Below the pieces are notes generated by a model. That model saw nothing but the letters and a program-made list of their open reading frames with translations. It was not told where the DNA came from and ran no database searches. Both the position numbers and the translations under genes were made by a program. From NCBI GenBank assembly GCA_016935315.1, contig JAFGRD010000081.1, forward strand, positions 1 through 64,000: a DNA stretch of 64,000 nucleotides. The letters run 5' to 3'. Position 1 is the first letter of the stretch. Each line of letters begins with the position of its first letter. Shown one piece after another: positions 1 to 64,000 of this stretch. Origin of the DNA: Pirellulales bacterium. GTDB lineage: Bacteria > Planctomycetota > Planctomycetia > Pirellulales > Thermoguttaceae.

Positions 1-78
1 TCCTTTCACTGCGACCCAACATCGCTGTAAGTGACTGGGGTTCCTCTATTTATCTACTTTTCCCAGAATCGCGCAAGG

Positions 79-1068
79 CTATTTAGGTGCGAACAGCTCC
101 CGCTCCGTGCGGAAGTCGATCTGCGAAGCGAAATCGCTCCGGGCGAGCCACGAGGGCGCTGCCCAGCCGAGCACGAGCCGGAAGTATCCTTCCGCCCGCC
201 ACAATTGGCAGCGACCCTCCAGCCGGATCTTCCGGGAGCGTGTCACGTGTGCCCAGAGCCACCGCGGCACGTATCGGAGCATGACTTGGGCGGCGCGTGC
301 CGCCAGCACCGGCGGAAAGCCGATCCGCCCCCACCGCTGCCGCTCGCGATGGGCGAGATGCGTGCCGTTGCGAACCGACGTCCAGCGAAAGTAATCATCT
401 TGCAGCCGGTAGGTCGGAACCACGTGACGCACGACGGCCGACGGGTTGAACCAACCCTCGATGCCGGCCGCACGCACGCGCCGAGTGAGATCCGTATCCT
501 CGCCCGCTGCACGCAGCGATTCGTCGAACGGCCCGATCTGGTCGAAGACCGTGCGGTGGATCAGCAGGTTGCCGGTTCCGACGCCCAGCTTCCGATGGAG
601 CTTACACGGTGCGGCGACCGCGACCGATTCCCCCAGCAGCCTGCGACAAAGCGGCGGGAGTTCACTCAGCACCGTCTCGGGCAGCGCCAGGCGCACCGCG
701 CCGCCTACGTAACGGGCACCCGTGCGCTCGGCCGTGGCGACCAGCGCCAGGAGCCAATCGGGCTCGGCCAGTTGATCGTCGTCGAAGAACGCGATCCATG
801 TGCCCGCGGCGAGGCGGACGGCGCAGTTGCGGGCGCAGGCCACCCCCGCGCGCGGCTCATGAATACAGCGGATGGGAACCTCTTCACGCTGAATTGCCTC
901 TTCGACGACCCGGTCGGTGTGGTCCGTGGAACCATTGTCGACAACGACGATCTCGTACCGCAGCCGCCCGCCGGTTTGCAGCTTCCCAAGGCTCTCCAGC
1001 GCGCCGCGGAGCAACTCGGCACGATTGTACGTACACACCACCACGCTGACGTCCGGGCTGGTCATCAT
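79..1068 (-). CDS. Glycosyltransferase family 2
   Basis: This 329-residue protein is a GT-A fold glycosyltransferase, probably adding one sugar to a lipid-linked exopolysaccharide unit on the cytoplasmic face of the membrane. The N-terminus reads VSVVVCTYNRAELL, followed by VVDNGSTD and the metal-binding FFDDDQ at about residue 97; GEDTDLTRR lies further on. These are standard GT2 motifs. I chose the ATG at 1068 because it overlaps the stop of the upstream Wzy gene, as expected in an operon, and because the longer reading adds an Arg/Gly-rich stretch with no similarity to the family. It is the last gene of the minus-strand EPS operon. Donor and acceptor sugars cannot be read from the sequence. 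Confidence 0.88.
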   Translation of the reverse strand: MMTSPDVSVVVCTYNRAELLRGALESLGKLQTGGRLRYEIVVVDNGSTDHTDRVVEEAIQREEVPIRCIHEPRAGVACARNCAVRLAAGTWIAFFDDDQLAEPDWLLALVATAERTGARYVGGAVRLALPETVLSELPPLCRRLLGESVAVAAPCKLHRKLGVGTGNLLIHRTVFDQIGPFDESLRAAGEDTDLTRRVRAAGIEGWFNPSAVVRHVVPTYRLQDDYFRWTSVRNGTHLAHRERQRWGRIGFPPVLAARAAQVMLRYVPRWLWAHVTRSRKIRLEGRCQLWRAEGYFRLVLGWAAPSWLARSDFASQIDFRTERELFAPK

Positions 1069-2354
1069 GAGGCGACCTCCTCGCGGCCGAACGCCGCCTG
1101 TGCCAGTCCGCACGCGGCGACCATCGGCACGAACATGGGTTGGATGAAACCCGACTCCAGGACGCCGGTGACGGCGCCGAAGACGAGCAGCCCGAAGAAG
1201 AAGCCGGAACTACTGTCGCCGGCGATCAGATACTGCCTGGCGTGGCGATAGGCACCGAGGGCGCCGGCCAGCAACAGGAGGCCGGCCCCGATGAGCCCGA
1301 CGCTCAGCAGCACGTCCAGATACATCGAGTGTGCCACGTGGATCGCCCACTGGGAGATCTCGGAAAGGTCTTCGATATGATGGGCGTTCCAGAAGCCGTC
1401 GTAGCCGTAGCCCTGCAATGGTCGTTGCCGCACGTATGGCAACAGCTCGTTCCAGAGCGGAATCCGTCCATTGAGCGACGCGACGTGCTCGGTTCGGCCC
1501 AGCAAGATCACGTTGGTCATCTGTTTCTGGGGGTCCATGCCACAAAGCGCCGTGGCAAACACGGCGGTGCAGAAGACCCAGGTGCCGGCCACGGCCGTCA
1601 CCAGCCGCGCCTTCGGCGAGAACCCGACCAGGGCGACGACGGCCAGGGCGAAGGCCAGCCCGACACAGGCTGTTCGCGATCGAGTCAGCACCAGCAGCAC
1701 CGCCGCGACGGCGAACAGGCCGAGCGCCGGGAGGCTTTGGCGGCCCCAACGACCAGCCAGGGCGGCGGCCGCCAGGCACAGCGCCGCACAGTACACGCCC
1801 TGTGTGTTCGGATGCACCGTGCCGCCGAACCGATACTCCCTCGACCACGGCCGGAACGTTCCCAACGCCATCTCCGCGCCGAGCCCCAGTACACAGTACG
1901 CCGTCAAGATCGCCGTCGTCAGCAGACACAGTTGGCGCGGCGACAACTGCCGGGCGAGTCCCAGGGCGCCGAGGAGACAGAAGGCCAGCACCACGACGCG
2001 CTTCGCGGTCAGCAGCGCGTCGATCGACCAAGCGACACTTGTCGCGCACCAAGCGACGTACAGGATCAACAGCCAGGCCAGCGGATCGTCGAAGCGGCAA
2101 CGCCGGCCACCACGACGCAAGAGGAAGAAAAGTCCCATGGCCGCCACGAGCGAGAATGCCAATTGGCGCCAGGCGCTGCCGCCGCCGGTTGCGTCTTCCA
2201 GTTGTTCCGCCGAGAGGGAAAAGGCCTCCAGCCGCGACCGGCCCCAATCGTGCTCGGTGAGGAAGAACGCGACGCCGAGGACCAGCACGGCCAGGGCAAG
2301 CATCCAGCGACTTGCCTCGGGAGGTTCGATGGTGTCTGGCGTGGTTGAGATCAT
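1065..2354 (-). CDS. O-antigen ligase/polymerase (Wzy/WaaL type) membrane protein
   Basis: This 429-residue protein has about ten hydrophobic segments and a long hydrophilic loop (about residues 230-340), the layout of the Wzy_C/O-antigen ligase family. These proteins polymerise or transfer lipid-linked polysaccharide repeat units at the periplasmic side of the membrane. The segment VLTRSRTACVGLAF matches the conserved start of the ligase domain. The start is the ATG at 2354 (MISTTPDTIEP). The same frame stays open upstream to 3632, but that part lies antisense-like over the flippase gene and is not credible. It sits between the flippase and the GT2 gene, which fits a Wzx/Wzy-dependent pathway. 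Polymerase and ligase cannot be told apart here. Confidence 0.85.
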   Translation of the reverse strand: MISTTPDTIEPPEASRWMLALAVLVLGVAFFLTEHDWGRSRLEAFSLSAEQLEDATGGGSAWRQLAFSLVAAMGLFFLLRRGGRRCRFDDPLAWLLILYVAWCATSVAWSIDALLTAKRVVVLAFCLLGALGLARQLSPRQLCLLTTAILTAYCVLGLGAEMALGTFRPWSREYRFGGTVHPNTQGVYCAALCLAAAALAGRWGRQSLPALGLFAVAAVLLVLTRSRTACVGLAFALAVVALVGFSPKARLVTAVAGTWVFCTAVFATALCGMDPQKQMTNVILLGRTEHVASLNGRIPLWNELLPYVRQRPLQGYGYDGFWNAHHIEDLSEISQWAIHVAHSMYLDVLLSVGLIGAGLLLLAGALGAYRHARQYLIAGDSSSGFFFGLLVFGAVTGVLESGFIQPMFVPMVAACGLAQAAFGREEVAS

Positions 2355-2365
2355 GGTCTTGCAGA

Positions 2366-3733
2366 TCAGGCACAAGCCGTTTCGAGAGGAACCGAGCGGA
2401 TGAGTTGCAGGAAGCAGGAAGTCTTCAAGACGGCGCCGGTTACGGCCCCGGCAAGGCTGGCCAGCGCCGCCCCCGTCGGGCCCAGTGGTCCGACCGCCAC
2501 GGCCGCCGCGCCGAGGGTCACTACCAGGACGCACACGTCGGGCAGCAACGTGGCCTTGGGCCGCCCGATCGCCCACAGACCGCTGCCGGCGACCATTTGC
2601 AGGCTGATCGCCAGCAGGCTGAGCATCAGGAGTGTCAAGATCGCGCCGCCGCCGGCGCACTGCCGGTCGTACACGAGCACCACCACCTGCTCGCCGACTG
2701 CCAGGGAGAGCAAGCAGAGCCCGCCGACGACCACGCCGAACACGGCGGCGCCCCGGGCGAGCGTGCGGCACAGCGCCGCCTTGCCTTCGACGGCGAACTC
2801 GCGACGCGCCTTGGGCGCGAGGTAGTTGCCCAGTCCCATCACGAAGATGCCGGCGACCCCGGCGAGCGTACCGCAGGCGCCGTACAACCCGGCGGCCCCG
2901 CTGCCGGCCGCGGCGACGACGATCCACGGCATGATGTAGGGCGTGGAGCAGCCAGCCAGGTGGCTGGCCAGCGTCCAGCGGGCGAAGGACCAGTTCTGCC
3001 TCCAATCGGCGGCAATGCACCCGCGTTCGATGTGCCACCGCCTGCGTTGCAGGACGAACCACGGTAAACACACCAAGGCAGCGGCGATGCCCATCACCGC
3101 GTACACGCCAGCCACGCTCAGACCGACAAAGCGCCACAGCAGCAGCAGGCTTCCCACTTGCAGCAAGGCATGGGGGACGTCGAAGGCCAGGGCTCTGGCG
3201 ACCTTCAACCGGCTGAGGGAGTGTTGCCGATGGAATTCTCGCAACAGCAGCAGCGGCGCCACCCCCAGCAGTACCCAAACCACGGGACCCAAGTCCCGCG
3301 GTCCCAGGCCCAGTTGAATCGCGACCGCCACTCCCAGCAGACACACGGCGACCAGCGCCGCGTAGACGAACTGGTGAACCAGCACGCTGCCGGTGTACTT
3401 CGCCGAGTCGCTCCCTTGCCGGCGGTGGCAGAAGAACAGGTACGGGGCCGTCAGGATTTGTGTTTGCACACCCCGCGCAAGGAAGAACAAGGTCAAAGCG
3501 AGATAGTAAACGCCCAGGTCTTCGCGAGAAGTTGCGCGGGCAACGATCACACTGGTCAGGAAGCTTGTCATGCTGACGACGCCCTGATCGAACACCGACA
3601 GCATGCCCTGGCGGGCAAACGAGCTGGCACACGTACTGGTTACGGGGCGCACCAGGCGGGCCGCCCGTTGTGCAAAGCCCGGGGAGAGCTCCACTGACTG
3701 GTGTTCGCGACTGGGGCAGGAATTCATCGGCAT
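2366..3733 (-). CDS. Polysaccharide flippase (Wzx/MATE-like)
   Basis: This protein of about 455 residues is made almost entirely of hydrophobic helices, with GVVSMTSFLTSVIVARATS near the N-terminus. That pattern is typical of the oligosaccharide flippase (MOP superfamily, RfbX/Wzx) group, which moves undecaprenyl-linked repeat units across the inner membrane. Two start codons are possible, at 3733 and 3727. Both lie at the end of the upstream gene, the second in an ATGA overlap, and a GAGG precedes them. The C-terminus ends 11 bases before the Wzy start, so translation is probably coupled along the operon. Assignment to Wzx rests on topology and neighbours. Confidence 0.82.
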   Translation of the reverse strand: MPMNSCPSREHQSVELSPGFAQRAARLVRPVTSTCASSFARQGMLSVFDQGVVSMTSFLTSVIVARATSREDLGVYYLALTLFFLARGVQTQILTAPYLFFCHRRQGSDSAKYTGSVLVHQFVYAALVAVCLLGVAVAIQLGLGPRDLGPVVWVLLGVAPLLLLREFHRQHSLSRLKVARALAFDVPHALLQVGSLLLLWRFVGLSVAGVYAVMGIAAALVCLPWFVLQRRRWHIERGCIAADWRQNWSFARWTLASHLAGCSTPYIMPWIVVAAAGSGAAGLYGACGTLAGVAGIFVMGLGNYLAPKARREFAVEGKAALCRTLARGAAVFGVVVGGLCLLSLAVGEQVVVLVYDRQCAGGGAILTLLMLSLLAISLQMVAGSGLWAIGRPKATLLPDVCVLVVTLGAAAVAVGPLGPTGAALASLAGAVTGAVLKTSCFLQLIRSVPLETACA

Positions 3734-5895
3734 ACGACCTCGCTCACGCGGCGTTTTCGCTGCCACCAGTACCAGGTGTCTTGCAGGACGCTGTACCACC
3801 CGTCGAGCTTCGCCGCCAAGGTGGCCCCCGAATCGTACGTTTCGACGGAGAATCGGCCCCAATCGAATACGGCGGTCTGCGGCGCGACCAGTTCGTGGCG
3901 CGTGGTCAGCGCACACAGGACGCCGGCACGCTCCGCTTCCGCCACCAACCGCGGACTGCTATGCCCGAACGGAAAGGCAAACGTGGCCTCGGCCAGATCG
4001 AACCGCTGACGCAGCACCTCCAGCGACGCCCTCAAGTCGGCCCGAAACGCCTCGGGGCGTCCCCGAAAATCGGCGTGCGCGTGCGTGTGCGACCCCAACT
4101 CCACCAGGCCGCCGGCAAGCATCTCGCGGCACTGTGCCGTCGAGAGCGACCGCCACAGAGTGCCGCGACCGTGGCCCGGCCGCCCCGGCCAACGGGAGTC
4201 GAACGCCAACGGCCGGTCACCGTCCAGGTGCGAAGTGACCACAAACACCGTGGCCGGTATCCTCAGCTCGCTCAAGACGGGCCAGGCATCGTGGTAGACA
4301 CATTCGTAGCCGTCGTCGAACGTGACGACGAACGTCTTTGGCGGAATCGGTCGGCCCGCCGTGTGGTGCTCGAGTACCCTTCGCAGCGGCCAAGGGGTGT
4401 ACCCGCGAGACAACAACACTCGCATCTGCCGGCGAAAGCGCTCGACCGGCACGGTTCCCTCGGGCAAACAGTTGCCACCCGGCACGTCGGCGACCCGGTG
4501 GTACATCAGGATGCCGAATCGCCCCTCGGCCCGGCTGCCCAACAGCCCGTCCAGCGGCACCGCCATGCTCGATCCCAGTCGCCGCCGGCAGTGGATCAAC
4601 CCGTCGGCCCGCCTCGGGATGGGGCTACCGGCAGCCTCCAGAACCTGTCGGTACAGTGCAGCCATCTCGTCTCCCTGCCGCGACCAGACGTATTGCCGTG
4701 CCCGCTGGATCGCGCCGCGGCCGAGTTGCTCCCGCTTCCGGACGTCGCGTGCCAGGAGGGCGACGGCGTCGGCCAGCCGGGCGATGGCCTCTTGCGGCCG
4801 GGTCACGGGAATCTTGATGCCGCACCGGTCGGTCACGGCGTCGTGCGCCCCGTGGTGATCGAGGCAAACGACCGGCAATCCGGCCCCCAGGGCTTCGAGC
4901 ATCACCGTGCCCGTCGTGTCGCGCAGACTCGTGAAGACAAACAGGTCGGCCCATCGGTACTGCTGCAGCGTCTCCCGGTGAGAAACCTCCGCGATCCATG
5001 TCGTGCGGGGTTCGATCCCTTTGCGGCGCGCCAGACGCTGCCATCGCTGTTGCTGCGGACCCGAGCCCACGACGCGCAGCTCATACGCCACTTCGGGCGG
5101 CAATTGAGCCAGCGCTTCGATCAACAGCCACAACGCCTTGATGGGAACCAGGCGTCCGACCCATAAGATCTTCAAGGGGCCCGACGATCTTCCGGACGCC
5201 GGTTTCGCGGGCGGTGCGCCGGCGACTTCCGCGATCCCCGTGTCGGGAAACAACCGCGGTTCGACGCCCCAGACTCGGGCACAATCACGTTGGGTGGTCG
5301 AATTGGCCGCCAGCAGCACGTCCGCCCGACGCGCCGCCCGGCCGATCCGCCGACCGAACCGCAGTTGCAGACGGTTGCACACCGAGCGCAAGGCCTCGCC
5401 CAACGCGCCGCGGAAGCCCGCCCGGCTCAAGAACCGCGCCGGGTAGTTCTGGGCTCCGCCGAAGGGCCCCCACACAAACGGGACCTCCAGCTTCCAGAGA
5501 TACCCCGGTTCCCGGTACGTGGAGAAGTTGACCTGGTGAACCAGATCGAAGGCGTGTTGTTGGTGAAGCTGCCGGGCAAGCCGCAGCGCACGTCGCTGCC
5601 AGAGGTTGTAGGCCACGTACCCCAAGGCCGGCAACCGCCACAATTGCGATTCCCACCGCCGCTGGGCGACGAAATGGAACTGCGGCCGCGCCGCCGGGTC
5701 GTGCTCCCGCAGATGGCGACGGACGCCCTCGCCGAACTCGCTCTCTTCGCAGATCACGTGCACCTGGCAGAACCTGGCCGCTTGCACAACGCGATTCCAG
5801 CCGACGCCCGCCTCCGAGCCCCGGTCGGCGGCGCAGCCGTACGCGACCAGCAGCACGCGCGGACGCCGATGTGTGTCGTCTACTGATGTTCGCAT
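3724..5895 (-). CDS. Glycosyltransferase family 4 fused to NodB polysaccharide deacetylase
   Basis: This 723-residue protein joins two enzymes that are usually separate. Residues 1-430 are a GT4 transferase: RVLLVAYGC at the start, a nucleotide-binding region with ILWVGRLVPIKA, and SLRDTTGTVMLEALGAG, where the first Glu of the usual E-x7-E is Asp. Residues from about 455 to 700 are a NodB deacetylase: FGILMYHRV, the metal motif TFDDGY near 523 and GSHTHAHADF near 597. GT4 acts on nucleotide or lipid-linked sugars in the cytoplasm, whereas NodB enzymes remove acetyl groups from GlcNAc-type polymers and are often exported. No signal peptide or membrane helix separates the halves. The ATG at 5895 lies inside a repeat found elsewhere in the window. 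Confidence 0.88.
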   Translation of the reverse strand: MRTSVDDTHRRPRVLLVAYGCAADRGSEAGVGWNRVVQAARFCQVHVICEESEFGEGVRRHLREHDPAARPQFHFVAQRRWESQLWRLPALGYVAYNLWQRRALRLARQLHQQHAFDLVHQVNFSTYREPGYLWKLEVPFVWGPFGGAQNYPARFLSRAGFRGALGEALRSVCNRLQLRFGRRIGRAARRADVLLAANSTTQRDCARVWGVEPRLFPDTGIAEVAGAPPAKPASGRSSGPLKILWVGRLVPIKALWLLIEALAQLPPEVAYELRVVGSGPQQQRWQRLARRKGIEPRTTWIAEVSHRETLQQYRWADLFVFTSLRDTTGTVMLEALGAGLPVVCLDHHGAHDAVTDRCGIKIPVTRPQEAIARLADAVALLARDVRKREQLGRGAIQRARQYVWSRQGDEMAALYRQVLEAAGSPIPRRADGLIHCRRRLGSSMAVPLDGLLGSRAEGRFGILMYHRVADVPGGNCLPEGTVPVERFRRQMRVLLSRGYTPWPLRRVLEHHTAGRPIPPKTFVVTFDDGYECVYHDAWPVLSELRIPATVFVVTSHLDGDRPLAFDSRWPGRPGHGRGTLWRSLSTAQCREMLAGGLVELGSHTHAHADFRGRPEAFRADLRASLEVLRQRFDLAEATFAFPFGHSSPRLVAEAERAGVLCALTTRHELVAPQTAVFDWGRFSVETYDSGATLAAKLDGWYSVLQDTWYWWQRKRRVSEVVCR

Positions 5896-5943
5896 TGTGG
5901 ATGATCCAGGCCGACCAACGGGAGGCCGGACAAGTCGGGCTCC
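5884..5943 (-). repeat. Palindromic interspersed repeat, copy A (one arm eroded)
   Basis: This 60-nt block matches positions 56847-56906 (opposite orientation in the window) at 59 of 60 bases by eye. Read on the minus strand it runs toward the GT4-NodB gene and contains that gene's ATG CGA ACA TCA. Only one palindrome arm (on the plus strand, CGACCAACGGGAG at 5912-5924) is intact; the mate arm has been replaced after 5943. Confidence 0.85.
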
Positions 5944-6006
5944 GGGAAGTGTTTGGGATCGAGCAGTTGTCTTGCAAGAGCGGGCCTCGACGTCGGCCCG
6001 AGTCTG

Positions 6007-7098
6007 TCATTCGTTCCGTCCCAGGATGACTGCGGGAACGGTTTGGAGGAGGAGTTTCAAGTCGCCCCAAAACGAGAAGTTGCGGACGTAATTCGCGTCC
6101 ATCCGCATCCACTGTGCAAAAGTGACCCGCGACCGGCCCCGCACCTGCCAGGTGCAGGTCAGCCCCGGCGTGGCGTCCAGCCGCCGACGGTGCCAAAGGC
6201 GGCAGGCGTCCGATTCGTCGCAAGGCAGCGGGCGGGGACCGACCAGCGACATATCGCCCTTGAGTATGTTGAGAAGCTGCGCCAGTTCGTCCAGACTCGT
6301 CTTCCGCAACCATCGACCGACAGCCGTTACGCGGGGATCGCACTTGACCTTGAACGCCGGCCCGTCCTGCTCGTTCAGCGACAGAAGATCTTGTTTCCGG
6401 GTCTCCGCATCGACTGTCATCGAACGGAACTTGTACATGCGAAATGGCCTTCCGCCGCGACCTCGGCGCATCTGCGCGAAGAAAACCGGGCCCGGCGAGT
6501 CGAGTTTCACCACGACCGCAATGGTCAACAACAGCGGCCCACACAGCATCAGTCCGACGCCGGCGCCGAGAATGTCGAAGGCCCGCTTCCAAAGGGGCAG
6601 CCGTCTCGTCAGCAGCGGCCCCATGGGCTCCACGGGCCGCCGGCCCTGTCGCTTTCGCGCGGGCTCGTCCCGAGCGTCCACGCCGTCGTCGTACTCCGAG
6701 GGCCAGTGCGAAGGATAGACGAACACGCGACACTCCGGCAGGAGAACGCGGCGGGGAAAACTCAGGCAGAGCTCGTCGGCCAGGGTCCAAGCACCCCAGC
6801 CCGGCGTGTCGGGCATGATGACGCCAAGGTGCCGACTGTCCAGCCAGCCAGCCTCATCGGTGGCACGCAGCCGCTGCCGAAGCAGCCGGGCTAGGTAACC
6901 GAGGGTGGCACGGCCCCTTGGGTCCTCTCTCGCGCCAAACACCAACAGGGCGAATTCCTCGCCCGATCGATCGGACCGCGCCCGCTCGCGCTCGAGCATC
7001 CGCCGAAACCAGTTTGCAGACACCACGCTCTCCGAAGTCGCGGTCTCCCTCGGACCGATAGGCGCCGCTACGGATTGAACGAGGCGTCGTAGAAACAT
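6007..7098 (-). CDS. Polyprenyl-phosphate sugar-1-phosphate transferase with diverged GGDEF-like N-terminus
   Basis: This 363-residue protein carries a bacterial sugar transferase domain (WcaJ/EpsL/RfbP type) in its C-terminal half. It contains one membrane helix (ILGAGVGLMLCGPLLLTIAV), PGPVFFAQMRRG, YKFRSM, a KTSLDELAQLLNILKGDMSL block and VGPRP. Such enzymes start repeat-unit synthesis by moving a sugar-1-phosphate onto undecaprenyl phosphate. The first 140 residues resemble a GGDEF fold: an RARSDRSGEEFALLVF strand, then LRATDEAGWLDSRHLGVIMPDT, where RYGGDEF would normally stand. The GGDEF signature is absent, so cyclase activity is unlikely. I chose the ATG at 7098, which shares one base with the stop of the CpsD-like gene (TGATG). 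Confidence 0.88.
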   Translation of the reverse strand: MFLRRLVQSVAAPIGPRETATSESVVSANWFRRMLERERARSDRSGEEFALLVFGAREDPRGRATLGYLARLLRQRLRATDEAGWLDSRHLGVIMPDTPGWGAWTLADELCLSFPRRVLLPECRVFVYPSHWPSEYDDGVDARDEPARKRQGRRPVEPMGPLLTRRLPLWKRAFDILGAGVGLMLCGPLLLTIAVVVKLDSPGPVFFAQMRRGRGGRPFRMYKFRSMTVDAETRKQDLLSLNEQDGPAFKVKCDPRVTAVGRWLRKTSLDELAQLLNILKGDMSLVGPRPLPCDESDACRLWHRRRLDATPGLTCTWQVRGRSRVTFAQWMRMDANYVRNFSFWGDLKLLLQTVPAVILGRNE

Positions 7099-7805
7099 CA
7101 GGCGATCTCGTCTGAAACAGTGCGACGTGGCCGGCCGGCCAGGCGCTGATGATGCTTGTTCAACAACACGCCGGCCAACGGCGCTTCGGCGCAGACAAGC
7201 AGTTCCTTGGCCCGCTGAACCGTATCGCAACAGACCCGCTGGGCCTCGACCACCAGCAGAACAGCGTCCAGCAGTCGGGCCAGTCGGCTGAGGCAGCTTT
7301 GCTGCCCCACCGGAGGCAGATCGAACACCACAAGCTCGAACTCGTGACTAAGCTCCTCCACCAGTTCGGGCAACCCGCGGCATTGGCACCAGCGAGCGGC
7401 GCTGCCCGGCAACTGGCCCGCCCCCAAGACAGACAGGTTGGCGAAGCACGATGGCCCGATGCACCGGGGCCAACGTTCCCGCTGGGCAAGGCATTCGGTC
7501 AGGCCGGGACGCGGCGAAAGGCTAAACAGCTCGTGAAGCGTCGGCCGGTCCAGGTTGCCGTCGACCAGCAACACGGGCCCGGCGTCGCAGGCAGCCGCCG
7601 TGGCCGCCAGATGGGCGGCAAGCGTGCTGACCCCTTCGCCCCGACACGAACTGGTCAGCGCCAAAGTCCGCAGCCTCGCCGACGCCTCCCGGCTCGGCCA
7701 GTCGAGGCCGCGTAGCACGTTTAGGAAAGAGGAGGAAAGCTCGCCGCGATACGGCGGCCGGTTCTCGATCGTGCAGACCACCTCCGGCAAGACTTGCGTA
7801 GCCAT
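7098..7805 (-). CDS. CpsD/CapB-like ParA-type ATPase with altered Walker A
   Basis: This 235-residue protein resembles the cytoplasmic kinase half of a bacterial tyrosine kinase (BY-kinase: CpsD, CapB, the C-terminus of Wzc). Visible are a Walker A position reading CRGEGVSTLA near residue 55, a Walker A' strand VLLVDGNLDRP, and FELVVFDLPPV for Walker B. The usual Walker A is GEGKST; here the invariant Lys codon is GTC (Val). There is no C-terminal tyrosine cluster. These features suggest a regulatory partner of the divergent Wzz protein and not an active kinase. It is the first gene of the minus-strand EPS operon and has GAGG upstream of the ATG at 7805. Confidence 0.8.
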   Translation of the reverse strand: MATQVLPEVVCTIENRPPYRGELSSSFLNVLRGLDWPSREASARLRTLALTSSCRGEGVSTLAAHLAATAAACDAGPVLLVDGNLDRPTLHELFSLSPRPGLTECLAQRERWPRCIGPSCFANLSVLGAGQLPGSAARWCQCRGLPELVEELSHEFELVVFDLPPVGQQSCLSRLARLLDAVLLVVEAQRVCCDTVQRAKELLVCAEAPLAGVLLNKHHQRLAGRPRRTVSDEIA

Positions 7806-7841
7806 GATCTACCTCGCAGGTGCCGTCAGTATTACCTCTTA

Positions 7842-7870
7842 TTGACATTACCTATTTGTCCTAGTATACT
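7842..7870 (+). promoter_or_regulatory. Sigma-70-type promoter for wzz
   Basis: TTGACA at 7842-7847 and TATACT at 7865-7870 are separated by exactly 17 bases, one mismatch from consensus overall. It faces the Wzz gene and would give a leader of roughly 145-150 nt before the ATG at 8025. No other good -35/-10 pair stands out in this divergent gap. Confidence 0.75.
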
Positions 7871-7991
7871 CAGGGTTACATATTCCGCAAGCAGCGGACT
7901 CATCGCTTCGGGGCGAATTCGCCCAGCACCCCCGTCGGGGGGTACATCCTGTCGTTCGCGAGCTTCCCGTCTGCGACTACTCGAGAACCAC

Positions 7992-8025
7992 CTCCAGGAC
8001 CGAAACCTCTCCAGGACCGAAACCA
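7992..8025 (+). repeat. 17-bp tandem repeat over the wzz ribosome binding site
   Basis: CTCCAGGACCGAAACC occurs at 7992-8007 and again at 8009-8024, a period of 17 bases, with the second copy ending at the wzz ATG. Each copy has an AGGA; the second lies about 8 bases before the start codon. The duplication therefore doubles the translation initiation region. Confidence 0.8.
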
Positions 8026-9566
8026 TGGAACGCACACATCGACACCCAGCCGAGCTGCCACCGCGCAAGGTCCCAGCGTCGACCATGCTGCCCGATGTCC
8101 GCGGGGCGTTGGCTCGCCACAAGAAAAAGGCTTGCCTCGTATTTCTATTGGCCATGGGCACTGCCGCGGCGGCCGCGGCGTGGCTGCCTAGAACCTACCG
8201 ATCCGAGGGAAAGCTGCTCGTGCGATTGGGCCGTGAGAACGCGACTCTCGATACCACGGTCAGTCCCGGACAAGAACCGGTGGTGGCTCTGCCCATGTCG
8301 CGGGAGAACGAAATCAACTCGCTGGTCGAGGTGCTTCGCAGCCGGGCCACGGTCGAAAAGGTGGTCGATGCACTCGACCCCGACGCGATCCTCGGACTGC
8401 CACCGTCCTCCAGGGAGTCGGTCTCCGCACCGAGTCGGCGCGAACGGGCCGTGCTCTGCGTCCAGCAGCGCCTTTCCGTCGTGCCCGTACGCCGGTCGAC
8501 CATTATCGATATCATCTGCGAGGGGCCTTCGCCGCAATGGGCCCATGCCGTGGTCGACAAGCTGATCGAGCTGTATCAGGCCGAGCACATCCGCCTGAGC
8601 CGCCCCGCGGGATCCCTGGAGTTCTTTGCCCAACAGACGGCAAGGTTGCGGGAGGAGTTGTTCTCGCGAGAAGCCGAGCTGCGCGACCTGAAATCGGCCA
8701 CCGGCATCACTTCGCCCGACGATCAGCGCAAGGCGCTGGTCGATCGCATCAGCCTGCTCCAGGCCGAACTGGCCGAGGCAGCCGCGGGTGTTCCCGTCTC
8801 GCAAGCCAAACTGGAGCAATTGCACAGCCAGTTGAACGCCCTGCCGGAGAACCAGGTGGCCAGCTCCACCGCCGGCCACGGCAACCAGGCCACCGACCTG
8901 ATGCGCGAGGAACTCTACCGCTTGCAGCTAAGCCGGGAAGAGGCCGCCGCCGAGTACACCGATCACCATCCGGTCATGCAGCAGATCGAGCAGCAGCTCG
9001 CCGCCGCGCAGGAGATTGTCGATCGCCAGCAGCCGACGCGCACCCAGACCACGACGATCACGAACCCGCTGTACGAGGACACGCGGATGTCGCTACTGGA
9101 AGAGGAATCGACGCTGGTTTCGCTGCAAGCCAAGGCAACGGCACTTCAGACGCAACTGGCCGACGCCCGCGGCGACTTGGAGGTCTTCAACCAGGACGAG
9201 CTGCGCATTGTCCAGGTCGAGCGGGACGTGGAGTTGGCGCGTGCCAACTACCGGGCATATGCCAGCAGCGTAGAGCGCGCGCGGGTGGACCACGCTCTGG
9301 CCGTGCAGCAGATGTCGAATATCAGCGTGGTGCAGTCAGCCACGCTTGAATCGCGGCCGATCCGTCCGCAAAAGGCCTTGCTGCTGGTCTGCGGCCTGCT
9401 GTCGGGTCTGCTGGGCGCGTTGGGCGTGGCCTTGGCGGCCGATAGCCTCGACCGCCGGTTCTACACGCCGGAAGACGTCGAACGAGGCCTGGACCTGTCC
9501 GTGCTCGGCTCGGTCCCGCACGTCCGCGAAGGCAAGTTGAAGCTCAGCGGGAATGGTCGGCCGTAG
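8025..9566 (+). CDS. Wzz-type polysaccharide chain-length determinant / co-polymerase
   Basis: This 513-residue inner membrane protein has a cytoplasmic N-terminus, a first helix at about residues 40-58, a Wzz domain (YRSEGKLLVRLGREN), and a long periplasmic coiled coil rich in Leu, Glu, Gln and Arg. A second helix (LLLVCGLLSGLLGALGVALA) leads into a short cytoplasmic tail (RRFYTPEDVERGL). It sets exopolysaccharide chain length, normally with a BY-kinase. Here the kinase-like domain is a separate divergent gene (7098-7805). The ATG at 8025 was chosen because the membrane helix then follows a normal basic N-terminus; upstream codons in frame are non-coding leader. Its 3' end overlaps the convergent gene at 9544 by 23 bases. 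Confidence 0.9.
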   Translation: MERTHRHPAELPPRKVPASTMLPDVRGALARHKKKACLVFLLAMGTAAAAAAWLPRTYRSEGKLLVRLGRENATLDTTVSPGQEPVVALPMSRENEINSLVEVLRSRATVEKVVDALDPDAILGLPPSSRESVSAPSRRERAVLCVQQRLSVVPVRRSTIIDIICEGPSPQWAHAVVDKLIELYQAEHIRLSRPAGSLEFFAQQTARLREELFSREAELRDLKSATGITSPDDQRKALVDRISLLQAELAEAAAGVPVSQAKLEQLHSQLNALPENQVASSTAGHGNQATDLMREELYRLQLSREEAAAEYTDHHPVMQQIEQQLAAAQEIVDRQQPTRTQTTTITNPLYEDTRMSLLEEESTLVSLQAKATALQTQLADARGDLEVFNQDELRIVQVERDVELARANYRAYASSVERARVDHALAVQQMSNISVVQSATLESRPIRPQKALLLVCGLLSGLLGALGVALAADSLDRRFYTPEDVERGLDLSVLGSVPHVREGKLKLSGNGRP

Positions 9567-10524
9567 GCTTCGCTTCCGACGCCGACGCGTCGTCTTCGGG
9601 CAATCGTTCGAGCCAGACCTCGCGCCAGAGATGGTAACAATTGCGCGGACAGCATCGCTGATCGATGCCGCTGCACGTTACGCCCTCCAGCGCCACGGTG
9701 TTGCGGATCTCGCGGATCGCTCCGGACCACTCCAGCACGGTCCGTTCCACCCGCCGCGCCACTCGATAGGTGCCGCCGCAGTAGCGGACCATATCGGGGC
9801 TGAACCCCAGCCCGCGCGTCCGCCCCTGGGCGTCGAGGGTGGCCCGGATCTGCTTGCGGCTCTTGATCCGTACGCGCTCGCCGGGCTGAAGGCTCAGGCT
9901 CACATCGGGCGTTCGCCCCTGGCTGCCGCAAACCTTGCCGAACTGCGGCAGCCCCAAACGCCACCGGATCTTGTGGCAGATAGCCCGAAAGCCCATCCGC
10001 ACCAATTGACCGAGGCTCCAGTCGCCGCCAAGATAATCTTCCACGTACTGCCGCAGGACCCAGCAGGAAAGCGGTCGGGTGGCCCCCTGCAGCTCCGCGG
10101 CCTGGCAACAGAACTTCGCACCGTCGGTGGTCGGCAGGCCGGTCGGCACCGGAGGCGCCTCGCGCGTGTCGGGCCGCTCGATCTCGTCCGTTTTGGCGGC
10201 CGGCCTCAGCCAAGCGGTCTTCCACAGCATCAGACAGCCCATTTGGCAACCGCCGTAGTCGCTGCCGTCGCAGCGGACATCCTCCAGCAGCACCGTCTCG
10301 GGCAGCTCGGCCACGTAGTGGCGCATGTCGAGATAGACCTTTTCGACGCGCCGATAGACCCGCAGCCGCCGTCCGCAGTATTGCAGCATTTCCGGCATCA
10401 ACGGCAGCCCGTCGAGCCGGCCTTCCGCGTCGAGTGTGGCAAGAATCTCGCTTCGGCTGCGGACTTCCACAAGATTGCCGCACCGAAAGCTGTGCTGCCG
10501 CGCACGCGGTTTCCGTGCGAACAT
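9544..10524 (-). CDS. Protein of unknown function with two internal Cys-containing repeats
   Basis: This 326-residue protein has no signal peptide or membrane helix. It consists of two homologous halves. Each half contains a VRSRSEILATLDAEGRLDGL-like strand, a P-x-M-x-x-YCG motif, an RV-x-RRVE segment, a TV-L-E-x-V-x-C-x-G-x-D segment, and a C-x3-C-x2-LW-x-x-x-WL ending. The second half starts near residue 215. I know this arrangement only as a hypothetical family that turns up near polysaccharide and natural-product genes; no function is established to my knowledge. The conserved Cys residues could bind a metal, which is inference. The ATG at 10524 has GGGGAGAG upstream. It is convergent with wzz. 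Confidence 0.75.
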   Translation of the reverse strand: MFARKPRARQHSFRCGNLVEVRSRSEILATLDAEGRLDGLPLMPEMLQYCGRRLRVYRRVEKVYLDMRHYVAELPETVLLEDVRCDGSDYGGCQMGCLMLWKTAWLRPAAKTDEIERPDTREAPPVPTGLPTTDGAKFCCQAAELQGATRPLSCWVLRQYVEDYLGGDWSLGQLVRMGFRAICHKIRWRLGLPQFGKVCGSQGRTPDVSLSLQPGERVRIKSRKQIRATLDAQGRTRGLGFSPDMVRYCGGTYRVARRVERTVLEWSGAIREIRNTVALEGVTCSGIDQRCCPRNCYHLWREVWLERLPEDDASASEAKPTADHSR

Positions 10525-10797
10525 CGAGCACTCTCTCCCCGGAACCGACGGCAAAACGGAACAACCTTCTATATCATTGCCGCCGATCGCCCCCCGTCAA
10601 GGGCGGCAGTGCATCGTCGGCCGCGGCCGTAAGGAGACGCCCCGACTAGCATGCCCGGGCGGCAGAATCGCTACAGTCCGAGGACGCTGCCGCGCGGACC
10701 CATGGGTCGAGCCGCTCGCCGAACCGATACGGCAGTCGCCGAGTGTCGCCTCTCGCTGTGCCGACTATCGCCCGGCGACACCGGAGGCGAGCCGTTA

Positions 10798-11091
10798 CTA
10801 CCACCCCCAGTAATCGTAGGGATGCGGCGGGCTCTTGAAGTTCGAGCGAGGGTGGGGATTGAAGCGATAGCGGGAATGGCTGGCCATGATCCGTTTCACG
10901 GCTGCCGCGTGCGAGTTGACGCCCCGGGAGTCCGAGTAGTACCCCTGGCCGTAACCGGGCAAGTAGTACGGATTGCCGTAGTGCCGGCCATAACCCCGAT
11001 ACCCGCCCCCGGCAAAGGCGGTTGCGGACGCAAGGCCGATGGCAGTAAGAACTGTCAGTGTCAATACGACGCGTTTCATGGCGTTCTCCAT
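10798..11091 (-). CDS. Small secreted Gly/Tyr-rich protein
   Basis: This 97-residue protein has a clear signal peptide (MKRVVLTLTVLTAIGLASATAFA). The mature part is rich in Gly, Tyr, His and Pro, including GGGYRGYGRHYGNPYYLPGY and an end reading PHPYDYWGW. There are no Cys residues and no domain I recognise. Translation may start at 11091 or at the second Met at 11079. Low-complexity Gly/Tyr composition suggests a surface or matrix peptide, but that is only a guess. No operon partner is evident; the preceding 318 bases hold no gene. Confidence 0.65.
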   Translation of the reverse strand: MENAMKRVVLTLTVLTAIGLASATAFAGGGYRGYGRHYGNPYYLPGYGQGYYSDSRGVNSHAAAVKRIMASHSRYRFNPHPRSNFKSPPHPYDYWGW

Positions 11092-11409
11092 TTTTGCGGT
11101 GGTGGCAGCGGCATCCTGGGGCCGTGCCTAGCGACGGGAAAGCTCTATGCTGCCCTTCTCTCTGCACTTTCGATGCCCGAAAAGGCGGGACGGGCCATAA
11201 CACGTTTTTCAACAACAATTTGCGTTCAGTTCCCGGCCCCAAAAGCCCCGCAGTATGGAGGTGGGTTGTCGTCACTGTGACGGCGCATCTGTGTCATCGT
11301 TGCGACACGCGATGGCCGCCGCCCCTTGTCTTTCTCAGTGGAAGGTCCATAATGAGCCGCAATTCTTCCCTTTCAGGAGTCGCTCGACGGAGAACAGGAG
11401 GTCGTCGCT
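11092..11409. other. Gene-free divergent region with operator-like palindrome
   Basis: The region separates the small secreted protein (leftward) from the PfkB kinase (rightward). It contains a perfect 13-base palindrome CGTCACTGTGACG at 11270-11282 and a looser GTGTC/GACAC pair shortly after. These could be regulator sites for pfkB. No open frame here looks coding. Confidence 0.4.
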
Positions 11410-12312
11410 ATGCCGCTGGTCGTTGTCGGATCGGTCGCGTTGGATACCGTGGAAACGCCAAGCGAGAGGCGAGACGATCTGCTAGGGGGGTCTGGGGCCT
11501 ACTTCGCCTATTCGGCGAGCTACTTCAGCGCGGTGAAGTTGGTCAGTGTTGTCGGCGAAGACTGGCCCGACGAACATACCAGGCTGCTGCAATCTCGCAA
11601 CATCGACACCGCGGGCATGCAGATCGTGCCGGGGGCCAAGACGTTCCGCTGGTCGGGCAAATACGTGCGGAACATGAACGACCGCGAAACGGTCGACGTG
11701 CAGTTGAACGTGATGAATCAGTTCAGCCCGGTGTTGTCTGAGGAGTATCGCCGCTGCCGGTTCTTGTTCCTGGCCAACGATCCCCCGCGGCTGCAACGAG
11801 AAGTGTTGCGGCAATGTCCGGGCACGACGCTGACCATGGCCGATACGATGGACCTTTGGATCAACAATGAGCGAGACGAGTTGGACGAGTTGCTGAAGGA
11901 GATCGACGGCCTGGTGCTCAACGACAGCGAGGCGATTCTGTTGACCGGCGATGCGAATCTCGTGCGTGCGGGACATCGCGTCCGCGAGATGGGGCCGCGA
12001 TTCGTCGTGATCAAGAAGGGGGAACACGGGGCCATGTTCTTCAGCCAGCACGAGACCTACGTGCTGCCTGCCTATCCCACGGCCGACGTGGTCGACCCAA
12101 CCGGGGCCGGCGACAGCTTTGCCGGCGGCATGATGGGCTACCTGGCCGAGCAAGGGAATTTCGAGCCCACGACGCTCAAGAAAGCCATGGCCTACGGCAC
12201 GCTGGCGGCCAGTTTCACCGTGGAAGACTTCAGCCTCGATCGATTGCGGAAGATCGAACGTCAGGACCTCGACCGCCGGATGGACGAGTATCAGCGGATG
12301 CTCAGCTTCTGA
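11410..12312 (+). CDS. PfkB-family carbohydrate/nucleoside kinase
   Basis: This 300-residue cytoplasmic kinase of the ribokinase/PfkB family transfers phosphate from ATP to a sugar or nucleoside hydroxyl. The first PfkB signature region reads GGSGAYFAYSASYF (about residue 26). The second signature, DPTGAGDSFAGGMM (about residue 230), carries the catalytic Asp and anion hole. The early strand MPLVVVGSVALDTVETP fits the family. AGGAGG lies 10 bases before the ATG at 11410. Substrate is not determinable; length and the N-terminal sequence are compatible with sugar kinases as well as adenosine kinase-like enzymes. The gene for ThpR follows after 22 bases and may be co-transcribed. Confidence 0.9.
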   Translation: MPLVVVGSVALDTVETPSERRDDLLGGSGAYFAYSASYFSAVKLVSVVGEDWPDEHTRLLQSRNIDTAGMQIVPGAKTFRWSGKYVRNMNDRETVDVQLNVMNQFSPVLSEEYRRCRFLFLANDPPRLQREVLRQCPGTTLTMADTMDLWINNERDELDELLKEIDGLVLNDSEAILLTGDANLVRAGHRVREMGPRFVVIKKGEHGAMFFSQHETYVLPAYPTADVVDPTGAGDSFAGGMMGYLAEQGNFEPTTLKKAMAYGTLAASFTVEDFSLDRLRKIERQDLDRRMDEYQRMLSF

Positions 12313-12334
12313 CAGACAGGAACCAACGACGGCC

Positions 12335-12913
12335 ATGAAACACACCGTCCGCGCGTTTGTCGCCGTGGAGATCGGTTCGGGTGTTCGCAACCGCACGCAG
12401 CAGTTGATCGAGCGGCTCCGGGCGACGGCGGCCGACGTGAAGTGGGTCGATCCGCACAACCTGCACCTGACGCTGAAGTTCCTCGGCGAAGTGCCATCGA
12501 AGGAAATCGCCCGGGTGTGCGAAGCCGCAAAGCGGGGAGCTGCCGAGGTGGAACCATTCGAGCTGGTCGTCTGCGGGGTCGGGGCCTTTCCCAACGCCCG
12601 GCGGCCGCGAACGGTGTGGGTGGGGGCCGGCAGCGGCGAAGCCGCGATGATCGCCTTGCACAAGCAGATCGAAACGCCCCTGGCAAAGCTCGGCTACCGC
12701 AAGGAGCATAGGCGTTTTCACCCTCATCTGACCATCGGCCGTGTCCGCGGCGGCGGATTGGGAGTGGCCGAGCTCGGCCAACGGATCGAACAGAACGCCG
12801 ATTTCGAGGCCGGCCGAATTCAAGTCGCTCAAGTCATCGTGTTCTCGAGCCAGCTTGACCGCTCGGGCCCCACGTATGAGGCCCTCGGCAGGGCAAAACT
12901 CGGCAAGGAATGA
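12335..12913 (+). CDS. thpR: RNA 2',3'-cyclic phosphodiesterase (2H family)
   Basis: This 192-residue protein belongs to the 2H phosphoesterase superfamily, formerly called 2'-5' RNA ligase. The two catalytic HxTx motifs are both present: HLTLKFLGEV near residue 43 and HPHLTIGRVR near residue 130. Members open 2',3'-cyclic phosphates on RNA ends. The N-terminus RAFVAVEIGSGVRNR is also typical, and the length matches the family (about 180-200). It follows the PfkB kinase by 22 bases. Physiological substrate in bacteria is uncertain. Confidence 0.93.
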   Translation: MKHTVRAFVAVEIGSGVRNRTQQLIERLRATAADVKWVDPHNLHLTLKFLGEVPSKEIARVCEAAKRGAAEVEPFELVVCGVGAFPNARRPRTVWVGAGSGEAAMIALHKQIETPLAKLGYRKEHRRFHPHLTIGRVRGGGLGVAELGQRIEQNADFEAGRIQVAQVIVFSSQLDRSGPTYEALGRAKLGKE

Positions 12914-13118
12914 GAACCCAAGCTCGTTGAGGGGTTTTTCCTGCCCGGCGCAAGGGAATCGGAACGCCCGCTGCGCAGCCCGTTGCACTCAGGTGTCCTT
13001 GACTCGCCGCTGCTGGAAGAGTCGAGTCCATATCGAATGTGTCTGGTCGTAACGGTTTCAGTGCGTCGCTGGGACCGAGTTCGTGTTCGCGTAACCTGCC
13101 GAAAAGGGAGGAAGAAAG

Positions 13119-13925
13119 ATGAGACGAGTTGCTGTAGCCACGGTCGCTTCCGCACTGGTGATCCTGTCGGTCCTGCCCGCCGCGGCCGATTGGGACGTCG
13201 GGGACGACTACAAGATGCACTACCCGCAGTTGCCCGATCCGCAGGGCTGGGATATCCGCTGCACGCTTGCCGGAGTCGGGGTGCGACTTACCCTGGCAGA
13301 CGACTGGCAGTGCCGGCAAAGCGGAGACGTGACGGACATCCACTTCTGGTTCTCCGTCCGCGAAGACTTCTTGCCGTCGGCGCCCTTGGCCGGCGAGATT
13401 GCGTACTTCTCGATCTACGAGGACGTCCCGGCCGACCAGAGCGAGACCGGCTACAGCATGCCGGGCGAGGTGCTGTGGTCGTCTCCGTTCTCGCCGGACC
13501 AGGTTGCCGTGCGGCACTGGGGTATGGGCCTCCAAGGCTGGTACGACCCGATAGCGGATCCGGCGCTGGTGGTCCCCAACGATCACCACAACATCTATCA
13601 AGCCAATATCGAAGGCATTGCGAGTCCCTTCTATCAAGAGGCCGGCAATACCTACTGGCTGGGGCTGACCATACTCACCATGGAACCTCAGTCGCCGGAG
13701 TACGGCTGGAAGACCTCGCGGGACCACTGGAACGATGCGGCCGTGTACGATTTCGGCCCCGTGATCCCCGACGACCCCGTGTTCTGGCGCGAGCTGCGCG
13801 AGCCAGCCACCGGAGCGGCGTTCGATCTGGCCTTCGTGATCGTACCCGAGCCGAGCACGCTGGCTATGTTGCTGGCCGCCGGCCTGGCGGGCGCGCTCGC
13901 CTGGATGTGGCGGCGCAGGTCGTAA
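13119..13925 (+). CDS. Secreted PEP-CTERM protein of unknown function
   Basis: This 268-residue protein has a signal peptide (MRRVAVATVASALVILSVLPAAA) and a C-terminal PEP-CTERM anchor: VPEPSTLAMLL, a hydrophobic stretch and a final WRRRS. Proteins of this kind are processed by an exosortase and are linked to exopolysaccharide-producing bacteria. The mature part is rich in Trp, Asp and Tyr (DWDVGDDYKMHYPQLPDP, GDVTDIHFWFSVRED) and resembles a beta-rich family common in planctomycetes, with no known activity. GGGAGGAAGAAAG precedes the ATG. The EPS locus upstream in this window fits the known association, but no exosortase gene is present here. Confidence 0.85.
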   Translation: MRRVAVATVASALVILSVLPAAADWDVGDDYKMHYPQLPDPQGWDIRCTLAGVGVRLTLADDWQCRQSGDVTDIHFWFSVREDFLPSAPLAGEIAYFSIYEDVPADQSETGYSMPGEVLWSSPFSPDQVAVRHWGMGLQGWYDPIADPALVVPNDHHNIYQANIEGIASPFYQEAGNTYWLGLTILTMEPQSPEYGWKTSRDHWNDAAVYDFGPVIPDDPVFWRELREPATGAAFDLAFVIVPEPSTLAMLLAAGLAGALAWMWRRRS

Positions 13926-13946
13926 GACATCGCGAGCGCGGCCCTG

Positions 13947-15410
13947 CTACGGGATTGGGCCGACGGTCCGTAGCGGGGTTTCGTCGTCGGCCAGGCGGAA
14001 CTGGATCGGACCTTCCCTGCCGGCCAGGGCGGCGCGGAATTGCCCGGGCGTGCGGACCGCGGTACGCCCGACGTGGCTAATCCGCATTCCGGGGCGCAAG
14101 CCGGCGTCCCAGGCAGGCGTCCCCTCCTCGACGTCGATCACGATCACGCCGTTGTCCGAGAAGGCCATCGCGCCGCGCGCCCGGGCTTCCTCGTCGACAA
14201 CCGCCGTGGGGTAATCCACCCGCATGCCCCGCCAGGGGGCGGGCCGCGTCGTCACGATCTTCCTGCCCCGAACCGGATACTTGGCCAAAGTGACCTGCAC
14301 CGTCCGCGGCCGGCCGTCCCGAATGACATTCAGCCGGGCGACCGATTCGACCGGCAGCTTGCCGACCTCCAGCACGAGCGAATCGGCCTCGTAGATCAGG
14401 CGGTCGTCCACCGCGGTGACGATATCGTCCGGCCTCAGCCCCTCTTGTTCCGCCGGGGTGCCGGGGACGATCCAATCCACGCGGACTCCTTGCCGGCCGG
14501 CCGCCATCTCTTCGGCAGTGAGATTGGCGGGCTGGATCCCCAGGAAGCCGTACTCGACTTCACGACCATCCTTCAGATCGGTGATAATGCGGCGGAAAGT
14601 CGCGTCGACGGGAATGGCATATCCGGCGGCGCTCTCGTATCCGGCGGTGGCGGCCAGCGCGACCGTCAGCCCGACCATCTCTCCCCTGAGGTTCAACAAC
14701 GGACCGCCGCTGGTGCCCAAGTTCAGCTTGGCGTCGGTCTGAATCAGCGTGCCGAAATGGTGCAGCGTCGACTTGCCCGTCGAGTCGAATTCGCTGGGGA
14801 CCGACGGGGCCTTGCGGCCGAGGTTGGAAACAATCCCCCAACTGGCACTAACCTGGCCGTCGCGGGCAATGGCATAAGGGTTTCCCAGCGCGATGACGAT
14901 CTGTCCCTTCTTCAAACCGGCGGCGTCGCCGAAAGCGATCGGGGTCAGATCAATGGCCTGGACGGCCAACACGGCCAGGTCGCTGCGGGGATCGGCCCCT
15001 TTGATCCACGCCCGATAGAACTTCCGGTCGTGTCCGCAAACATAGTATTCGCTCTGTTCGCCCAACACGTGATAGGCGGTCAGGATCAACCCCCGGGGAT
15101 CGATCACCACGCCGGTCCCGTATTCGGTGGGGACGAAGTCCGGATCGGTCAGTTGCGGGGCGGGGGCAGCAGTGGCCCGGCGGCCGAATGGATCCGGCCG
15201 CAACTCGAGGCCAAACGTCTCCTCCGGCAGCTCCTTGCGGATCCGATAGATGGCGACCACCGACTTCTCCGCCCGGCCGATCACGTCGACCAGGGCCCTT
15301 TCGACCGCCGCGGCCGCGTCCAGGCCGGAGGTCTCCTGGGCGTCCGACCCCGCAACGGGCAGCCCCAGGGCCAAACAGAAGGTCGACAGCAGCAACAGTC
15401 GATGGATCAT
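13947..15410 (-). CDS. HtrA/Deg-like serine protease with two PDZ domains
   Basis: This 487-residue exported protease has a signal peptide (MIHRLLLLSTFCLALGLPVAGSDA). It has a trypsin-like domain with catalytic His in LTAYHVLG (about residue 110), Asp in DPRSDLAVL (about 140) and Ser in LGTSGGPLL (about 235). The usual GNSGGP is GTSGGP here; the Ser is kept. Two PDZ domains follow: one beginning GFLGIQPANL with the peptide-binding GIQP-like loop, another containing GVIVIDVEEGTPAWDAGL. Deg proteases degrade or refold damaged periplasmic proteins. The ATG at 15410 directly precedes the signal peptide; upstream codons in frame are not plausible. It lies 34 bases downstream of recA on the same strand. 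Confidence 0.9.
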   Translation of the reverse strand: MIHRLLLLSTFCLALGLPVAGSDAQETSGLDAAAAVERALVDVIGRAEKSVVAIYRIRKELPEETFGLELRPDPFGRRATAAPAPQLTDPDFVPTEYGTGVVIDPRGLILTAYHVLGEQSEYYVCGHDRKFYRAWIKGADPRSDLAVLAVQAIDLTPIAFGDAAGLKKGQIVIALGNPYAIARDGQVSASWGIVSNLGRKAPSVPSEFDSTGKSTLHHFGTLIQTDAKLNLGTSGGPLLNLRGEMVGLTVALAATAGYESAAGYAIPVDATFRRIITDLKDGREVEYGFLGIQPANLTAEEMAAGRQGVRVDWIVPGTPAEQEGLRPDDIVTAVDDRLIYEADSLVLEVGKLPVESVARLNVIRDGRPRTVQVTLAKYPVRGRKIVTTRPAPWRGMRVDYPTAVVDEEARARGAMAFSDNGVIVIDVEEGTPAWDAGLRPGMRISHVGRTAVRTPGQFRAALAGREGPIQFRLADDETPLRTVGPIP

Positions 15411-15444
15411 GGTCGGCAACTCGCTCGGGCAAAGCCGCAGAGGG

Positions 15445-16569
15445 CTAGTCCGGTTTCTTTTCGGGAGCGTCGGCGTAACCGCGGGCGGCAAGGATCTTTT
15501 CTTTGAGTTCTTCGACCAAATCAGGGTTTTCTTTGAGATATTCGCGGACCCGCTCCCGGCCTTGGCCCAGTTGCTGCTCGCCGTGGCGGAACCAAGCGCC
15601 GGTTCGGGTGATCAACCGCTGGGTCGTGGCCAAATCGAGGATATCGCCTTCGTAGCTGATTCCGTTGGTGTGCATCATGTCGAACTCGGCTGTCCGGAAG
15701 GGGGGTGCCACCTTGTTCTTGACCACCTTCGCCCGAACCCGCTGCCCAATCACCTCGTCTCCCTCCTTGATTTGTCCGATCCGCCGCACGTCGATCCGGC
15801 AGGAGCTGTAGAACTTCAGCGCCCGACCGCCGGGAGTCGTTTCGGGGGAGCCGAACATCACGCCGATCTTCTCGCGGATCTGGTTGATGAAAATCAGGGC
15901 GGTTTTCGACTTGGAAATGGCCCCGGTCAGCTTGCGCATCGACTGGCTCATCAGCCGGGCCTGCAACCCGACGTGCGAATCACCGATCTCGCCCTCCAGT
16001 TCCTTCTTGGGCACCAACGCCGCCACCGAATCGACCACGATCACGTCGACCGCGTTGGAGCGGATCAACATCTCGGTAATGTGCATGGCTTCCTCGCCGC
16101 AGCCGGGTTGGCTAACCAGGAGCGTCTCCAGCTCGACCCCCAGCTTCTTGGCCCAACTCGGGTCCAAGGCGTGCTCGGCGTCGATAAACGCGGCAATGCC
16201 ACCCTTCTGCTGAGCCCGGGCGACCACGTGCAGCGCCAGGGTGGTCTTACCGCTTGATTCCGGCCCAAAAATCTCTACGACCCGGCCGCAGGGGATCCCT
16301 TGACCGCCGAGGGCCATGTCGAGCGACAGACTACCGGTCGGAATCCCGGCGATCCGGCCCAGACGGTCAGCCCCCAGCGGCATAATGGCCCCTTCGCCGA
16401 ACTGTTTCTCGATCTGGGCCACCGTGTTCTTCAGCATCGGGTGATCTTCCAGCATCGAGGCGGTGGTGCCCGCGCCGGCCGGCGTCTTGGCCGCCCCGGT
16501 CCTCTGCTTCGCAGTCTTCTTCGCCATGTTCTTGCTCTTCTGGGTTTTCGATGTGGTGGCAGTGACCAT
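15445..16569 (-). CDS. recA: Recombinase A
   Basis: This 374-residue protein is RecA, the ATP-dependent strand-exchange protein of homologous recombination and inducer of LexA cleavage. Walker A is GPESSGKTT near residue 100; [19 protein letters not shown] follows, then the loop 2 region [21 protein letters not shown]. The N-terminus is about 25-30 residues longer than E. coli RecA and is Lys/Thr/Ala-rich ([18 protein letters not shown]), an extension common in planctomycetes. AAAGGA lies 10 bases before the ATG. A good promoter lies upstream. An HtrA-like protease gene follows after 34 bases. Confidence 0.98.
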
Positions 16570-16640
16570 GGGTACAATCCTTTCTCTTGTCGGAAGAGGT
16601 GGGCGGGCGGGGCCGCACCCGTGTGTGTGAACGCATGAAT

Positions 16641-16669
16641 AGTATATCGGTGTTCACCACTCCGATCAA
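16641..16669 (-). promoter_or_regulatory. recA promoter
   Basis: Read on the minus strand, TTGATC (16669-16664) and TATACT (16646-16641) are 17 bases apart. This predicts a transcript leader of about 65 nt before the recA ATG. The spacer contains GGTGAACACC, an interrupted inverted repeat that could be a LexA-type operator; that is only a suggestion because the LexA box of this organism is not known. Confidence 0.65.
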
Positions 16670-17111
16670 GAGCCTTCGGCTGCCTTCTGCTCTCCCTTGG
16701 CGATCTGACCCATGGTGCGTCATCCGGCCGCTAGGGGGGCCGCCTCCCCGTTGCATCGGACGATCTTACCACTTCTGTACGCAGCTTGCCGAGGGGGCGG
16801 ACGCGATTTTTCCACCCTTTTCGGCGTTTGTCCGGATGAAGCACGCCTCCTGCAAGGTAAGCCCAGGGCGGGGAGCGTCTCAGTCGGAAGAGCCCATTCT
16901 ATCCCCTATTCTCGTGGGCACTTGACTTGTTTTCCGATTTCATCCAGTTTACGCTGTCGACCCAGGGCGGGGTCTGTCGGTCCGCGGGCCTTGGGCAACA
17001 CCCGCCAGCCAGGCCGGAGGCGGACGCCTTGGCCGGTTGGACGCGGCGACGCGGTAGGCCGCGCTTCGCCCTCTCCCACAGGAATACGTTCAGAAAAGGG
17101 GAGCCGAAGAA
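16670..17111. other. Gene-free region upstream of recA
   Basis: No convincing gene is visible. CCCAGGGCGGGG occurs twice (near 16861 and 16960). The long plus-strand frame that spans this region lacks family features and crosses into the adjacent broken gene in the wrong frame. Confidence 0.4.
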
Positions 17112-17968
17112 GTGGGAAGAACGTTGCAGCACCTCGTGTCGGCAGCGACGGCCTGTCTGGTTGTCGCGGTCTTTCAGTAGTCGATTTGCCATTCGGCGGC
17201 CATCACCGGCTTCGGTCGTTTCGAGAGAATCGCCGGCAACCCCGGCATGGGATACCAGCAGCTCTACGAATGGGATCTGTTTCTCTCTGCCGCCGACAAT
17301 TCCATCGTGGGGACGTCGGTGCGGGGGATTTCCTGGATGATGGCCGGCTGGGGCCAGTATCGCGACAAGACGGCGGTGATCCGCATCTTGGAAGACGACG
17401 GCAACGCCAATCCGAAGTACTGGACCGAGATCGGCCGGGGCACCGACGGCCAGCTCTCTTCCGATTCCGACGAGTGGGTTCGCTGGGACTACGGCGACGT
17501 GCCGATGACGCCCGGCCGACAGTACGCCGTCGATATCCATATCGACGGCGGCATGGCCGTCTACCGGCGCAACAAGGACGCCCAGAGCTACCAGGGCGGT
17601 CGCGCCTATGACCAGAACGGCAATCCGCAGAACTTCGACTTGAACGTCACGGTCTTCAGCGACCGCGAGGAATGGGTCACGCACACGTCGAAATCGCCGG
17701 GGCCGGGCGATTTCGACGGCTCGTTCAACTCGACTTCGACTACGACTTCAACCGCGACGGGCGGGTCAGCGCCACCGACATGCTGCTGGCCCGCAACAAC
17801 ACGACCGACTTCACCAACGATCTCAGTCTGATCACGGTTCCGCACAAAGCCGCCGCCGGCGAGAGGGCAGCGACGGCCGTGCCCGAACCGTCGACCTTGG
17901 GCCTGCTGGTTCTGGCCGGCCTCTGCGGCGGTTCGTTCGGCTTTGCCCGGCGCAGGCGTCGCTGCTGA
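17112..17968 (+). pseudogene. Broken secreted protein gene with dockerin-like and PEP-CTERM ends
   Basis: The reading frame starts with a signal-peptide-like stretch from a GTG at 17112 (LVSAATACLVVAVF), hits an in-frame TAG at 17178, then continues in the same frame through GFGRFERIAGNPGMGYQQ and a beta-rich region to about 17700. After that point the protein resumes in a different frame (consistent with loss of one base): FDYDFNRDGRVSATDMLLA, then LITVP and the anchor VPEPSTLGLLVLAGL with FARRRRRC, ending at 17968. Two lesions make a pseudogene the simplest reading; sequencing error or a start at the ATG at 17247 with only the frameshift are alternatives. The dockerin-like segment closely matches the C-terminus of the giant protein at 40910-46546. 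Confidence 0.7.
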
Positions 17969-18228
17969 TTCGCGGCCGATTGCCGCACGCACGATGGTGC
18001 TTGTCGTCGAGGCCGGGTTTCTCCGGGTTGGCCCCGGGAGACTTGTTCCTCGCTTTCGGCGTGCGAAGCCGACGCCCAAACGGGCGACCCTTTGCATCCG
18101 TTATCGACTGCGGCAGGGGTCGAGCCACCGGCCGCGGTGATTTTGCCACTTTTCATCGAACAGGCCGATCGTTATCATTTGGGATTCGACCAGAACGATT
18201 CCCCGCGGCCGCTTGGGTCCATTCTGCC

Positions 18229-20853
<2,625 letters not shown>

Positions 20854-20903
20854 ACGGGGCGAAAACAGCAAGCGCAGTGTTGCCGGCGGACCGTCCCGAG
20901 TCC

Positions 20904-21803
20904 CTACTGCAGCGCTCCATACGGCGGCCCGCCGACGTAGCCCTTCTCCGCCGCAATCAAGTCGAGATGCAACGTGGCCGTGGTCACCACCAGCGGGACA
21001 ACCACCGCGCCCTCGGGCAGCTTCCGCTCATCGACCGTTTTCAAATAACCCCGGCACTGCCGACAGGCTTCGATCGCCTCCGGATCGGCGTCGTCCAGGC
21101 AAAGGACGTCCAGGCCTCCCTGGCCGCGGCAGAAGGGACACTCGATGCGGGAGTACGCCCAACTCCAGCCGCACAGACAGCAGCACAGCACCCGCCGGCC
21201 CTCTTGACCCTCCTCGCGCAACAGTCTGGCCAACCCCGGCGGCGAACCGCACATCGGACAACCACCTGACGACTTCAGCACCTTGCCGCCGCGCTGCTCG
21301 TATCGGCCGGCGGCCTCGGTCACAAACGGCGCCGCCAAGACGCGGCCGAAGAAGAGCAAGGCGTCGGGGGCGACGTCCAGACGCTCGGCCAGTTGGGCCA
21401 GCCCGGCCAACGCTGCCTCGTCGGGGCCGAAGGCAACCGTCCCGGCAAGACCGACCAGCACCTGAGGCTCGTGGGCCGATGCGGCGGCCAGACGGGCCAG
21501 ATCCTCGCTTTGACCGTCGTGATCGCGCAACGCGGCGGCCAATCGATCCAGCAACTCCTTCAGCAACAGGTCGTCCCACGGCACGTCGTCGGCACCCAGC
21601 GCCGGCGAACTTGGCGCGTCCTCGGTCGGGGGCCGGTGACCCGCCCCGCGCGAACCGGCCAGCCTGTCGCAAACCGCGGCCTGGGCCTTCAGCAACTCGA
21701 TCCGGAAGCGGACGTAATCTGCGGAGATGTGCTCCTGCCCGATCAGGGCCTCCAGGCGGCTGATCACTTCCGTTCGCTCGAAGCGCGACTGCTCGTTGGC
21801 CAT
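20904..21803 (-). CDS. fdhE: Formate dehydrogenase accessory protein FdhE
   Basis: This 299-residue cytoplasmic protein is FdhE, needed to produce active Tat-exported respiratory formate dehydrogenase. The rubredoxin-like iron site is visible as two pairs of Cys motifs: CPMCGSPPG and CCCLCGWSW, then CPFCRGQGG and CRQCRGYLKTVDER. AAGGA lies 6 bases before the ATG at 21803; an ATG 15 bases upstream is also possible. It is the last gene of the fdh operon and lies 21 bases after the membrane subunit. Confidence 0.93.
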   Translation of the reverse strand: MANEQSRFERTEVISRLEALIGQEHISADYVRFRIELLKAQAAVCDRLAGSRGAGHRPPTEDAPSSPALGADDVPWDDLLLKELLDRLAAALRDHDGQSEDLARLAAASAHEPQVLVGLAGTVAFGPDEAALAGLAQLAERLDVAPDALLFFGRVLAAPFVTEAAGRYEQRGGKVLKSSGGCPMCGSPPGLARLLREEGQEGRRVLCCCLCGWSWAYSRIECPFCRGQGGLDVLCLDDADPEAIEACRQCRGYLKTVDERKLPEGAVVVPLVVTTATLHLDLIAAEKGYVGGPPYGALQ

Positions 21804-21824
21804 GCATCCTTCTTCCATCGTCGC

Positions 21825-23099
21825 TCAGGCAGGCGCCTGTTCACCTTCGCGCGCGAAGACGGGAAAGATCTTGACCGCCAGCGTGAAGAAGAACATCAAC
21901 GCCGCAATGATGGAGATGGTGATCAGGACTTCCACCGCGCTGGGAACGTACGTCTCCTCGCCGGGCACGGTGATGGCCAGCCAGGCCACGTTCATCCGAT
22001 TGAACACCACGCCCAGGACGGCCAGCGTGGCGGCCAGAAACCGGCCACCCGTGTTCTCGCGCACCCGCGTATTCATCAACATCAAGGCCGGCACGACCAC
22101 GCCCAGGACGATCTCCGCCAGGAAAAGGTCGCTGCTCGGTCCGCCGACGGCCCCGGCCAGTTGCCCCCGCGCCGCCAGATCGGTCAGCCGGAACGCCAGG
22201 TAAATCCACAGCGCCCAGCAGAGCATCACTCCCAGGCCGGCCAGCGCCTCCTTTTCGACCGGGCGCTTGAAGACCTTGGCACTGAACGTCGCCTCGAAGA
22301 TCACCATGGCAAAGCCCACGGCGATCGCGCTGAGCAGGAAGTTGATCGACAGGGCGGGCGTCCACCAGAGCGGGTCGAGCTTGTCGGGCATCAGCAGGAA
22401 CAGCGACCCCAGCGACGACTGGTGCATTGTGGAGAAGACGACGCCGGCAATGATCAACATGACCGGCACCCCCGGCCGGCCGGGCGCGCCGGCCAACACG
22501 GCCGTCAGCCCCAGGAAGAAGACGGCCGTCACCAGCGTCCAGGACAGCGAGTGCGACATCAGGTACACGAAGAACGTGACCGCGGCGATGGCCAGCAACG
22601 GGGAGACCACGCGCCACAGGGCGTGCAGCCTAGACCAGCCGAACCGCTCGCACACCGGCGGCGCGAACTCCAAAGCCAACACGCTCAGGTAGAGCATCAC
22701 GCACCAGGCGACCTCGAACATCACCGAGTGTTCCGGCCAGTAGATAATCGCGTGCCAGATGTGCCAAGGCAGCGCCAGATCGACCAGCAGGCCGATTCCC
22801 ACGAAGACGTAGCCCAGCAGGCCGGTGAGCACGGCCGGCCGGACCAGGGCGTGGTACTTCCGGCCCCCGCAGAGATAGACCAGCGCGGCGGTCGTGAAGC
22901 CGCCGGCCGCCAGGGCGACGCCCGACATCACGTCCACGCCGATCCACAGCCCCCAGGGATATGCGTCGCTGAGGTTGGTCGTGGCTCCCAGCCCCATGGC
23001 GTAACGAAGAAAGGCCGCCACGGCGCCTGCGCCCATCACCAGCAGCAGGATCCCGGAGCCGCGGCTTGCAAATCTCCCCTTGACTTGTTCGTGGGCCAT
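21825..23099 (-). CDS. NrfD/HybB-type membrane subunit of formate dehydrogenase
   Basis: This 424-residue protein has about ten membrane helices and belongs to the NrfD/HybB (polysulfide reductase membrane subunit) family, which passes electrons between an Fe-S subunit and the quinone pool without haem. The motif YPWGLWIGVDVMSGVALAAGG is characteristic of HybB-like members. E. coli Fdh-N uses a di-haem cytochrome b (FdnI) at this place, so the complex here has a different quinone module. It is located between the Fe-S subunit gene (14 bases) and fdhE (21 bases), so it is very likely part of the same complex. Confidence 0.9.
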   Translation of the reverse strand: MAHEQVKGRFASRGSGILLLVMGAGAVAAFLRYAMGLGATTNLSDAYPWGLWIGVDVMSGVALAAGGFTTAALVYLCGGRKYHALVRPAVLTGLLGYVFVGIGLLVDLALPWHIWHAIIYWPEHSVMFEVAWCVMLYLSVLALEFAPPVCERFGWSRLHALWRVVSPLLAIAAVTFFVYLMSHSLSWTLVTAVFFLGLTAVLAGAPGRPGVPVMLIIAGVVFSTMHQSSLGSLFLLMPDKLDPLWWTPALSINFLLSAIAVGFAMVIFEATFSAKVFKRPVEKEALAGLGVMLCWALWIYLAFRLTDLAARGQLAGAVGGPSSDLFLAEIVLGVVVPALMLMNTRVRENTGGRFLAATLAVLGVVFNRMNVAWLAITVPGEETYVPSAVEVLITISIIAALMFFFTLAVKIFPVFAREGEQAPA

Positions 23100-23112
23100 C
23101 GACCGTCACTCC

Positions 23113-24012
23113 TTATTCGTGGGTTTGCGAGGCCTTTTCGGCCATGGCAACCTGGTTCCTGCGCTGGGCGATCCAGTAGGCGCCTCCCATGGCCGCCCCG
23201 ACGGTGATCACCGCCGCCGGGACCGCACCGAGTGCCAGCTTCGTGAACTCCGGATAGGGCGTTTCACCCAGATCGGTCCGGAGGCCGAGCTGCTCGAACG
23301 GCACGTCCGAGACGTACATCCAGGCGGTGCCGCCGACTTCCTTCTCACCGTAGACGTGACGGACGTACTTGTCCGGCTCCGCGCCGATCCGCCGCCAGGC
23401 AACATCCAGCAGGTCGGCCCGTTCACCGAACAGCAGGGCTCCGGTGGGGCAAGCCTTCACGCAGGCCGGCGTCTGCTGGCTCTGCTGAAACCGTGCCCCG
23501 GAATCGCCCGACAACGGCCGGTCGTTGACCCACGAATCGCTGGCCGCCGGTTGCGTCTGGCGATCGAAGCAGAAGGTGCACTTTTGGATGTGGGGCGCCA
23601 GCCGGTCCCACTGGAGCGTGGGGACGTTGAACGGGCAGGCCATCATGCAGTAGCGGCAGCCCATGCACTTCGTGGCGTCGTAGATCACCGGCCCGGTCGG
23701 TTCGCCGGCGCTGTTCTTCGGTTTCTCCAGCGCGGCCACCGGACACGCCGAAACGCAACTGGGATCGTTGCAGTGCATGCACTGCCGCTTGACGAACACC
23801 GAGCGATCCAGGTTCCCCTCGCCGTCGAGAACCTCGTGAAAGGTCACCCGCGTATGGGTCTTCGCCGAGAGCGCCGGCGGGTTCTCATAGCCGCCGCCGG
23901 TGCCGCGGCACTTGGTCTTTTCCGCAGGCAACTCGTTCCATTGCTTGCAGGCCACCTGGCACGCCCGGCAGCCGATGCACTTCGTCGTGTCGACCAGACA
24001 ACCCTTGCTCAT
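23113..24012 (-). CDS. Formate dehydrogenase iron-sulfur (beta) subunit
   Basis: This 299-residue ferredoxin-type subunit carries four Cys clusters as in FdnH/HybA: CIGCRACQVACKQW, CMHCNDPSCVSACPV, CMGCRYCMMACPF, and CTFCFDR with CVKACPTGAL. It relays electrons from the molybdenum/tungsten subunit to the membrane subunit. A C-terminal hydrophobic helix (LALGAVPAAVITVGAAMGGAYWIA) would anchor it in the membrane. The start is ATG 24012 (MSKGCLVDTTKCIGC); residues encoded upstream are not family-like. It follows the catalytic subunit by 19 bases. Confidence 0.95.
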   Translation of the reverse strand: MSKGCLVDTTKCIGCRACQVACKQWNELPAEKTKCRGTGGGYENPPALSAKTHTRVTFHEVLDGEGNLDRSVFVKRQCMHCNDPSCVSACPVAALEKPKNSAGEPTGPVIYDATKCMGCRYCMMACPFNVPTLQWDRLAPHIQKCTFCFDRQTQPAASDSWVNDRPLSGDSGARFQQSQQTPACVKACPTGALLFGERADLLDVAWRRIGAEPDKYVRHVYGEKEVGGTAWMYVSDVPFEQLGLRTDLGETPYPEFTKLALGAVPAAVITVGAAMGGAYWIAQRRNQVAMAEKASQTHE

Positions 24013-24031
24013 AATCCATGCTCCCTTCGGG

Positions 24032-27000
24032 CTACAGGGCGAACTCGGGGTTCTTGCGGACATCCAGCCTGGCGATGTCCACCATAAAGGCCTTCGACTC
24101 CGGGATCATCGTGTTGGCGTCGCCGATGTTGGGCGTCAACAGATTGGCGCTGTCGCCGCCCTTGCCGCCGGCCGGTTCGAGCCAACCGAAGCACCACGGC
24201 AGGCCCACCTGGTGGACCGTCTTGCCCTGGACGGTCAGCGGCCGCAGACGCGCGGTCGGCAAGGCGATCGCCGTCACCGCACCTCGCTTGCTGGACACAC
24301 GGACCTGGTCGCCGGCCTTGATCCCTTTTTCCGCCGCCAACTCGCGGCTTAGCTCGACGAACAACTGCGGCTGCAATTCCAGCAACCAGGGGCAATGGCG
24401 CGTCATCACGCCCGTCTGCCAGTGCTCGGTCACCCGGTAGGTCGAGCAGACGTAGGGGAACTCCGCCGACCCGCAGGCGGCGGCGACGTCGGCCTCTCCG
24501 GTCCACCTCTTGGCGGCCGGGTTGAGCATCTGCGCATTGAGCGGGTTGGCGGTCAGCGGCGACTCCAGCGGCTCGTAATGCTCGGGGAGCGGACCGTCGG
24601 CCAGTTCCATGGCGAACAGCCGGGCGTGCCCCTCGGGCTTCATGATGAACGCGTACTTGGTCTTCTCCGGATCGACGCTTATCGGCGGCCAGCCGCCGTC
24701 CGGCACGTCGCCCACCCACTTGCCGTCCTGCCAGGCGATCACCGGCGTCTGCCGGTCCCACGGCTTCCCGTCCAGGTCGACCGACGCCCGATTGTAGAGA
24801 ATCCGCCGGTTCACCGGCCAACACCAGGACCACTCGGGGTTCAAGCCGATGCCGTCGGTTTCCCGGATGCGGCGGGCGGCCATGTTGCCGTCGTGGGTGT
24901 ACGAGGCGCAATAGAGCCAGTTGCCCGACGAGGTCGAGCCGTCGTCTCGCAAGAAGGCGAAGCTGGGAACCAGATCGCCCTTCTTGAAGCGCTTGCCCTT
25001 GTCGGGGACTTCCACGTCTTCCAGGAAGTAGCCGTTGATCTCCTTGGCTACGGCGTGCACGTCGCACTCCCCGTGCTCATCGAAGTAGTCCCACTTCAGG
25101 TTGACGATCGGATCGGGCAGCGCGCCGCCTTCCTTGCGGTATAGCGCCGCCAACTCCTGGTAAATCAGGTTGATGATCTCGGCGTCGGGCCTCGCGTCGC
25201 CGGGCGGATCGGCCGCTTTGTAGCGCCATTGCATCCAGCGGCCCGAGTTGGTGATGCTGCCGCCCTTCTCGACCGAAGCCGCCGCCGGCAACACGAACAC
25301 CTCGGTCGGGATGTCCCGCGGATCGATCCCCAGGCTCTTGTCCTGGAAGAACGCACCGGTTTCGCTGGGGAAGATATTCACGGTGACCAGCCAGTCGAGC
25401 TTGGCCAGGGCCCGGCGGGTCTTGTTGGCGTTGGCGCCGCTGCAGGCCGGATTCTGCCCCCAGGCGAAGAAGCCTTTCACGTTGCCCTTGTACATTTCGT
25501 CGAAGAGCGTCAGCCAAGAATAGTTCGCCCCGTCGTCCAGCTTCGGCAGCCAGGCATAGGCGAAGTCGTTCTCGCGGGTGGCCGCGTCGCCGAACATCGA
25601 CTTCAGCAGGCTCACCGAATACTTTGGATAGTTGCCCCACCAGTTCGCGCTGAGCTTGCCCAGCGGCTTCGGCGTGTTTTGTTCGTTGTACGCCTGGAGC
25701 GTGGGCTGCGAGGCCTTGGGCGTTTTCAGGTAGCCCGGCAGGATATGGAACAGCAGGCAGTGGTCCGTCGAGCCTTGCACGTTCGACTCGCCACGCAGAG
25801 CGTTGACCCCGCCGCCTGCCCGGCCGATGTTGCCCAGCAGCAATTGGATCATCGCCATCGTGCGGATGTTCTGTGTGCCCGCCGTGTGCTGGGTCCAGCC
25901 CATGGCGTACATGATCGTCCCGGCCTTCTCCGGCGCGCCGGTCGCCGCATACGTCTCGTACACCTGACGCAGGTCTTCGACCGGCGTGCCGGTCACGCCC
26001 GAGACGGTCTCCAGGTCGTAGCGGGCATAGTGCTTCTTGAGCAACTGGTAGACACATCGCGGGTCTGCGAGCGTCGGATCCTTGACCGGCTCGCCGTCCT
26101 CGCCGACCTGGTACTGCCAGCTATCCTTCGCGTAGCGGCGGGCCTCCGCGTCGTAACCGCTGAACAGCCCCGCCACCGCGTCGAAGTCGTACTCGTCCTT
26201 GATCAGAAAGGCCGCGTTGGTGTAGTGGACCACGTAGTCGCGGTGGATCAAGTCATGGTCGAGAATATGCTTGATCAGGCCGCCCAAGAAGGCGATGTCG
26301 GTGCCCGAGCGGAGCCCGGTGTAGAAATCGGCCGTCGCGGAGGTGCGGGTGTAGCGGGGATCGACGTGGACCAGCTTGGCCCCGTTTTCCTTGGCCCTGA
26401 GCACCCACCGGAACGAGACCGGATGGTTCTCTGCGGGATTGGCTCCCATGATCAGGATGCAATCACTGTTTTTCAGATCGATCCAGTGATTGGTCATGGC
26501 ACCCCGGCCGAACGTAGCCGCCAAACTGGCGACGGTGGCGGAATGTCATATCCGGGCCTGGTGTTCGATATACACCAGCCCCATCGCCCGCAGCAGCTTC
26601 TGGTAAAGCCAGCACTCCTCGTTGTCCAAGGCCGCACTGCCCACCGAAGCGATGGCCGTGGTGCGGTTGACCACCTGGCCGGCGGCGTCTTTCTCGGTGA
26701 ACGAGGCGTCGCGGGTCTTCTTGATCCGGGCAGCGATCTTCTTGGCGGCCGTGGTCCAGTCGATGGGCGTGAACGCGCTCTGGCCCGGCGCCCGGTAGAG
26801 AACTTGCTTCAGCCGCTTCTCGTTGTTGGCCATCTGGTACAGCGAAGCGCCCTTGGGGCAGAGTGCGCCCTCGTTGATCGGATGATCCGGGTCGCCCTCG
26901 ACGTTGACCACGACGCTGCGGCCGTTGCCGTCGCTCTTGGCCATGACCAGCGCGCCGCACCCGACTGCGCAGTAGGGGCAAACCGTCGTGGTGATCTTGC

Positions 27001-27133
27001 TGGTCCGGACGGCTTCGACTTTCGCGCTGGCGTAGGCGACCGACGGGCTGAGATCCAGCCCCAGAAAACCGAGGATTCCTCCGGCACCGGTCGCGCCGGC
27101 GGTGCCGAGGAAGTTTCGGCGGGTCATTCTCAT
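24032..27133 (-). CDS. fdnG: Selenocysteine-containing formate dehydrogenase catalytic subunit
   Basis: This gene encodes 1033 residues if the in-frame TGA at 26548-26546 is read as selenocysteine 196. On either side the protein reads EHQARI-[Sec]-HSATVASLAATFGRG, aligning with the Sec196 site of E. coli FdnG. The N-terminus is a Tat signal (TRRNFLG), followed by a 4Fe-4S/bis-MGD motif (TVCPYCAVGCG) and PKGASLYQMAN. The enzyme oxidises formate to CO2 in the periplasm and passes electrons to the Fe-S and NrfD subunits. A hairpin suited to a SECIS lies 14 nt after the TGA. GAGGAG precedes the ATG at 27133. Selenocysteine genes (selA, selB, selC) must be elsewhere. Confidence 0.94.
26519..26548 (-). 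promoter_or_regulatory. Selenocysteine UGA with candidate bacterial SECIS hairpin
   Basis: On the minus strand the UGA (26548-26546) is followed after 14 nt by CGCCA-GTT-TGGCG (26531-26519), a hairpin with G and U in the apical loop. Distance and loop are as expected for SelB recognition. Weaker pairing may extend the stem on both sides. Confidence 0.7.
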
Positions 27134-27540
27134 GGCATATCTCCTCGTCGTCCTGTGCGGGGAAAACGCTTGTGATCAGAGAGCCGACGCTCCATACGCC
27201 CGTTTGGCAGTCGGGACCGCGCTCCCGAAGGGCCTGCCGGCGCCAATTAGTGCAATGGCATGCAAAACGCGCGCCACTACTGCCACTTTCGGCCCGACCT
27301 AACTAACTCCCGAGAGCAGCAAGGGTTAGGATACTCCCCAACAGAACCGGGGAACAATCTCCAGGTGGGGAGTCACGAAATTCCGTGGCCGCCAGCACGG
27401 AAATCCGTGTCAGCACTCAATTGGAACAGGCATTGCCGCAAACCGCAACGGCCGGCTATACAGAAAGGAAGCGGCTGCAACGGAACCCCCACTGCCGCGG
27501 GAAAGACGTCGCTGCGACGCCTGACGCAAAGAAGGCAACC
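27134..27540. other. Gene-free divergent region between fdh operon and Fe-S protein
   Basis: About 400 bases without a convincing gene. It must hold promoters for both directions. An inverted repeat ACTCCCC (27333-27339) / GGGGAGT (27367-27373) is visible. I did not find a clear sigma-54 or FNR site. Confidence 0.4.
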
Positions 27541-28848
27541 ATGGGCCACGCCATCCAGTCCGACCGGGAACATCGCCTGCTGCAGCGGCAGCTCGACCGT
27601 ACGCTGATGGGTGCCCCCGATTCGCCCGCCTTGATGCAGATCCTGCGGCTGCTCTTCACACCCGAGGAAGCCAGTCTGGCCCGGCGGCTGCCTGGCAAGC
27701 TGAGCACGTTGGGCCGACTTGCCCGTAAACTCCAGATGCCTCGCGACGAACTCGAGGCGAGGCTCACCGCCATGGCCGAGCGGGGGCTGGTGATCGATTT
27801 GCAGTACGCCGGCACGCGTTTCTTCACGCTGGCGCCGATCGTCATCGGGTTCTTCGAGTTCACGTTCATGCGGACTCGCGATAACCTGCCAATGGCCGAA
27901 TTGGCCCGGCTGTTCGACGAGTACATGGGCTCCAGCGACCGCTTCTATCGGTCCGCGATGGGCGGCCGGACCCAGTTGGGACGTTCGCTGGTGCGAGAGG
28001 AGTCGCTGCCGGAAGACGACCACACGGAGGTTCTCGACTGGCAGCGGGCAAGCCACATCGTGCAGTCGGCCTCGCCGATCGGTGTTTCACTCTGTCCGTG
28101 CCGTCACAAGGCGAGCCATCTCGGCAAGGCCTGCGACCGCCCGCAGCGGGCCTGCCTCTCGTTGAACTACGCCGCCGAATCGGTCATCCGCAACGGTATG
28201 GCCGAAGAGGTAACGGTCGCTGAAGCGATGCAGATCCTCGAAGAGTGCAAACAGGCCGGCCTGGCGCAAACGGGCGACAACGTCCAGCGCAAAATGGCCT
28301 ACATCTGCAACTGTTGCGGCTGCTGTTGCGAAATGGTCCGGGCCTTGAAGACGTTTGGGATCCGTGGTGCGATTGTCACGTCGAACTGGCAGGCAGAGAT
28401 CGACACCGCCGCGTGCACGGGCTGCGGCCGGTGTGTCGAGGCATGTCCGGTCGATGCCATCGAGGTGGTCGAGCTAAGCGACCACGGGGAGTCCCGCAAG
28501 CAGGCCGTGTGTGACAGCCGGTTGTGCCTGGGGTGCGGAGTCTGCTATTCGGCTTGCCGTTTCGGGGCCATTGCGATGAAGCCCCGCGCCCAGCGGGTTT
28601 TCACGCCGGAGACGGTCTTCGACCGCGTCGTGGCCATGGCCATCGAGCGGGGAAAGCTGGCCGATCTGATTTTCGAGGACCCCGAGCGATTCAGCCATCG
28701 GGCCCTGGCCCGGCTGGTCGGAGTCATCGAACGGTCGCCCCCCTTTAGGGCTGCCCTGGCGATCAAGCCGCTGCGCTCCGTCTTCCTCAATGGGTTGGTT
28801 GCCGTGGCCAAGAGCCAGAGCCGGGCCATGCGCGGCATGTTCGAGTAA
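27541..28848 (+). CDS. Cys-rich 4Fe-4S protein with N-terminal winged-helix-like region
   Basis: This 435-residue cytoplasmic protein begins with a helical region (about residues 30-80) like a winged helix: FTPEEASLARRLPGKLSTLG then LEARLTAMAERGLVI. The middle carries SLCPCRHKASHLGKACD and CNCCGCCCEMVRALK. Two ferredoxin clusters follow (CTGCGRCVEACPVDAI and CLGCGVCYSACRFGAI). The pattern resembles large ferredoxin-like proteins of anaerobes whose partners are unknown. It is divergent from the formate dehydrogenase operon, so it may accept electrons from it or regulate it; both are inference. The ATG at 27541 has AAGAAGG upstream. Confidence 0.82.
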   Translation: MGHAIQSDREHRLLQRQLDRTLMGAPDSPALMQILRLLFTPEEASLARRLPGKLSTLGRLARKLQMPRDELEARLTAMAERGLVIDLQYAGTRFFTLAPIVIGFFEFTFMRTRDNLPMAELARLFDEYMGSSDRFYRSAMGGRTQLGRSLVREESLPEDDHTEVLDWQRASHIVQSASPIGVSLCPCRHKASHLGKACDRPQRACLSLNYAAESVIRNGMAEEVTVAEAMQILEECKQAGLAQTGDNVQRKMAYICNCCGCCCEMVRALKTFGIRGAIVTSNWQAEIDTAACTGCGRCVEACPVDAIEVVELSDHGESRKQAVCDSRLCLGCGVCYSACRFGAIAMKPRAQRVFTPETVFDRVVAMAIERGKLADLIFEDPERFSHRALARLVGVIERSPPFRAALAIKPLRSVFLNGLVAVAKSQSRAMRGMFE

Positions 28849-29427
28849 GGACTCGCAGAAGAACGCGTGGGACAACCATGGAAGTGCAAGGACGCGCAGC
28901 GGCCTTCGGCATCGTCGGGCTCGGCGAGCCCGGCCGCTATGAGGTAGACTTGCATGGTGGGCTTGCCCGCCGCGTCGACCTCGCAGAGCACACCCGATTC
29001 ATTCCGCGCCGGGCAAATCCGATTCCTGACCGATGGCAAGCGGTCGCTCGGCCGTGGCACGGGGTGATCGCGGGGCGCGTTGCGGCGGGAAAATGGTCGT
29101 GTCAGGGCAGGCGGCTGCAAGGGATCACGTTGCACGGCTTTGGGTTGGCGGGGCCGGCGGCGTCAGAGCCGATCGGCTCGTCGTAATCACTACAGCCCAA
29201 AAAGCCCACCTCTTTTCCGGCAAGCTGGCAACCGCTAAAAAACCCGCCGATACCTGTATTTGCAGGATCGACAGGAAGCGACCAGTCTTCCCACTCCCGC
29301 ACAGCGCGCGGAGCGCAGAGGGGAATGGTCGCCAATCCGCCGGTATTAACACCAAGCAGGTCTGCGGACGGCGACGGTCCTCTTGCAGCCGTAGACACAT
29401 TCCGTACGACAGAAGGGGTGTCGCTCG
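28849..29427. other. Region without an assignable gene
   Basis: A 102-codon plus-strand frame (28878-29186) has only moderate codon bias. The opposite strand has higher GC at third positions between about 28880 and 29030 (GVLCEVDAAGKPTMQVYL), but that frame runs antisense into the Fe-S gene. I recognise neither. The segment may be a gene remnant; the rest to 29427 appears to be leader DNA for the glucan cluster. Confidence 0.35.
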
Positions 29428-30591
29428 ATGCGAATTGCTCTGTTCTCTTGGGAAACGCTGCACTCGATTCCCGTGGGTGGTATTTCCGTCCACGTGACGG
29501 AACTGGCCGCCGCGCTTCAGCGTCGGGGGCACGAAGTCCACGTGTTCACTCGCCGGGGACACGATCAACCCGAGTACGACTGCGTGTACGGCGTCCACTA
29601 CCATCGTTGCAGCTTCGATTTGAATGCCAACTTCGTCGACGAAATCAACAACATGTGCCGCGCATTCGTGGCCGCCTTTCTCGCCGTGGAGGACCACGTC
29701 GGGCAGTTTGACATCGTACACGCCCACGATTGGCTCGCCTCCAACGCCGCGGTCTGGCTCAAGGAGGGCCGGGGGCGGAAGGCCATTCTCACCATGCATT
29801 CCACGGAATACGGGCGCAACGGCAATGCGTTCTTCGGCGGCAACGCGCCGCGCGTTCAAGACCACGAACGCCACGGCACCTACTGTGCCGACCGCGTGAT
29901 TACCGTGTCGCACCGCATGAAGGACGAGTTGGGCTGGCTGTACGAGGTGCCGCATGAGAAGATCGCCACGATCTACAACGGCGTGAACTCCCGGGTTTTC
30001 GATTACGGGATCGACGCGGGCGAAGTCAAGCAGCGGTATGCCGTCGGGCCGCTCGACCCGATGGTGCTCTTCGTCGGCCGCATGGTCGTGCAGAAGGGGC
30101 CGGATATTCTCGTCAGCGCCATGCCCTCCATTCTCGAGTTCCACCCCCAGACGAAATTCGTCTTCGCCGGCGACGGCCATATGAAGAACGACGTCTGCAA
30201 CCTCGCCCACCGACTCGGCGTGGGCCACGCGCTGCGCATCCTGGGAGTCAGGAGCGGGCGCGAGCTGTGGGACTTGTTCAAGGCCTGTAACGTGGTAGCC
30301 GTTCCCAGCCGGAACGAGCCGTTCGGCATTGTCATCCTCGAGGCCTGGAGCGCCTCCAAGCCGACCGTCTGCACCAAGAACGGCGGGCCGGCCGAATTCG
30401 TGTGGCACGACGTGAACGGGCTGCAGGTGGACGTTACGGCCGATTCCGTGGCTTGGGGTCTGGGGTCGCTGTTGGCCAGCCACGATCGCTGCCGGTGGAT
30501 GGGACGAAACGGACGCGCGGCCGTGGACGCCGTCTTCAGTTGGGACAACATCGCCAAGCAAACAGAAGAAGTTTACTACAGCGTGGTCTGA
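29428..30591 (+). CDS. Glycosyltransferase family 4 (glycogen-synthase-like)
   Basis: This 387-residue protein is a GT-B transferase of family GT4. The N-terminus MRIALFSWETLHSIPVGGIS carries the GG loop, DIVHAHDWLA follows, then the nucleotide region VLFVGRMVVQKGPDIL. The catalytic E-x7-E is intact (RNEPFGIVILEAW). It probably extends an alpha-glucan from a nucleotide-glucose donor, given the neighbouring branching and debranching enzymes. It is the first gene of a seven-gene plus-strand cluster and is followed after about 50 bases by a related but degenerate protein. Confidence 0.9.
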   Translation: MRIALFSWETLHSIPVGGISVHVTELAAALQRRGHEVHVFTRRGHDQPEYDCVYGVHYHRCSFDLNANFVDEINNMCRAFVAAFLAVEDHVGQFDIVHAHDWLASNAAVWLKEGRGRKAILTMHSTEYGRNGNAFFGGNAPRVQDHERHGTYCADRVITVSHRMKDELGWLYEVPHEKIATIYNGVNSRVFDYGIDAGEVKQRYAVGPLDPMVLFVGRMVVQKGPDILVSAMPSILEFHPQTKFVFAGDGHMKNDVCNLAHRLGVGHALRILGVRSGRELWDLFKACNVVAVPSRNEPFGIVILEAWSASKPTVCTKNGGPAEFVWHDVNGLQVDVTADSVAWGLGSLLASHDRCRWMGRNGRAAVDAVFSWDNIAKQTEEVYYSVV

Positions 30592-30643
30592 ACACAGGAG
30601 CAGACGAACGTTGAGAGAAACACCGAGCGAGGGTTCCTCGGGT

Positions 30644-32470
30644 ATGACGGCCGTCGTTTCCGACCGAATCGAAATCACCAACGAAGCATCCCCCGGCCCG
30701 AGCACCGGCCCGGTGGACGCAGCGGGGATTGCCCGGCGATACGATCCCGCCGATACCGGCGGCCCGCCGGACGCCGAATTCCTGCGAAGCTGTGCGTGGG
30801 ACGTGGCGGAAAGGAAGCCGGCCGAGGCCTATCAGCCGACGACCCATCACGTCGGGTTGGCCATGGTGACGCCCACCCGCGGCATCGCCCATTGGCGCCT
30901 GCTGGACCAGTGGATCGAGCGGGCCGCCCGGCAACATGGCGACGACTGGCACGGTTGCCGCATGGTTCTGCGGCTGTACGACGTGTCGTACATCCAGTTT
31001 GACGGGCTGAACGCGCACCGGATCCAGGATCACGACCTGCCGTCGACTTGCGGCCACATCTACTTCGACCTGCCTCGCTGCGGAACATGGCAACTGGCGG
31101 AAGTGGGCTTCCTGCTGCGCAACGGCGAGTTCCTGCCCGCCGCCCGCTCGCAGACCGTGCCGTTCGCCTCCGTCGAGATGTCGCCCCGATACGATCAGCG
31201 GGCGTTGCTGGTCGACGACCGCTGGAACGTCGAAGAGATCGGCAACGTGTGGGACCAGGAGCAGATCCTGGTGGATCGCCGCGCCCCACGACTCCGCCAG
31301 CCGCTGCGGATTGCCGTGTTCACGTTCCCCGCTTCAAGACACGACGCCGGGGAGTCGCCCGGCAAGTTCATTTCGGAATTGGCGACCGGGCTGTGCGAAC
31401 ACGGGCATGAAGTGCACGTCTTCTTGCCCGATTCCCGTGGGGCCGGGCCGTGCGAACCACACAGCGGCGTCAACTACGAGACGCTCGATGTCGATCCGCA
31501 GGGGACGCCGTCGGCCGTGGCACGGGATTTCGCCCGGGCGGCGGATCGACGGCTGCGGGAACTGCCGCCGTTCGACCTGATTCACATGCACGAGTGGATG
31601 ACCGGGGGGGGGACATACGGAGAGGATCTCCCGACCGTCTTGTCGCTGAGTTCGATCGAACCGACGCGCCGCAACGGTACTCCTCCCAACAGCCTCTCCG
31701 AGGACATCGAGCGAGCGGAACGCGAGATTCTCGGCCGGGTCCCTTGCATCTTGGCGCCCGATTGGCTGCGAGAGAAGATTGTGGCCGAGTACGCGCTCGA
31801 CGAGGCCCGAGTGAAGCCCTTCGCCATGGAGGGGCGATTGCCCAACCAGTGGGAATGCCCGTTGGACGAGGGTGAGGTGAAGGCGGGCATCGGCGTCGGG
31901 CCGCTCGACCGCCTGTTGCTGTTCGTCGGACCACTGGAGTACGCCGCCGGCGTCGACTTGATTCTCGAAGCGTTTCCGGTTCTTCTCCAGCGTTACCCCA
32001 ATCTGCGGGTGGCATTTGCCGGGGCGGGTGAGTCTCACGGCTATCTGCAGCACCGCGCGGGCCAGCTCGGCGTGGACTATGCGGTGCGTCTGCTGGGACA
32101 CGTGGATACCTCGTTCGTATCGCGACTGTTGCGCGCCTCGGAGGCCTTGCTGCTGCCCTCCCGCTACCGCGTTCCCTTCGACGACGCCGTGGTCGACCTG
32201 GCACGCCGTGCGGGAAGACCGACGATTACGACACACGGAGGCCCGGCCCATCTCGTCCGCCACGAGGAAACCGGCGTGGTCACCTACGACAACCCCGGAT
32301 CGATCGTCTGGGCGATGGACCGTATCTTGGGTGATCCCGCGCACGCCCGGCGGATGGGCGAGAACGGCAGATGCTGTGATGGCTTCGTTCTGAACTGGAA
32401 CGAAGTGTCGCGTCATTACCTGGAGCTTTGCGCGGCTTGTTTTCCACAACTGACGCAAACACGCATGTGA
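30644..32470 (+). CDS. DUF4912-like domain fused to a GT4-like domain with lost catalytic Glu
   Basis: This 608-residue protein has two parts. Residues from about 75 to 190 resemble DUF4912: VLRLYDVSYIQFDGLNAHR, DLPSTCGHIYFDLP, AEVGFLLRNGEFLPAARSQ. From about residue 225 a GT4-like domain follows (LRIAVFTFPASRHD, LIHMHEWM, LLLFVGPLEYAAGVDLI). At the catalytic site the sequence is PSRYRVPFDDAVVDLA, where the family has E-x7-E, so both Glu are missing. The protein may be a non-catalytic partner or glucan binder. I chose the ATG at 30644 (GAGGG 11 bases upstream) over a TTG at 30611. Confidence 0.8.
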   Translation: MTAVVSDRIEITNEASPGPSTGPVDAAGIARRYDPADTGGPPDAEFLRSCAWDVAERKPAEAYQPTTHHVGLAMVTPTRGIAHWRLLDQWIERAARQHGDDWHGCRMVLRLYDVSYIQFDGLNAHRIQDHDLPSTCGHIYFDLPRCGTWQLAEVGFLLRNGEFLPAARSQTVPFASVEMSPRYDQRALLVDDRWNVEEIGNVWDQEQILVDRRAPRLRQPLRIAVFTFPASRHDAGESPGKFISELATGLCEHGHEVHVFLPDSRGAGPCEPHSGVNYETLDVDPQGTPSAVARDFARAADRRLRELPPFDLIHMHEWMTGGGTYGEDLPTVLSLSSIEPTRRNGTPPNSLSEDIERAEREILGRVPCILAPDWLREKIVAEYALDEARVKPFAMEGRLPNQWECPLDEGEVKAGIGVGPLDRLLLFVGPLEYAAGVDLILEAFPVLLQRYPNLRVAFAGAGESHGYLQHRAGQLGVDYAVRLLGHVDTSFVSRLLRASEALLLPSRYRVPFDDAVVDLARRAGRPTITTHGGPAHLVRHEETGVVTYDNPGSIVWAMDRILGDPAHARRMGENGRCCDGFVLNWNEVSRHYLELCAACFPQLTQTRM

Positions 32471-32549
32471 AGTGCAGGGGACGCGGGCAGCCCTCCTGAT
32501 TCCGCCAATTCACGAATAACCCTTTGCCAAAAAGAAGAGGACGCGTTTG

Positions 32550-33842
32550 ATGTCCACCATAGCCGAAGTCAAACCGAAGAACATTCCCTCGCTCCCGGCA
32601 GAGAATGTGGATTTCCGCCGATTCGACCGACCCGCCGCCCTGACACCGCAAACGCGTGAGACGCAGCCGGAAAAGAAGCGTGTCTTGGCGATGTTCTGCT
32701 TCGAGGGCCCCGACACGGCCGTGGGACGCTTCGTGAGGAAAACGGCCCGTGAGCTGGCCGCGCTGCGGATTCCGGTCCACATCTTCTCGCGGCAATCCTT
32801 CGAGATGGAGTCGCCGGGCGTGCAGCTTCATCCCGTGGGCGCGTGCACCGAGCCCGACCTCCTGGGGCAAGTCAACGAATTCACGCGCCGGGCGTGCAAT
32901 GCGTTCCTCAGCGAATTCCAAACCAGTTCGAGCCACGTGACGTTGATGGGGTACGAGTGGTCCAGCATCCAGGCAGTGACGCTCCTGCACGGCATCAAGA
33001 ACGTCGGCGCGATCCTCTCGCTGCACTCGCTGGAGCGCCAACGCAGCAACCTGGGCAGCGAGCTGGGGAAGTGGATTGAAGAGAACGAGTTGGCCGGGCT
33101 GCGCGAGGCGAAGCTGATCGTGACCCACGACGCCGCCACCGCCGCAGTGGCCAGGCACTGCGTGCCCGACTGTGCCGAGCGACTCGTCGACGCATGCCCG
33201 CAAATCCCCATGGAAGGCTTCCAGTTCAATCTCGATCCCGCCGAAGTCAAAGCGCGATTCCAGGTGGGGCCGGTGGATCCGACCATCCTGTATGTCGGGG
33301 ATCTGGACGAACGCTACGGCCCGGACATGCTGATGAAGGCCATGCCGACGGTGCTTCGCCAGTATCCCCAGGCACGCTGCATTCTCGTGGGCGACGGGCA
33401 ACTGCTCTGGCCGCTGCGCGTCTACTCGCGGTACCTGCTGCTGGACCATGCCGTGCGGCTGGCCGGCCACCTTGCCGATCAGGCGCTGTATGAGCTGATT
33501 CACGCGGCTGACATGATCGTCGTGCCCAGCGTGGAACAGACGCCCTGGTGGCCGATCGAGGCCGCCTGGGCCGCCGTTCGCCCGGTGGTGGCTACCTCCG
33601 AAGCGGCGCCCTCGCTGCTGCAGCATAAGCACAACTGCATCGTGACCGAACCGGACGAGAACAGTCTGGCCGAAGGGATCGAATACCTCTTGTCCGACCT
33701 GCAGTTCGGCACCACGCTCGGCCGGCGGGGGAGGGACGAGCTGGAAGATCGCTATCGCGAGAACAAGCTGCTGGCGCACATCCAGGAAGCGATGGGCATG
33801 GAGTCGCTGCTTCAGAAGTCGCCTTGCCACGCGGAGGTGTGA
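32550..33842 (+). CDS. GT4-like glycosyltransferase, third paralogue
   Basis: This 430-residue protein shares the GT-B layout with its two upstream neighbours. It has an N-terminal extension of about 45 residues, then RVLAMFCFEGPDTAVGRFVR, TILYVGDLDERYGPDML, and SVEQTPWWPIEAAWA at the catalytic region, where E-x7-E spacing is kept although the surrounding residues differ. ILSLHSLERQRS corresponds to the acceptor loop. The start at ATG 32550 follows AAGAAGAGGA. The stop is 4 bases before the pyrophosphorylase ATG, so translation is probably coupled. Donor and product are not determinable. Confidence 0.82.
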   Translation: MSTIAEVKPKNIPSLPAENVDFRRFDRPAALTPQTRETQPEKKRVLAMFCFEGPDTAVGRFVRKTARELAALRIPVHIFSRQSFEMESPGVQLHPVGACTEPDLLGQVNEFTRRACNAFLSEFQTSSSHVTLMGYEWSSIQAVTLLHGIKNVGAILSLHSLERQRSNLGSELGKWIEENELAGLREAKLIVTHDAATAAVARHCVPDCAERLVDACPQIPMEGFQFNLDPAEVKARFQVGPVDPTILYVGDLDERYGPDMLMKAMPTVLRQYPQARCILVGDGQLLWPLRVYSRYLLLDHAVRLAGHLADQALYELIHAADMIVVPSVEQTPWWPIEAAWAAVRPVVATSEAAPSLLQHKHNCIVTEPDENSLAEGIEYLLSDLQFGTTLGRRGRDELEDRYRENKLLAHIQEAMGMESLLQKSPCHAEV

Positions 33843-33846
33843 GCCG

Positions 33847-35346
33847 ATGATTGTGTCCTCGCACGTTGCCGAAAACGCAGGCCCGTTGTATACCCGCCTG
33901 GCCGCTTGGGGACAGGAGCATGTGCTTCGGTGGTGGTCGGATCTGGCGCCGCGGCAGCGCCACCAGCTCGTCCGGCAGATCGAAGCGATCGACCTGGAGC
34001 TCGTGCAGCGCGTGTGTCAGCAGAGCGAGTCGTCCGCGGTCGGGCAAACGCCGCCGCCGCAGGCCATTCGCCCGGCCGGCGCGATCCCGCTGGCCGCCTC
34101 CGCCGCCGAAGCGGAGGACCAAGAGCAGATCGCCCAACGGGGGCGCCAGGCACTGAGGGCCGGGCAAGTCGCCGTGGTCCTGGTCGCCGGCGGCCAAGGG
34201 ACGCGGCTGGGACACGCCGGCCCCAAGGGCACGTTTCCGATCGGACCCGTTTCCGGGAAGAGCCTCTTTCAGTTGCACGCCGAGAAAGTCTTGGCGCTGG
34301 GTCGTCAATACGACGTCCGCGTGCCGTTGTACGTGATGACCAGCCCCGACAACGACGCCGCGTCGCGCGATTTCTTCGCCGACCATGCGTGTTTCGGTCT
34401 GGACCAGGACCAGGTGGTCTTCTTCCGGCAAGGGACCATGCCGGCATTGGATAGGCAAACGGGCAGGCTCTTGCTCGACGCAAAACACCGCATTGCCACA
34501 AGCCCCAACGGCCACGGTGGCGTGGTGAAAGCCCTTGTCGACGGCGGCCATTTGGACGACATGCATCGGCAGCGTGTCGAATACATCTTCTACTACCAGG
34601 TAGACAACCCGCTGGTCAAAGTCGCCGATCCGACTTTTCTCGGACATCATCTCCGCGCCGAGGCCGAGATGTCCTTGAAGGTGGTCCGCAAGCTGCGCCC
34701 CGAGGAAAAGCTGGGCGTGGTGGTCGAAGTGGACGGCCATCTGCAGATGATCGAGTACAGCGATCTGCCCGCAGAAGTCGCTCAACGGCGTTTGCCGGAC
34801 GGCGGTCTGGAGATCTGGACGGGCAGCATCGCCGTCCACATTTTCAACGTCTCTTTCCTCCGGCGGCTGGCGGCCGGCGGGACGACGCTTCCGTATCATC
34901 AGGCGTTGAAGAACGTGCCCTATCTCAACCAGCAGGGACGCCGAGTCACGCCGGAGGAACCGAACGCCGTCAAGTGCGAGATGTTCGTGTTCGATGCCCT
35001 GCCATTGGCTCGCCATGCGCTGGTCGTCGAAACGGATCGCCGCGAGGAGTTCGAGCCGCTGAAAAACGCCATCGGTGAGAACTCGCCCGAGACGGTTCGT
35101 CAGGCCATGTCGGATCTGTATGCCGGCTGGCTGGACCGTGCGGGGGTCCAGGTGACCAGGCAACGAGGCGGCTCCGTGGCCTTTCCTCTGGAAATCAGCC
35201 CGCTGCTGGACTTGAACCGCATGGACATCCGTGCCCGGCTCTCCGAGAGGACGCCGGTCAACGGGCCGATGCTCTTGGAGAAACGGAACGGAACCGGCGT
35301 GACAATCACCACCACTGTGAAGGCGGAAAGCGAGGAGACGTGTTGA
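33847..35346 (+). CDS. UDP-sugar pyrophosphorylase, eukaryotic UAP1/UDPGP type
   Basis: This 499-residue nucleotidyltransferase joins UTP and a sugar-1-phosphate to give UDP-sugar and pyrophosphate. The motif LVAGGQGTRLGHAGPKGTFP, the SGKSLFQLHAEKV helix, SPNGHGGVVKAL and FVFDALPLA follow the pattern of UAP1 and QRI1 proteins, not the GalU type usual in bacteria. REEFEPLKNAIGENSPETV near the C-terminus agrees. Both Glc-1-P and GlcNAc-1-P are possible substrates; its place among alpha-glucan genes favours making UDP-glucose for the GT4 enzymes. It overlaps the next gene by one base (TGATG). Confidence 0.88.
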   Translation: MIVSSHVAENAGPLYTRLAAWGQEHVLRWWSDLAPRQRHQLVRQIEAIDLELVQRVCQQSESSAVGQTPPPQAIRPAGAIPLAASAAEAEDQEQIAQRGRQALRAGQVAVVLVAGGQGTRLGHAGPKGTFPIGPVSGKSLFQLHAEKVLALGRQYDVRVPLYVMTSPDNDAASRDFFADHACFGLDQDQVVFFRQGTMPALDRQTGRLLLDAKHRIATSPNGHGGVVKALVDGGHLDDMHRQRVEYIFYYQVDNPLVKVADPTFLGHHLRAEAEMSLKVVRKLRPEEKLGVVVEVDGHLQMIEYSDLPAEVAQRRLPDGGLEIWTGSIAVHIFNVSFLRRLAAGGTTLPYHQALKNVPYLNQQGRRVTPEEPNAVKCEMFVFDALPLARHALVVETDRREEFEPLKNAIGENSPETVRQAMSDLYAGWLDRAGVQVTRQRGGSVAFPLEISPLLDLNRMDIRARLSERTPVNGPMLLEKRNGTGVTITTTVKAESEETC

Positions 35347-36941
35347 TGCCCCAAGGATATCTGCTGCTGATTCTTCATGCCCACCTCCCCTACGTCCGCC
35401 ATCCGGAATATGATCGGTTCCTGGAAGAGCGTTGGTTCTTCGAGGCGGTGACCGAGACGTACATTCCGTTGGTGAAGTTCTTCGACCGTCTTCAAGAGGA
35501 CGGGATTCCGCTGAAGCTGACCGCCTCGATTTCGCCGACGCTGGCGAACATGATGGAAGACCCGTTGCTGCGGGATCGGTGCGTGCAGCATCTGGACATG
35601 ATGATCCGTCTGGCGGAGAAGGAGTGCGACCGCACCCGCGACTGGCACGACGTCCACTTTCTTTCGCAGATGTATCGGCGGTTGTTCGAGGAAGCGCGCG
35701 AGGTCTTCGTCGATCGCTACGACACGCGTCTGTTGACGGCTTTTCGCAAGTATGCCGAAAGCGGCAACCTGGAGCTGATCACGTGTGCGGGAACCCACGG
35801 TTTTCTTCCGTTGCTGAGCTCGGAGCCGTATGCGGTTCGCGCCCAGGTGTTCGCGGCCGTACAGGAGCATGAGCGGATTTTCGGCTTCCGACCGAAGGGG
35901 CTCTGGGTGCCGGAATGCGCTTACTATCCCGGCCTGGACGACGTTCTGGCCGAGGCGGGGATTCGCTACTTCCTGGTCGATTCCCACGGCATCGAGAACG
36001 CCGAGCCCCGACCGCTGTTCGACGTGAACGCCCCGCTCTATTGCCCTTCCGGGGTGGCCGCGTTCGGTCGCCATCCCACGACGTCCCGACTCGTCTGGAG
36101 CAGCCGGGTGGGCTACCCGGCCGACTACAACTATCGGGAGTACTACCGCGACATCGGCTACGAACTGGACGACTACTATCTGGACCCTTTCCGGTATGCG
36201 CAAGGGATTCGGACGCCGACGGGCATCAAGTATCACCGCATTACCGGGCCCCAGGCCGACAAGCACCTCTATAATCCGGACTGGGCCGCCGGGACCGCCT
36301 ACAACCATGCGCACGACTTCGTAAACCGTTGCCGGGAGCAAGCCGCCCGCTGCCGAATGCACTTGCCGTTCCCGCCGGTGATCGTGTCTCCCTACGACGC
36401 GGAGCTGTTCGGCCACTGGTGGTTCGAGGGGCCGCAGTGGCTCTATCACGTGGTGCGGGAGCTGGCCGGCGGCGGCGATCTCGAGCTGTCCACCCCGGGC
36501 CAGTACCTCGACCGGTATCCGATTCAACAAAAGGCCACACCCTCGCCGAACAGTTGGGGGCACAAGGGCTACTACGAATACTGGGTCAACCCGAAAACCG
36601 ATTGGGTCTGGCGGCCCTTGCACGAGGCCGCCGGGCGGATGCGCCAGGCGGTGCAGCGCCACTCGGCGTGCCAGCGCGAAAGCCTGGAGGGGCGTGTGCT
36701 GTGCCAGGCGGGGCGTGAACTGATGCTGGCCCAAAGCTCCGACTGGCCGTTTATGATCGCACGCGGCGACACGGCGGAATACGCCACCCGCCGGATCGGC
36801 GACCACCTGAACCGGTTCCACGACTTGCTGAACCGGCTCGACCGTCAAGAGATCGATCCGCAGCGACTGGCAGCCTTCGAACACATGGATGCGATCTTGC
36901 CCGAATTGGACTATCATTTGTTCGCACCGGCACCGGTGTGA
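35346..36941 (+). CDS. GH57 1,4-alpha-glucan branching enzyme
   Basis: This 531-residue protein is a glycoside hydrolase family 57 enzyme of the branching type. The N-terminus GYLLLILHAHLPYVRHPEYD is the standard GH57 branching enzyme opening. The nucleophile Glu is in WVPECAYYPG (about residue 190), and the acid/base Asp in SPYDAELFGHWWFEGP (about 350). These enzymes create alpha-1,6 branches in glycogen. I took the ATG at 35346, which overlaps the upstream stop, and not the GTG six bases earlier. The C-terminal helical DUF1957 region (WPFMIARGDTAEYA) is present. Confidence 0.92.
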   Translation: MPQGYLLLILHAHLPYVRHPEYDRFLEERWFFEAVTETYIPLVKFFDRLQEDGIPLKLTASISPTLANMMEDPLLRDRCVQHLDMMIRLAEKECDRTRDWHDVHFLSQMYRRLFEEAREVFVDRYDTRLLTAFRKYAESGNLELITCAGTHGFLPLLSSEPYAVRAQVFAAVQEHERIFGFRPKGLWVPECAYYPGLDDVLAEAGIRYFLVDSHGIENAEPRPLFDVNAPLYCPSGVAAFGRHPTTSRLVWSSRVGYPADYNYREYYRDIGYELDDYYLDPFRYAQGIRTPTGIKYHRITGPQADKHLYNPDWAAGTAYNHAHDFVNRCREQAARCRMHLPFPPVIVSPYDAELFGHWWFEGPQWLYHVVRELAGGGDLELSTPGQYLDRYPIQQKATPSPNSWGHKGYYEYWVNPKTDWVWRPLHEAAGRMRQAVQRHSACQRESLEGRVLCQAGRELMLAQSSDWPFMIARGDTAEYATRRIGDHLNRFHDLLNRLDRQEIDPQRLAAFEHMDAILPELDYHLFAPAPV

Positions 36942-36964
36942 CATTACCAAGGGGAGGAAAAACA

Positions 36965-38461
36965 ATGGATCTTCAGCCTATTCCGGAAATCGTCGACGGC
37001 TTGCCGAATCTCTGTGGCGCTGAGGCCCAGGTCGAAGAGGTCACGCGCCGCCGTGAGCCCGTATTCCTCGGCCAGACCAACCTGCAGCTCGATCGTCTGC
37101 GAGCCACCTTCGCCATCGCGCTGCACATGCAGCAGCCCCTGATTCCGGCCGGAGGCGATGATCTCCACCATGCCGAGATCATCAGCAACCTCGACTACAT
37201 GATGCGCCACCCGGACCTCGGCGACAATCACAACGCGCCCGTCTTCGCCGAGTGCTATGCCCGCATGGGGAACATCATCCCCGAAATGATCCAGGCCGGC
37301 CACCACCCGCGCGTCATGCTGGACTACTCGGGTGAGATACTCTTCGGCCTGCGCAAAATGGGGCGCGACGACGTGTTGGAGAGGCTGCGGGGAATCACTT
37401 GCGACGGGGAACTCTGCAAGCACGCGGAATGGATCGGCACCATGTGGGGACACGCGGTGACGTCGTCGACGCCGTTGCCGGACCTGAAACTCCACATGCA
37501 GGCGTGGCAGCAGCATTTCGCGGCGATTTACGGGTGGGAGGCGCTCGCTCGCGTACGAGGCTTCTCACCGCCGGAAATGCACTTGCCCAACCACCCTGAC
37601 GCCGCCTACGAATTCATCAAGGCGTTGAAGGAATGCGGGTATCAGTGGGTGATGGTGCAGGAGCACACGGTCGAGACCATCGGCGGCCACGGCTTGCAGG
37701 ACAAGCACGTGCCGCACCGGCTGGTTGCCAAGAACTCCTGCGGAGAAGAGGTGTCGATCATTGCCGTGATCAAGACCCAGGGCTCCGACACGAAGCTGGT
37801 GGCGCAGATGCAGCCCTACTACGAAGCCGAAACGCTGGAACGCCGCGAGTTGGGAGGGATTTCCATCCCGCCGATCGTCACTCAAATCGGCGATGGTGAG
37901 AACGGCGGCGTGATGATGAACGAGTTTCCCAGTTGCTTCCGGCAAACGGTGGCCCGCTTCGGAACCGAAGGGGTCGTCGGCGTCAACGTGACGGAATACC
38001 TGGAGCTGATCGAACAGGCGGGTGTGCGCGAGGAGATGCTGCCGGCCATTCGGCCGATCGGCCAGGGCCAACTGTTCGAGCGGATCACCCGGTGGGGTCC
38101 CGGCGCGGCGGACGAAGCCATCGCGCAGCTGAGGCACGAATGGCCCGACTTCTCCATGGAAGGCGGCTCCTGGACAAATAACATCAGTTGGGTCCGCGAC
38201 TACGAAAACGTGTTGACCCCCATGAACAAACTCAGCGCTCGATTCCACGAACTGCTGGACGGACAGCCCGTGGACAAGAACAGCCAGCCGTATCGAAACG
38301 CGCTGTTCCATCTTCTCGTGTCGCAGACGAGTTGCTTCCGTTATTGGGGGCAAGGGCAGTGGACCGACTACGCGCAGGAGATCTGCCGGCGCGGGACCGA
38401 CATCCTCGAGCACGATTTCTCCTCCACGGCGGTTCACGAACAAGTAACGGCAGACACGTAA
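36965..38461 (+). CDS. GH57 family glycoside hydrolase
   Basis: This 498-residue protein belongs to GH57 by its opening strand (FAIALHMQQPLIPAGG) and overall layout; PPEMHLPNHPDAAYEFIKAL is the likely nucleophile region (Glu in SPPEMH). It is a different subfamily from the branching enzyme just upstream and resembles GH57 alpha-amylase or amylopullulanase-like proteins from bacteria. No signal peptide is present, so it should work on cytoplasmic glucan. GGGGAGGAAAAAC precedes the ATG at 36965. The acid/base Asp is not obvious to me. Confidence 0.8.
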   Translation: MDLQPIPEIVDGLPNLCGAEAQVEEVTRRREPVFLGQTNLQLDRLRATFAIALHMQQPLIPAGGDDLHHAEIISNLDYMMRHPDLGDNHNAPVFAECYARMGNIIPEMIQAGHHPRVMLDYSGEILFGLRKMGRDDVLERLRGITCDGELCKHAEWIGTMWGHAVTSSTPLPDLKLHMQAWQQHFAAIYGWEALARVRGFSPPEMHLPNHPDAAYEFIKALKECGYQWVMVQEHTVETIGGHGLQDKHVPHRLVAKNSCGEEVSIIAVIKTQGSDTKLVAQMQPYYEAETLERRELGGISIPPIVTQIGDGENGGVMMNEFPSCFRQTVARFGTEGVVGVNVTEYLELIEQAGVREEMLPAIRPIGQGQLFERITRWGPGAADEAIAQLRHEWPDFSMEGGSWTNNISWVRDYENVLTPMNKLSARFHELLDGQPVDKNSQPYRNALFHLLVSQTSCFRYWGQGQWTDYAQEICRRGTDILEHDFSSTAVHEQVTADT

Positions 38462-38471
38462 AGCGGCGATT

Positions 38472-40559
<2,088 letters not shown>

Positions 40560-40565
40560 TGTTTG

Positions 40566-40656
40566 CACGATCAGCGCGCGAGGGCGGCCAACAGGAGCCC
40601 GATTCTTCCGGACGCCCGTCGGTCGGCCTTGATCATCTTCGATGCAAATATCAACA
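40566..40656 (+). repeat. Palindromic interspersed repeat, copy C (diverged)
   Basis: It aligns with 56818-56910 over about 80 bases with scattered changes: CGGCCAACAGGAG (arm 1), a short centre, GCCCGTCGGTCG (arm 2), then a region matching TGGATCATTC and ATGCGAACATCAA as TTGATCATCT and ATGCAAATATCAA. The ATG at 40642 opens a 16-codon frame. It begins a few bases after glgX, so it may act as an mRNA end structure. Confidence 0.75.
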
Positions 40657-40674
40657 ATCTCCTCCTGTTTTTTC

Positions 40675-40703
40675 TTGACACAAGTGCCGTAATCGGCCAG
40701 AAT
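40675..40703 (+). promoter_or_regulatory. Candidate promoter for the giant protease gene
   Basis: TTGACA at 40675-40680 and CAGAAT at 40698-40703 are 17 bases apart; the -35 is consensus, the -10 matches four of six. It would give a leader of about 200 nt. A T-rich stretch directly precedes it. Confidence 0.45.
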
Positions 40704-40909
40704 CCACTCTGCACCCCGGCCGGCAGCCTTCCGGTTGCGGATTGTCGGGGACGGTCCTGGTTCTCGTGCACCGTTTTTGCGCAGCGCGAAGGGGGCTGTC
40801 CCCCGGGGGCTCCCATTCGCGCAACGTCGTTTCCACGGAAGCCTTGCGACCACTCCCCGGCATTCGCCCACGCAACCGACTGCCCGGCCCACTCAAGAAG
40901 GAGAGAACC

Positions 40910-43900
40910 ATGGTGCCCGCCATCGTATTGAAGTCTGTCTCGGGGTCCGGCCGAACCAGCGCCCGAACCGCACGCCGACCACGAGGCGCCGAACTCCGAC
41001 TGCGATTCGAGCCGCTCGAAGAGCGGCACCTGCTCAGTTGCACGCTTCCCATGACGCAGACCATCCGCGGCGTGTCGGTCACCTTCGACCAGTGTTACGA
41101 GCGGGAGTTCAACCATGCGGGCAGCGACTACACGATCCACACCTACTATACGGAGGCGGGAACCACTCATTCGCTCAGCGACAACGACGACGGCAACGGC
41201 GACAACATCAACGCGGTGGCCATGACCGACGAAGCCGAAGCGGCGTTTCGCTTCTACGAGGACCGCAATCTCGACTTTGTGCCGCCGGGCGAGACGACGC
41301 TGGAAGTGTATATCGCCAACGATCCGAGGATCGGAGGCATTCCCACCTGGAACAGCATCAACGTCGACGCCCAATACATCGACAACAACGACCAATTGGC
41401 CAAGCGGCTGCTGGCCTACCACGAGATGCATCATCTGGTCCAGTGCCAGTACGGCGAATACTACGCCTCCGGCAGTTGGAACGGCTTCTACGGCGAGGGG
41501 ACCGCCCGGACGATCGAAGACCGCTTCGACACCACCCTGGACGCCGACACCGGCCACCTCTTCATCCCCGAGATCGAGGGAATCCTGGGCAACGACGGCC
41601 AGCGCGCCGACGACATCACCTCGCTCAGCTACCGAAGCGTTCTTTGGTGGGTCTGGTTGATGGACCAGTATCGCCAGGGGCCGGGGATCGATCCTCCCGT
41701 CACGGGCGGTTCGGACCTCGGCTGGAACGCCCTGCGCGACTTCTACCTGGAGTTTCTCACGCAGCCGTACGATACGCTGGGCGCACTGGACGATTTCATC
41801 ACGGCCCAGGGCGGCAGTTTCCGCGACGACTTCATCGACTACACCCTGGCGATGTACGCCTACAAGTACCACCCCGCGGATCCCCGGCTGGGATTCCTCG
41901 ACGCAGAGATCAACGCCACCGCCGGCCTAAGCGGCCACAACGTGATTACCGGTTCGCCCGCCTTCACCACCGACAGCCCCAACATGGACCCCCGCAGCTC
42001 GCGCTACTGGGAGTTCACACAAGCCGATCAGTCCGACTACATCTCCTTTACCTTCGACGGCCATGGGAAGCCGTTCGCCTTCAGCGTGATGACGGTCGAC
42101 GGCGGAAACCTGGACCAGCACTGGACCAGCTACGCCGATTCGTTCACGCGAACCGTGCGCAGTGCCGATTTGGATCGCGTCGTGGGCGTGGTGACGGCCT
42201 TCGACCAGTCGGGAGTCGTCGACGTCGGCTACGGCGCCGTGGACCCGACCGTGCGCATCAAGGACCCCACCTCCTCGGCCTACAAGATGGTAGGCCTGGC
42301 CGACAACCCCCGGGCGTTCCTGGTCCGCCTCGACGTGGACGGCAAGGACGGCAGCGCGGTGGCCGGACTGGTGAAGGAGGAATTCGTGGTCACGCTCAAC
42401 AAGGTCGGCGGGGGGCCCGACATTCCGGCCTCCATCATCACGTCGTCCTACGTCCAGGAGGACTACTGGCTGCTGGTGCAGGCGCCCGACGACACGGATG
42501 GGGCCGAGAGCGGCGTCTTCTACGACGTGACCGTCGATCTGGGCACCAGCAGCAGCGACACGGAGCACGGGGCCGTAGTCTACCTCGAACGGGTCCAGGA
42601 CGTCCAGATCGTGTTGGACCACTCCGGCAGCATGGGCGGCGGCACCGGCAAAATCGACGCCGCCCGCAACGCGGCCAATCTGTTGGTCAACGAGCTCTCC
42701 GACGATGATCAGGGCGGCTACATTGCCTTCGACACCGACGCCGATCTTCGCGTGCCGCTGGACGTGGTGGGCTCGGGGTCGCAGCGACAGGACATCGAGG
42801 ACGCCATCGCGGCCGAAGTGCCCGCCGACTGGACCTCCATCGGCGACGGCCTGCGAACGGCGCTGAACGACTACGCGGTCCACGGGAATCCCGCCAACCA
42901 GCCGAGCTTCGTGCTGTTGAGCGACGGCCACGAGAACGAGCCGGAGTATTGGGCCGACGTCCGCGACGATATCGAGGAGACCGGCATCGTGATCCACACG
43001 ATCTCCTTCGGCCCCGGAGCCAACGAGGTGCTGATGCAGGAGATCGCGACCACCGTAAGCGGAGGGCATCACTACGCGCCGGATGCCGGCAGCGTGCCGA
43101 TCAACTCGGTCTTGGGCTGGCAGAACAACCTCAGCCGCGTCTACGACAACGTGGCCACGGAGATCGCCGGCCGGCAGCGGACGCTCACGGCGCTGGCCGA
43201 TTCGGCGGTCGGCGGCGTGGGCAACGGGATGATCGATTTCGAGGATCTGCCGCCGGAAGCCGAGTACGAGGTGGGCGACACGTTCGTCGCCTCCGGCGTG
43301 CCCGTCACCGTCCAGGGATTCGTCCAGCGCAGCGGCGTCACCTACTACGGCGGCCGGGCCGAGGTCGACGACCAGCGCCAGGCCGGCGGTCTGGGCCAGG
43401 ACATGGCCCTCAGGAGCGTCAACCTCGATTTCGGGTTTGCCAAGCCGCTGACCGGGCTGGTGCTGCAGTACGGTGAATACGGCGGCTCGGTCAACCTGGA
43501 GATCAACGGCGAACTGAAGCGCTTCACCAACCTCAGCGACGCCCACGGCACGGTCCTCGGCGACGTGGAAGTCAGCGTCCTGGTGGTCGGCGACCTGTTG
43601 CGGTTCCTGGTGCTCAGCGGACAAGTCGAGTCCTTCGCCGTCGGCGGCGAGGAATTCTGGATCGACAACGTCCGCTTCTTTGGTGAAGAGGGCAACCTGC
43701 ACGAGATCCCGGTGGACGACGCCAGCGACGTGCTGGTCGTTTCCGTGGCCTGGCAGGGGCCGGACGGCACCCATACCACCGAACTGTTCGACCCCGACGG
43801 AAACCCCGTTCCAGGCGCCTTCCGCCGCGTGTCCTCGCAACGGACCAACGACGTCTGGGAGGTGCCGCGTCCCGAGCCGGGCGTCTATACGTTGCGGGTG

Positions 43901-46546
43901 AACGACCTGTCGCAAGAGTATTTCGTCAGTGCCTCGGCCCTGAGTCGCTACGAGCTGTATCCGTTCGTGGACGTGCCGGCCGAGCAGGCCACGCAGGGGG
44001 TCGAAGTGCCCATTCTCGCGTCGTTGATCGGCAAGCAGTCTCCGGTGCTCGGGGCCGACGTGACGGCCGTGGTCACGGATCCGACCGGCGTGCGGCGCAC
44101 GCTCTGGCTCTTTGACGACGGCAACCATGGTGACGGCCTGCCCGCCGACGGCGTTTACGGCAACGTCTACACGGCCACCAGCTTTGCCGACGTCACCGCG
44201 GTCGATCCGGGTGAGGGCGAGGAGCCCCAGGCGATCGGCTCCTACACGGTCAATTGGCTGGCCGTTAAGGACGACATTCGCCGGGAAGCCCAACGCAGCT
44301 TCGTGATCCAGCGCGGGGTCGACAGCGACCAGGACGGCATCCCCGATGCGTGGGAAGAAGCCCACGGCATGGATCCCCACGATCGGCGGGACGCCACGCT
44401 GGACCCGGACAAGGACGGGTTGCCCAGCTTCTGCGAGTATCGCATCGGCACCGATCCGTTCAACAGCGACACCGACGGCGGCGGCGAGAGCGACGGCAGC
44501 GAAGTCCCCTACGGCCCGGATCAGCCGTGCCGGGTCGGAGACCAGGATCCGCTCGATCCTTCCGACGACCGCACGGGGCCCCTGGCCGGCGTGGCCGTGC
44601 TGCCGGAGGCAACGCTCGAGATGGGGCCCTTCAATCGGCTGTTGATCGGCACGCCGCTGGACGGCACGTTGCAGTGGGTCGATATTTTCCGCAGAGCACA
44701 CGATCGAAACGGCGACCTGGCCGAAGACTGGACGCCGGTGGCACAGCAGTTCGAGGGCCGCGAGTTCCTCGATCGGCAAGTCCAGCCGGAGTGGACCTAC
44801 GAATATGAAATCGTTCCCCGCGTGATTTCCGAAGAGGTCGTCTCGTGGATCATCGATTTCGAGGACCTCAAACGCGGAGCCCGCTATGGCGTCGGCGAGA
44901 CGTTTGTCGCTTCCGGTGTTCCGATCACCGGGCAGACGTTTTATTTCGGCGCAGGGGCTCCGGACGATTCGGGTTACGCCGAAGTCGACATGCAGGGTCT
45001 GGCCGGCGGCTCCCGCCAGGACATGGAACTCGGTGGCATCAACCTCGATTTCCGGTTCGCCGATCCGTTGACTTCGCTGCGTCTGCTGTTCGGAGTCTAC
45101 GGTGGCCAGCAGAATATCGAGATCAACGACGAACGGGTGATCTTCGACGATTTCTCCAAGATCCACGGAACCACCATCGGCGGTGTCGGCGTCTCCGTGC
45201 AAATGGTGGACAGGAGCTTGGGACGACTCATGCTGGCCGGTCCGATCGAGTCGTTTGCCATCGGCGGACAGGAGTTGTGGCTCGACGACGTCGTCGGCAT
45301 CGAGGGCGGCGTGGCGCTGGTGGGACGCGTCGCACTCACCGGCCAGGTCACCTCCCAGACGGATCCCTATGCGCCCGCCGGCTACGTGCTGATCAACGGA
45401 GGCGATCCGACCACCACCAGCCGCATCGTCGATCTGACCATCTCGGCCGACGACACGGTCGGGAACACCGATGGGCAGATCGCCCCGGACCGCGTTCCCG
45501 GCACGCCCGTCAAAGACCTGCAAATGCGCATCAGCAACAGCCCCGACTTCCGCGGCGCGGCGTGGGAGCGCCTTCGGCTGGAGGTAACCGGCTGGGATTT
45601 GGGGCCGCTGGTGCCCGGCGAGGCGTCGGCGGTCTACGTGCAGTTTCGCGATGCCCCCGGCAACGTTAGCAGCACGGCCATGGACACGATCATGCCGCCG
45701 ATGGCCGAGGTTCTGGACCGATACGTCTTCTACAACCATTCCTCGTTCGACGGGAACAACCCGCTTCCCAACAGCAGCGATCGCGATGCGATCGCCCTCG
45801 ACAAGTCGGCCCTGATGCCGGGCGAGACGGCCACCTTTGCCAACTACACTAGCTACAGTCTCGGCCTCAACGGCGTGATGATCGACGTGGCCGGCTTGCC
45901 GGGCACGCCCACGCTGGCCGACTTCGTGTTGCGCGTCGGCAACGACAACCAGCCCGGCGACTGGGCAACTGCCCCGAAACCCACCAGCATCACCATCGAG
46001 CCGGGCCAGGGTGTCAACCACTCCGACCGGGTGAAGTTGATCTGGCAGGACTACGCCGTATTGAAGCAGTGGCTCCAGGTCGTCGTGCTGGCCACCGCCA
46101 ACACCGGATTGGCCGAAGCCGACGTCTTCTACTTCGGCAACGCGGTGGCCGAGGCCGGCAATTCGACGACCGACGCGAAAGTCAATCCCACCGACATGCT
46201 CCTGGCCCGCAACAACCCGCGCACGTTCCTCAACCCGGCCGGCGTCGATTTCCCCTACGACTACAACCGCGACGCCCGGGTCAACGCCACCGACATGTTG
46301 CTGGCCCGCAATAACCAGACGCACTTCCTCAACGCCCTGAAGCTGATCACCGTGCCGCCGGCCAAGGACGCGTTCGTCGAGGAAGCCGTCGCGGCGCAAG
46401 TGGAGAATCGGGCCATGGCGCTTGGCGAGGCCGAATGGCAGTACGAGCTTGCACAGATCGGCGCGAAGTCCTCGAAAGACAGGAAACCCCACGAAACGCT
46501 CTCGGACGAGGTGTTCGTCTTGTGGCCGGGAGAGATCGAGTCGTGA
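40910..46546 (+). CDS. Giant secreted metalloprotease/VWA protein with duplicated domain and dockerin-like end
   Basis: This protein has 1878 residues. Near residue 30 it has LRFEPLEERHLLSC, the LEPR-XLL type start of planctomycete surface proteins. A zinc-protease motif follows (AYHEMHHLVQCQYG, about residue 170), in a context like the MXAN_6640 family. A CLCA-like VWA domain starts near 566 with a MIDAS DHSGSMGGG and LLSDGHENEPEYW. A domain of about 160 residues occurs twice (near 773 and 1313), each beginning IDFEDL and containing GDTFVASGVP or GETFVASGVP. A thrombospondin type 3-like segment (SDQDGIPDAWEEAHGMDP) lies near 1138. Two dockerin-like Ca motifs end the protein (VNPTDMLLARNN, VNATDMLLARNN). 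There is no PEP-CTERM anchor. AAGAAGGAGA precedes the ATG. Confidence 0.85.
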   Translation: MVPAIVLKSVSGSGRTSARTARRPRGAELRLRFEPLEERHLLSCTLPMTQTIRGVSVTFDQCYEREFNHAGSDYTIHTYYTEAGTTHSLSDNDDGNGDNINAVAMTDEAEAAFRFYEDRNLDFVPPGETTLEVYIANDPRIGGIPTWNSINVDAQYIDNNDQLAKRLLAYHEMHHLVQCQYGEYYASGSWNGFYGEGTARTIEDRFDTTLDADTGHLFIPEIEGILGNDGQRADDITSLSYRSVLWWVWLMDQYRQGPGIDPPVTGGSDLGWNALRDFYLEFLTQPYDTLGALDDFITAQGGSFRDDFIDYTLAMYAYKYHPADPRLGFLDAEINATAGLSGHNVITGSPAFTTDSPNMDPRSSRYWEFTQADQSDYISFTFDGHGKPFAFSVMTVDGGNLDQHWTSYADSFTRTVRSADLDRVVGVVTAFDQSGVVDVGYGAVDPTVRIKDPTSSAYKMVGLADNPRAFLVRLDVDGKDGSAVAGLVKEEFVVTLNKVGGGPDIPASIITSSYVQEDYWLLVQAPDDTDGAESGVFYDVTVDLGTSSSDTEHGAVVYLERVQDVQIVLDHSGSMGGGTGKIDAARNAANLLVNELSDDDQGGYIAFDTDADLRVPLDVVGSGSQRQDIEDAIAAEVPADWTSIGDGLRTALNDYAVHGNPANQPSFVLLSDGHENEPEYWADVRDDIEETGIVIHTISFGPGANEVLMQEIATTVSGGHHYAPDAGSVPINSVLGWQNNLSRVYDNVATEIAGRQRTLTALADSAVGGVGNGMIDFEDLPPEAEYEVGDTFVASGVPVTVQGFVQRSGVTYYGGRAEVDDQRQAGGLGQDMALRSVNLDFGFAKPLTGLVLQYGEYGGSVNLEINGELKRFTNLSDAHGTVLGDVEVSVLVVGDLLRFLVLSGQVESFAVGGEEFWIDNVRFFGEEGNLHEIPVDDASDVLVVSVAWQGPDGTHTTELFDPDGNPVPGAFRRVSSQRTNDVWEVPRPEPGVYTLRVNDLSQEYFVSASALSRYELYPFVDVPAEQATQGVEVPILASLIGKQSPVLGADVTAVVTDPTGVRRTLWLFDDGNHGDGLPADGVYGNVYTATSFADVTAVDPGEGEEPQAIGSYTVNWLAVKDDIRREAQRSFVIQRGVDSDQDGIPDAWEEAHGMDPHDRRDATLDPDKDGLPSFCEYRIGTDPFNSDTDGGGESDGSEVPYGPDQPCRVGDQDPLDPSDDRTGPLAGVAVLPEATLEMGPFNRLLIGTPLDGTLQWVDIFRRAHDRNGDLAEDWTPVAQQFEGREFLDRQVQPEWTYEYEIVPRVISEEVVSWIIDFEDLKRGARYGVGETFVASGVPITGQTFYFGAGAPDDSGYAEVDMQGLAGGSRQDMELGGINLDFRFADPLTSLRLLFGVYGGQQNIEINDERVIFDDFSKIHGTTIGGVGVSVQMVDRSLGRLMLAGPIESFAIGGQELWLDDVVGIEGGVALVGRVALTGQVTSQTDPYAPAGYVLINGGDPTTTSRIVDLTISADDTVGNTDGQIAPDRVPGTPVKDLQMRISNSPDFRGAAWERLRLEVTGWDLGPLVPGEASAVYVQFRDAPGNVSSTAMDTIMPPMAEVLDRYVFYNHSSFDGNNPLPNSSDRDAIALDKSALMPGETATFANYTSYSLGLNGVMIDVAGLPGTPTLADFVLRVGNDNQPGDWATAPKPTSITIEPGQGVNHSDRVKLIWQDYAVLKQWLQVVVLATANTGLAEADVFYFGNAVAEAGNSTTDAKVNPTDMLLARNNPRTFLNPAGVDFPYDYNRDARVNATDMLLARNNQTHFLNALKLITVPPAKDAFVEEAVAAQVENRAMALGEAEWQYELAQIGAKSSKDRKPHETLSDEVFVLWPGEIES

Positions 46547-46592
46547 CCAGCCTTCTTTGCCGAGGCCCGTATTGCGAACGCACGAAAGCCGC

Positions 46593-46616
46593 CCCGGGGA
46601 ATCCGGATTCCCCGGG
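46593..46616. terminator. Bidirectional terminator palindrome
   Basis: CCCGGGGAATCC and GGATTCCCCGGG form a perfect 24-base palindrome followed by AAAA. It sits between the converging ends of the giant protease gene (46546) and cheB (46645), where a two-way terminator is expected. Confidence 0.6.
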
Positions 46617-46644
46617 AAAACACGTTCTCAGCTCGGAGAGGTCC

Positions 46645-47760
46645 CTACGGGGCCGCAGCGGCCGGCCGGCGTTGCCAGAGGCGTTTGATCTGGAGGCTGA
46701 TGGTGCGGGCTGCGTCTCCCAGCCCGAACTGGCGGTCCACGTGCCCTTCGACGTACGCGACGCGGTTCATTCCGTAGACGTCGCTGCTGGCCTCATCTTG
46801 TCCGAGCACGTACCCGCCGCCGGCGCGGATCGCCGCACAGCCGTCGGCCCCGTCGCGTCCCATGCCGGTCATGATCACGCCCAGAACGCGGTTGCCGTAG
46901 ACTTCGGCGGCAGCCTTCATCATGACGTCGACCGAGGGCTTGTGGCTGCTGACTGGCGGTCCGTCGCTCAGCACGACCTTGACCATCCTCGCCGAAGACC
47001 GCAGAAGAAGGTGTCGCCCGCCCGGGGCAACCAGCACGTGGTTCGGCCGCAGAACGTCGCCGCTTTCGGCCTCCTTGATCGACAGGCTGGTCAGCGAATT
47101 GAGTCGCCAAGCAAAGGGCTTGGTGAAATGAGGCGGCATGTGTTGGACCACGACAATCGGCGGCATCGGCGGTCGCAAGGTCTCGAAGAGACCCGACAGG
47201 GCGGGCGGGCCGCCCGTGGAGATGCCGATCGCAATACACTTGTCGGCCAGTTCGGCGGAAGCGACGGGGGCAACCTGTATCGGTGCGCGAATCTGCCGCT
47301 TCTGCTCTTCCCGTCGCTGTTTCCGCTCCTGGCGTATTTCCAGTATCCGCCGCACATCGGCGCCGGCCGCCATGCGGATCTTCCGCAACAGCTCGTCGCG
47401 AAACGCCTCGGCCGAGAGGGCGTCGCTCTGGGGCTTTTCCAGGTAGTCGACGGCGCCTCGATCCAACGCGTCGAGGGTCGTGGTCGCACCCAACTGCGTC
47501 AAGGCACTGACCATGATGACCGGCAGCGGTTGCCTCTTGAGAATCTCGTCCAGTGTGGTCAGGCCGTCCATCTGGGGCATCTGGATGTCCAGCGTCACCA
47601 CGTCCGGGCGCTTCGAATCGATCAGGCTCAGGGCCTGCCGGCCGTGGGCCGCCGTGCCGACCACTTCCATTCCCGCCGCCGTCGCCACCTGATCGCAAAT
47701 GATCTCGCGGATCAAAGGTGAATCGTCTACCACGAGGACGCGGATGTCCTTTGCTGACAT
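46645..47760 (-). CDS. cheB: Chemotaxis response regulator / protein-glutamate methylesterase
   Basis: This 371-residue protein is CheB. Residues 1-125 are a receiver domain (VLVVDDSPLIRE; phosphorylation Asp in VTLDIQMPQMDGL, Lys in YLEKPQSDA). The methylesterase domain has catalytic Ser in GISTGGPPAL, His in VQHMPPHFT and Asp in MTGMGRDGADG. It removes methyl groups from chemoreceptors for adaptation, or acts on a related signalling array. No cheR, cheA or receptor gene is near, so it is an isolated copy here. I chose ATG 47760 (MSAKDIRVLVVDD) with CAGGAA upstream. Confidence 0.94.
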   Translation of the reverse strand: MSAKDIRVLVVDDSPLIREIICDQVATAAGMEVVGTAAHGRQALSLIDSKRPDVVTLDIQMPQMDGLTTLDEILKRQPLPVIMVSALTQLGATTTLDALDRGAVDYLEKPQSDALSAEAFRDELLRKIRMAAGADVRRILEIRQERKQRREEQKRQIRAPIQVAPVASAELADKCIAIGISTGGPPALSGLFETLRPPMPPIVVVQHMPPHFTKPFAWRLNSLTSLSIKEAESGDVLRPNHVLVAPGGRHLLLRSSARMVKVVLSDGPPVSSHKPSVDVMMKAAAEVYGNRVLGVIMTGMGRDGADGCAAIRAGGGYVLGQDEASSDVYGMNRVAYVEGHVDRQFGLGDAARTISLQIKRLWQRRPAAAAP

Positions 47761-47925
47761 CGTGTAATTCCTGCCTGTCTGTACGCTTTTCTCCATGGGC
47801 AAGCGCAGCCTCCCCTCGCACGGCCAGGTTCGCCAGGACCGCGCCTTATACAAACTCTACCTTATGAATCCACCCATTGTGCCCGGCCTCTGGCCCCGGG
47901 AGAGCAGAACAGGTATCCTGCTGCG

Positions 47926-48729
47926 ATGGACTTCTGGAGAGAGAAAGTCGCATTGGTGACGGGTGGGTCGAGCGGACTCGGTCGAGTTATCGCCGAGGCC
48001 TTCGCCAAGGCCGGAGCGAGCGTCGCCGTCGTCGGCCTGGAAGCCGATGCGGTCGACCGGGCTGCCCGTGAAATGGATGGCCACGGATGGGCCGTTCTTG
48101 GACTGCATGCGGATATTACTCGACAGAGTGACGTAGATCGGCTCTTCAGAAGGGTCGTGGATCATTTCGGCCGCTTGGACGTGCTGGTCAACAACGCCGG
48201 CCGGTCGATGCGCGGCAAATTGCTCGATACCACTCCAGAGCAGTTCCAAGAGTATATGGAACTGAACCTGATCGCCGTGGTGCGATGCACGCGGGCGGCA
48301 GTGCCCCACCTTCTCAAGCAGCGGGGGCACGTGGTCAATATCGGTTCCCTGGCGGCCAAGTCGTCCGCGCGATTTGTGGGCGCGTATCCCGCCACCAAGC
48401 ACGCCGTGGCGGCCTATTCCCAGCAATTGCGGCTGGAATTGGCGTCGGAAGGCCTGCACACGCTGCTGGTGTGCCCCGGCCCAATCGCAAGAAAGGACCC
48501 TCGCCTGTACCCGCTGGAAGGCTTGGAGGACATCCCCGAAAGTGCGAGGGCGCCGGGGGCCGGCGTCCGCGTCAAAGGGATACCGCCAGAAAAGCTGGCG
48601 AGGGCCATCTTGAGGGCGTGTGAGCGCCGCCAGCCAGAGATCGTCATGCCGGGCAAGGCCAGGTTGCTTTTCGCGATTTCCCAATTGTGGCCCCGGCTGG
48701 GAGACTGGCTCGTGCTGCGAAACACGTAG
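47926..48729 (+). CDS. Short-chain dehydrogenase/reductase
   Basis: This 267-residue NAD(P)-dependent oxidoreductase of the classical SDR family has the cofactor motif TGGSSGLG (about residue 13), NNAG (about 90), NIGSL with the catalytic Ser, and YPATK with the catalytic Tyr and Lys (about 155). HADITRQSD follows the pattern for the adenine-binding loop. Substrate unknown. It is divergent from cheB, with 165 bases between the two starts, and is followed after about 140 bases by xylA. Confidence 0.92.
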
Positions 48730-48868
48730 CCCGGCCGCCCGTTCTCGAAACGCGCGCCTGCCCTTGTTGCGGCCGGAACGATCTGGCAGAATGGGGCCTT
48801 GCGTTTGTACCGTCACGACCATCTTGGCGGCCGTGGGCCGCCCCTGCTTTGAAACACGGAGACCAGGC

Positions 48869-50182
<1,314 letters not shown>

Positions 50183-50346
50183 CCGGACGGTCGCCGGTGC
50201 CAATCCCTCGGCGAAGCGCAACCACGCGCCCGCGTGTGCTAGGATTGACATGGCGAGAGACATTCTGGGTGACATCCGGAAGGAGGGCCCGGCCGTCTAT
50301 TGCCCGTGCGATCTCCACAAAAAGGGGGCCGCAGCCACTGTGGGAG

Positions 50347-50384
50347 AACGGGAGCCGGAGACTGAGGGGCTCCCGTTTCTCTTG
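50347..50384 (+). terminator. Rho-independent-like terminator after xylA
   Basis: AACGGGAGCC (50347-50356) pairs over ten bases with GGCTCCCGTT (50368-50377), loop of 11, followed by TCTCTT. It lies 165 bases after the xylA stop in a 405-base gap (50183-50588) with no gene. Confidence 0.6.
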
Positions 50385-50516
50385 CGCCTTCCCAATCCTC
50401 GGCGCTTGTGGGGCACTCAGCGCGACCGATTGCCTCCACCCATCCCGGCGGGGATCTCGCATCGAACAGCCGCTGGCAGACTCTCCCGGTCAGGGGCTTT
50501 GCGCGGGCGTCAATTC

Positions 50517-50525
50517 TGGTATAGT
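50517..50525 (+). promoter_or_regulatory. Extended -10 promoter candidate for the J-domain gene
   Basis: TGGTATAGT gives an extended -10 (TG-N-TATAGT) about 63 bases before the ATG at 50589. No good -35 is visible, as often with extended -10 promoters. Confidence 0.4.
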
Positions 50526-50588
50526 AGGGTGGTTACGCTCTGCTTGCGAAGCAGACGGGTTTTCCGTTCGAAGACGGGGCCACTCGGC

Positions 50589-51254
50589 ATGGTCGAGGAC
50601 TACTACGGCACATTAGGCGTGCGACCGTGCGCGTCGCCGGTGGAAATCCTCGCGGCATATCGCCGCGCGGTCCGCCGATGCCACCCGGATCTGCACCCCG
50701 ACGACGAGCGGGCCATGCATCGGTTCCGCCAGGTGCAGACCGCCTTCGAGGTGCTCAACGATCCGGCCCGTCGCGAGGCGTATCACCGCAGCCTCGTTTC
50801 CCGCGACGGCCGTGATCACGCCGGTTTCTACCGGCCCGCCGCAACCGGGGCCGAGAGCACGTACCCGTCGTCGGCCCGGTACGCCGGTGCGGAAGTGTCG
50901 GAACCGGTGCTCGGGCTGGCCTTGAGCACGGCCGTCGGCCTCTCGCTGCAATATCTTGCCATCCTTTCCGAGGGGACGTGCGATGCGGCGGCGATCGCAG
51001 CGGCGGGACTTCCGCCGATCTTTGGCGCCGCTCTGGCTGTGCCGATGGGCGTTTTCAGTTGCGTGCTGGGGATCATCGTGATCCTTGGGGCCGTGCAGAT
51101 GAAGAATCTGGAACGGTACCGGCTGGCGGTTGCCGCGGCCGGCCTCGCCACGGCCAGTTGCCTCTCCCCGTGGTTCCTCCTCAGCGTGCCGTTTGGGATT
51201 TGGGCCCTGATCGTGCTGCGCCAGGAACGCGTCCGAGACGCGTTTTGGAGCTGA
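50589..51254 (+). CDS. Membrane-anchored J-domain protein
   Basis: This 221-residue protein begins with a J domain (about residues 3-65): DYYGTLGVRPCASPVEILAA, helix III, the HPD motif in RRCHPDLHPDDE (about residue 31) and FEVLNDPARREAYHRSL. J domains stimulate the ATPase of DnaK. The rest has three or four hydrophobic helices (LGLALSTAVGLSLQYLAILS, VPMGVFSCVLGIIVILGAVQ, ASCLSPWFLLSVPFGIWALIVL) and no Gly/Phe or zinc region, so it is a class III J protein, probably placing DnaK at the membrane. No client is evident from the context. Confidence 0.85.
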   Translation: MVEDYYGTLGVRPCASPVEILAAYRRAVRRCHPDLHPDDERAMHRFRQVQTAFEVLNDPARREAYHRSLVSRDGRDHAGFYRPAATGAESTYPSSARYAGAEVSEPVLGLALSTAVGLSLQYLAILSEGTCDAAAIAAAGLPPIFGAALAVPMGVFSCVLGIIVILGAVQMKNLERYRLAVAAAGLATASCLSPWFLLSVPFGIWALIVLRQERVRDAFWS

Positions 51255-51292
51255 CCGGACTGCCGGACGCCGAATTCGTTCTCTTGCGAGTC

Positions 51293-53353
51293 CTACGCCG
51301 CCGCCTGTCGGCCACGCCGCCGCCGACATGCCCACAGACCGAACATGCCGCCGATCAGCATCGCCAGGGTGCTCGGTTCCGGGATGATCAGGTTGCCCTC
51401 ATGCACGCCGGCCGCGCCCTGAATGGTGTAGGTGAACGTCAGGTCCTTCATCAGGTCGACCTGCGAGAACTCGTTGCCAATCACATCGCCCAGGAGATGC
51501 TGGCCGTTGATCAGCGCGGAGAAATTGCCGCTGATCCGCGTGTCGGTGTCTTCCTTGAAGAAACCCAAATTCCTGGCCGGCTTACCGGTAAAGATACCCG
51601 CCGCGGAGATCAGCACGTAGCCGTTGATCGTCAGGCCGTTGGTGTCGATCGTGATGCCCTCGGAGTCGACGACCAGATCGACCGTGCCGTCGCCAAGCAC
51701 GCCGGGTTCCATGGCGGCGTACTCGCCGAGGCCGAACAGGTTGGTGGCCAGGATGGCCTGGATGTCGAGGCCGTTGCAGCGGCCGTCGCCCGTGAAATCG
51801 CCCTCCGGCCAGTCGGTGTCGACATCGGCGCCGAACTTGTTGGCCGACAGGATGGCCTGGATGTCGACGCCGTTGACCCGGCGGTCGCCGTTCGCGTCGC
51901 CATCAGCGGCTTGGAAGAGACCGAGCGTCACCGAGGCGGCGCTGGTCGTCACGTCCTCGAAGAACACGCCGTGACCGAGGTGGTCTCCGGCGTCAGGCAC
52001 GTCGGTAAAGACGCCCAGGATCGTGCTGCCCGAGGTGAGTTGCATGACCGTTCGGCTTGCCTCCCCGACCGATGCGAGACCCTCGGTTGCCTGCACCGTC
52101 AGCTTGCTGCCCGATCTGAGAAGGACGTCGTCCGCCGTGATCAGGTCGGCGGAGGCAGCGTCCACTCGGCATGCGAATTCAGCACCCGGCAACATCCGCA
52201 GCAGGCCTTCGACGTGCAGCGTGCCCGGCCCGGCCGGGAAAGACACCATGCGGCAGATGTCGGCGCTGCCGTCGATCATGCTGCCGTCGGCGGCGACCAC
52301 CGCATCGAACGTGCCGGATCCGCCCACGCTCAGTTGCGATGCCGGTCCGAGGGTCAACGCGGTACCCGCGGCGAAGGTCACGTCGTTGCCGACCGTCAAG
52401 TTCCGGCCGGAAGCGATCTCGACCCCGCCGCTGATGACGTTCAGGCTGCGCGCTTCGCGATCCGCGGCCACCAGGACCGTGTCCGCCTGGACCACCGCGT
52501 CGGTCGCGGCACCGGGAATGTCGGTGGCGTGGTCGTGGTTCTCATCGAGCCAGCGTGAAAACCCGCCGCCGTCGGTCTGGCCCCAGTCGCCCTCCCCCAG
52601 GCCGTCCCAGATCCGCACCGGCGGCGGCAGAGCCCGGGTGAACTGTCCGGCGGCCTCAAAGGTTCCTGTGGCGGCCACACGGACCGAAACCGTCCCATCG
52701 TCCATGACCGCCTCGTCGAAATTGACCGGCAGTGTCAGCACCACGTCGTAAGTGGCCAGGCTGTCGTGGATCGACGCCAGCGACGCCTGCAACTGTCCGG
52801 TGGCCGACGTCGTTGCCTCGACGGGCGAGGTGGAGAGGTCGATGACCGTGGGATTGGGGTCAAGCACGCCCCCGACGAGCCCCGTCCCCGACGCGACAAA
52901 GGAGCCCTGGTTGAGAACCACCAGATGCTCCGCCGTGTCGAAATCACCTCCGGCAACCGTTCCCGGCGGATAGGGTGTGTCGAGCGTTGCCCCGATGCCG
53001 CTGCCGGTGGCCTCGATCCAGCCAAAGAAACTGAAGTCCAGCACAAACGACATGTCGGTGAACGAGACCAGACCGCCGGTGAACTCGACCTCGTCGACGC
53101 TTTGGACTTGATGGGTCACCGGATCGAAATCGATTCCCAAGCGGCTCAGGATGTTGCCCGAGGCATCCGTGGTGTCCGAATCGCTCCTCTGAATCGCTCC
53201 ATACCCGGCCGTGACGGTCATCTCCAAATGGTTCATCGGATTCGGAGGTGAGGTCAGTCCGAGATCGACCGGGATCGTCTCGCCAAACACGGCTGGCCCC
53301 ACCGCCAGCAGACACAACAGTGCCAAACCCGGCACCCAGTTCATAGGCTTCAT
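51293..53353 (-). CDS. Secreted PEP-CTERM protein with dockerin-like repeats
   Basis: This 686-residue protein has a signal peptide (MNWVPGLALLCLLAVGPAVFG), beta-rich regions including an autotransporter-like stretch (SLNVISGGVEIASGRNLTVG), two dockerin type I-like Ca motifs (DANGDRRVNGVDIQAILSA and DFTGDGRCNGLDIQAILAT, near residues 484 and 515) and a PEP-CTERM anchor (IPEPSTLAMLIGG, then CRRRRGRQ). It is presumably sorted to the cell surface or matrix by an exosortase. Function unknown. AAAGGAGA lies 8 bases before the ATG at 53353. Confidence 0.85.
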   Translation of the reverse strand: MKPMNWVPGLALLCLLAVGPAVFGETIPVDLGLTSPPNPMNHLEMTVTAGYGAIQRSDSDTTDASGNILSRLGIDFDPVTHQVQSVDEVEFTGGLVSFTDMSFVLDFSFFGWIEATGSGIGATLDTPYPPGTVAGGDFDTAEHLVVLNQGSFVASGTGLVGGVLDPNPTVIDLSTSPVEATTSATGQLQASLASIHDSLATYDVVLTLPVNFDEAVMDDGTVSVRVAATGTFEAAGQFTRALPPPVRIWDGLGEGDWGQTDGGGFSRWLDENHDHATDIPGAATDAVVQADTVLVAADREARSLNVISGGVEIASGRNLTVGNDVTFAAGTALTLGPASQLSVGGSGTFDAVVAADGSMIDGSADICRMVSFPAGPGTLHVEGLLRMLPGAEFACRVDAASADLITADDVLLRSGSKLTVQATEGLASVGEASRTVMQLTSGSTILGVFTDVPDAGDHLGHGVFFEDVTTSAASVTLGLFQAADGDANGDRRVNGVDIQAILSANKFGADVDTDWPEGDFTGDGRCNGLDIQAILATNLFGLGEYAAMEPGVLGDGTVDLVVDSEGITIDTNGLTINGYVLISAAGIFTGKPARNLGFFKEDTDTRISGNFSALINGQHLLGDVIGNEFSQVDLMKDLTFTYTIQGAAGVHEGNLIIPEPSTLAMLIGGMFGLWACRRRRGRQAAA

Positions 53354-53679
53354 CTGGAATCTCCTTTCACATCCAAATGGTTTGCCGCATCGCCGCATGC
53401 ATGCTGCCGAAGCCGAGGAGAGATTGGGTGGATATCGCCTGACCCCCTCCTTCGACGTTTCGCCGCCCGACCAGTCGCGCGCCGCTACAGCAGAACCCAC
53501 AGCCCTGCGACCGATCGGAGGGGGCCGCCCGGTGTTCCCGGTGCCGCCGTGCATGGGGACAACCCCACAGCCCGCTCCTCAGCAGTCGACACGATGTTCT
53601 CTCCGCTACTCCTGATTTTAGCAGATGTGCGGGATAGTCGCATCAGGAAAAACAGGCAAGAATCGTAGAGTTGGGGAGG
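53354..53679. other. Gene-free region between two leftward genes
   Basis: It contains leader DNA for the PEP-CTERM/dockerin gene. No frame with plausible protein features and no clear RNA gene is visible. Confidence 0.4.
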
Positions 53680-55083
53680 TCATTGCACCATCTCCGGCTT
53701 CGCCACCAAATCGGTGATCTTTGCGGGCAACCTCCAGACGTGCTCTCCCCCCCGATTGGTAAAGAAGAGGTGACTCTCCGACGGCCTGCGGCCATGTCCG
53801 TCTGCCCAGAGCGCGTAGAAATCGGGATGGGCGTCGACCGGCCGTCGGACATAGGTATGGTTCCGTGGGCTGTTGTGCGTCAACTGCCGCAGCTTCTGCC
53901 AAGTCGCGCCCCGATCGCCGCTGGTCCAGACGGCAATCTCTCCGCCGGTGTTGAAGGGCTGCGGCCCGGGCTCGGTGGGGGCGATCAGCCGCCACGTTCC
54001 GTCCGGCTCGACATAGAGCGAACCCATGTCGTAGTTGTTGTCCGAGGTGATCGACCCGCCGATTTTCCACTGCGTTCCTGTCCAGTGGGCCGTGTTCCAG
54101 AGCCGCGGATCGTTCTTCGGACCCGATTCCCAGCCGCCGCTGGTCAGATAGAGAATCACGGGGCGGCCATCGGAATCGAACGCCAGATCCTTCAGATAGA
54201 CGTTGCGGTGCTTTACCCGATAGTCACGCACCAGCGCCACGCTCTCGGGCGTGGTCAACGGCAGCTCGACGGCCTGGCCCCGGATGTTGTGCCAGCTCTT
54301 GCCGAAGTCGTCCGTTTCCAGGTAGTAGAGGTTCGTTCGCCAGTTGAGGCCGTCGGGCTTGGGATGAAAGTTGAACGCCGTGGCGATCTTTCGGCCATGG
54401 TGTTCGCTGATCTGGTAGTGGCCCAGCTCCACGTGCGCGAGCATCTCGGGCTTGGCCCACGTGCGACCGTCGCGGCTGATCGTCTGGAACAGCCGGCGGC
54501 CGTTGCCGTACTTCGTGCACAGCAGCAGGAACCCGTTGTCCGATAGGTAGTGCGGCTGCGGATAAGAGAAGTTGGTCGTCGCCACGTGCTCGAAGGCGTC
54601 GATGTCGTACGCCCGTTTGCTGCGATGGATGAACGACGGTCGGCCGGTTCCGTGGGAGCTCGAGAAGATCCACACGTGCCCGCGGTCGTCCAACGCGATC
54701 ACCGGATTGTCGTGCGCATCGGTCGTCTGCTTGTCCAGCAGGATTCGCGGCCGCGGCACGGTGCCGGTGGCGTGGTCGTAGTAGGAGACCATGTGCAGCA
54801 GCGTCCGGCGGTCGGGGTCCGTGCCGCCGTAGCAAAAAAACGTCTTTTGCGCCGCCTCGGCATACACGGCCAGCGGCCGGTGCTTGGCGCAGTACGTCCC
54901 CAGCCCGCCGCTGTACTTGTAGACGTACTCGTCGTTCTGCGGCTGGTTCGAGTACCAGATTCCCCGGTAGCCGTCGGCCGTGGGCAGCGGATCGCGATCG
55001 GAAAACAGTTCGGCGCCGGGGGCCAGTGCCGTCCGGGAAAGCAGGATCGCTGCAACCAGCAGCGCGAAGCGTGAGGGGTTCAT
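53680..55083 (-). CDS. Secreted BNR-4 repeat protein
   Basis: This 467-residue exported protein has a signal peptide (MNPSRFALLVAAILLSRTALA) and repeated beta-propeller blades with Asp-box-like sequences (SRDGRTW, TDDFGKSWHN, SGDRGATWQKL). GIWYSNQPQNDEYVYKYSGG at the N-terminus and HDNPVIALDDRGHVWIFSSS match the BNR-4 family, which includes some ulvan-type polysaccharide lyases. Together with the sulfatase gene immediately upstream on the same strand, this suggests work on a sulfated polysaccharide. Enzyme activity is not shown. A gap of 140 bases separates the two genes. Confidence 0.85.
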   Translation of the reverse strand: MNPSRFALLVAAILLSRTALAPGAELFSDRDPLPTADGYRGIWYSNQPQNDEYVYKYSGGLGTYCAKHRPLAVYAEAAQKTFFCYGGTDPDRRTLLHMVSYYDHATGTVPRPRILLDKQTTDAHDNPVIALDDRGHVWIFSSSHGTGRPSFIHRSKRAYDIDAFEHVATTNFSYPQPHYLSDNGFLLLCTKYGNGRRLFQTISRDGRTWAKPEMLAHVELGHYQISEHHGRKIATAFNFHPKPDGLNWRTNLYYLETDDFGKSWHNIRGQAVELPLTTPESVALVRDYRVKHRNVYLKDLAFDSDGRPVILYLTSGGWESGPKNDPRLWNTAHWTGTQWKIGGSITSDNNYDMGSLYVEPDGTWRLIAPTEPGPQPFNTGGEIAVWTSGDRGATWQKLRQLTHNSPRNHTYVRRPVDAHPDFYALWADGHGRRPSESHLFFTNRGGEHVWRLPAKITDLVAKPEMVQ

Positions 55084-55223
55084 CGTACGGTCTCCTTCGC
55101 CCAACTTGTCCCATGAGGCTCGAAATGAAAAACTGCAACACTCCAGCACGCCGGCGGCTGGGGCGACTAGTGGCCAAAGCGTTACGGAAGCCGGAACATT
55201 GCGGTGTGTCCTCCACCCGTCGG

Positions 55224-56501
55224 TCAATCTGCCGGCCACCAGGCATCGATGTGTCGGCGAAGCGCTTCGACCTGTTGGGGCTGCTGGGCCGACAGATCGT
55301 GTTGCTCGTGCGGATCGGCCGCCAGGTCGAACAGCTCCGTGGCCCTGTCGGGCACATTGGGCTCCCGCGGCACGATCAGCTTCCAACGCCCTTCAACGCA
55401 CCAACGATACATCAGGCTGGACGCCGGATTGTGGACGTCGACCGCGTTGTGGGTGAAGATCTCGCCGAAGATGGCTTCCCGCTGTTTGGGCGCTTCGGTG
55501 TCCAGCAGGTTCACCCCCGGCATTTCGGGCGTGGGCTCGACCCCGCAGGCGGCCAGAATGGTCGGCGCCAGATCCACGCTGATCACCGGCGTCTGCTCGT
55601 CGCGGCGCGGCTCGATGTGCCTGGGCCAGCGGAGCATGATCGGCGTGCGAATCCCGCCGTCGTAGGGCGACCGCTTCGAGCGTGGGGCGTAGTGAGGACC
55701 ATCGCGCTGCTGGATCCAGCCGTTGTCCGTGACAAACACCACCAGGGTGTTCTCCGCCAGGCCCTTGCGGTCGAGGTGCCCGAGCAACTCGCCGCACGTC
55801 TGGTCGAACCATTCGCACATGGCCCAGTAGCGGGCCACGTGGATCGAGTCGGTCTTGCCGGTGTATTTCTCGAGCAGTGCCTGGGGCGGATTGTGGGGTT
55901 CATGGGGCAAGAACGGGGCGTACCAGAGGAAGAACGGCCGGCCGCCGGCCCGTTCGATGAAGTCGAACACCGGCTGAAGCCCCTCGCGGCCGATCTTCAG
56001 ACCCACGTCGCCGTGCCGCCCGCCGCGTTGCGGGTCGCCGTGGGTCATGCCCGAGGTGAAGCCGCCGCGGCGGTAGTGGCCTTCCCACCACTTGCCGGTT
56101 TGCAGGCTCAGGTAGCCCTGCCCGGCCAACAGGCGCGGCAGCGTGGGCACCCGATCGATGTAGGCGATCTGCTGCGCTCGCTGGCGCAGCATCTCTCCCC
56201 TGGCCAGGCGTGGCGGTGGATCGTTGCACGTGATCTTGTGCTGGTGCGGATACAGGCCCGTGGCCAGCGTCGCCAGGCTGGGGCGACAGAGGCTCGAAGG
56301 GACGTATCCCCGCGTGAAGACCAGGCTCTGCGAAGCCAGCCGGTCGAGATGGGGCGTCTGGATGACCTCGTGGCCCATGAAACCGAAGTCGCCCCACGCC
56401 TGATCGTCGCCGATGATCATCACCACATTGGGGCCCGCGGCCGTCGCGGCCGTCGCGCCCAGAATCGAGAAGGCCAATACGCCAAGCAAAGATCGTCGCA
56501 T
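55224..56501 (-). CDS. Sulfatase with atypical CRPSL active-site motif
   Basis: This 425-residue exported protein belongs to the type I sulfatase (alkaline phosphatase superfamily) group. It has a signal peptide (RSLLGVLAFSILGATAATAA), metal-binding NVVMIIGDDQAWGDFG, GKWWEGHYRRGG, FVTDNGW, and a C-terminal ELFDLAADPHEQHDLS. The formylglycine site reads SSLCRPSLATLATG: Cys is present but the Arg at position +4 of C-x-P-S-R is Leu. The usual maturation by FGE recognises C-x-P-x-R, so either maturation differs or this belongs to another subfamily. It probably acts with the BNR-4 protein downstream. Confidence 0.88.
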   Translation of the reverse strand: MRRSLLGVLAFSILGATAATAAGPNVVMIIGDDQAWGDFGFMGHEVIQTPHLDRLASQSLVFTRGYVPSSLCRPSLATLATGLYPHQHKITCNDPPPRLARGEMLRQRAQQIAYIDRVPTLPRLLAGQGYLSLQTGKWWEGHYRRGGFTSGMTHGDPQRGGRHGDVGLKIGREGLQPVFDFIERAGGRPFFLWYAPFLPHEPHNPPQALLEKYTGKTDSIHVARYWAMCEWFDQTCGELLGHLDRKGLAENTLVVFVTDNGWIQQRDGPHYAPRSKRSPYDGGIRTPIMLRWPRHIEPRRDEQTPVISVDLAPTILAACGVEPTPEMPGVNLLDTEAPKQREAIFGEIFTHNAVDVHNPASSLMYRWCVEGRWKLIVPREPNVPDRATELFDLAADPHEQHDLSAQQPQQVEALRRHIDAWWPAD

Positions 56502-56817
56502 AACCACGGCAGAAACCTCGCGTTGGGTGAAGCACTGGAATCCTATCGTGCCATCGTACCCTATTCGACGGTTGATTGCCAACCGGCGGAGGTTTGTCCC
56601 GGCAGGCCCCGCCTGCCAAGGCAGTTCGCGCCCGCCACAAGGCCCTTGATGGGGACTTCCGCAAGAGATCCGTCAGGAAACCAGTCGGGCATTCGCGGAA
56701 GAGGAAAGACCCACAGCGGCCTTGCCCTATCATGATGTCCCGACTTAAGATGGCGTCGGATTTCGTGGTTCTCCCCAATCAGAAAGCACGTCAGGAAACC
56801 GCACTCTATTGACGCGT

Positions 56818-56910
56818 GCACACTCCATGCGCGAGGGCGACCAACGGGAGCCCGACTTGTCCGGCCTCCCGTTGGTCGGCCTGGATCATTCACAATGCGA
56901 ACATCAATAG
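56818..56910 (+). repeat. Palindromic interspersed repeat, copy B (complete)
   Basis: Arms CGACCAACGGGAG (56838-56850) and CTCCCGTTGGTCG (56866-56878) pair perfectly over 13 bases; the centre pairs a little more (CCG/CGG). After the palindrome comes a unique part that contains ATGCGAACATCA at 56895-56906, which is the apparent start of the methylase gene. The stretch 56847-56906 matches 5884-5943 at 59 of 60 bases in reverse complement. Confidence 0.88.
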
Positions 56911-59300
56911 GCCGCCGCAAGACCCTCTCCGCCGGCAATCTTGCTCGAGATTTCGGAGGCAAGGGTCCGTTGGCCGCGACGGGTGTTCGGGCGCTCCACG
57001 AGGCGATTCTCGCGGCCGAGGATCCGAGCATCGCCGAGGCACAGCAGCGGTGGCAGACGCACTTCGGCACGGCGTCCGGCCATGATCTACGGCGACCCTC
57101 GCCCGAAATGAAACGCTTGGCGAAGGTCTACGGGACAACTCTCGCCGCCGAAAACGCCGGTGCAGTCCTCTTTGCGCTGCACACGTACTACGCCACGATA
57201 ACGCGGCTCCTGGTTGCCCGGGCGGTGGACTGTTCGCAAGCGACAATCGCGCTGGCCGACTTTGACGACCATCCGTTCGCCTGGTGTTTGACCACCGGGT
57301 ATGAGCCGGTCGAGCGGCTGGTCCGCCGGCTGGTCGGGGCCTTGTCGCAGTATGACCTGGGGCAGGGTGATCTGAGACCAGGTGATCTGAGACCGGGCGA
57401 TCTGAGACGGGGCGATTTGTCGGCGTGCGATCTGGCACTGCGTGGTTCGTCGCAGCATGATCCCGAGACGGCGTCGGCGGAATCCGCGCTCGGCGGCGAC
57501 GTGCTGGGACCGCTCTACCAGGAGCTGTTTCCCCGGCCCCTTCGACACAAGCTGGGCGAATACTACACGCCCGACTGGTTGGCCGACCACGTGCTCGACA
57601 TCCTGCAATACCCGGGCGGTCGGCGACACCGCTTGCTCGATCCCGCGTGCGGTTCCGGCACGTTTCTAATGGCGGCGATCCGGCGGCTCCGCGCCCGTTG
57701 CCAAGGCGACGAAGACGTCGGCGAACTCGGCCGCACGATTCTCGGCGGCGTCGTCGGTTTCGACCTGAACCCGCTGGCCGTGATGACGGCCCGGGCGAAC
57801 TACCTGATCGCGATTCGCGACCTGCTGCCGCACGTCGGCCGCGTGGAAATCCCGGTCTATCTCTGCGACTCGATCCTGGACGGCCGGGAGTCGGCCGGTC
57901 GGTTCGATTGCATTGCGGGCAACCCGCCCTGGATCGCGTGGGACAACCTGGCGGACGCCTATCGCCGGGCGACCAGGCCGCTTTGGGAGCACTACGGTCT
58001 GTTTTCACTTGCGGGCAAGGCGGGACGCCACGGCGGCGCCAAGAAGGACCTTTCCATGCTGATGCTGTACGTCAGCGCCGACCGCTACTTGAAACGCGGC
58101 GGCCGGCTGGCGATGGTCATCACGCAAACGCTCTTCCAGAGCAAGGGCGCCGGCGACGGGTTTCGCCGCTTCCGCCTCGGCCGTGAGGGAGACCGGCTCA
58201 ACGTGCTGCGCGTCGACGACCTGGTCGCGTTGCGGCCTTTCCAGGACGCGGCCAACTGGACCAGCACCATCCTGCTGGAGAAAGGCTCGTCGACGCAGTA
58301 TCCCGTGCCCTACGTCAAATGGTCGGCCGGTGCGGACGGCGACGGGCAGCCTTTCCGTCGCATGTTTCGGGCGGAGCCGATTGAGCCGGAGCTGCCGAGC
58401 TCACCGTGGTTCTTGCGGCCGGAGGGCTTCCGCGCCGAGCTGCGCCAGGTGATCGGTCCGTCCGACTACACGGCCCATTTGGGCGCCAACAGCGGCGGGG
58501 CCAACGGAGTCTTCTGGCTACAGGTGCTCGGCGCGGCCGACGGCGGCGTGCTGGTGCGCAACCTGGCCGAGAAAAGCCAACGCGGCGTCGAACCCGTCCA
58601 GCAGGTCATCGAGCCCGACCTGCTCTACCCGCTGGCCCGTTGGGCCGACGTGGGACGATACGGCGCGCTGCCGTCGGCCCATATTCTCCTGGCCCAAAAC
58701 GTCACGACCCGAACCGGTGTCGACGAGGCGACCATGCGGCGGCACTACCCGCGTACGTTCGGCTACTTGAAGCGGTTCGAGCGAGTCTTGACGGCTCGCG
58801 CGGCATACCGGCGATACCAGGCAGGCAAGGCGTTCTATTCGATGTACAACATCGATCGCGATACGGTGGCTCCCATCAAGGTCGTGTGGCGCCGGATGGA
58901 CCGGCGTCTGAACGCCGCGGTCGTTTGCCCGGCCAACGACCCGGTGCTGGGGCCGCGACCGGTCATCCCCCAGGAGACGTGCGTCTTGATCGCTTGTGAC
59001 TCGCGGGCTGAGGCACACTTCGTATGTGGCGTGCTCAACAGCACACTCGTCGATTTCCTGGTCCGTGCCCATAGCGTCCGCGGCGGAAAGGGTTTTGGCA
59101 CGCCGAGCATGCTCGATTTCATCAAGCTGCCTCGGTTCCGCGCAGCCGATCCGCGCCACCGGGAGCTGGCCAAGTGCAGCCGGCAAGCCCATGCAACCGC
59201 GGGGGACGTTCCCGATGGGTTGGCATGCCGTATCGACCGATTGGCTGCCGAGCTTTGGGGGCTCGATCAGAGCGAGTTGGACGCGATCCGCAAGTCATGA
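56895..59300 (+). CDS. N6-adenine DNA methyltransferase (Eco57I/type IIG-like), solitary
   Basis: This 801-residue protein is a gamma-class N6-adenine methylase. Motif I with its SAM-binding loop is LLDPACGSGTFLMAAIRRL (about residue 246), the catalytic motif IV is GNPPWIAWD (about 344) and HKLGEYYTPDWLADHVLD is the usual lead-in. A C-terminal target recognition-like region follows (NSTLVDFLVRAHSVRGGKGFGT). I do not see a PD-(D/E)XK nuclease motif in the first 200 residues, and no restriction or specificity gene is adjacent. It could be an orphan methylase, part of a defence system now lost, or a fused enzyme I cannot resolve. A GDLRP repeat lies at residues 157-172. Its start codon is in a repeat. 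Confidence 0.82.
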   Translation: MRTSIGRRKTLSAGNLARDFGGKGPLAATGVRALHEAILAAEDPSIAEAQQRWQTHFGTASGHDLRRPSPEMKRLAKVYGTTLAAENAGAVLFALHTYYATITRLLVARAVDCSQATIALADFDDHPFAWCLTTGYEPVERLVRRLVGALSQYDLGQGDLRPGDLRPGDLRRGDLSACDLALRGSSQHDPETASAESALGGDVLGPLYQELFPRPLRHKLGEYYTPDWLADHVLDILQYPGGRRHRLLDPACGSGTFLMAAIRRLRARCQGDEDVGELGRTILGGVVGFDLNPLAVMTARANYLIAIRDLLPHVGRVEIPVYLCDSILDGRESAGRFDCIAGNPPWIAWDNLADAYRRATRPLWEHYGLFSLAGKAGRHGGAKKDLSMLMLYVSADRYLKRGGRLAMVITQTLFQSKGAGDGFRRFRLGREGDRLNVLRVDDLVALRPFQDAANWTSTILLEKGSSTQYPVPYVKWSAGADGDGQPFRRMFRAEPIEPELPSSPWFLRPEGFRAELRQVIGPSDYTAHLGANSGGANGVFWLQVLGAADGGVLVRNLAEKSQRGVEPVQQVIEPDLLYPLARWADVGRYGALPSAHILLAQNVTTRTGVDEATMRRHYPRTFGYLKRFERVLTARAAYRRYQAGKAFYSMYNIDRDTVAPIKVVWRRMDRRLNAAVVCPANDPVLGPRPVIPQETCVLIACDSRAEAHFVCGVLNSTLVDFLVRAHSVRGGKGFGTPSMLDFIKLPRFRAADPRHRELAKCSRQAHATAGDVPDGLACRIDRLAAELWGLDQSELDAIRKS
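57363..57420 (+). repeat. 15-bp in-frame tandem repeat within the methylase gene
   Basis: GGTGATCTGAGACCA and close variants recur about four times, encoding GDLRP-GDLRP-GDLRR-GDL. The unit keeps frame and looks like a recent expansion in a linker between the N-terminal region and the methylase domain. Confidence 0.8.
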
Positions 59301-59455
59301 GGCTCCGGCACGCCGGCGCTAGGCGGCAAGCGCTCGGCGCAGTCACTCGACCTTTTCGGGCATGGCCGGGGCCAGGTTCTGTTTCTTGCCAGTGTCGTCG
59401 GCCAGGTTGTGCAACTCGTTGGCGCCCGCATCGAACCGTTCGATCAGCCGTCAGT
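59300..59455 (-). pseudogene. C-terminal remnant of a sulfatase gene
   Basis: On the minus strand the codons read RLIERFDAGANELHNLADD, then a further stretch to NLAPAMPEKVE, then TGA, LRRALAA, TAG, RRRAGA. This is the familiar tail of planctomycete sulfatases (KLIE-F-ELYNLADDP-NLA-MPEKV-ELRR-L-W), with two nonsense codons and nothing recognisable upstream of about 59455. It lies immediately after the methylase stop and is a different gene from the intact sulfatase at 55224-56501. Confidence 0.7.
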
Positions 59456-59569
59456 TCCCGGTAGTCCGGCGGCGGGCGCCGCGATACAATGATGCTTGCG
59501 ATGCAATGACGCCCACAAGGTAGTATCGCTTCCGACGCACACCACGATCCGAACCGAGGAGCGGCCGGC

Positions 59570-60979
59570 ATGCTGAAGAGAACGAGAAGCAAACGATCCG
59601 GAGTCAGTTTCCCGACGCACGGCCGCAAACTTCCCATGGCAGGCCGGCCATCGACTCGCCGGCCGTGGGCTCGCCGGCCGTGTTGGCCGCTGTTGCTGCT
59701 GTTGATCTTGTTGACACCGCCGGCCGCGGGCGACGATTCCGCGCCCGGCCGCTCGCAGCAGTCGCTTGACTACATGATCGTCGTCACCGGCGGCGAGCTG
59801 CTCTCGGGCGTCTACCCGGACGGGCACACCCACTTCCTGACTCGCACCCTGCAACCACTCGGATTGCACTGCGTCGGCTCGATGTGCGTCGACGACAAGC
59901 CGCTTGACCTTCAGGAGGCGATTCAATTCGCCCTGGGCAAGGCGCCGCTGGTGATTGTGACCGGCGGCCTTGGGCCGACCGACAACGATATCACCCGCGA
60001 GACACTCTCCGAGTTCACCCGCATCGCGCTGAAGGAGCATCCCGACGTGCTGCAGGCGATGTCGCGACGGTTCGGCGTGCCGCCCGATCAACTGCGCGAC
60101 AACCTCCGCCGGCAGACCCGGGTACCCGTGGCCGGCACGTACCTGAAGAACTCCAACGGCACGGCGGTCGGGCTGGTTTTCGAGCCGGCCCAAGGCGTAA
60201 TCGTCGCGCTGCCCGGGCCGCCCCGCGAATTGCAGACGATGGCCCGCAACGAGCTGGTGCCCTACCTGAGCCGACGTTTCGGCACGCGACTGCCCGGCTG
60301 CGCGGTCACGCTGCGCTTCGTCGGGCTGGGCCAGTCGCAGATCGACGAGACGCTAAAGAGCCATGTGTCGTGGCCGCCGGGGGTCACGCTCTGCTCGCAG
60401 TTCGAGGGCGGCCGCGTCGACTTCACCTTCTCGCTGCCGGACGATACGCCGCGGGACCGGGCACGCCTGGAAAAGCTGAAGCAGCAGATCCTCACACACC
60501 TCGGCGACTCCGTGTACGCCTGTGGCGACGCGACGCTGGAGCAACACGTCATCGAGCTGTTGGCGACCCGCGGCGAGACCTTGGTGCTCGCGGAAGTGGC
60601 CAGCGGCGGTGGCCTGGCCGCGGGGCTCAGCGCCCCGGAGGGAGCCGGGCAGGTCCTCGCCGGAGCGTACGTGGCCCTCAGCGAGCAGGCCTTGCGTCGG
60701 CTGCTGGGCGTCGCCGACGAGCCCTGGACGGCGGCCCCAACGAGTGCCCAGCGGGTGAAGCTGCTGGCCTCGGCCGCGGCCGGGGCAACCCAGAGCAATT
60801 GGGCCGTTGCGGTCGGCCAGTCGGAGGAAGACGACGCGGGCAACCGTTTCGTCGAGGTTGTGCTGAAATCGCCCGGCGGTCTGGAAAGCCGGCGCGTTCG
60901 CGTCGGCGGCTCGGGCGAGTTGGCCCGCCAACGGCTCGCCACGCAGCTTCTCGACCAATTGCGGCGCAAACTCCGCTGA
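59570..60979 (+). CDS. CinA-like protein with an N-terminal export signal and eroded PncC domain
   Basis: This 469-residue protein has the molybdopterin-binding-like CinA domain (about residues 68-240: DYMIVVTGGELLSGVYPDG, GGLGPTDNDITRETL, ALPGPPRELQTM). Unusually, it starts with a basic segment and a strong hydrophobic stretch (RPCWPLLLLLILLTPPAAG), looking like a signal peptide or anchor. In the C-terminal PncC (NMN deamidase) part the family motif AESCTGG reads AEVASGGG and the AYSNEAK block reads ALSEQAL, so the catalytic residues seem lost. CinA normally acts in the cytoplasm in NAD recycling. GAGGAG lies 9 bases before ATG 59570; ATG 59636 is possible and keeps the hydrophobic stretch. 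Confidence 0.85.
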   Translation: MLKRTRSKRSGVSFPTHGRKLPMAGRPSTRRPWARRPCWPLLLLLILLTPPAAGDDSAPGRSQQSLDYMIVVTGGELLSGVYPDGHTHFLTRTLQPLGLHCVGSMCVDDKPLDLQEAIQFALGKAPLVIVTGGLGPTDNDITRETLSEFTRIALKEHPDVLQAMSRRFGVPPDQLRDNLRRQTRVPVAGTYLKNSNGTAVGLVFEPAQGVIVALPGPPRELQTMARNELVPYLSRRFGTRLPGCAVTLRFVGLGQSQIDETLKSHVSWPPGVTLCSQFEGGRVDFTFSLPDDTPRDRARLEKLKQQILTHLGDSVYACGDATLEQHVIELLATRGETLVLAEVASGGGLAAGLSAPEGAGQVLAGAYVALSEQALRRLLGVADEPWTAAPTSAQRVKLLASAAAGATQSNWAVAVGQSEEDDAGNRFVEVVLKSPGGLESRRVRVGGSGELARQRLATQLLDQLRRKLR

Positions 60980-61070
60980 TCGCGGCCCGTCAGAAAGCAA
61001 GTGCGGCATGCCTATTGACCGTGCACCCATTACCAATGGAGCAGGGACGTGCCATCTCGCGGGAGTTCCG

Positions 61071-61484
61071 CTACACGTCCAGCACGAGCGGGGCCTTCTC
61101 CGCACGCTGCCGTAGCCAGTTGGCGGATCGAAGCACCGGCCGGCGGGCGACGATCCAGCGCTCGAGCCGGTACTTGCCCGGGAAGTTCAATAGCATGATC
61201 CCCACCACAATCGTTAGAATGCCCTGGCCCGGCAACGCCAGCATCAGCAGCCCGGCCCCGACGAACACGCAACCGAGCAGGTTCTTGGCAACCAGCAGGA
61301 ACCCTCGGACGATCGGATGCTGGTCGGTCCAGGGCGTTCGGTGGGGTCTGCCCGGGGCAAAGTAGTCGGCGGGGATTCGCACAACCACCAGCGGCACCAG
61401 GATCAAGGTGGCGACGAACATGATCGCCGACGCGGCGGCCAGCCACCAGAGGATCGTTTCGTGGGCTTCAATCCAGTCGAGCAT
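61071..61484 (-). CDS. PGPGW-family inner membrane protein
   Basis: This 137-residue protein has three hydrophobic helices (LWWLAAASAIMFVATLILVP, GFLLVAKNLLGCVFVGAGLLM, GILTIVVGIMLLNFPGK). The second is followed by ALPGQGILTIV and FPGKYRLERW, the motif of the putative transmembrane protein family PGPGW (Pfam DUF). Function unknown. It is located leftward, convergent with the CinA-like gene, with about 90 bases between. Confidence 0.82.
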   Translation of the reverse strand: MLDWIEAHETILWWLAAASAIMFVATLILVPLVVVRIPADYFAPGRPHRTPWTDQHPIVRGFLLVAKNLLGCVFVGAGLLMLALPGQGILTIVVGIMLLNFPGKYRLERWIVARRPVLRSANWLRQRAEKAPLVLDV

Positions 61485-61541
61485 ATGGCCCGCACCGCAC
61501 TTGGGGCGTCTGTCGGCGTCGCGCGTGCCTGGTGGGCCGGC

Positions 61542-61572
61542 ACGGCGGGAACGTGCCGGTGCGTCCCGCCGT
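61542..61572. other. Stem-loop between C69 peptidase and PGPGW genes
   Basis: ACGGCGGGA and TCCCGCCGT form a perfect nine-base stem with a loop of 13. TTTCTG follows only on the plus strand, so it is not a standard terminator for the leftward genes here. Confidence 0.35.
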
Positions 61573-61758
61573 TTCTGCCGGACTCATGCGAACGTCCGAT
61601 CATCCAATCATAGCTTCGTCTGGGCATTCCGAATATCGGGCCGCAGGCGCACGTTTTTGCGCTTCCGAGACAGTTCAGCCACAAGCCGCCGCCGCCCATG
61701 GCTCGGCCTCGGCCTGATTGGAGCTGCAGAATTCGTCTCGGGAGCCCGAAAGAAGACC

Positions 61759-63198
61759 CTACCTGGCGAACTCTTCGGCGAGGCATCCGGCTTGGCCGAC
61801 GGCCTCGGCGGCCAGCCTGGCGCAGTGCTGCGTCAAGTACGCCTCGGCGGCGCGAGGATCGGACTGCCAGAGTCGCAACGCCTTCTTTTCCACGGCGGCC
61901 TGTTCGGCGAACACTTCTTGCTCGAAGGCGGCCCAAACCGTCCGGACGACCTTCACGCGCCGATCGAAGTCCTCGCGCACCCGATCCTGCAACACCTTGA
62001 ACGCCCACCACACCAGATCGTCGCCGCGCTCGAACGTCCCGTGCGGCGGATCGAAGTGGTGCGCAAGGGAGAGCTGCGCCCGCGCGTCGCCCGGCGGGCA
62101 GAATCCAGGCGGCGTCTTGCCGATGCCCAGGTAGAACGGCAGCAGCACGCTGGTAGCCGGTTCAGCGGTCATTCGCCAGTAGATGCAACCGATCGCCCGG
62201 GGCATCCCGTCGCGAAGCTGGAAGACGGCGCCTTCCTGGGTGCCCGGTGTGCTGAGCGTCCGGCCCGGTCCGCCCGTGTCGCGGAGAATCGCCGCCACGG
62301 CCGCCACGGTCATCTTCCGTGCGGGGCGGAGCCCCAACGGCGGCGGCTCGTCGGGAGGCCAGGGGATCCGCTCTGCGGAGACCAGTTGTCGGCCCCGCCA
62401 GCGGCGCAGGTCAGGCGCGTCACGGCGATCGCGGCGATAGACCTTGCGGAAGTTGAACGGCTCGCCGCCGGCCGGGTCGAACCAGCCGCGTCCCACCGCG
62501 TAGTCGATCAGATCGGCCGAGGCCAGGAATCGCTCCGTGTCGGCCAGGTCCACTTCGCCGATGAGATGGATGTTCGGCAGGCCCACGACGACGTCGTCGG
62601 GCACGCGCTGGGCCACCCAGCGACGGCCGCGGACCACGGCCAGCAGCCACGCCTCCCGGGGATCGGCAATCACGTAGGTTCGGCCCGAATCGACGTAACC
62701 GAACTGCTCGATCAGCTTGCCGGCCAGCCGCACGCCCTCGCGGGCCGTCGTCGCCCGTTGGGCCACCAGTCGGCGAAGCATGTAACCGATACCGCCTTGG
62801 CGAATCTCGCCGCGCGCCACCAGCGCGGGATAGTCATCCTCTCGCGTCGGGCAGGCGTCGCTGACCACGGCGACTCCGTGCTCGTTGAGATATGCGTCGC
62901 TGAACTCCAGGCCGGGGTTTTCGCTCCACAGTAGCGCCGCGGTCTCGGACGCCTGCGCAACCGTGCCGCCGCGCCGCAGCCGCACCACCGCTCCAGCGGG
63001 AAACTGCTGCCGCGGGATTCGCCGAAAATGGAGCACGCGCCGGCCGTAGTTCTGCTCGTTGTGTCCCACCAGCACGGAACCGTCGGCGGAGGCCTCCCGC
63101 CCGACGATCACGGCATAGCAGCCGTAGACCCGGCGGGCTCCTCCCATCGAGCCCATTCCCAGCAACAGCAACAGGACGACGCGAAGCGGCCGCACCAT
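61759..63198 (-). CDS. C69-family dipeptidase (N-terminal nucleophile), exported
   Basis: This 479-residue protein belongs to peptidase family C69 (U34), which are Ntn hydrolases cleaving dipeptides. A signal peptide (VRPLRVVLLLLLGMGSMGG) is followed by YGCYAVIVGREASADGS; the Cys at about residue 27 would become the N-terminal nucleophile after processing. VGHNEQNYGRRVLHFRRIPR, GLEFSDAYLNEHGVAVVSDA and YVIADPREAWLLAVVRG are also typical. GGAGGAAACCTG immediately precedes ATG 63198, deciding the start. It lies downstream of the alpha-2-macroglobulin gene on the same strand (54 bases). Confidence 0.9.
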   Translation of the reverse strand: MVRPLRVVLLLLLGMGSMGGARRVYGCYAVIVGREASADGSVLVGHNEQNYGRRVLHFRRIPRQQFPAGAVVRLRRGGTVAQASETAALLWSENPGLEFSDAYLNEHGVAVVSDACPTREDDYPALVARGEIRQGGIGYMLRRLVAQRATTAREGVRLAGKLIEQFGYVDSGRTYVIADPREAWLLAVVRGRRWVAQRVPDDVVVGLPNIHLIGEVDLADTERFLASADLIDYAVGRGWFDPAGGEPFNFRKVYRRDRRDAPDLRRWRGRQLVSAERIPWPPDEPPPLGLRPARKMTVAAVAAILRDTGGPGRTLSTPGTQEGAVFQLRDGMPRAIGCIYWRMTAEPATSVLLPFYLGIGKTPPGFCPPGDARAQLSLAHHFDPPHGTFERGDDLVWWAFKVLQDRVREDFDRRVKVVRTVWAAFEQEVFAEQAAVEKKALRLWQSDPRAAEAYLTQHCARLAAEAVGQAGCLAEEFAR

Positions 63199-63252
63199 CA
63201 GGTTTCCTCCGACTCCAGACCCAGGGATGGCGCAGGACGCCAAGCACGCCGA

Positions 63253-64000
63253 TCAATCCTCGATCTTCAGCTTGATCTCATCCGAGTTGGCCTTCAGCTC
63301 GGGCGCATACATGGCCCAGGCCCGGGTGGGCAACGCGCTGAACTGGCCGGGAATCTCCGCCCGCATGCGATAAGCGACGCTGTGCTTGCCCCGGGCCAGC
63401 CGGCGGACGAACATCACCACGCGATTGTCGCGGAACTCCATGTAGGCCCCCAGGGCGTTGCCCGTGTAGCCGCTGCGGAGATCGACCGGCTCGAATCCGG
63501 CGGGCTTCATGTCCTCGAAGACCAGGTACTCGTAGTCGTTCTTGCTGTCGATCTCCAGCTCGATTTCGCAGAGATCGCCGCTTGCAAGGGTCGACAGGTT
63601 GGGCAGCTCCTCCCGCTCGTATTTCTCCACCCGCCGGTCGACCACCTGGCCGCGTGATCCGGCGTCCTTGACCGTGGCTTCCACGCGGCGGAGCCGGTAG
63701 TACTTACGGTCCACTTTGACCTCCAGGCCGGCTTTGGTGATGAAATCCTCCAGCGTGAAGTTGGTCAAATAGCCGTTGTAGTAGAGCGGCCCGGCGCCAC
63801 GCTTGCGGAGCTCGATCCGGTGTTCGCCGGCGGTGACCTCCGGCCCTGCGAGCACGAAGCGGTCGTCGAAGCGGAACAGGCTCTTGGGGGTGATCTCCAC
63901 CGCCTTTTGCATCTGGCCGTCCATCCAGATCTCGACGGTCATCTCCGGCTTGTCTTCGCCGCTGGCGCGCAGGAAATCGGCCATCGCCTCGATGCAGATT
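63253..64000 (-). CDS. Alpha-2-macroglobulin family protein, C-terminal part (cut by window edge)
   Basis: The frame is open to the window end, so the gene continues beyond 64000; about 249 residues are visible. The segment resembles the end of bacterial alpha-2-macroglobulins: the MG8-10 region with [39 protein letters not shown], and [20 protein letters not shown]. These large exported proteins trap proteases in the periplasm. The thioester motif would lie outside the window. An internal ATG at 63984 is unlikely to be the true start because coding continues upstream of it. Confidence 0.85.

Follow-up and report, generated by a model that had tools for sequence, protein, structure and literature searches.

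Several described families of short dispersed repeats resemble the one examined here, and the parts of the cited papers that deal with them give the following picture. RUP of Streptococcus pneumoniae is approximately 107 bp, is present in 108–110 copies, is intergenic and has TA targets, and IS630-Spn1 has been proposed as its mobiliser (PMC2229807, PMC3049150). The enterobacterial repeats ERIC/RU-1 and RU-3 are 127 and 103 bp, respectively, and a copy of RU-1 at the amidase gene ECA3499 has apparently removed the stop codon, making the protein approximately 35 residues longer (PMC2759123). BOX, also from S. pneumoniae, provides the stop codon in which 36 CDSs end, without strong evidence for their truncation, and some BOX copies encode start codons (PMC3049150). 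Correia/NEMIS of Neisseria is a MITE, and its 107 bp form has open frames that are fused to genes (PMC2229807).

The stretch of DNA analysed here, hereafter the window, is 64,000 bp long and comes from the genome of a Pirellulales bacterium (G000; 7,102,429 bases in 172 contigs). The original prediction, made from this sequence, was that a palindromic repeat occurs at three places in the window and supplies the start codon of the gene that follows. The repeat belongs to a dispersed family with a clear target preference and gene context, and with ends in common with IS630 elements of related genomes. We consider it highly probable that this repeat is an IS630/Tc1-type MITE that inserts at Y-TA-R with duplication of the TA.

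Structure of the repeat and its copies in the window

From one TA to the other, a complete element spans 103 nt (consensus TATTGACGCTTGCACACTCAATGCGCGAGGGCGACCAACGGGAGCCCGACTTGTCCGGCCTCCCGTTGGTCGGCCTGGATCATTCACAATGCAAACATCAATA, from 30 copies). It is an imperfect palindrome of 101 bp with the terminal inverted repeats TTGAYGYTTGCA, and the consensus ends are TTGA...TCAA, i.e. both ends open with TTGA. The element contains no transposase gene, is short and is present in high copy number, as is characteristic of MITEs. One frame of the consensus is open from end to end on each strand. Each arm in G000 includes a 4 bp inverted repeat around GACCAACGGGA, one arm having GGGC/GCCC and the other GGCC/GGCC. 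These arm stems have compensated bases between the arms and are 82–97% paired per position (66 copies), and may represent a dimer binding site or a small hairpin. When the window and five loci were searched against Rfam, no match above the gathering score was returned.

All three copies in the original prediction are real, though their boundaries differ from those given and only half of the unit had been recognised. Copy B (56807–56909, plus strand) is complete at 103 nt and scored 129 bits with cmsearch. It has TA at 56807–56808 and at 56908–56909, flanked by C and G, and its original target would have been CTAG. Copy C (40554–40656, plus strand) is complete and older (80.1 bits) and is identical to copy B at 77/103 positions. 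As predicted, an ATG at 40642 in copy C opens a frame of 16 codons. Copy A (5880–5943, minus strand) consists of the right arm and the end of the left arm, matching nhmmer model positions 42–105, and the remainder of its left arm has been lost or is unrecognisable. The near-identity of copies A and B was confirmed (59/60 bases between 5884–5943 on the minus strand and 56847–56906), and over 60 bases copies A and C share 48.

Abundance in the genome and a conserved core

A search of the whole genome with a covariance model, as the original prediction had proposed, returned at least 150 matches scoring at least 92 bits, and several hundred copies are present in the genome. The terminal sequence TTGAYGYTTGCAC, with up to one mismatch allowed, occurs at 478 sites, compared with 12 for a reversed control, which is many more than chance would give. 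Copies were then examined in a sample of 1,263,290 bases made up of the window and 60 segments no longer than 20 kb, which were picked non-randomly from large contigs. This sample contains 92 copies, 78 of them full, dispersed at approximately one per 14 kb; if the genome as a whole resembles the sample, it has about 517 copies. The 66 ungapped full copies are 62–99% identical to the consensus (median 90%), a spread that suggests insertions of many ages. Elements of approximately 25–35 bp that have only the two terminal repeats (C65:44164, C65:110516, C120:88281 and C120:176608) are apparently internal deletions of the palindrome.

Of 396 genomes from the order, 14, among them G000, contain an exact copy of a 21 nt core of the element, GGCCGACCARCGGRAGGCCGG, and none contains the reversed control. 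In a class-wide draw the core was present in 6/397 genomes, none of which were among the 274 from other orders; in those 274, the reversed core matched once. In other genera, the core lies mostly in elements of the same layout that differ in their terminal repeats and second arm, and the ends of some core-containing elements (e.g. L145 and L162) have decayed or are unrecognisable. As the elements in other genera were picked by their core, its perfect conservation there reflects selection of the sample.

Target site and TA duplication

Of the 78 full copies, 74 have C or T immediately before the left dinucleotide and 76 have A or G immediately after the right one. TA is found at both ends of 35 of the full copies, at one end of 32 and at neither end of 11. 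The copy at C97:106006–106108 interrupts another dispersed repeat, and seven uninterrupted relatives in the sample align across the junction, of which six have a single TA and one has TG. The interrupted repeat, TGCACTTTCTGAAAAAACGGCACYTARGCCT, was used as the empty-site control; the sample contains seven or more copies of it without an insertion (C51:61301–61410, C51:104255, C51:94500, C97:34446–34504, C164:3442–3498, C78:129532–129587 and C78:228495–228557). For the site at C97:98063 there is one relative, again with a single TA. The site at C164:91412 now reads CA...GA and its three relatives read TG, TT and TG, which does not fit TA duplication. Other matches that span a junction were left out, as they were self-matches between copies in tandem or close by, or lay in the arm of another copy. 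We conclude that insertion at Y-TA-R duplicates the TA, the duplication having been seen at one well-covered site.

Two further arrangements were noted. A different dispersed repeat, marked by GCTGCGCGTCCTTGCACTTTCATGTATGTCCAACTTGTTCTTTTGCGAGTCC or a closely similar sequence, is found to the left of the insertions at C97:98063 and C164:91412, and at C51:48886–48942 and C78:245663–245724. A head-to-tail pair of copies at C78:191089–191291, identical at 96/103 positions, is probably a local duplication and is thus uninformative about the target.

Gene context and stop codons

Genes in the sample were called with a purpose-written codon-usage caller (793 genes; coding fraction 0.84). Full copies have on average a coding overlap of 0.03, compared with 0.84 for random placements, and 55/78 full copies have no coding overlap at all. 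Only one of the 78 lies inside a called gene, compared with 78% of random placements; the others are distributed over four gene contexts (23, 23, 21 and 10). The single exception, C78:55767–55869, is on the opposite strand to the called gene, which may be miscalled or broken. The preferred targets are Y-TA-R sites outside coding sequence, stop codons included.

When gene ends between −3 and +60 nt of an element end were counted, 27 were found, and 26 of them, at 25/92 copies, fall exactly at offset 5, at which the gene runs into the element as TAT-TGA. The remaining one falls just before its element. Of the offset-5 ends, 15 face the left end of the element and 11 the right end, and one copy terminates two convergent genes. 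TAT-TGA is intact in 13/26; the rest have an altered first codon or, in some cases, other changes, and at one gene end TAA has replaced TGA. In MB_PLM_2 (G057), a genome of the same order, all 18 gene ends so located are at offset 5 (at 17/65 copies; 8 at left ends and 10 at right ends) and all are TGA. Every gene found to run into an element, in either genome, keeps this frame rule. Given the TA duplication, the original in-frame TAR was a stop codon, and the offset-5 ends are therefore insertions into stop codons. Relative to free noncoding Y-TA-R sites, stop-codon sites are modestly enriched, approximately 2-fold in G000 (odds ratio 1.93, P = 0.018; 25/92 copies). The odds ratio in MB_PLM_2 was 1.57, which is not significant (P = 0.14), and that for the two genomes pooled was 1.74 (P = 0.006).

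In the window, a GlgX/isoamylase-type gene (38472–40559, plus strand; Pfam PF02922, PF00128 and PF21156) has its TGA stop codon in copy C, at offset 5. For YjhG, orthologues at 19 loci end at positions 655–676 of the query, six of them at or before 659, and the protein here ends at 659 before an added tyrosine. These end positions fit insertion into a stop codon, and are compatible with it rather than proof of it.

Start codons of the GT4-NodB and methylase genes

Two genes in the window very probably begin within copies of the repeat. The gene for a GT4-NodB fusion of a group 1 glycosyltransferase and a polysaccharide deacetylase (3724–5895, minus strand; Pfam PF00534 and PF01522) begins in copy A with an ATG at 5893–5895, and an N6 DNA methylase-type gene (56895–59300, plus strand; Pfam PF02384) begins in copy B with an ATG at 56895–56897. 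In both, the ATG in the element is the first ATG, GTG or TTG downstream of the preceding in-frame stop codon. Among 24 loci with orthologues of the methylase, five show an unambiguous ATG close by, at positions 50–62 of the query compared with 54 for the ATG in copy B (L238, 60; L240, 50; L245, 54; L254, 59; L250, 58 or 62). Three of six GT4-NodB loci have a clear ATG, at query positions 39 (L263), 42 (L265) and 38 (L268) compared with 38 here. The other loci of both sets are ambiguous or align only further in.

When the empty site of the methylase gene was joined, 20 open native codons upstream were found to include no ATG, GTG or TTG, so the old start codon has gone or was another codon. The codon-usage caller chose later starts for both genes, a GTG at 5856 and an ATG at 57108, which would drop residues that are common to the orthologues. 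Because of this loss and of the orthologue starts, translation of both genes very probably begins at the ATG in the element, which would serve as their start codon in the cell. This part of the original prediction is therefore very probable for two genes, whereas the fixed initiation site that it also envisaged is not supported genome-wide. The supplied start codons look incidental, and stop codons are the stronger pattern.

Alternative explanations

The original prediction suggested that the repeat could be a mobile leader cassette or an mRNA element controlling translation. On this reading, selection would have kept the palindrome as a 5' leader, and its hairpin and ATG would regulate the gene behind it. 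That both genes in the window very probably start in the element favours this, as does the predicted fold of the element RNA (−48.7 kcal/mol, z −4.78; 1/200 shuffles was as good), but any palindrome folds well. Against it, full copies occur in every gene context and 25/92 copies are at stop codons. Nor do the element ends favour a frame. Where an outward gene start lies within 250 nt of an element end (61 ends), the gene is in the frame of the ATG/GTG 16 times and in the other two frames 20 and 25 times, and 16/61 does not differ significantly from one-third (P = 0.28). In those cases where the open frame reaches as far as the element, 8 genes are in the ATG/GTG frame and 7 and 17 in the others. 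A lack of preferred position relative to genes, seen here for their starts, was the outcome that the original prediction had itself named as speaking against it, and we regard a leader function as very improbable.

A repeat of the REP/BIME type, mobilised by a RAYT (Y1 transposase), in which each arm would be a hairpin of the form GGSC-GACCAACGGGA-GSCC and the two would be inverted, was considered because each arm keeps its own 4 bp stem with compensated bases at the pairing levels given above. REPs are defined as palindromes of 20–40 bp with a GTAG or CGTC tag (PMC3733652), whereas this element is 101 bp, its consensus ends have neither tag, its terminal repeats are of the IS630 type and its empty sites have a single TA. 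The REP/RAYT identity was rejected on these grounds, and we give it as small a chance as the leader. An integron-like attC recombination site, the other possibility raised originally, would also be palindromic, dispersed and near genes. The attC core is GTTRRRY/RYYYAAC, which by eye is absent from the consensus. The copies, at approximately one per 14 kb, form no cassette arrays, and the single-TA empty sites are again at odds with this identity, to which we attach next to no probability.

An IS630-type transposase partner

The genomes of G000 and 13 relatives include 30 matches to DDE_3 (PF13358), and 29 of these loci were scanned for ends. Four are 1.1 kb elements with TTGA-type ends, and many of the others are fragments or lie at contig ends. 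The four are L326 in G236 (1101 bp; ends TATTGATCCTTGCGC), L311 in G026 (1104 bp; ends TATTGACCTTCGCAGAAGTAGTGA), L314 in MB_PLM_2 (1101 bp; ends TATTGATCTTCAGA) and L031 on contig C149 of G000, where the left dinucleotide is now GA. The end of L310 is different (TACCAATCCC). In L031 (approximately 957–2060) and in L311 (954–2057) the transposase extends over two overlapping frames, one of 164 aa and the DDE frame, which suggests programmed frameshifting.

Transposon and MITE ends were compared over the 23 bases beyond the first six, against 20,000 shuffles. The transposon end in G236 matches the MITE end of the same genome at 18/23 positions, and that in G026 agrees with the MITE of Pirellulales isolate Zod_Metabat.10 in 19/23, in each case equalled by none of the 20,000 shuffles. 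Between the G236 transposon and the right end of the G000 MITE, 14/23 bases agree (P = 5e-5). The C149 transposon of G000 matches the MITE ends of its own genome weakly, at 11/23 and 10/23 (shuffle P = 0.019 and 0.033), and the transposon of MB_PLM_2 matches its own MITE at 13–16/29, the first six bases included. One alignment, IS630_G000_C149_L, was out of register and was left out of the comparison. The conserved core is absent from the transposon ends inspected, and the MITEs therefore did not arise from these transposons by simple internal deletion.

Contig C77 of G000 carries a fragment (L033) whose end is similar. A closer partner in G000 may be missing, may have decayed, as the C77 fragment may have, or may lie in an assembly gap. 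Near the DDE_3 fragments on C74 of G000, no ends of this type were found, and a search of the sample for long end pairs, as expected of an autonomous copy with the G000 ends, gave one 522 bp pair that, by eye, is not a transposon. Thus, these end comparisons support the IS630 superfamily well, but not a particular partner in G000. The identity of the transposase that moves the element in G000, and the present activity of the element, are matters on which we infer rather than observe.

A model for the repeat

The explanation that we prefer, a MITE of the IS630/Tc1 type, would work as follows. A gene-free palindrome of approximately 101 bp would be moved in trans by an IS630/Tc1-type transposase, which would insert it at the TA of Y-TA-R and duplicate that TA. 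Its copies lie at places where they do little harm, between genes and in TAA or TAG stop codons. A TAR stop codon that receives an insertion would read TAT-TGA, and the protein would end one residue later. The stop would be restored in either orientation because both ends start with TTGA. Read outwards, the ends are ATG/GTG-CAR-RCR-TCA-ATA and are open into the flank, and a gene that has lost its own start codon might occasionally adopt the ATG of the element, as the GT4-NodB and methylase genes very probably have. It is conceivable, if rather unlikely, that the TTGA ends were selected for their safety in stop codons and that the core has been kept while the ends track the IS630 transposases of different genera. 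If true, stop-safe ends would open to insertion many sites that would otherwise be costly.

Several consequences follow. What appeared to be a coincidence of start codons is explained as ordinary mobile DNA, and annotators of Pirellulales genomes gain a family that they can mask. The two genes in the window are specific examples of conserved genes whose start probably came from a mini-transposon, and the frame-locked landing in stop codons shows that the end sequence of a transposon can lower the cost of its insertion.

Comparison with known repeats

In a literature search that covered mainly non-subscription journals, and that included a term search of PMC10969869, no report of this repeat was found. 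Within the same range, no MITE with ends that restore a stop codon in both orientations was found. As far as the cited accounts describe them, RUP, ERIC/RU, BOX and Correia are elements of the same kind, and the present repeat is a new family. It resembles RUP in size, IS630-like terminal repeats, TA targets and intergenic location, but differs in sequence and phylum, and RUP is reported to have stop codons in each of its six frames, whereas the present element has one frame per strand that is open throughout. ERIC/RU-1 and RU-3 likewise have terminal inverted repeats and end in TA, which they duplicate (PMC2759123); unlike RU-1 at ECA3499, the present element has ends that restore the stop codon after one residue. 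Correia/NEMIS is likewise a MITE, but its 107 bp form is, in the source cited for it, abundant inside reading frames, where only 1/78 full copies of the present element was found. Like BOX, the element donates stop codons and sometimes start codons, whereas BOX is modular and 67–637 bp long, with ISSpn2 as its proposed partner (PMC3049150). What is distinctive here is the simplicity of the rule, with TTGA at both ends of the element and Y-TA-R as its target.
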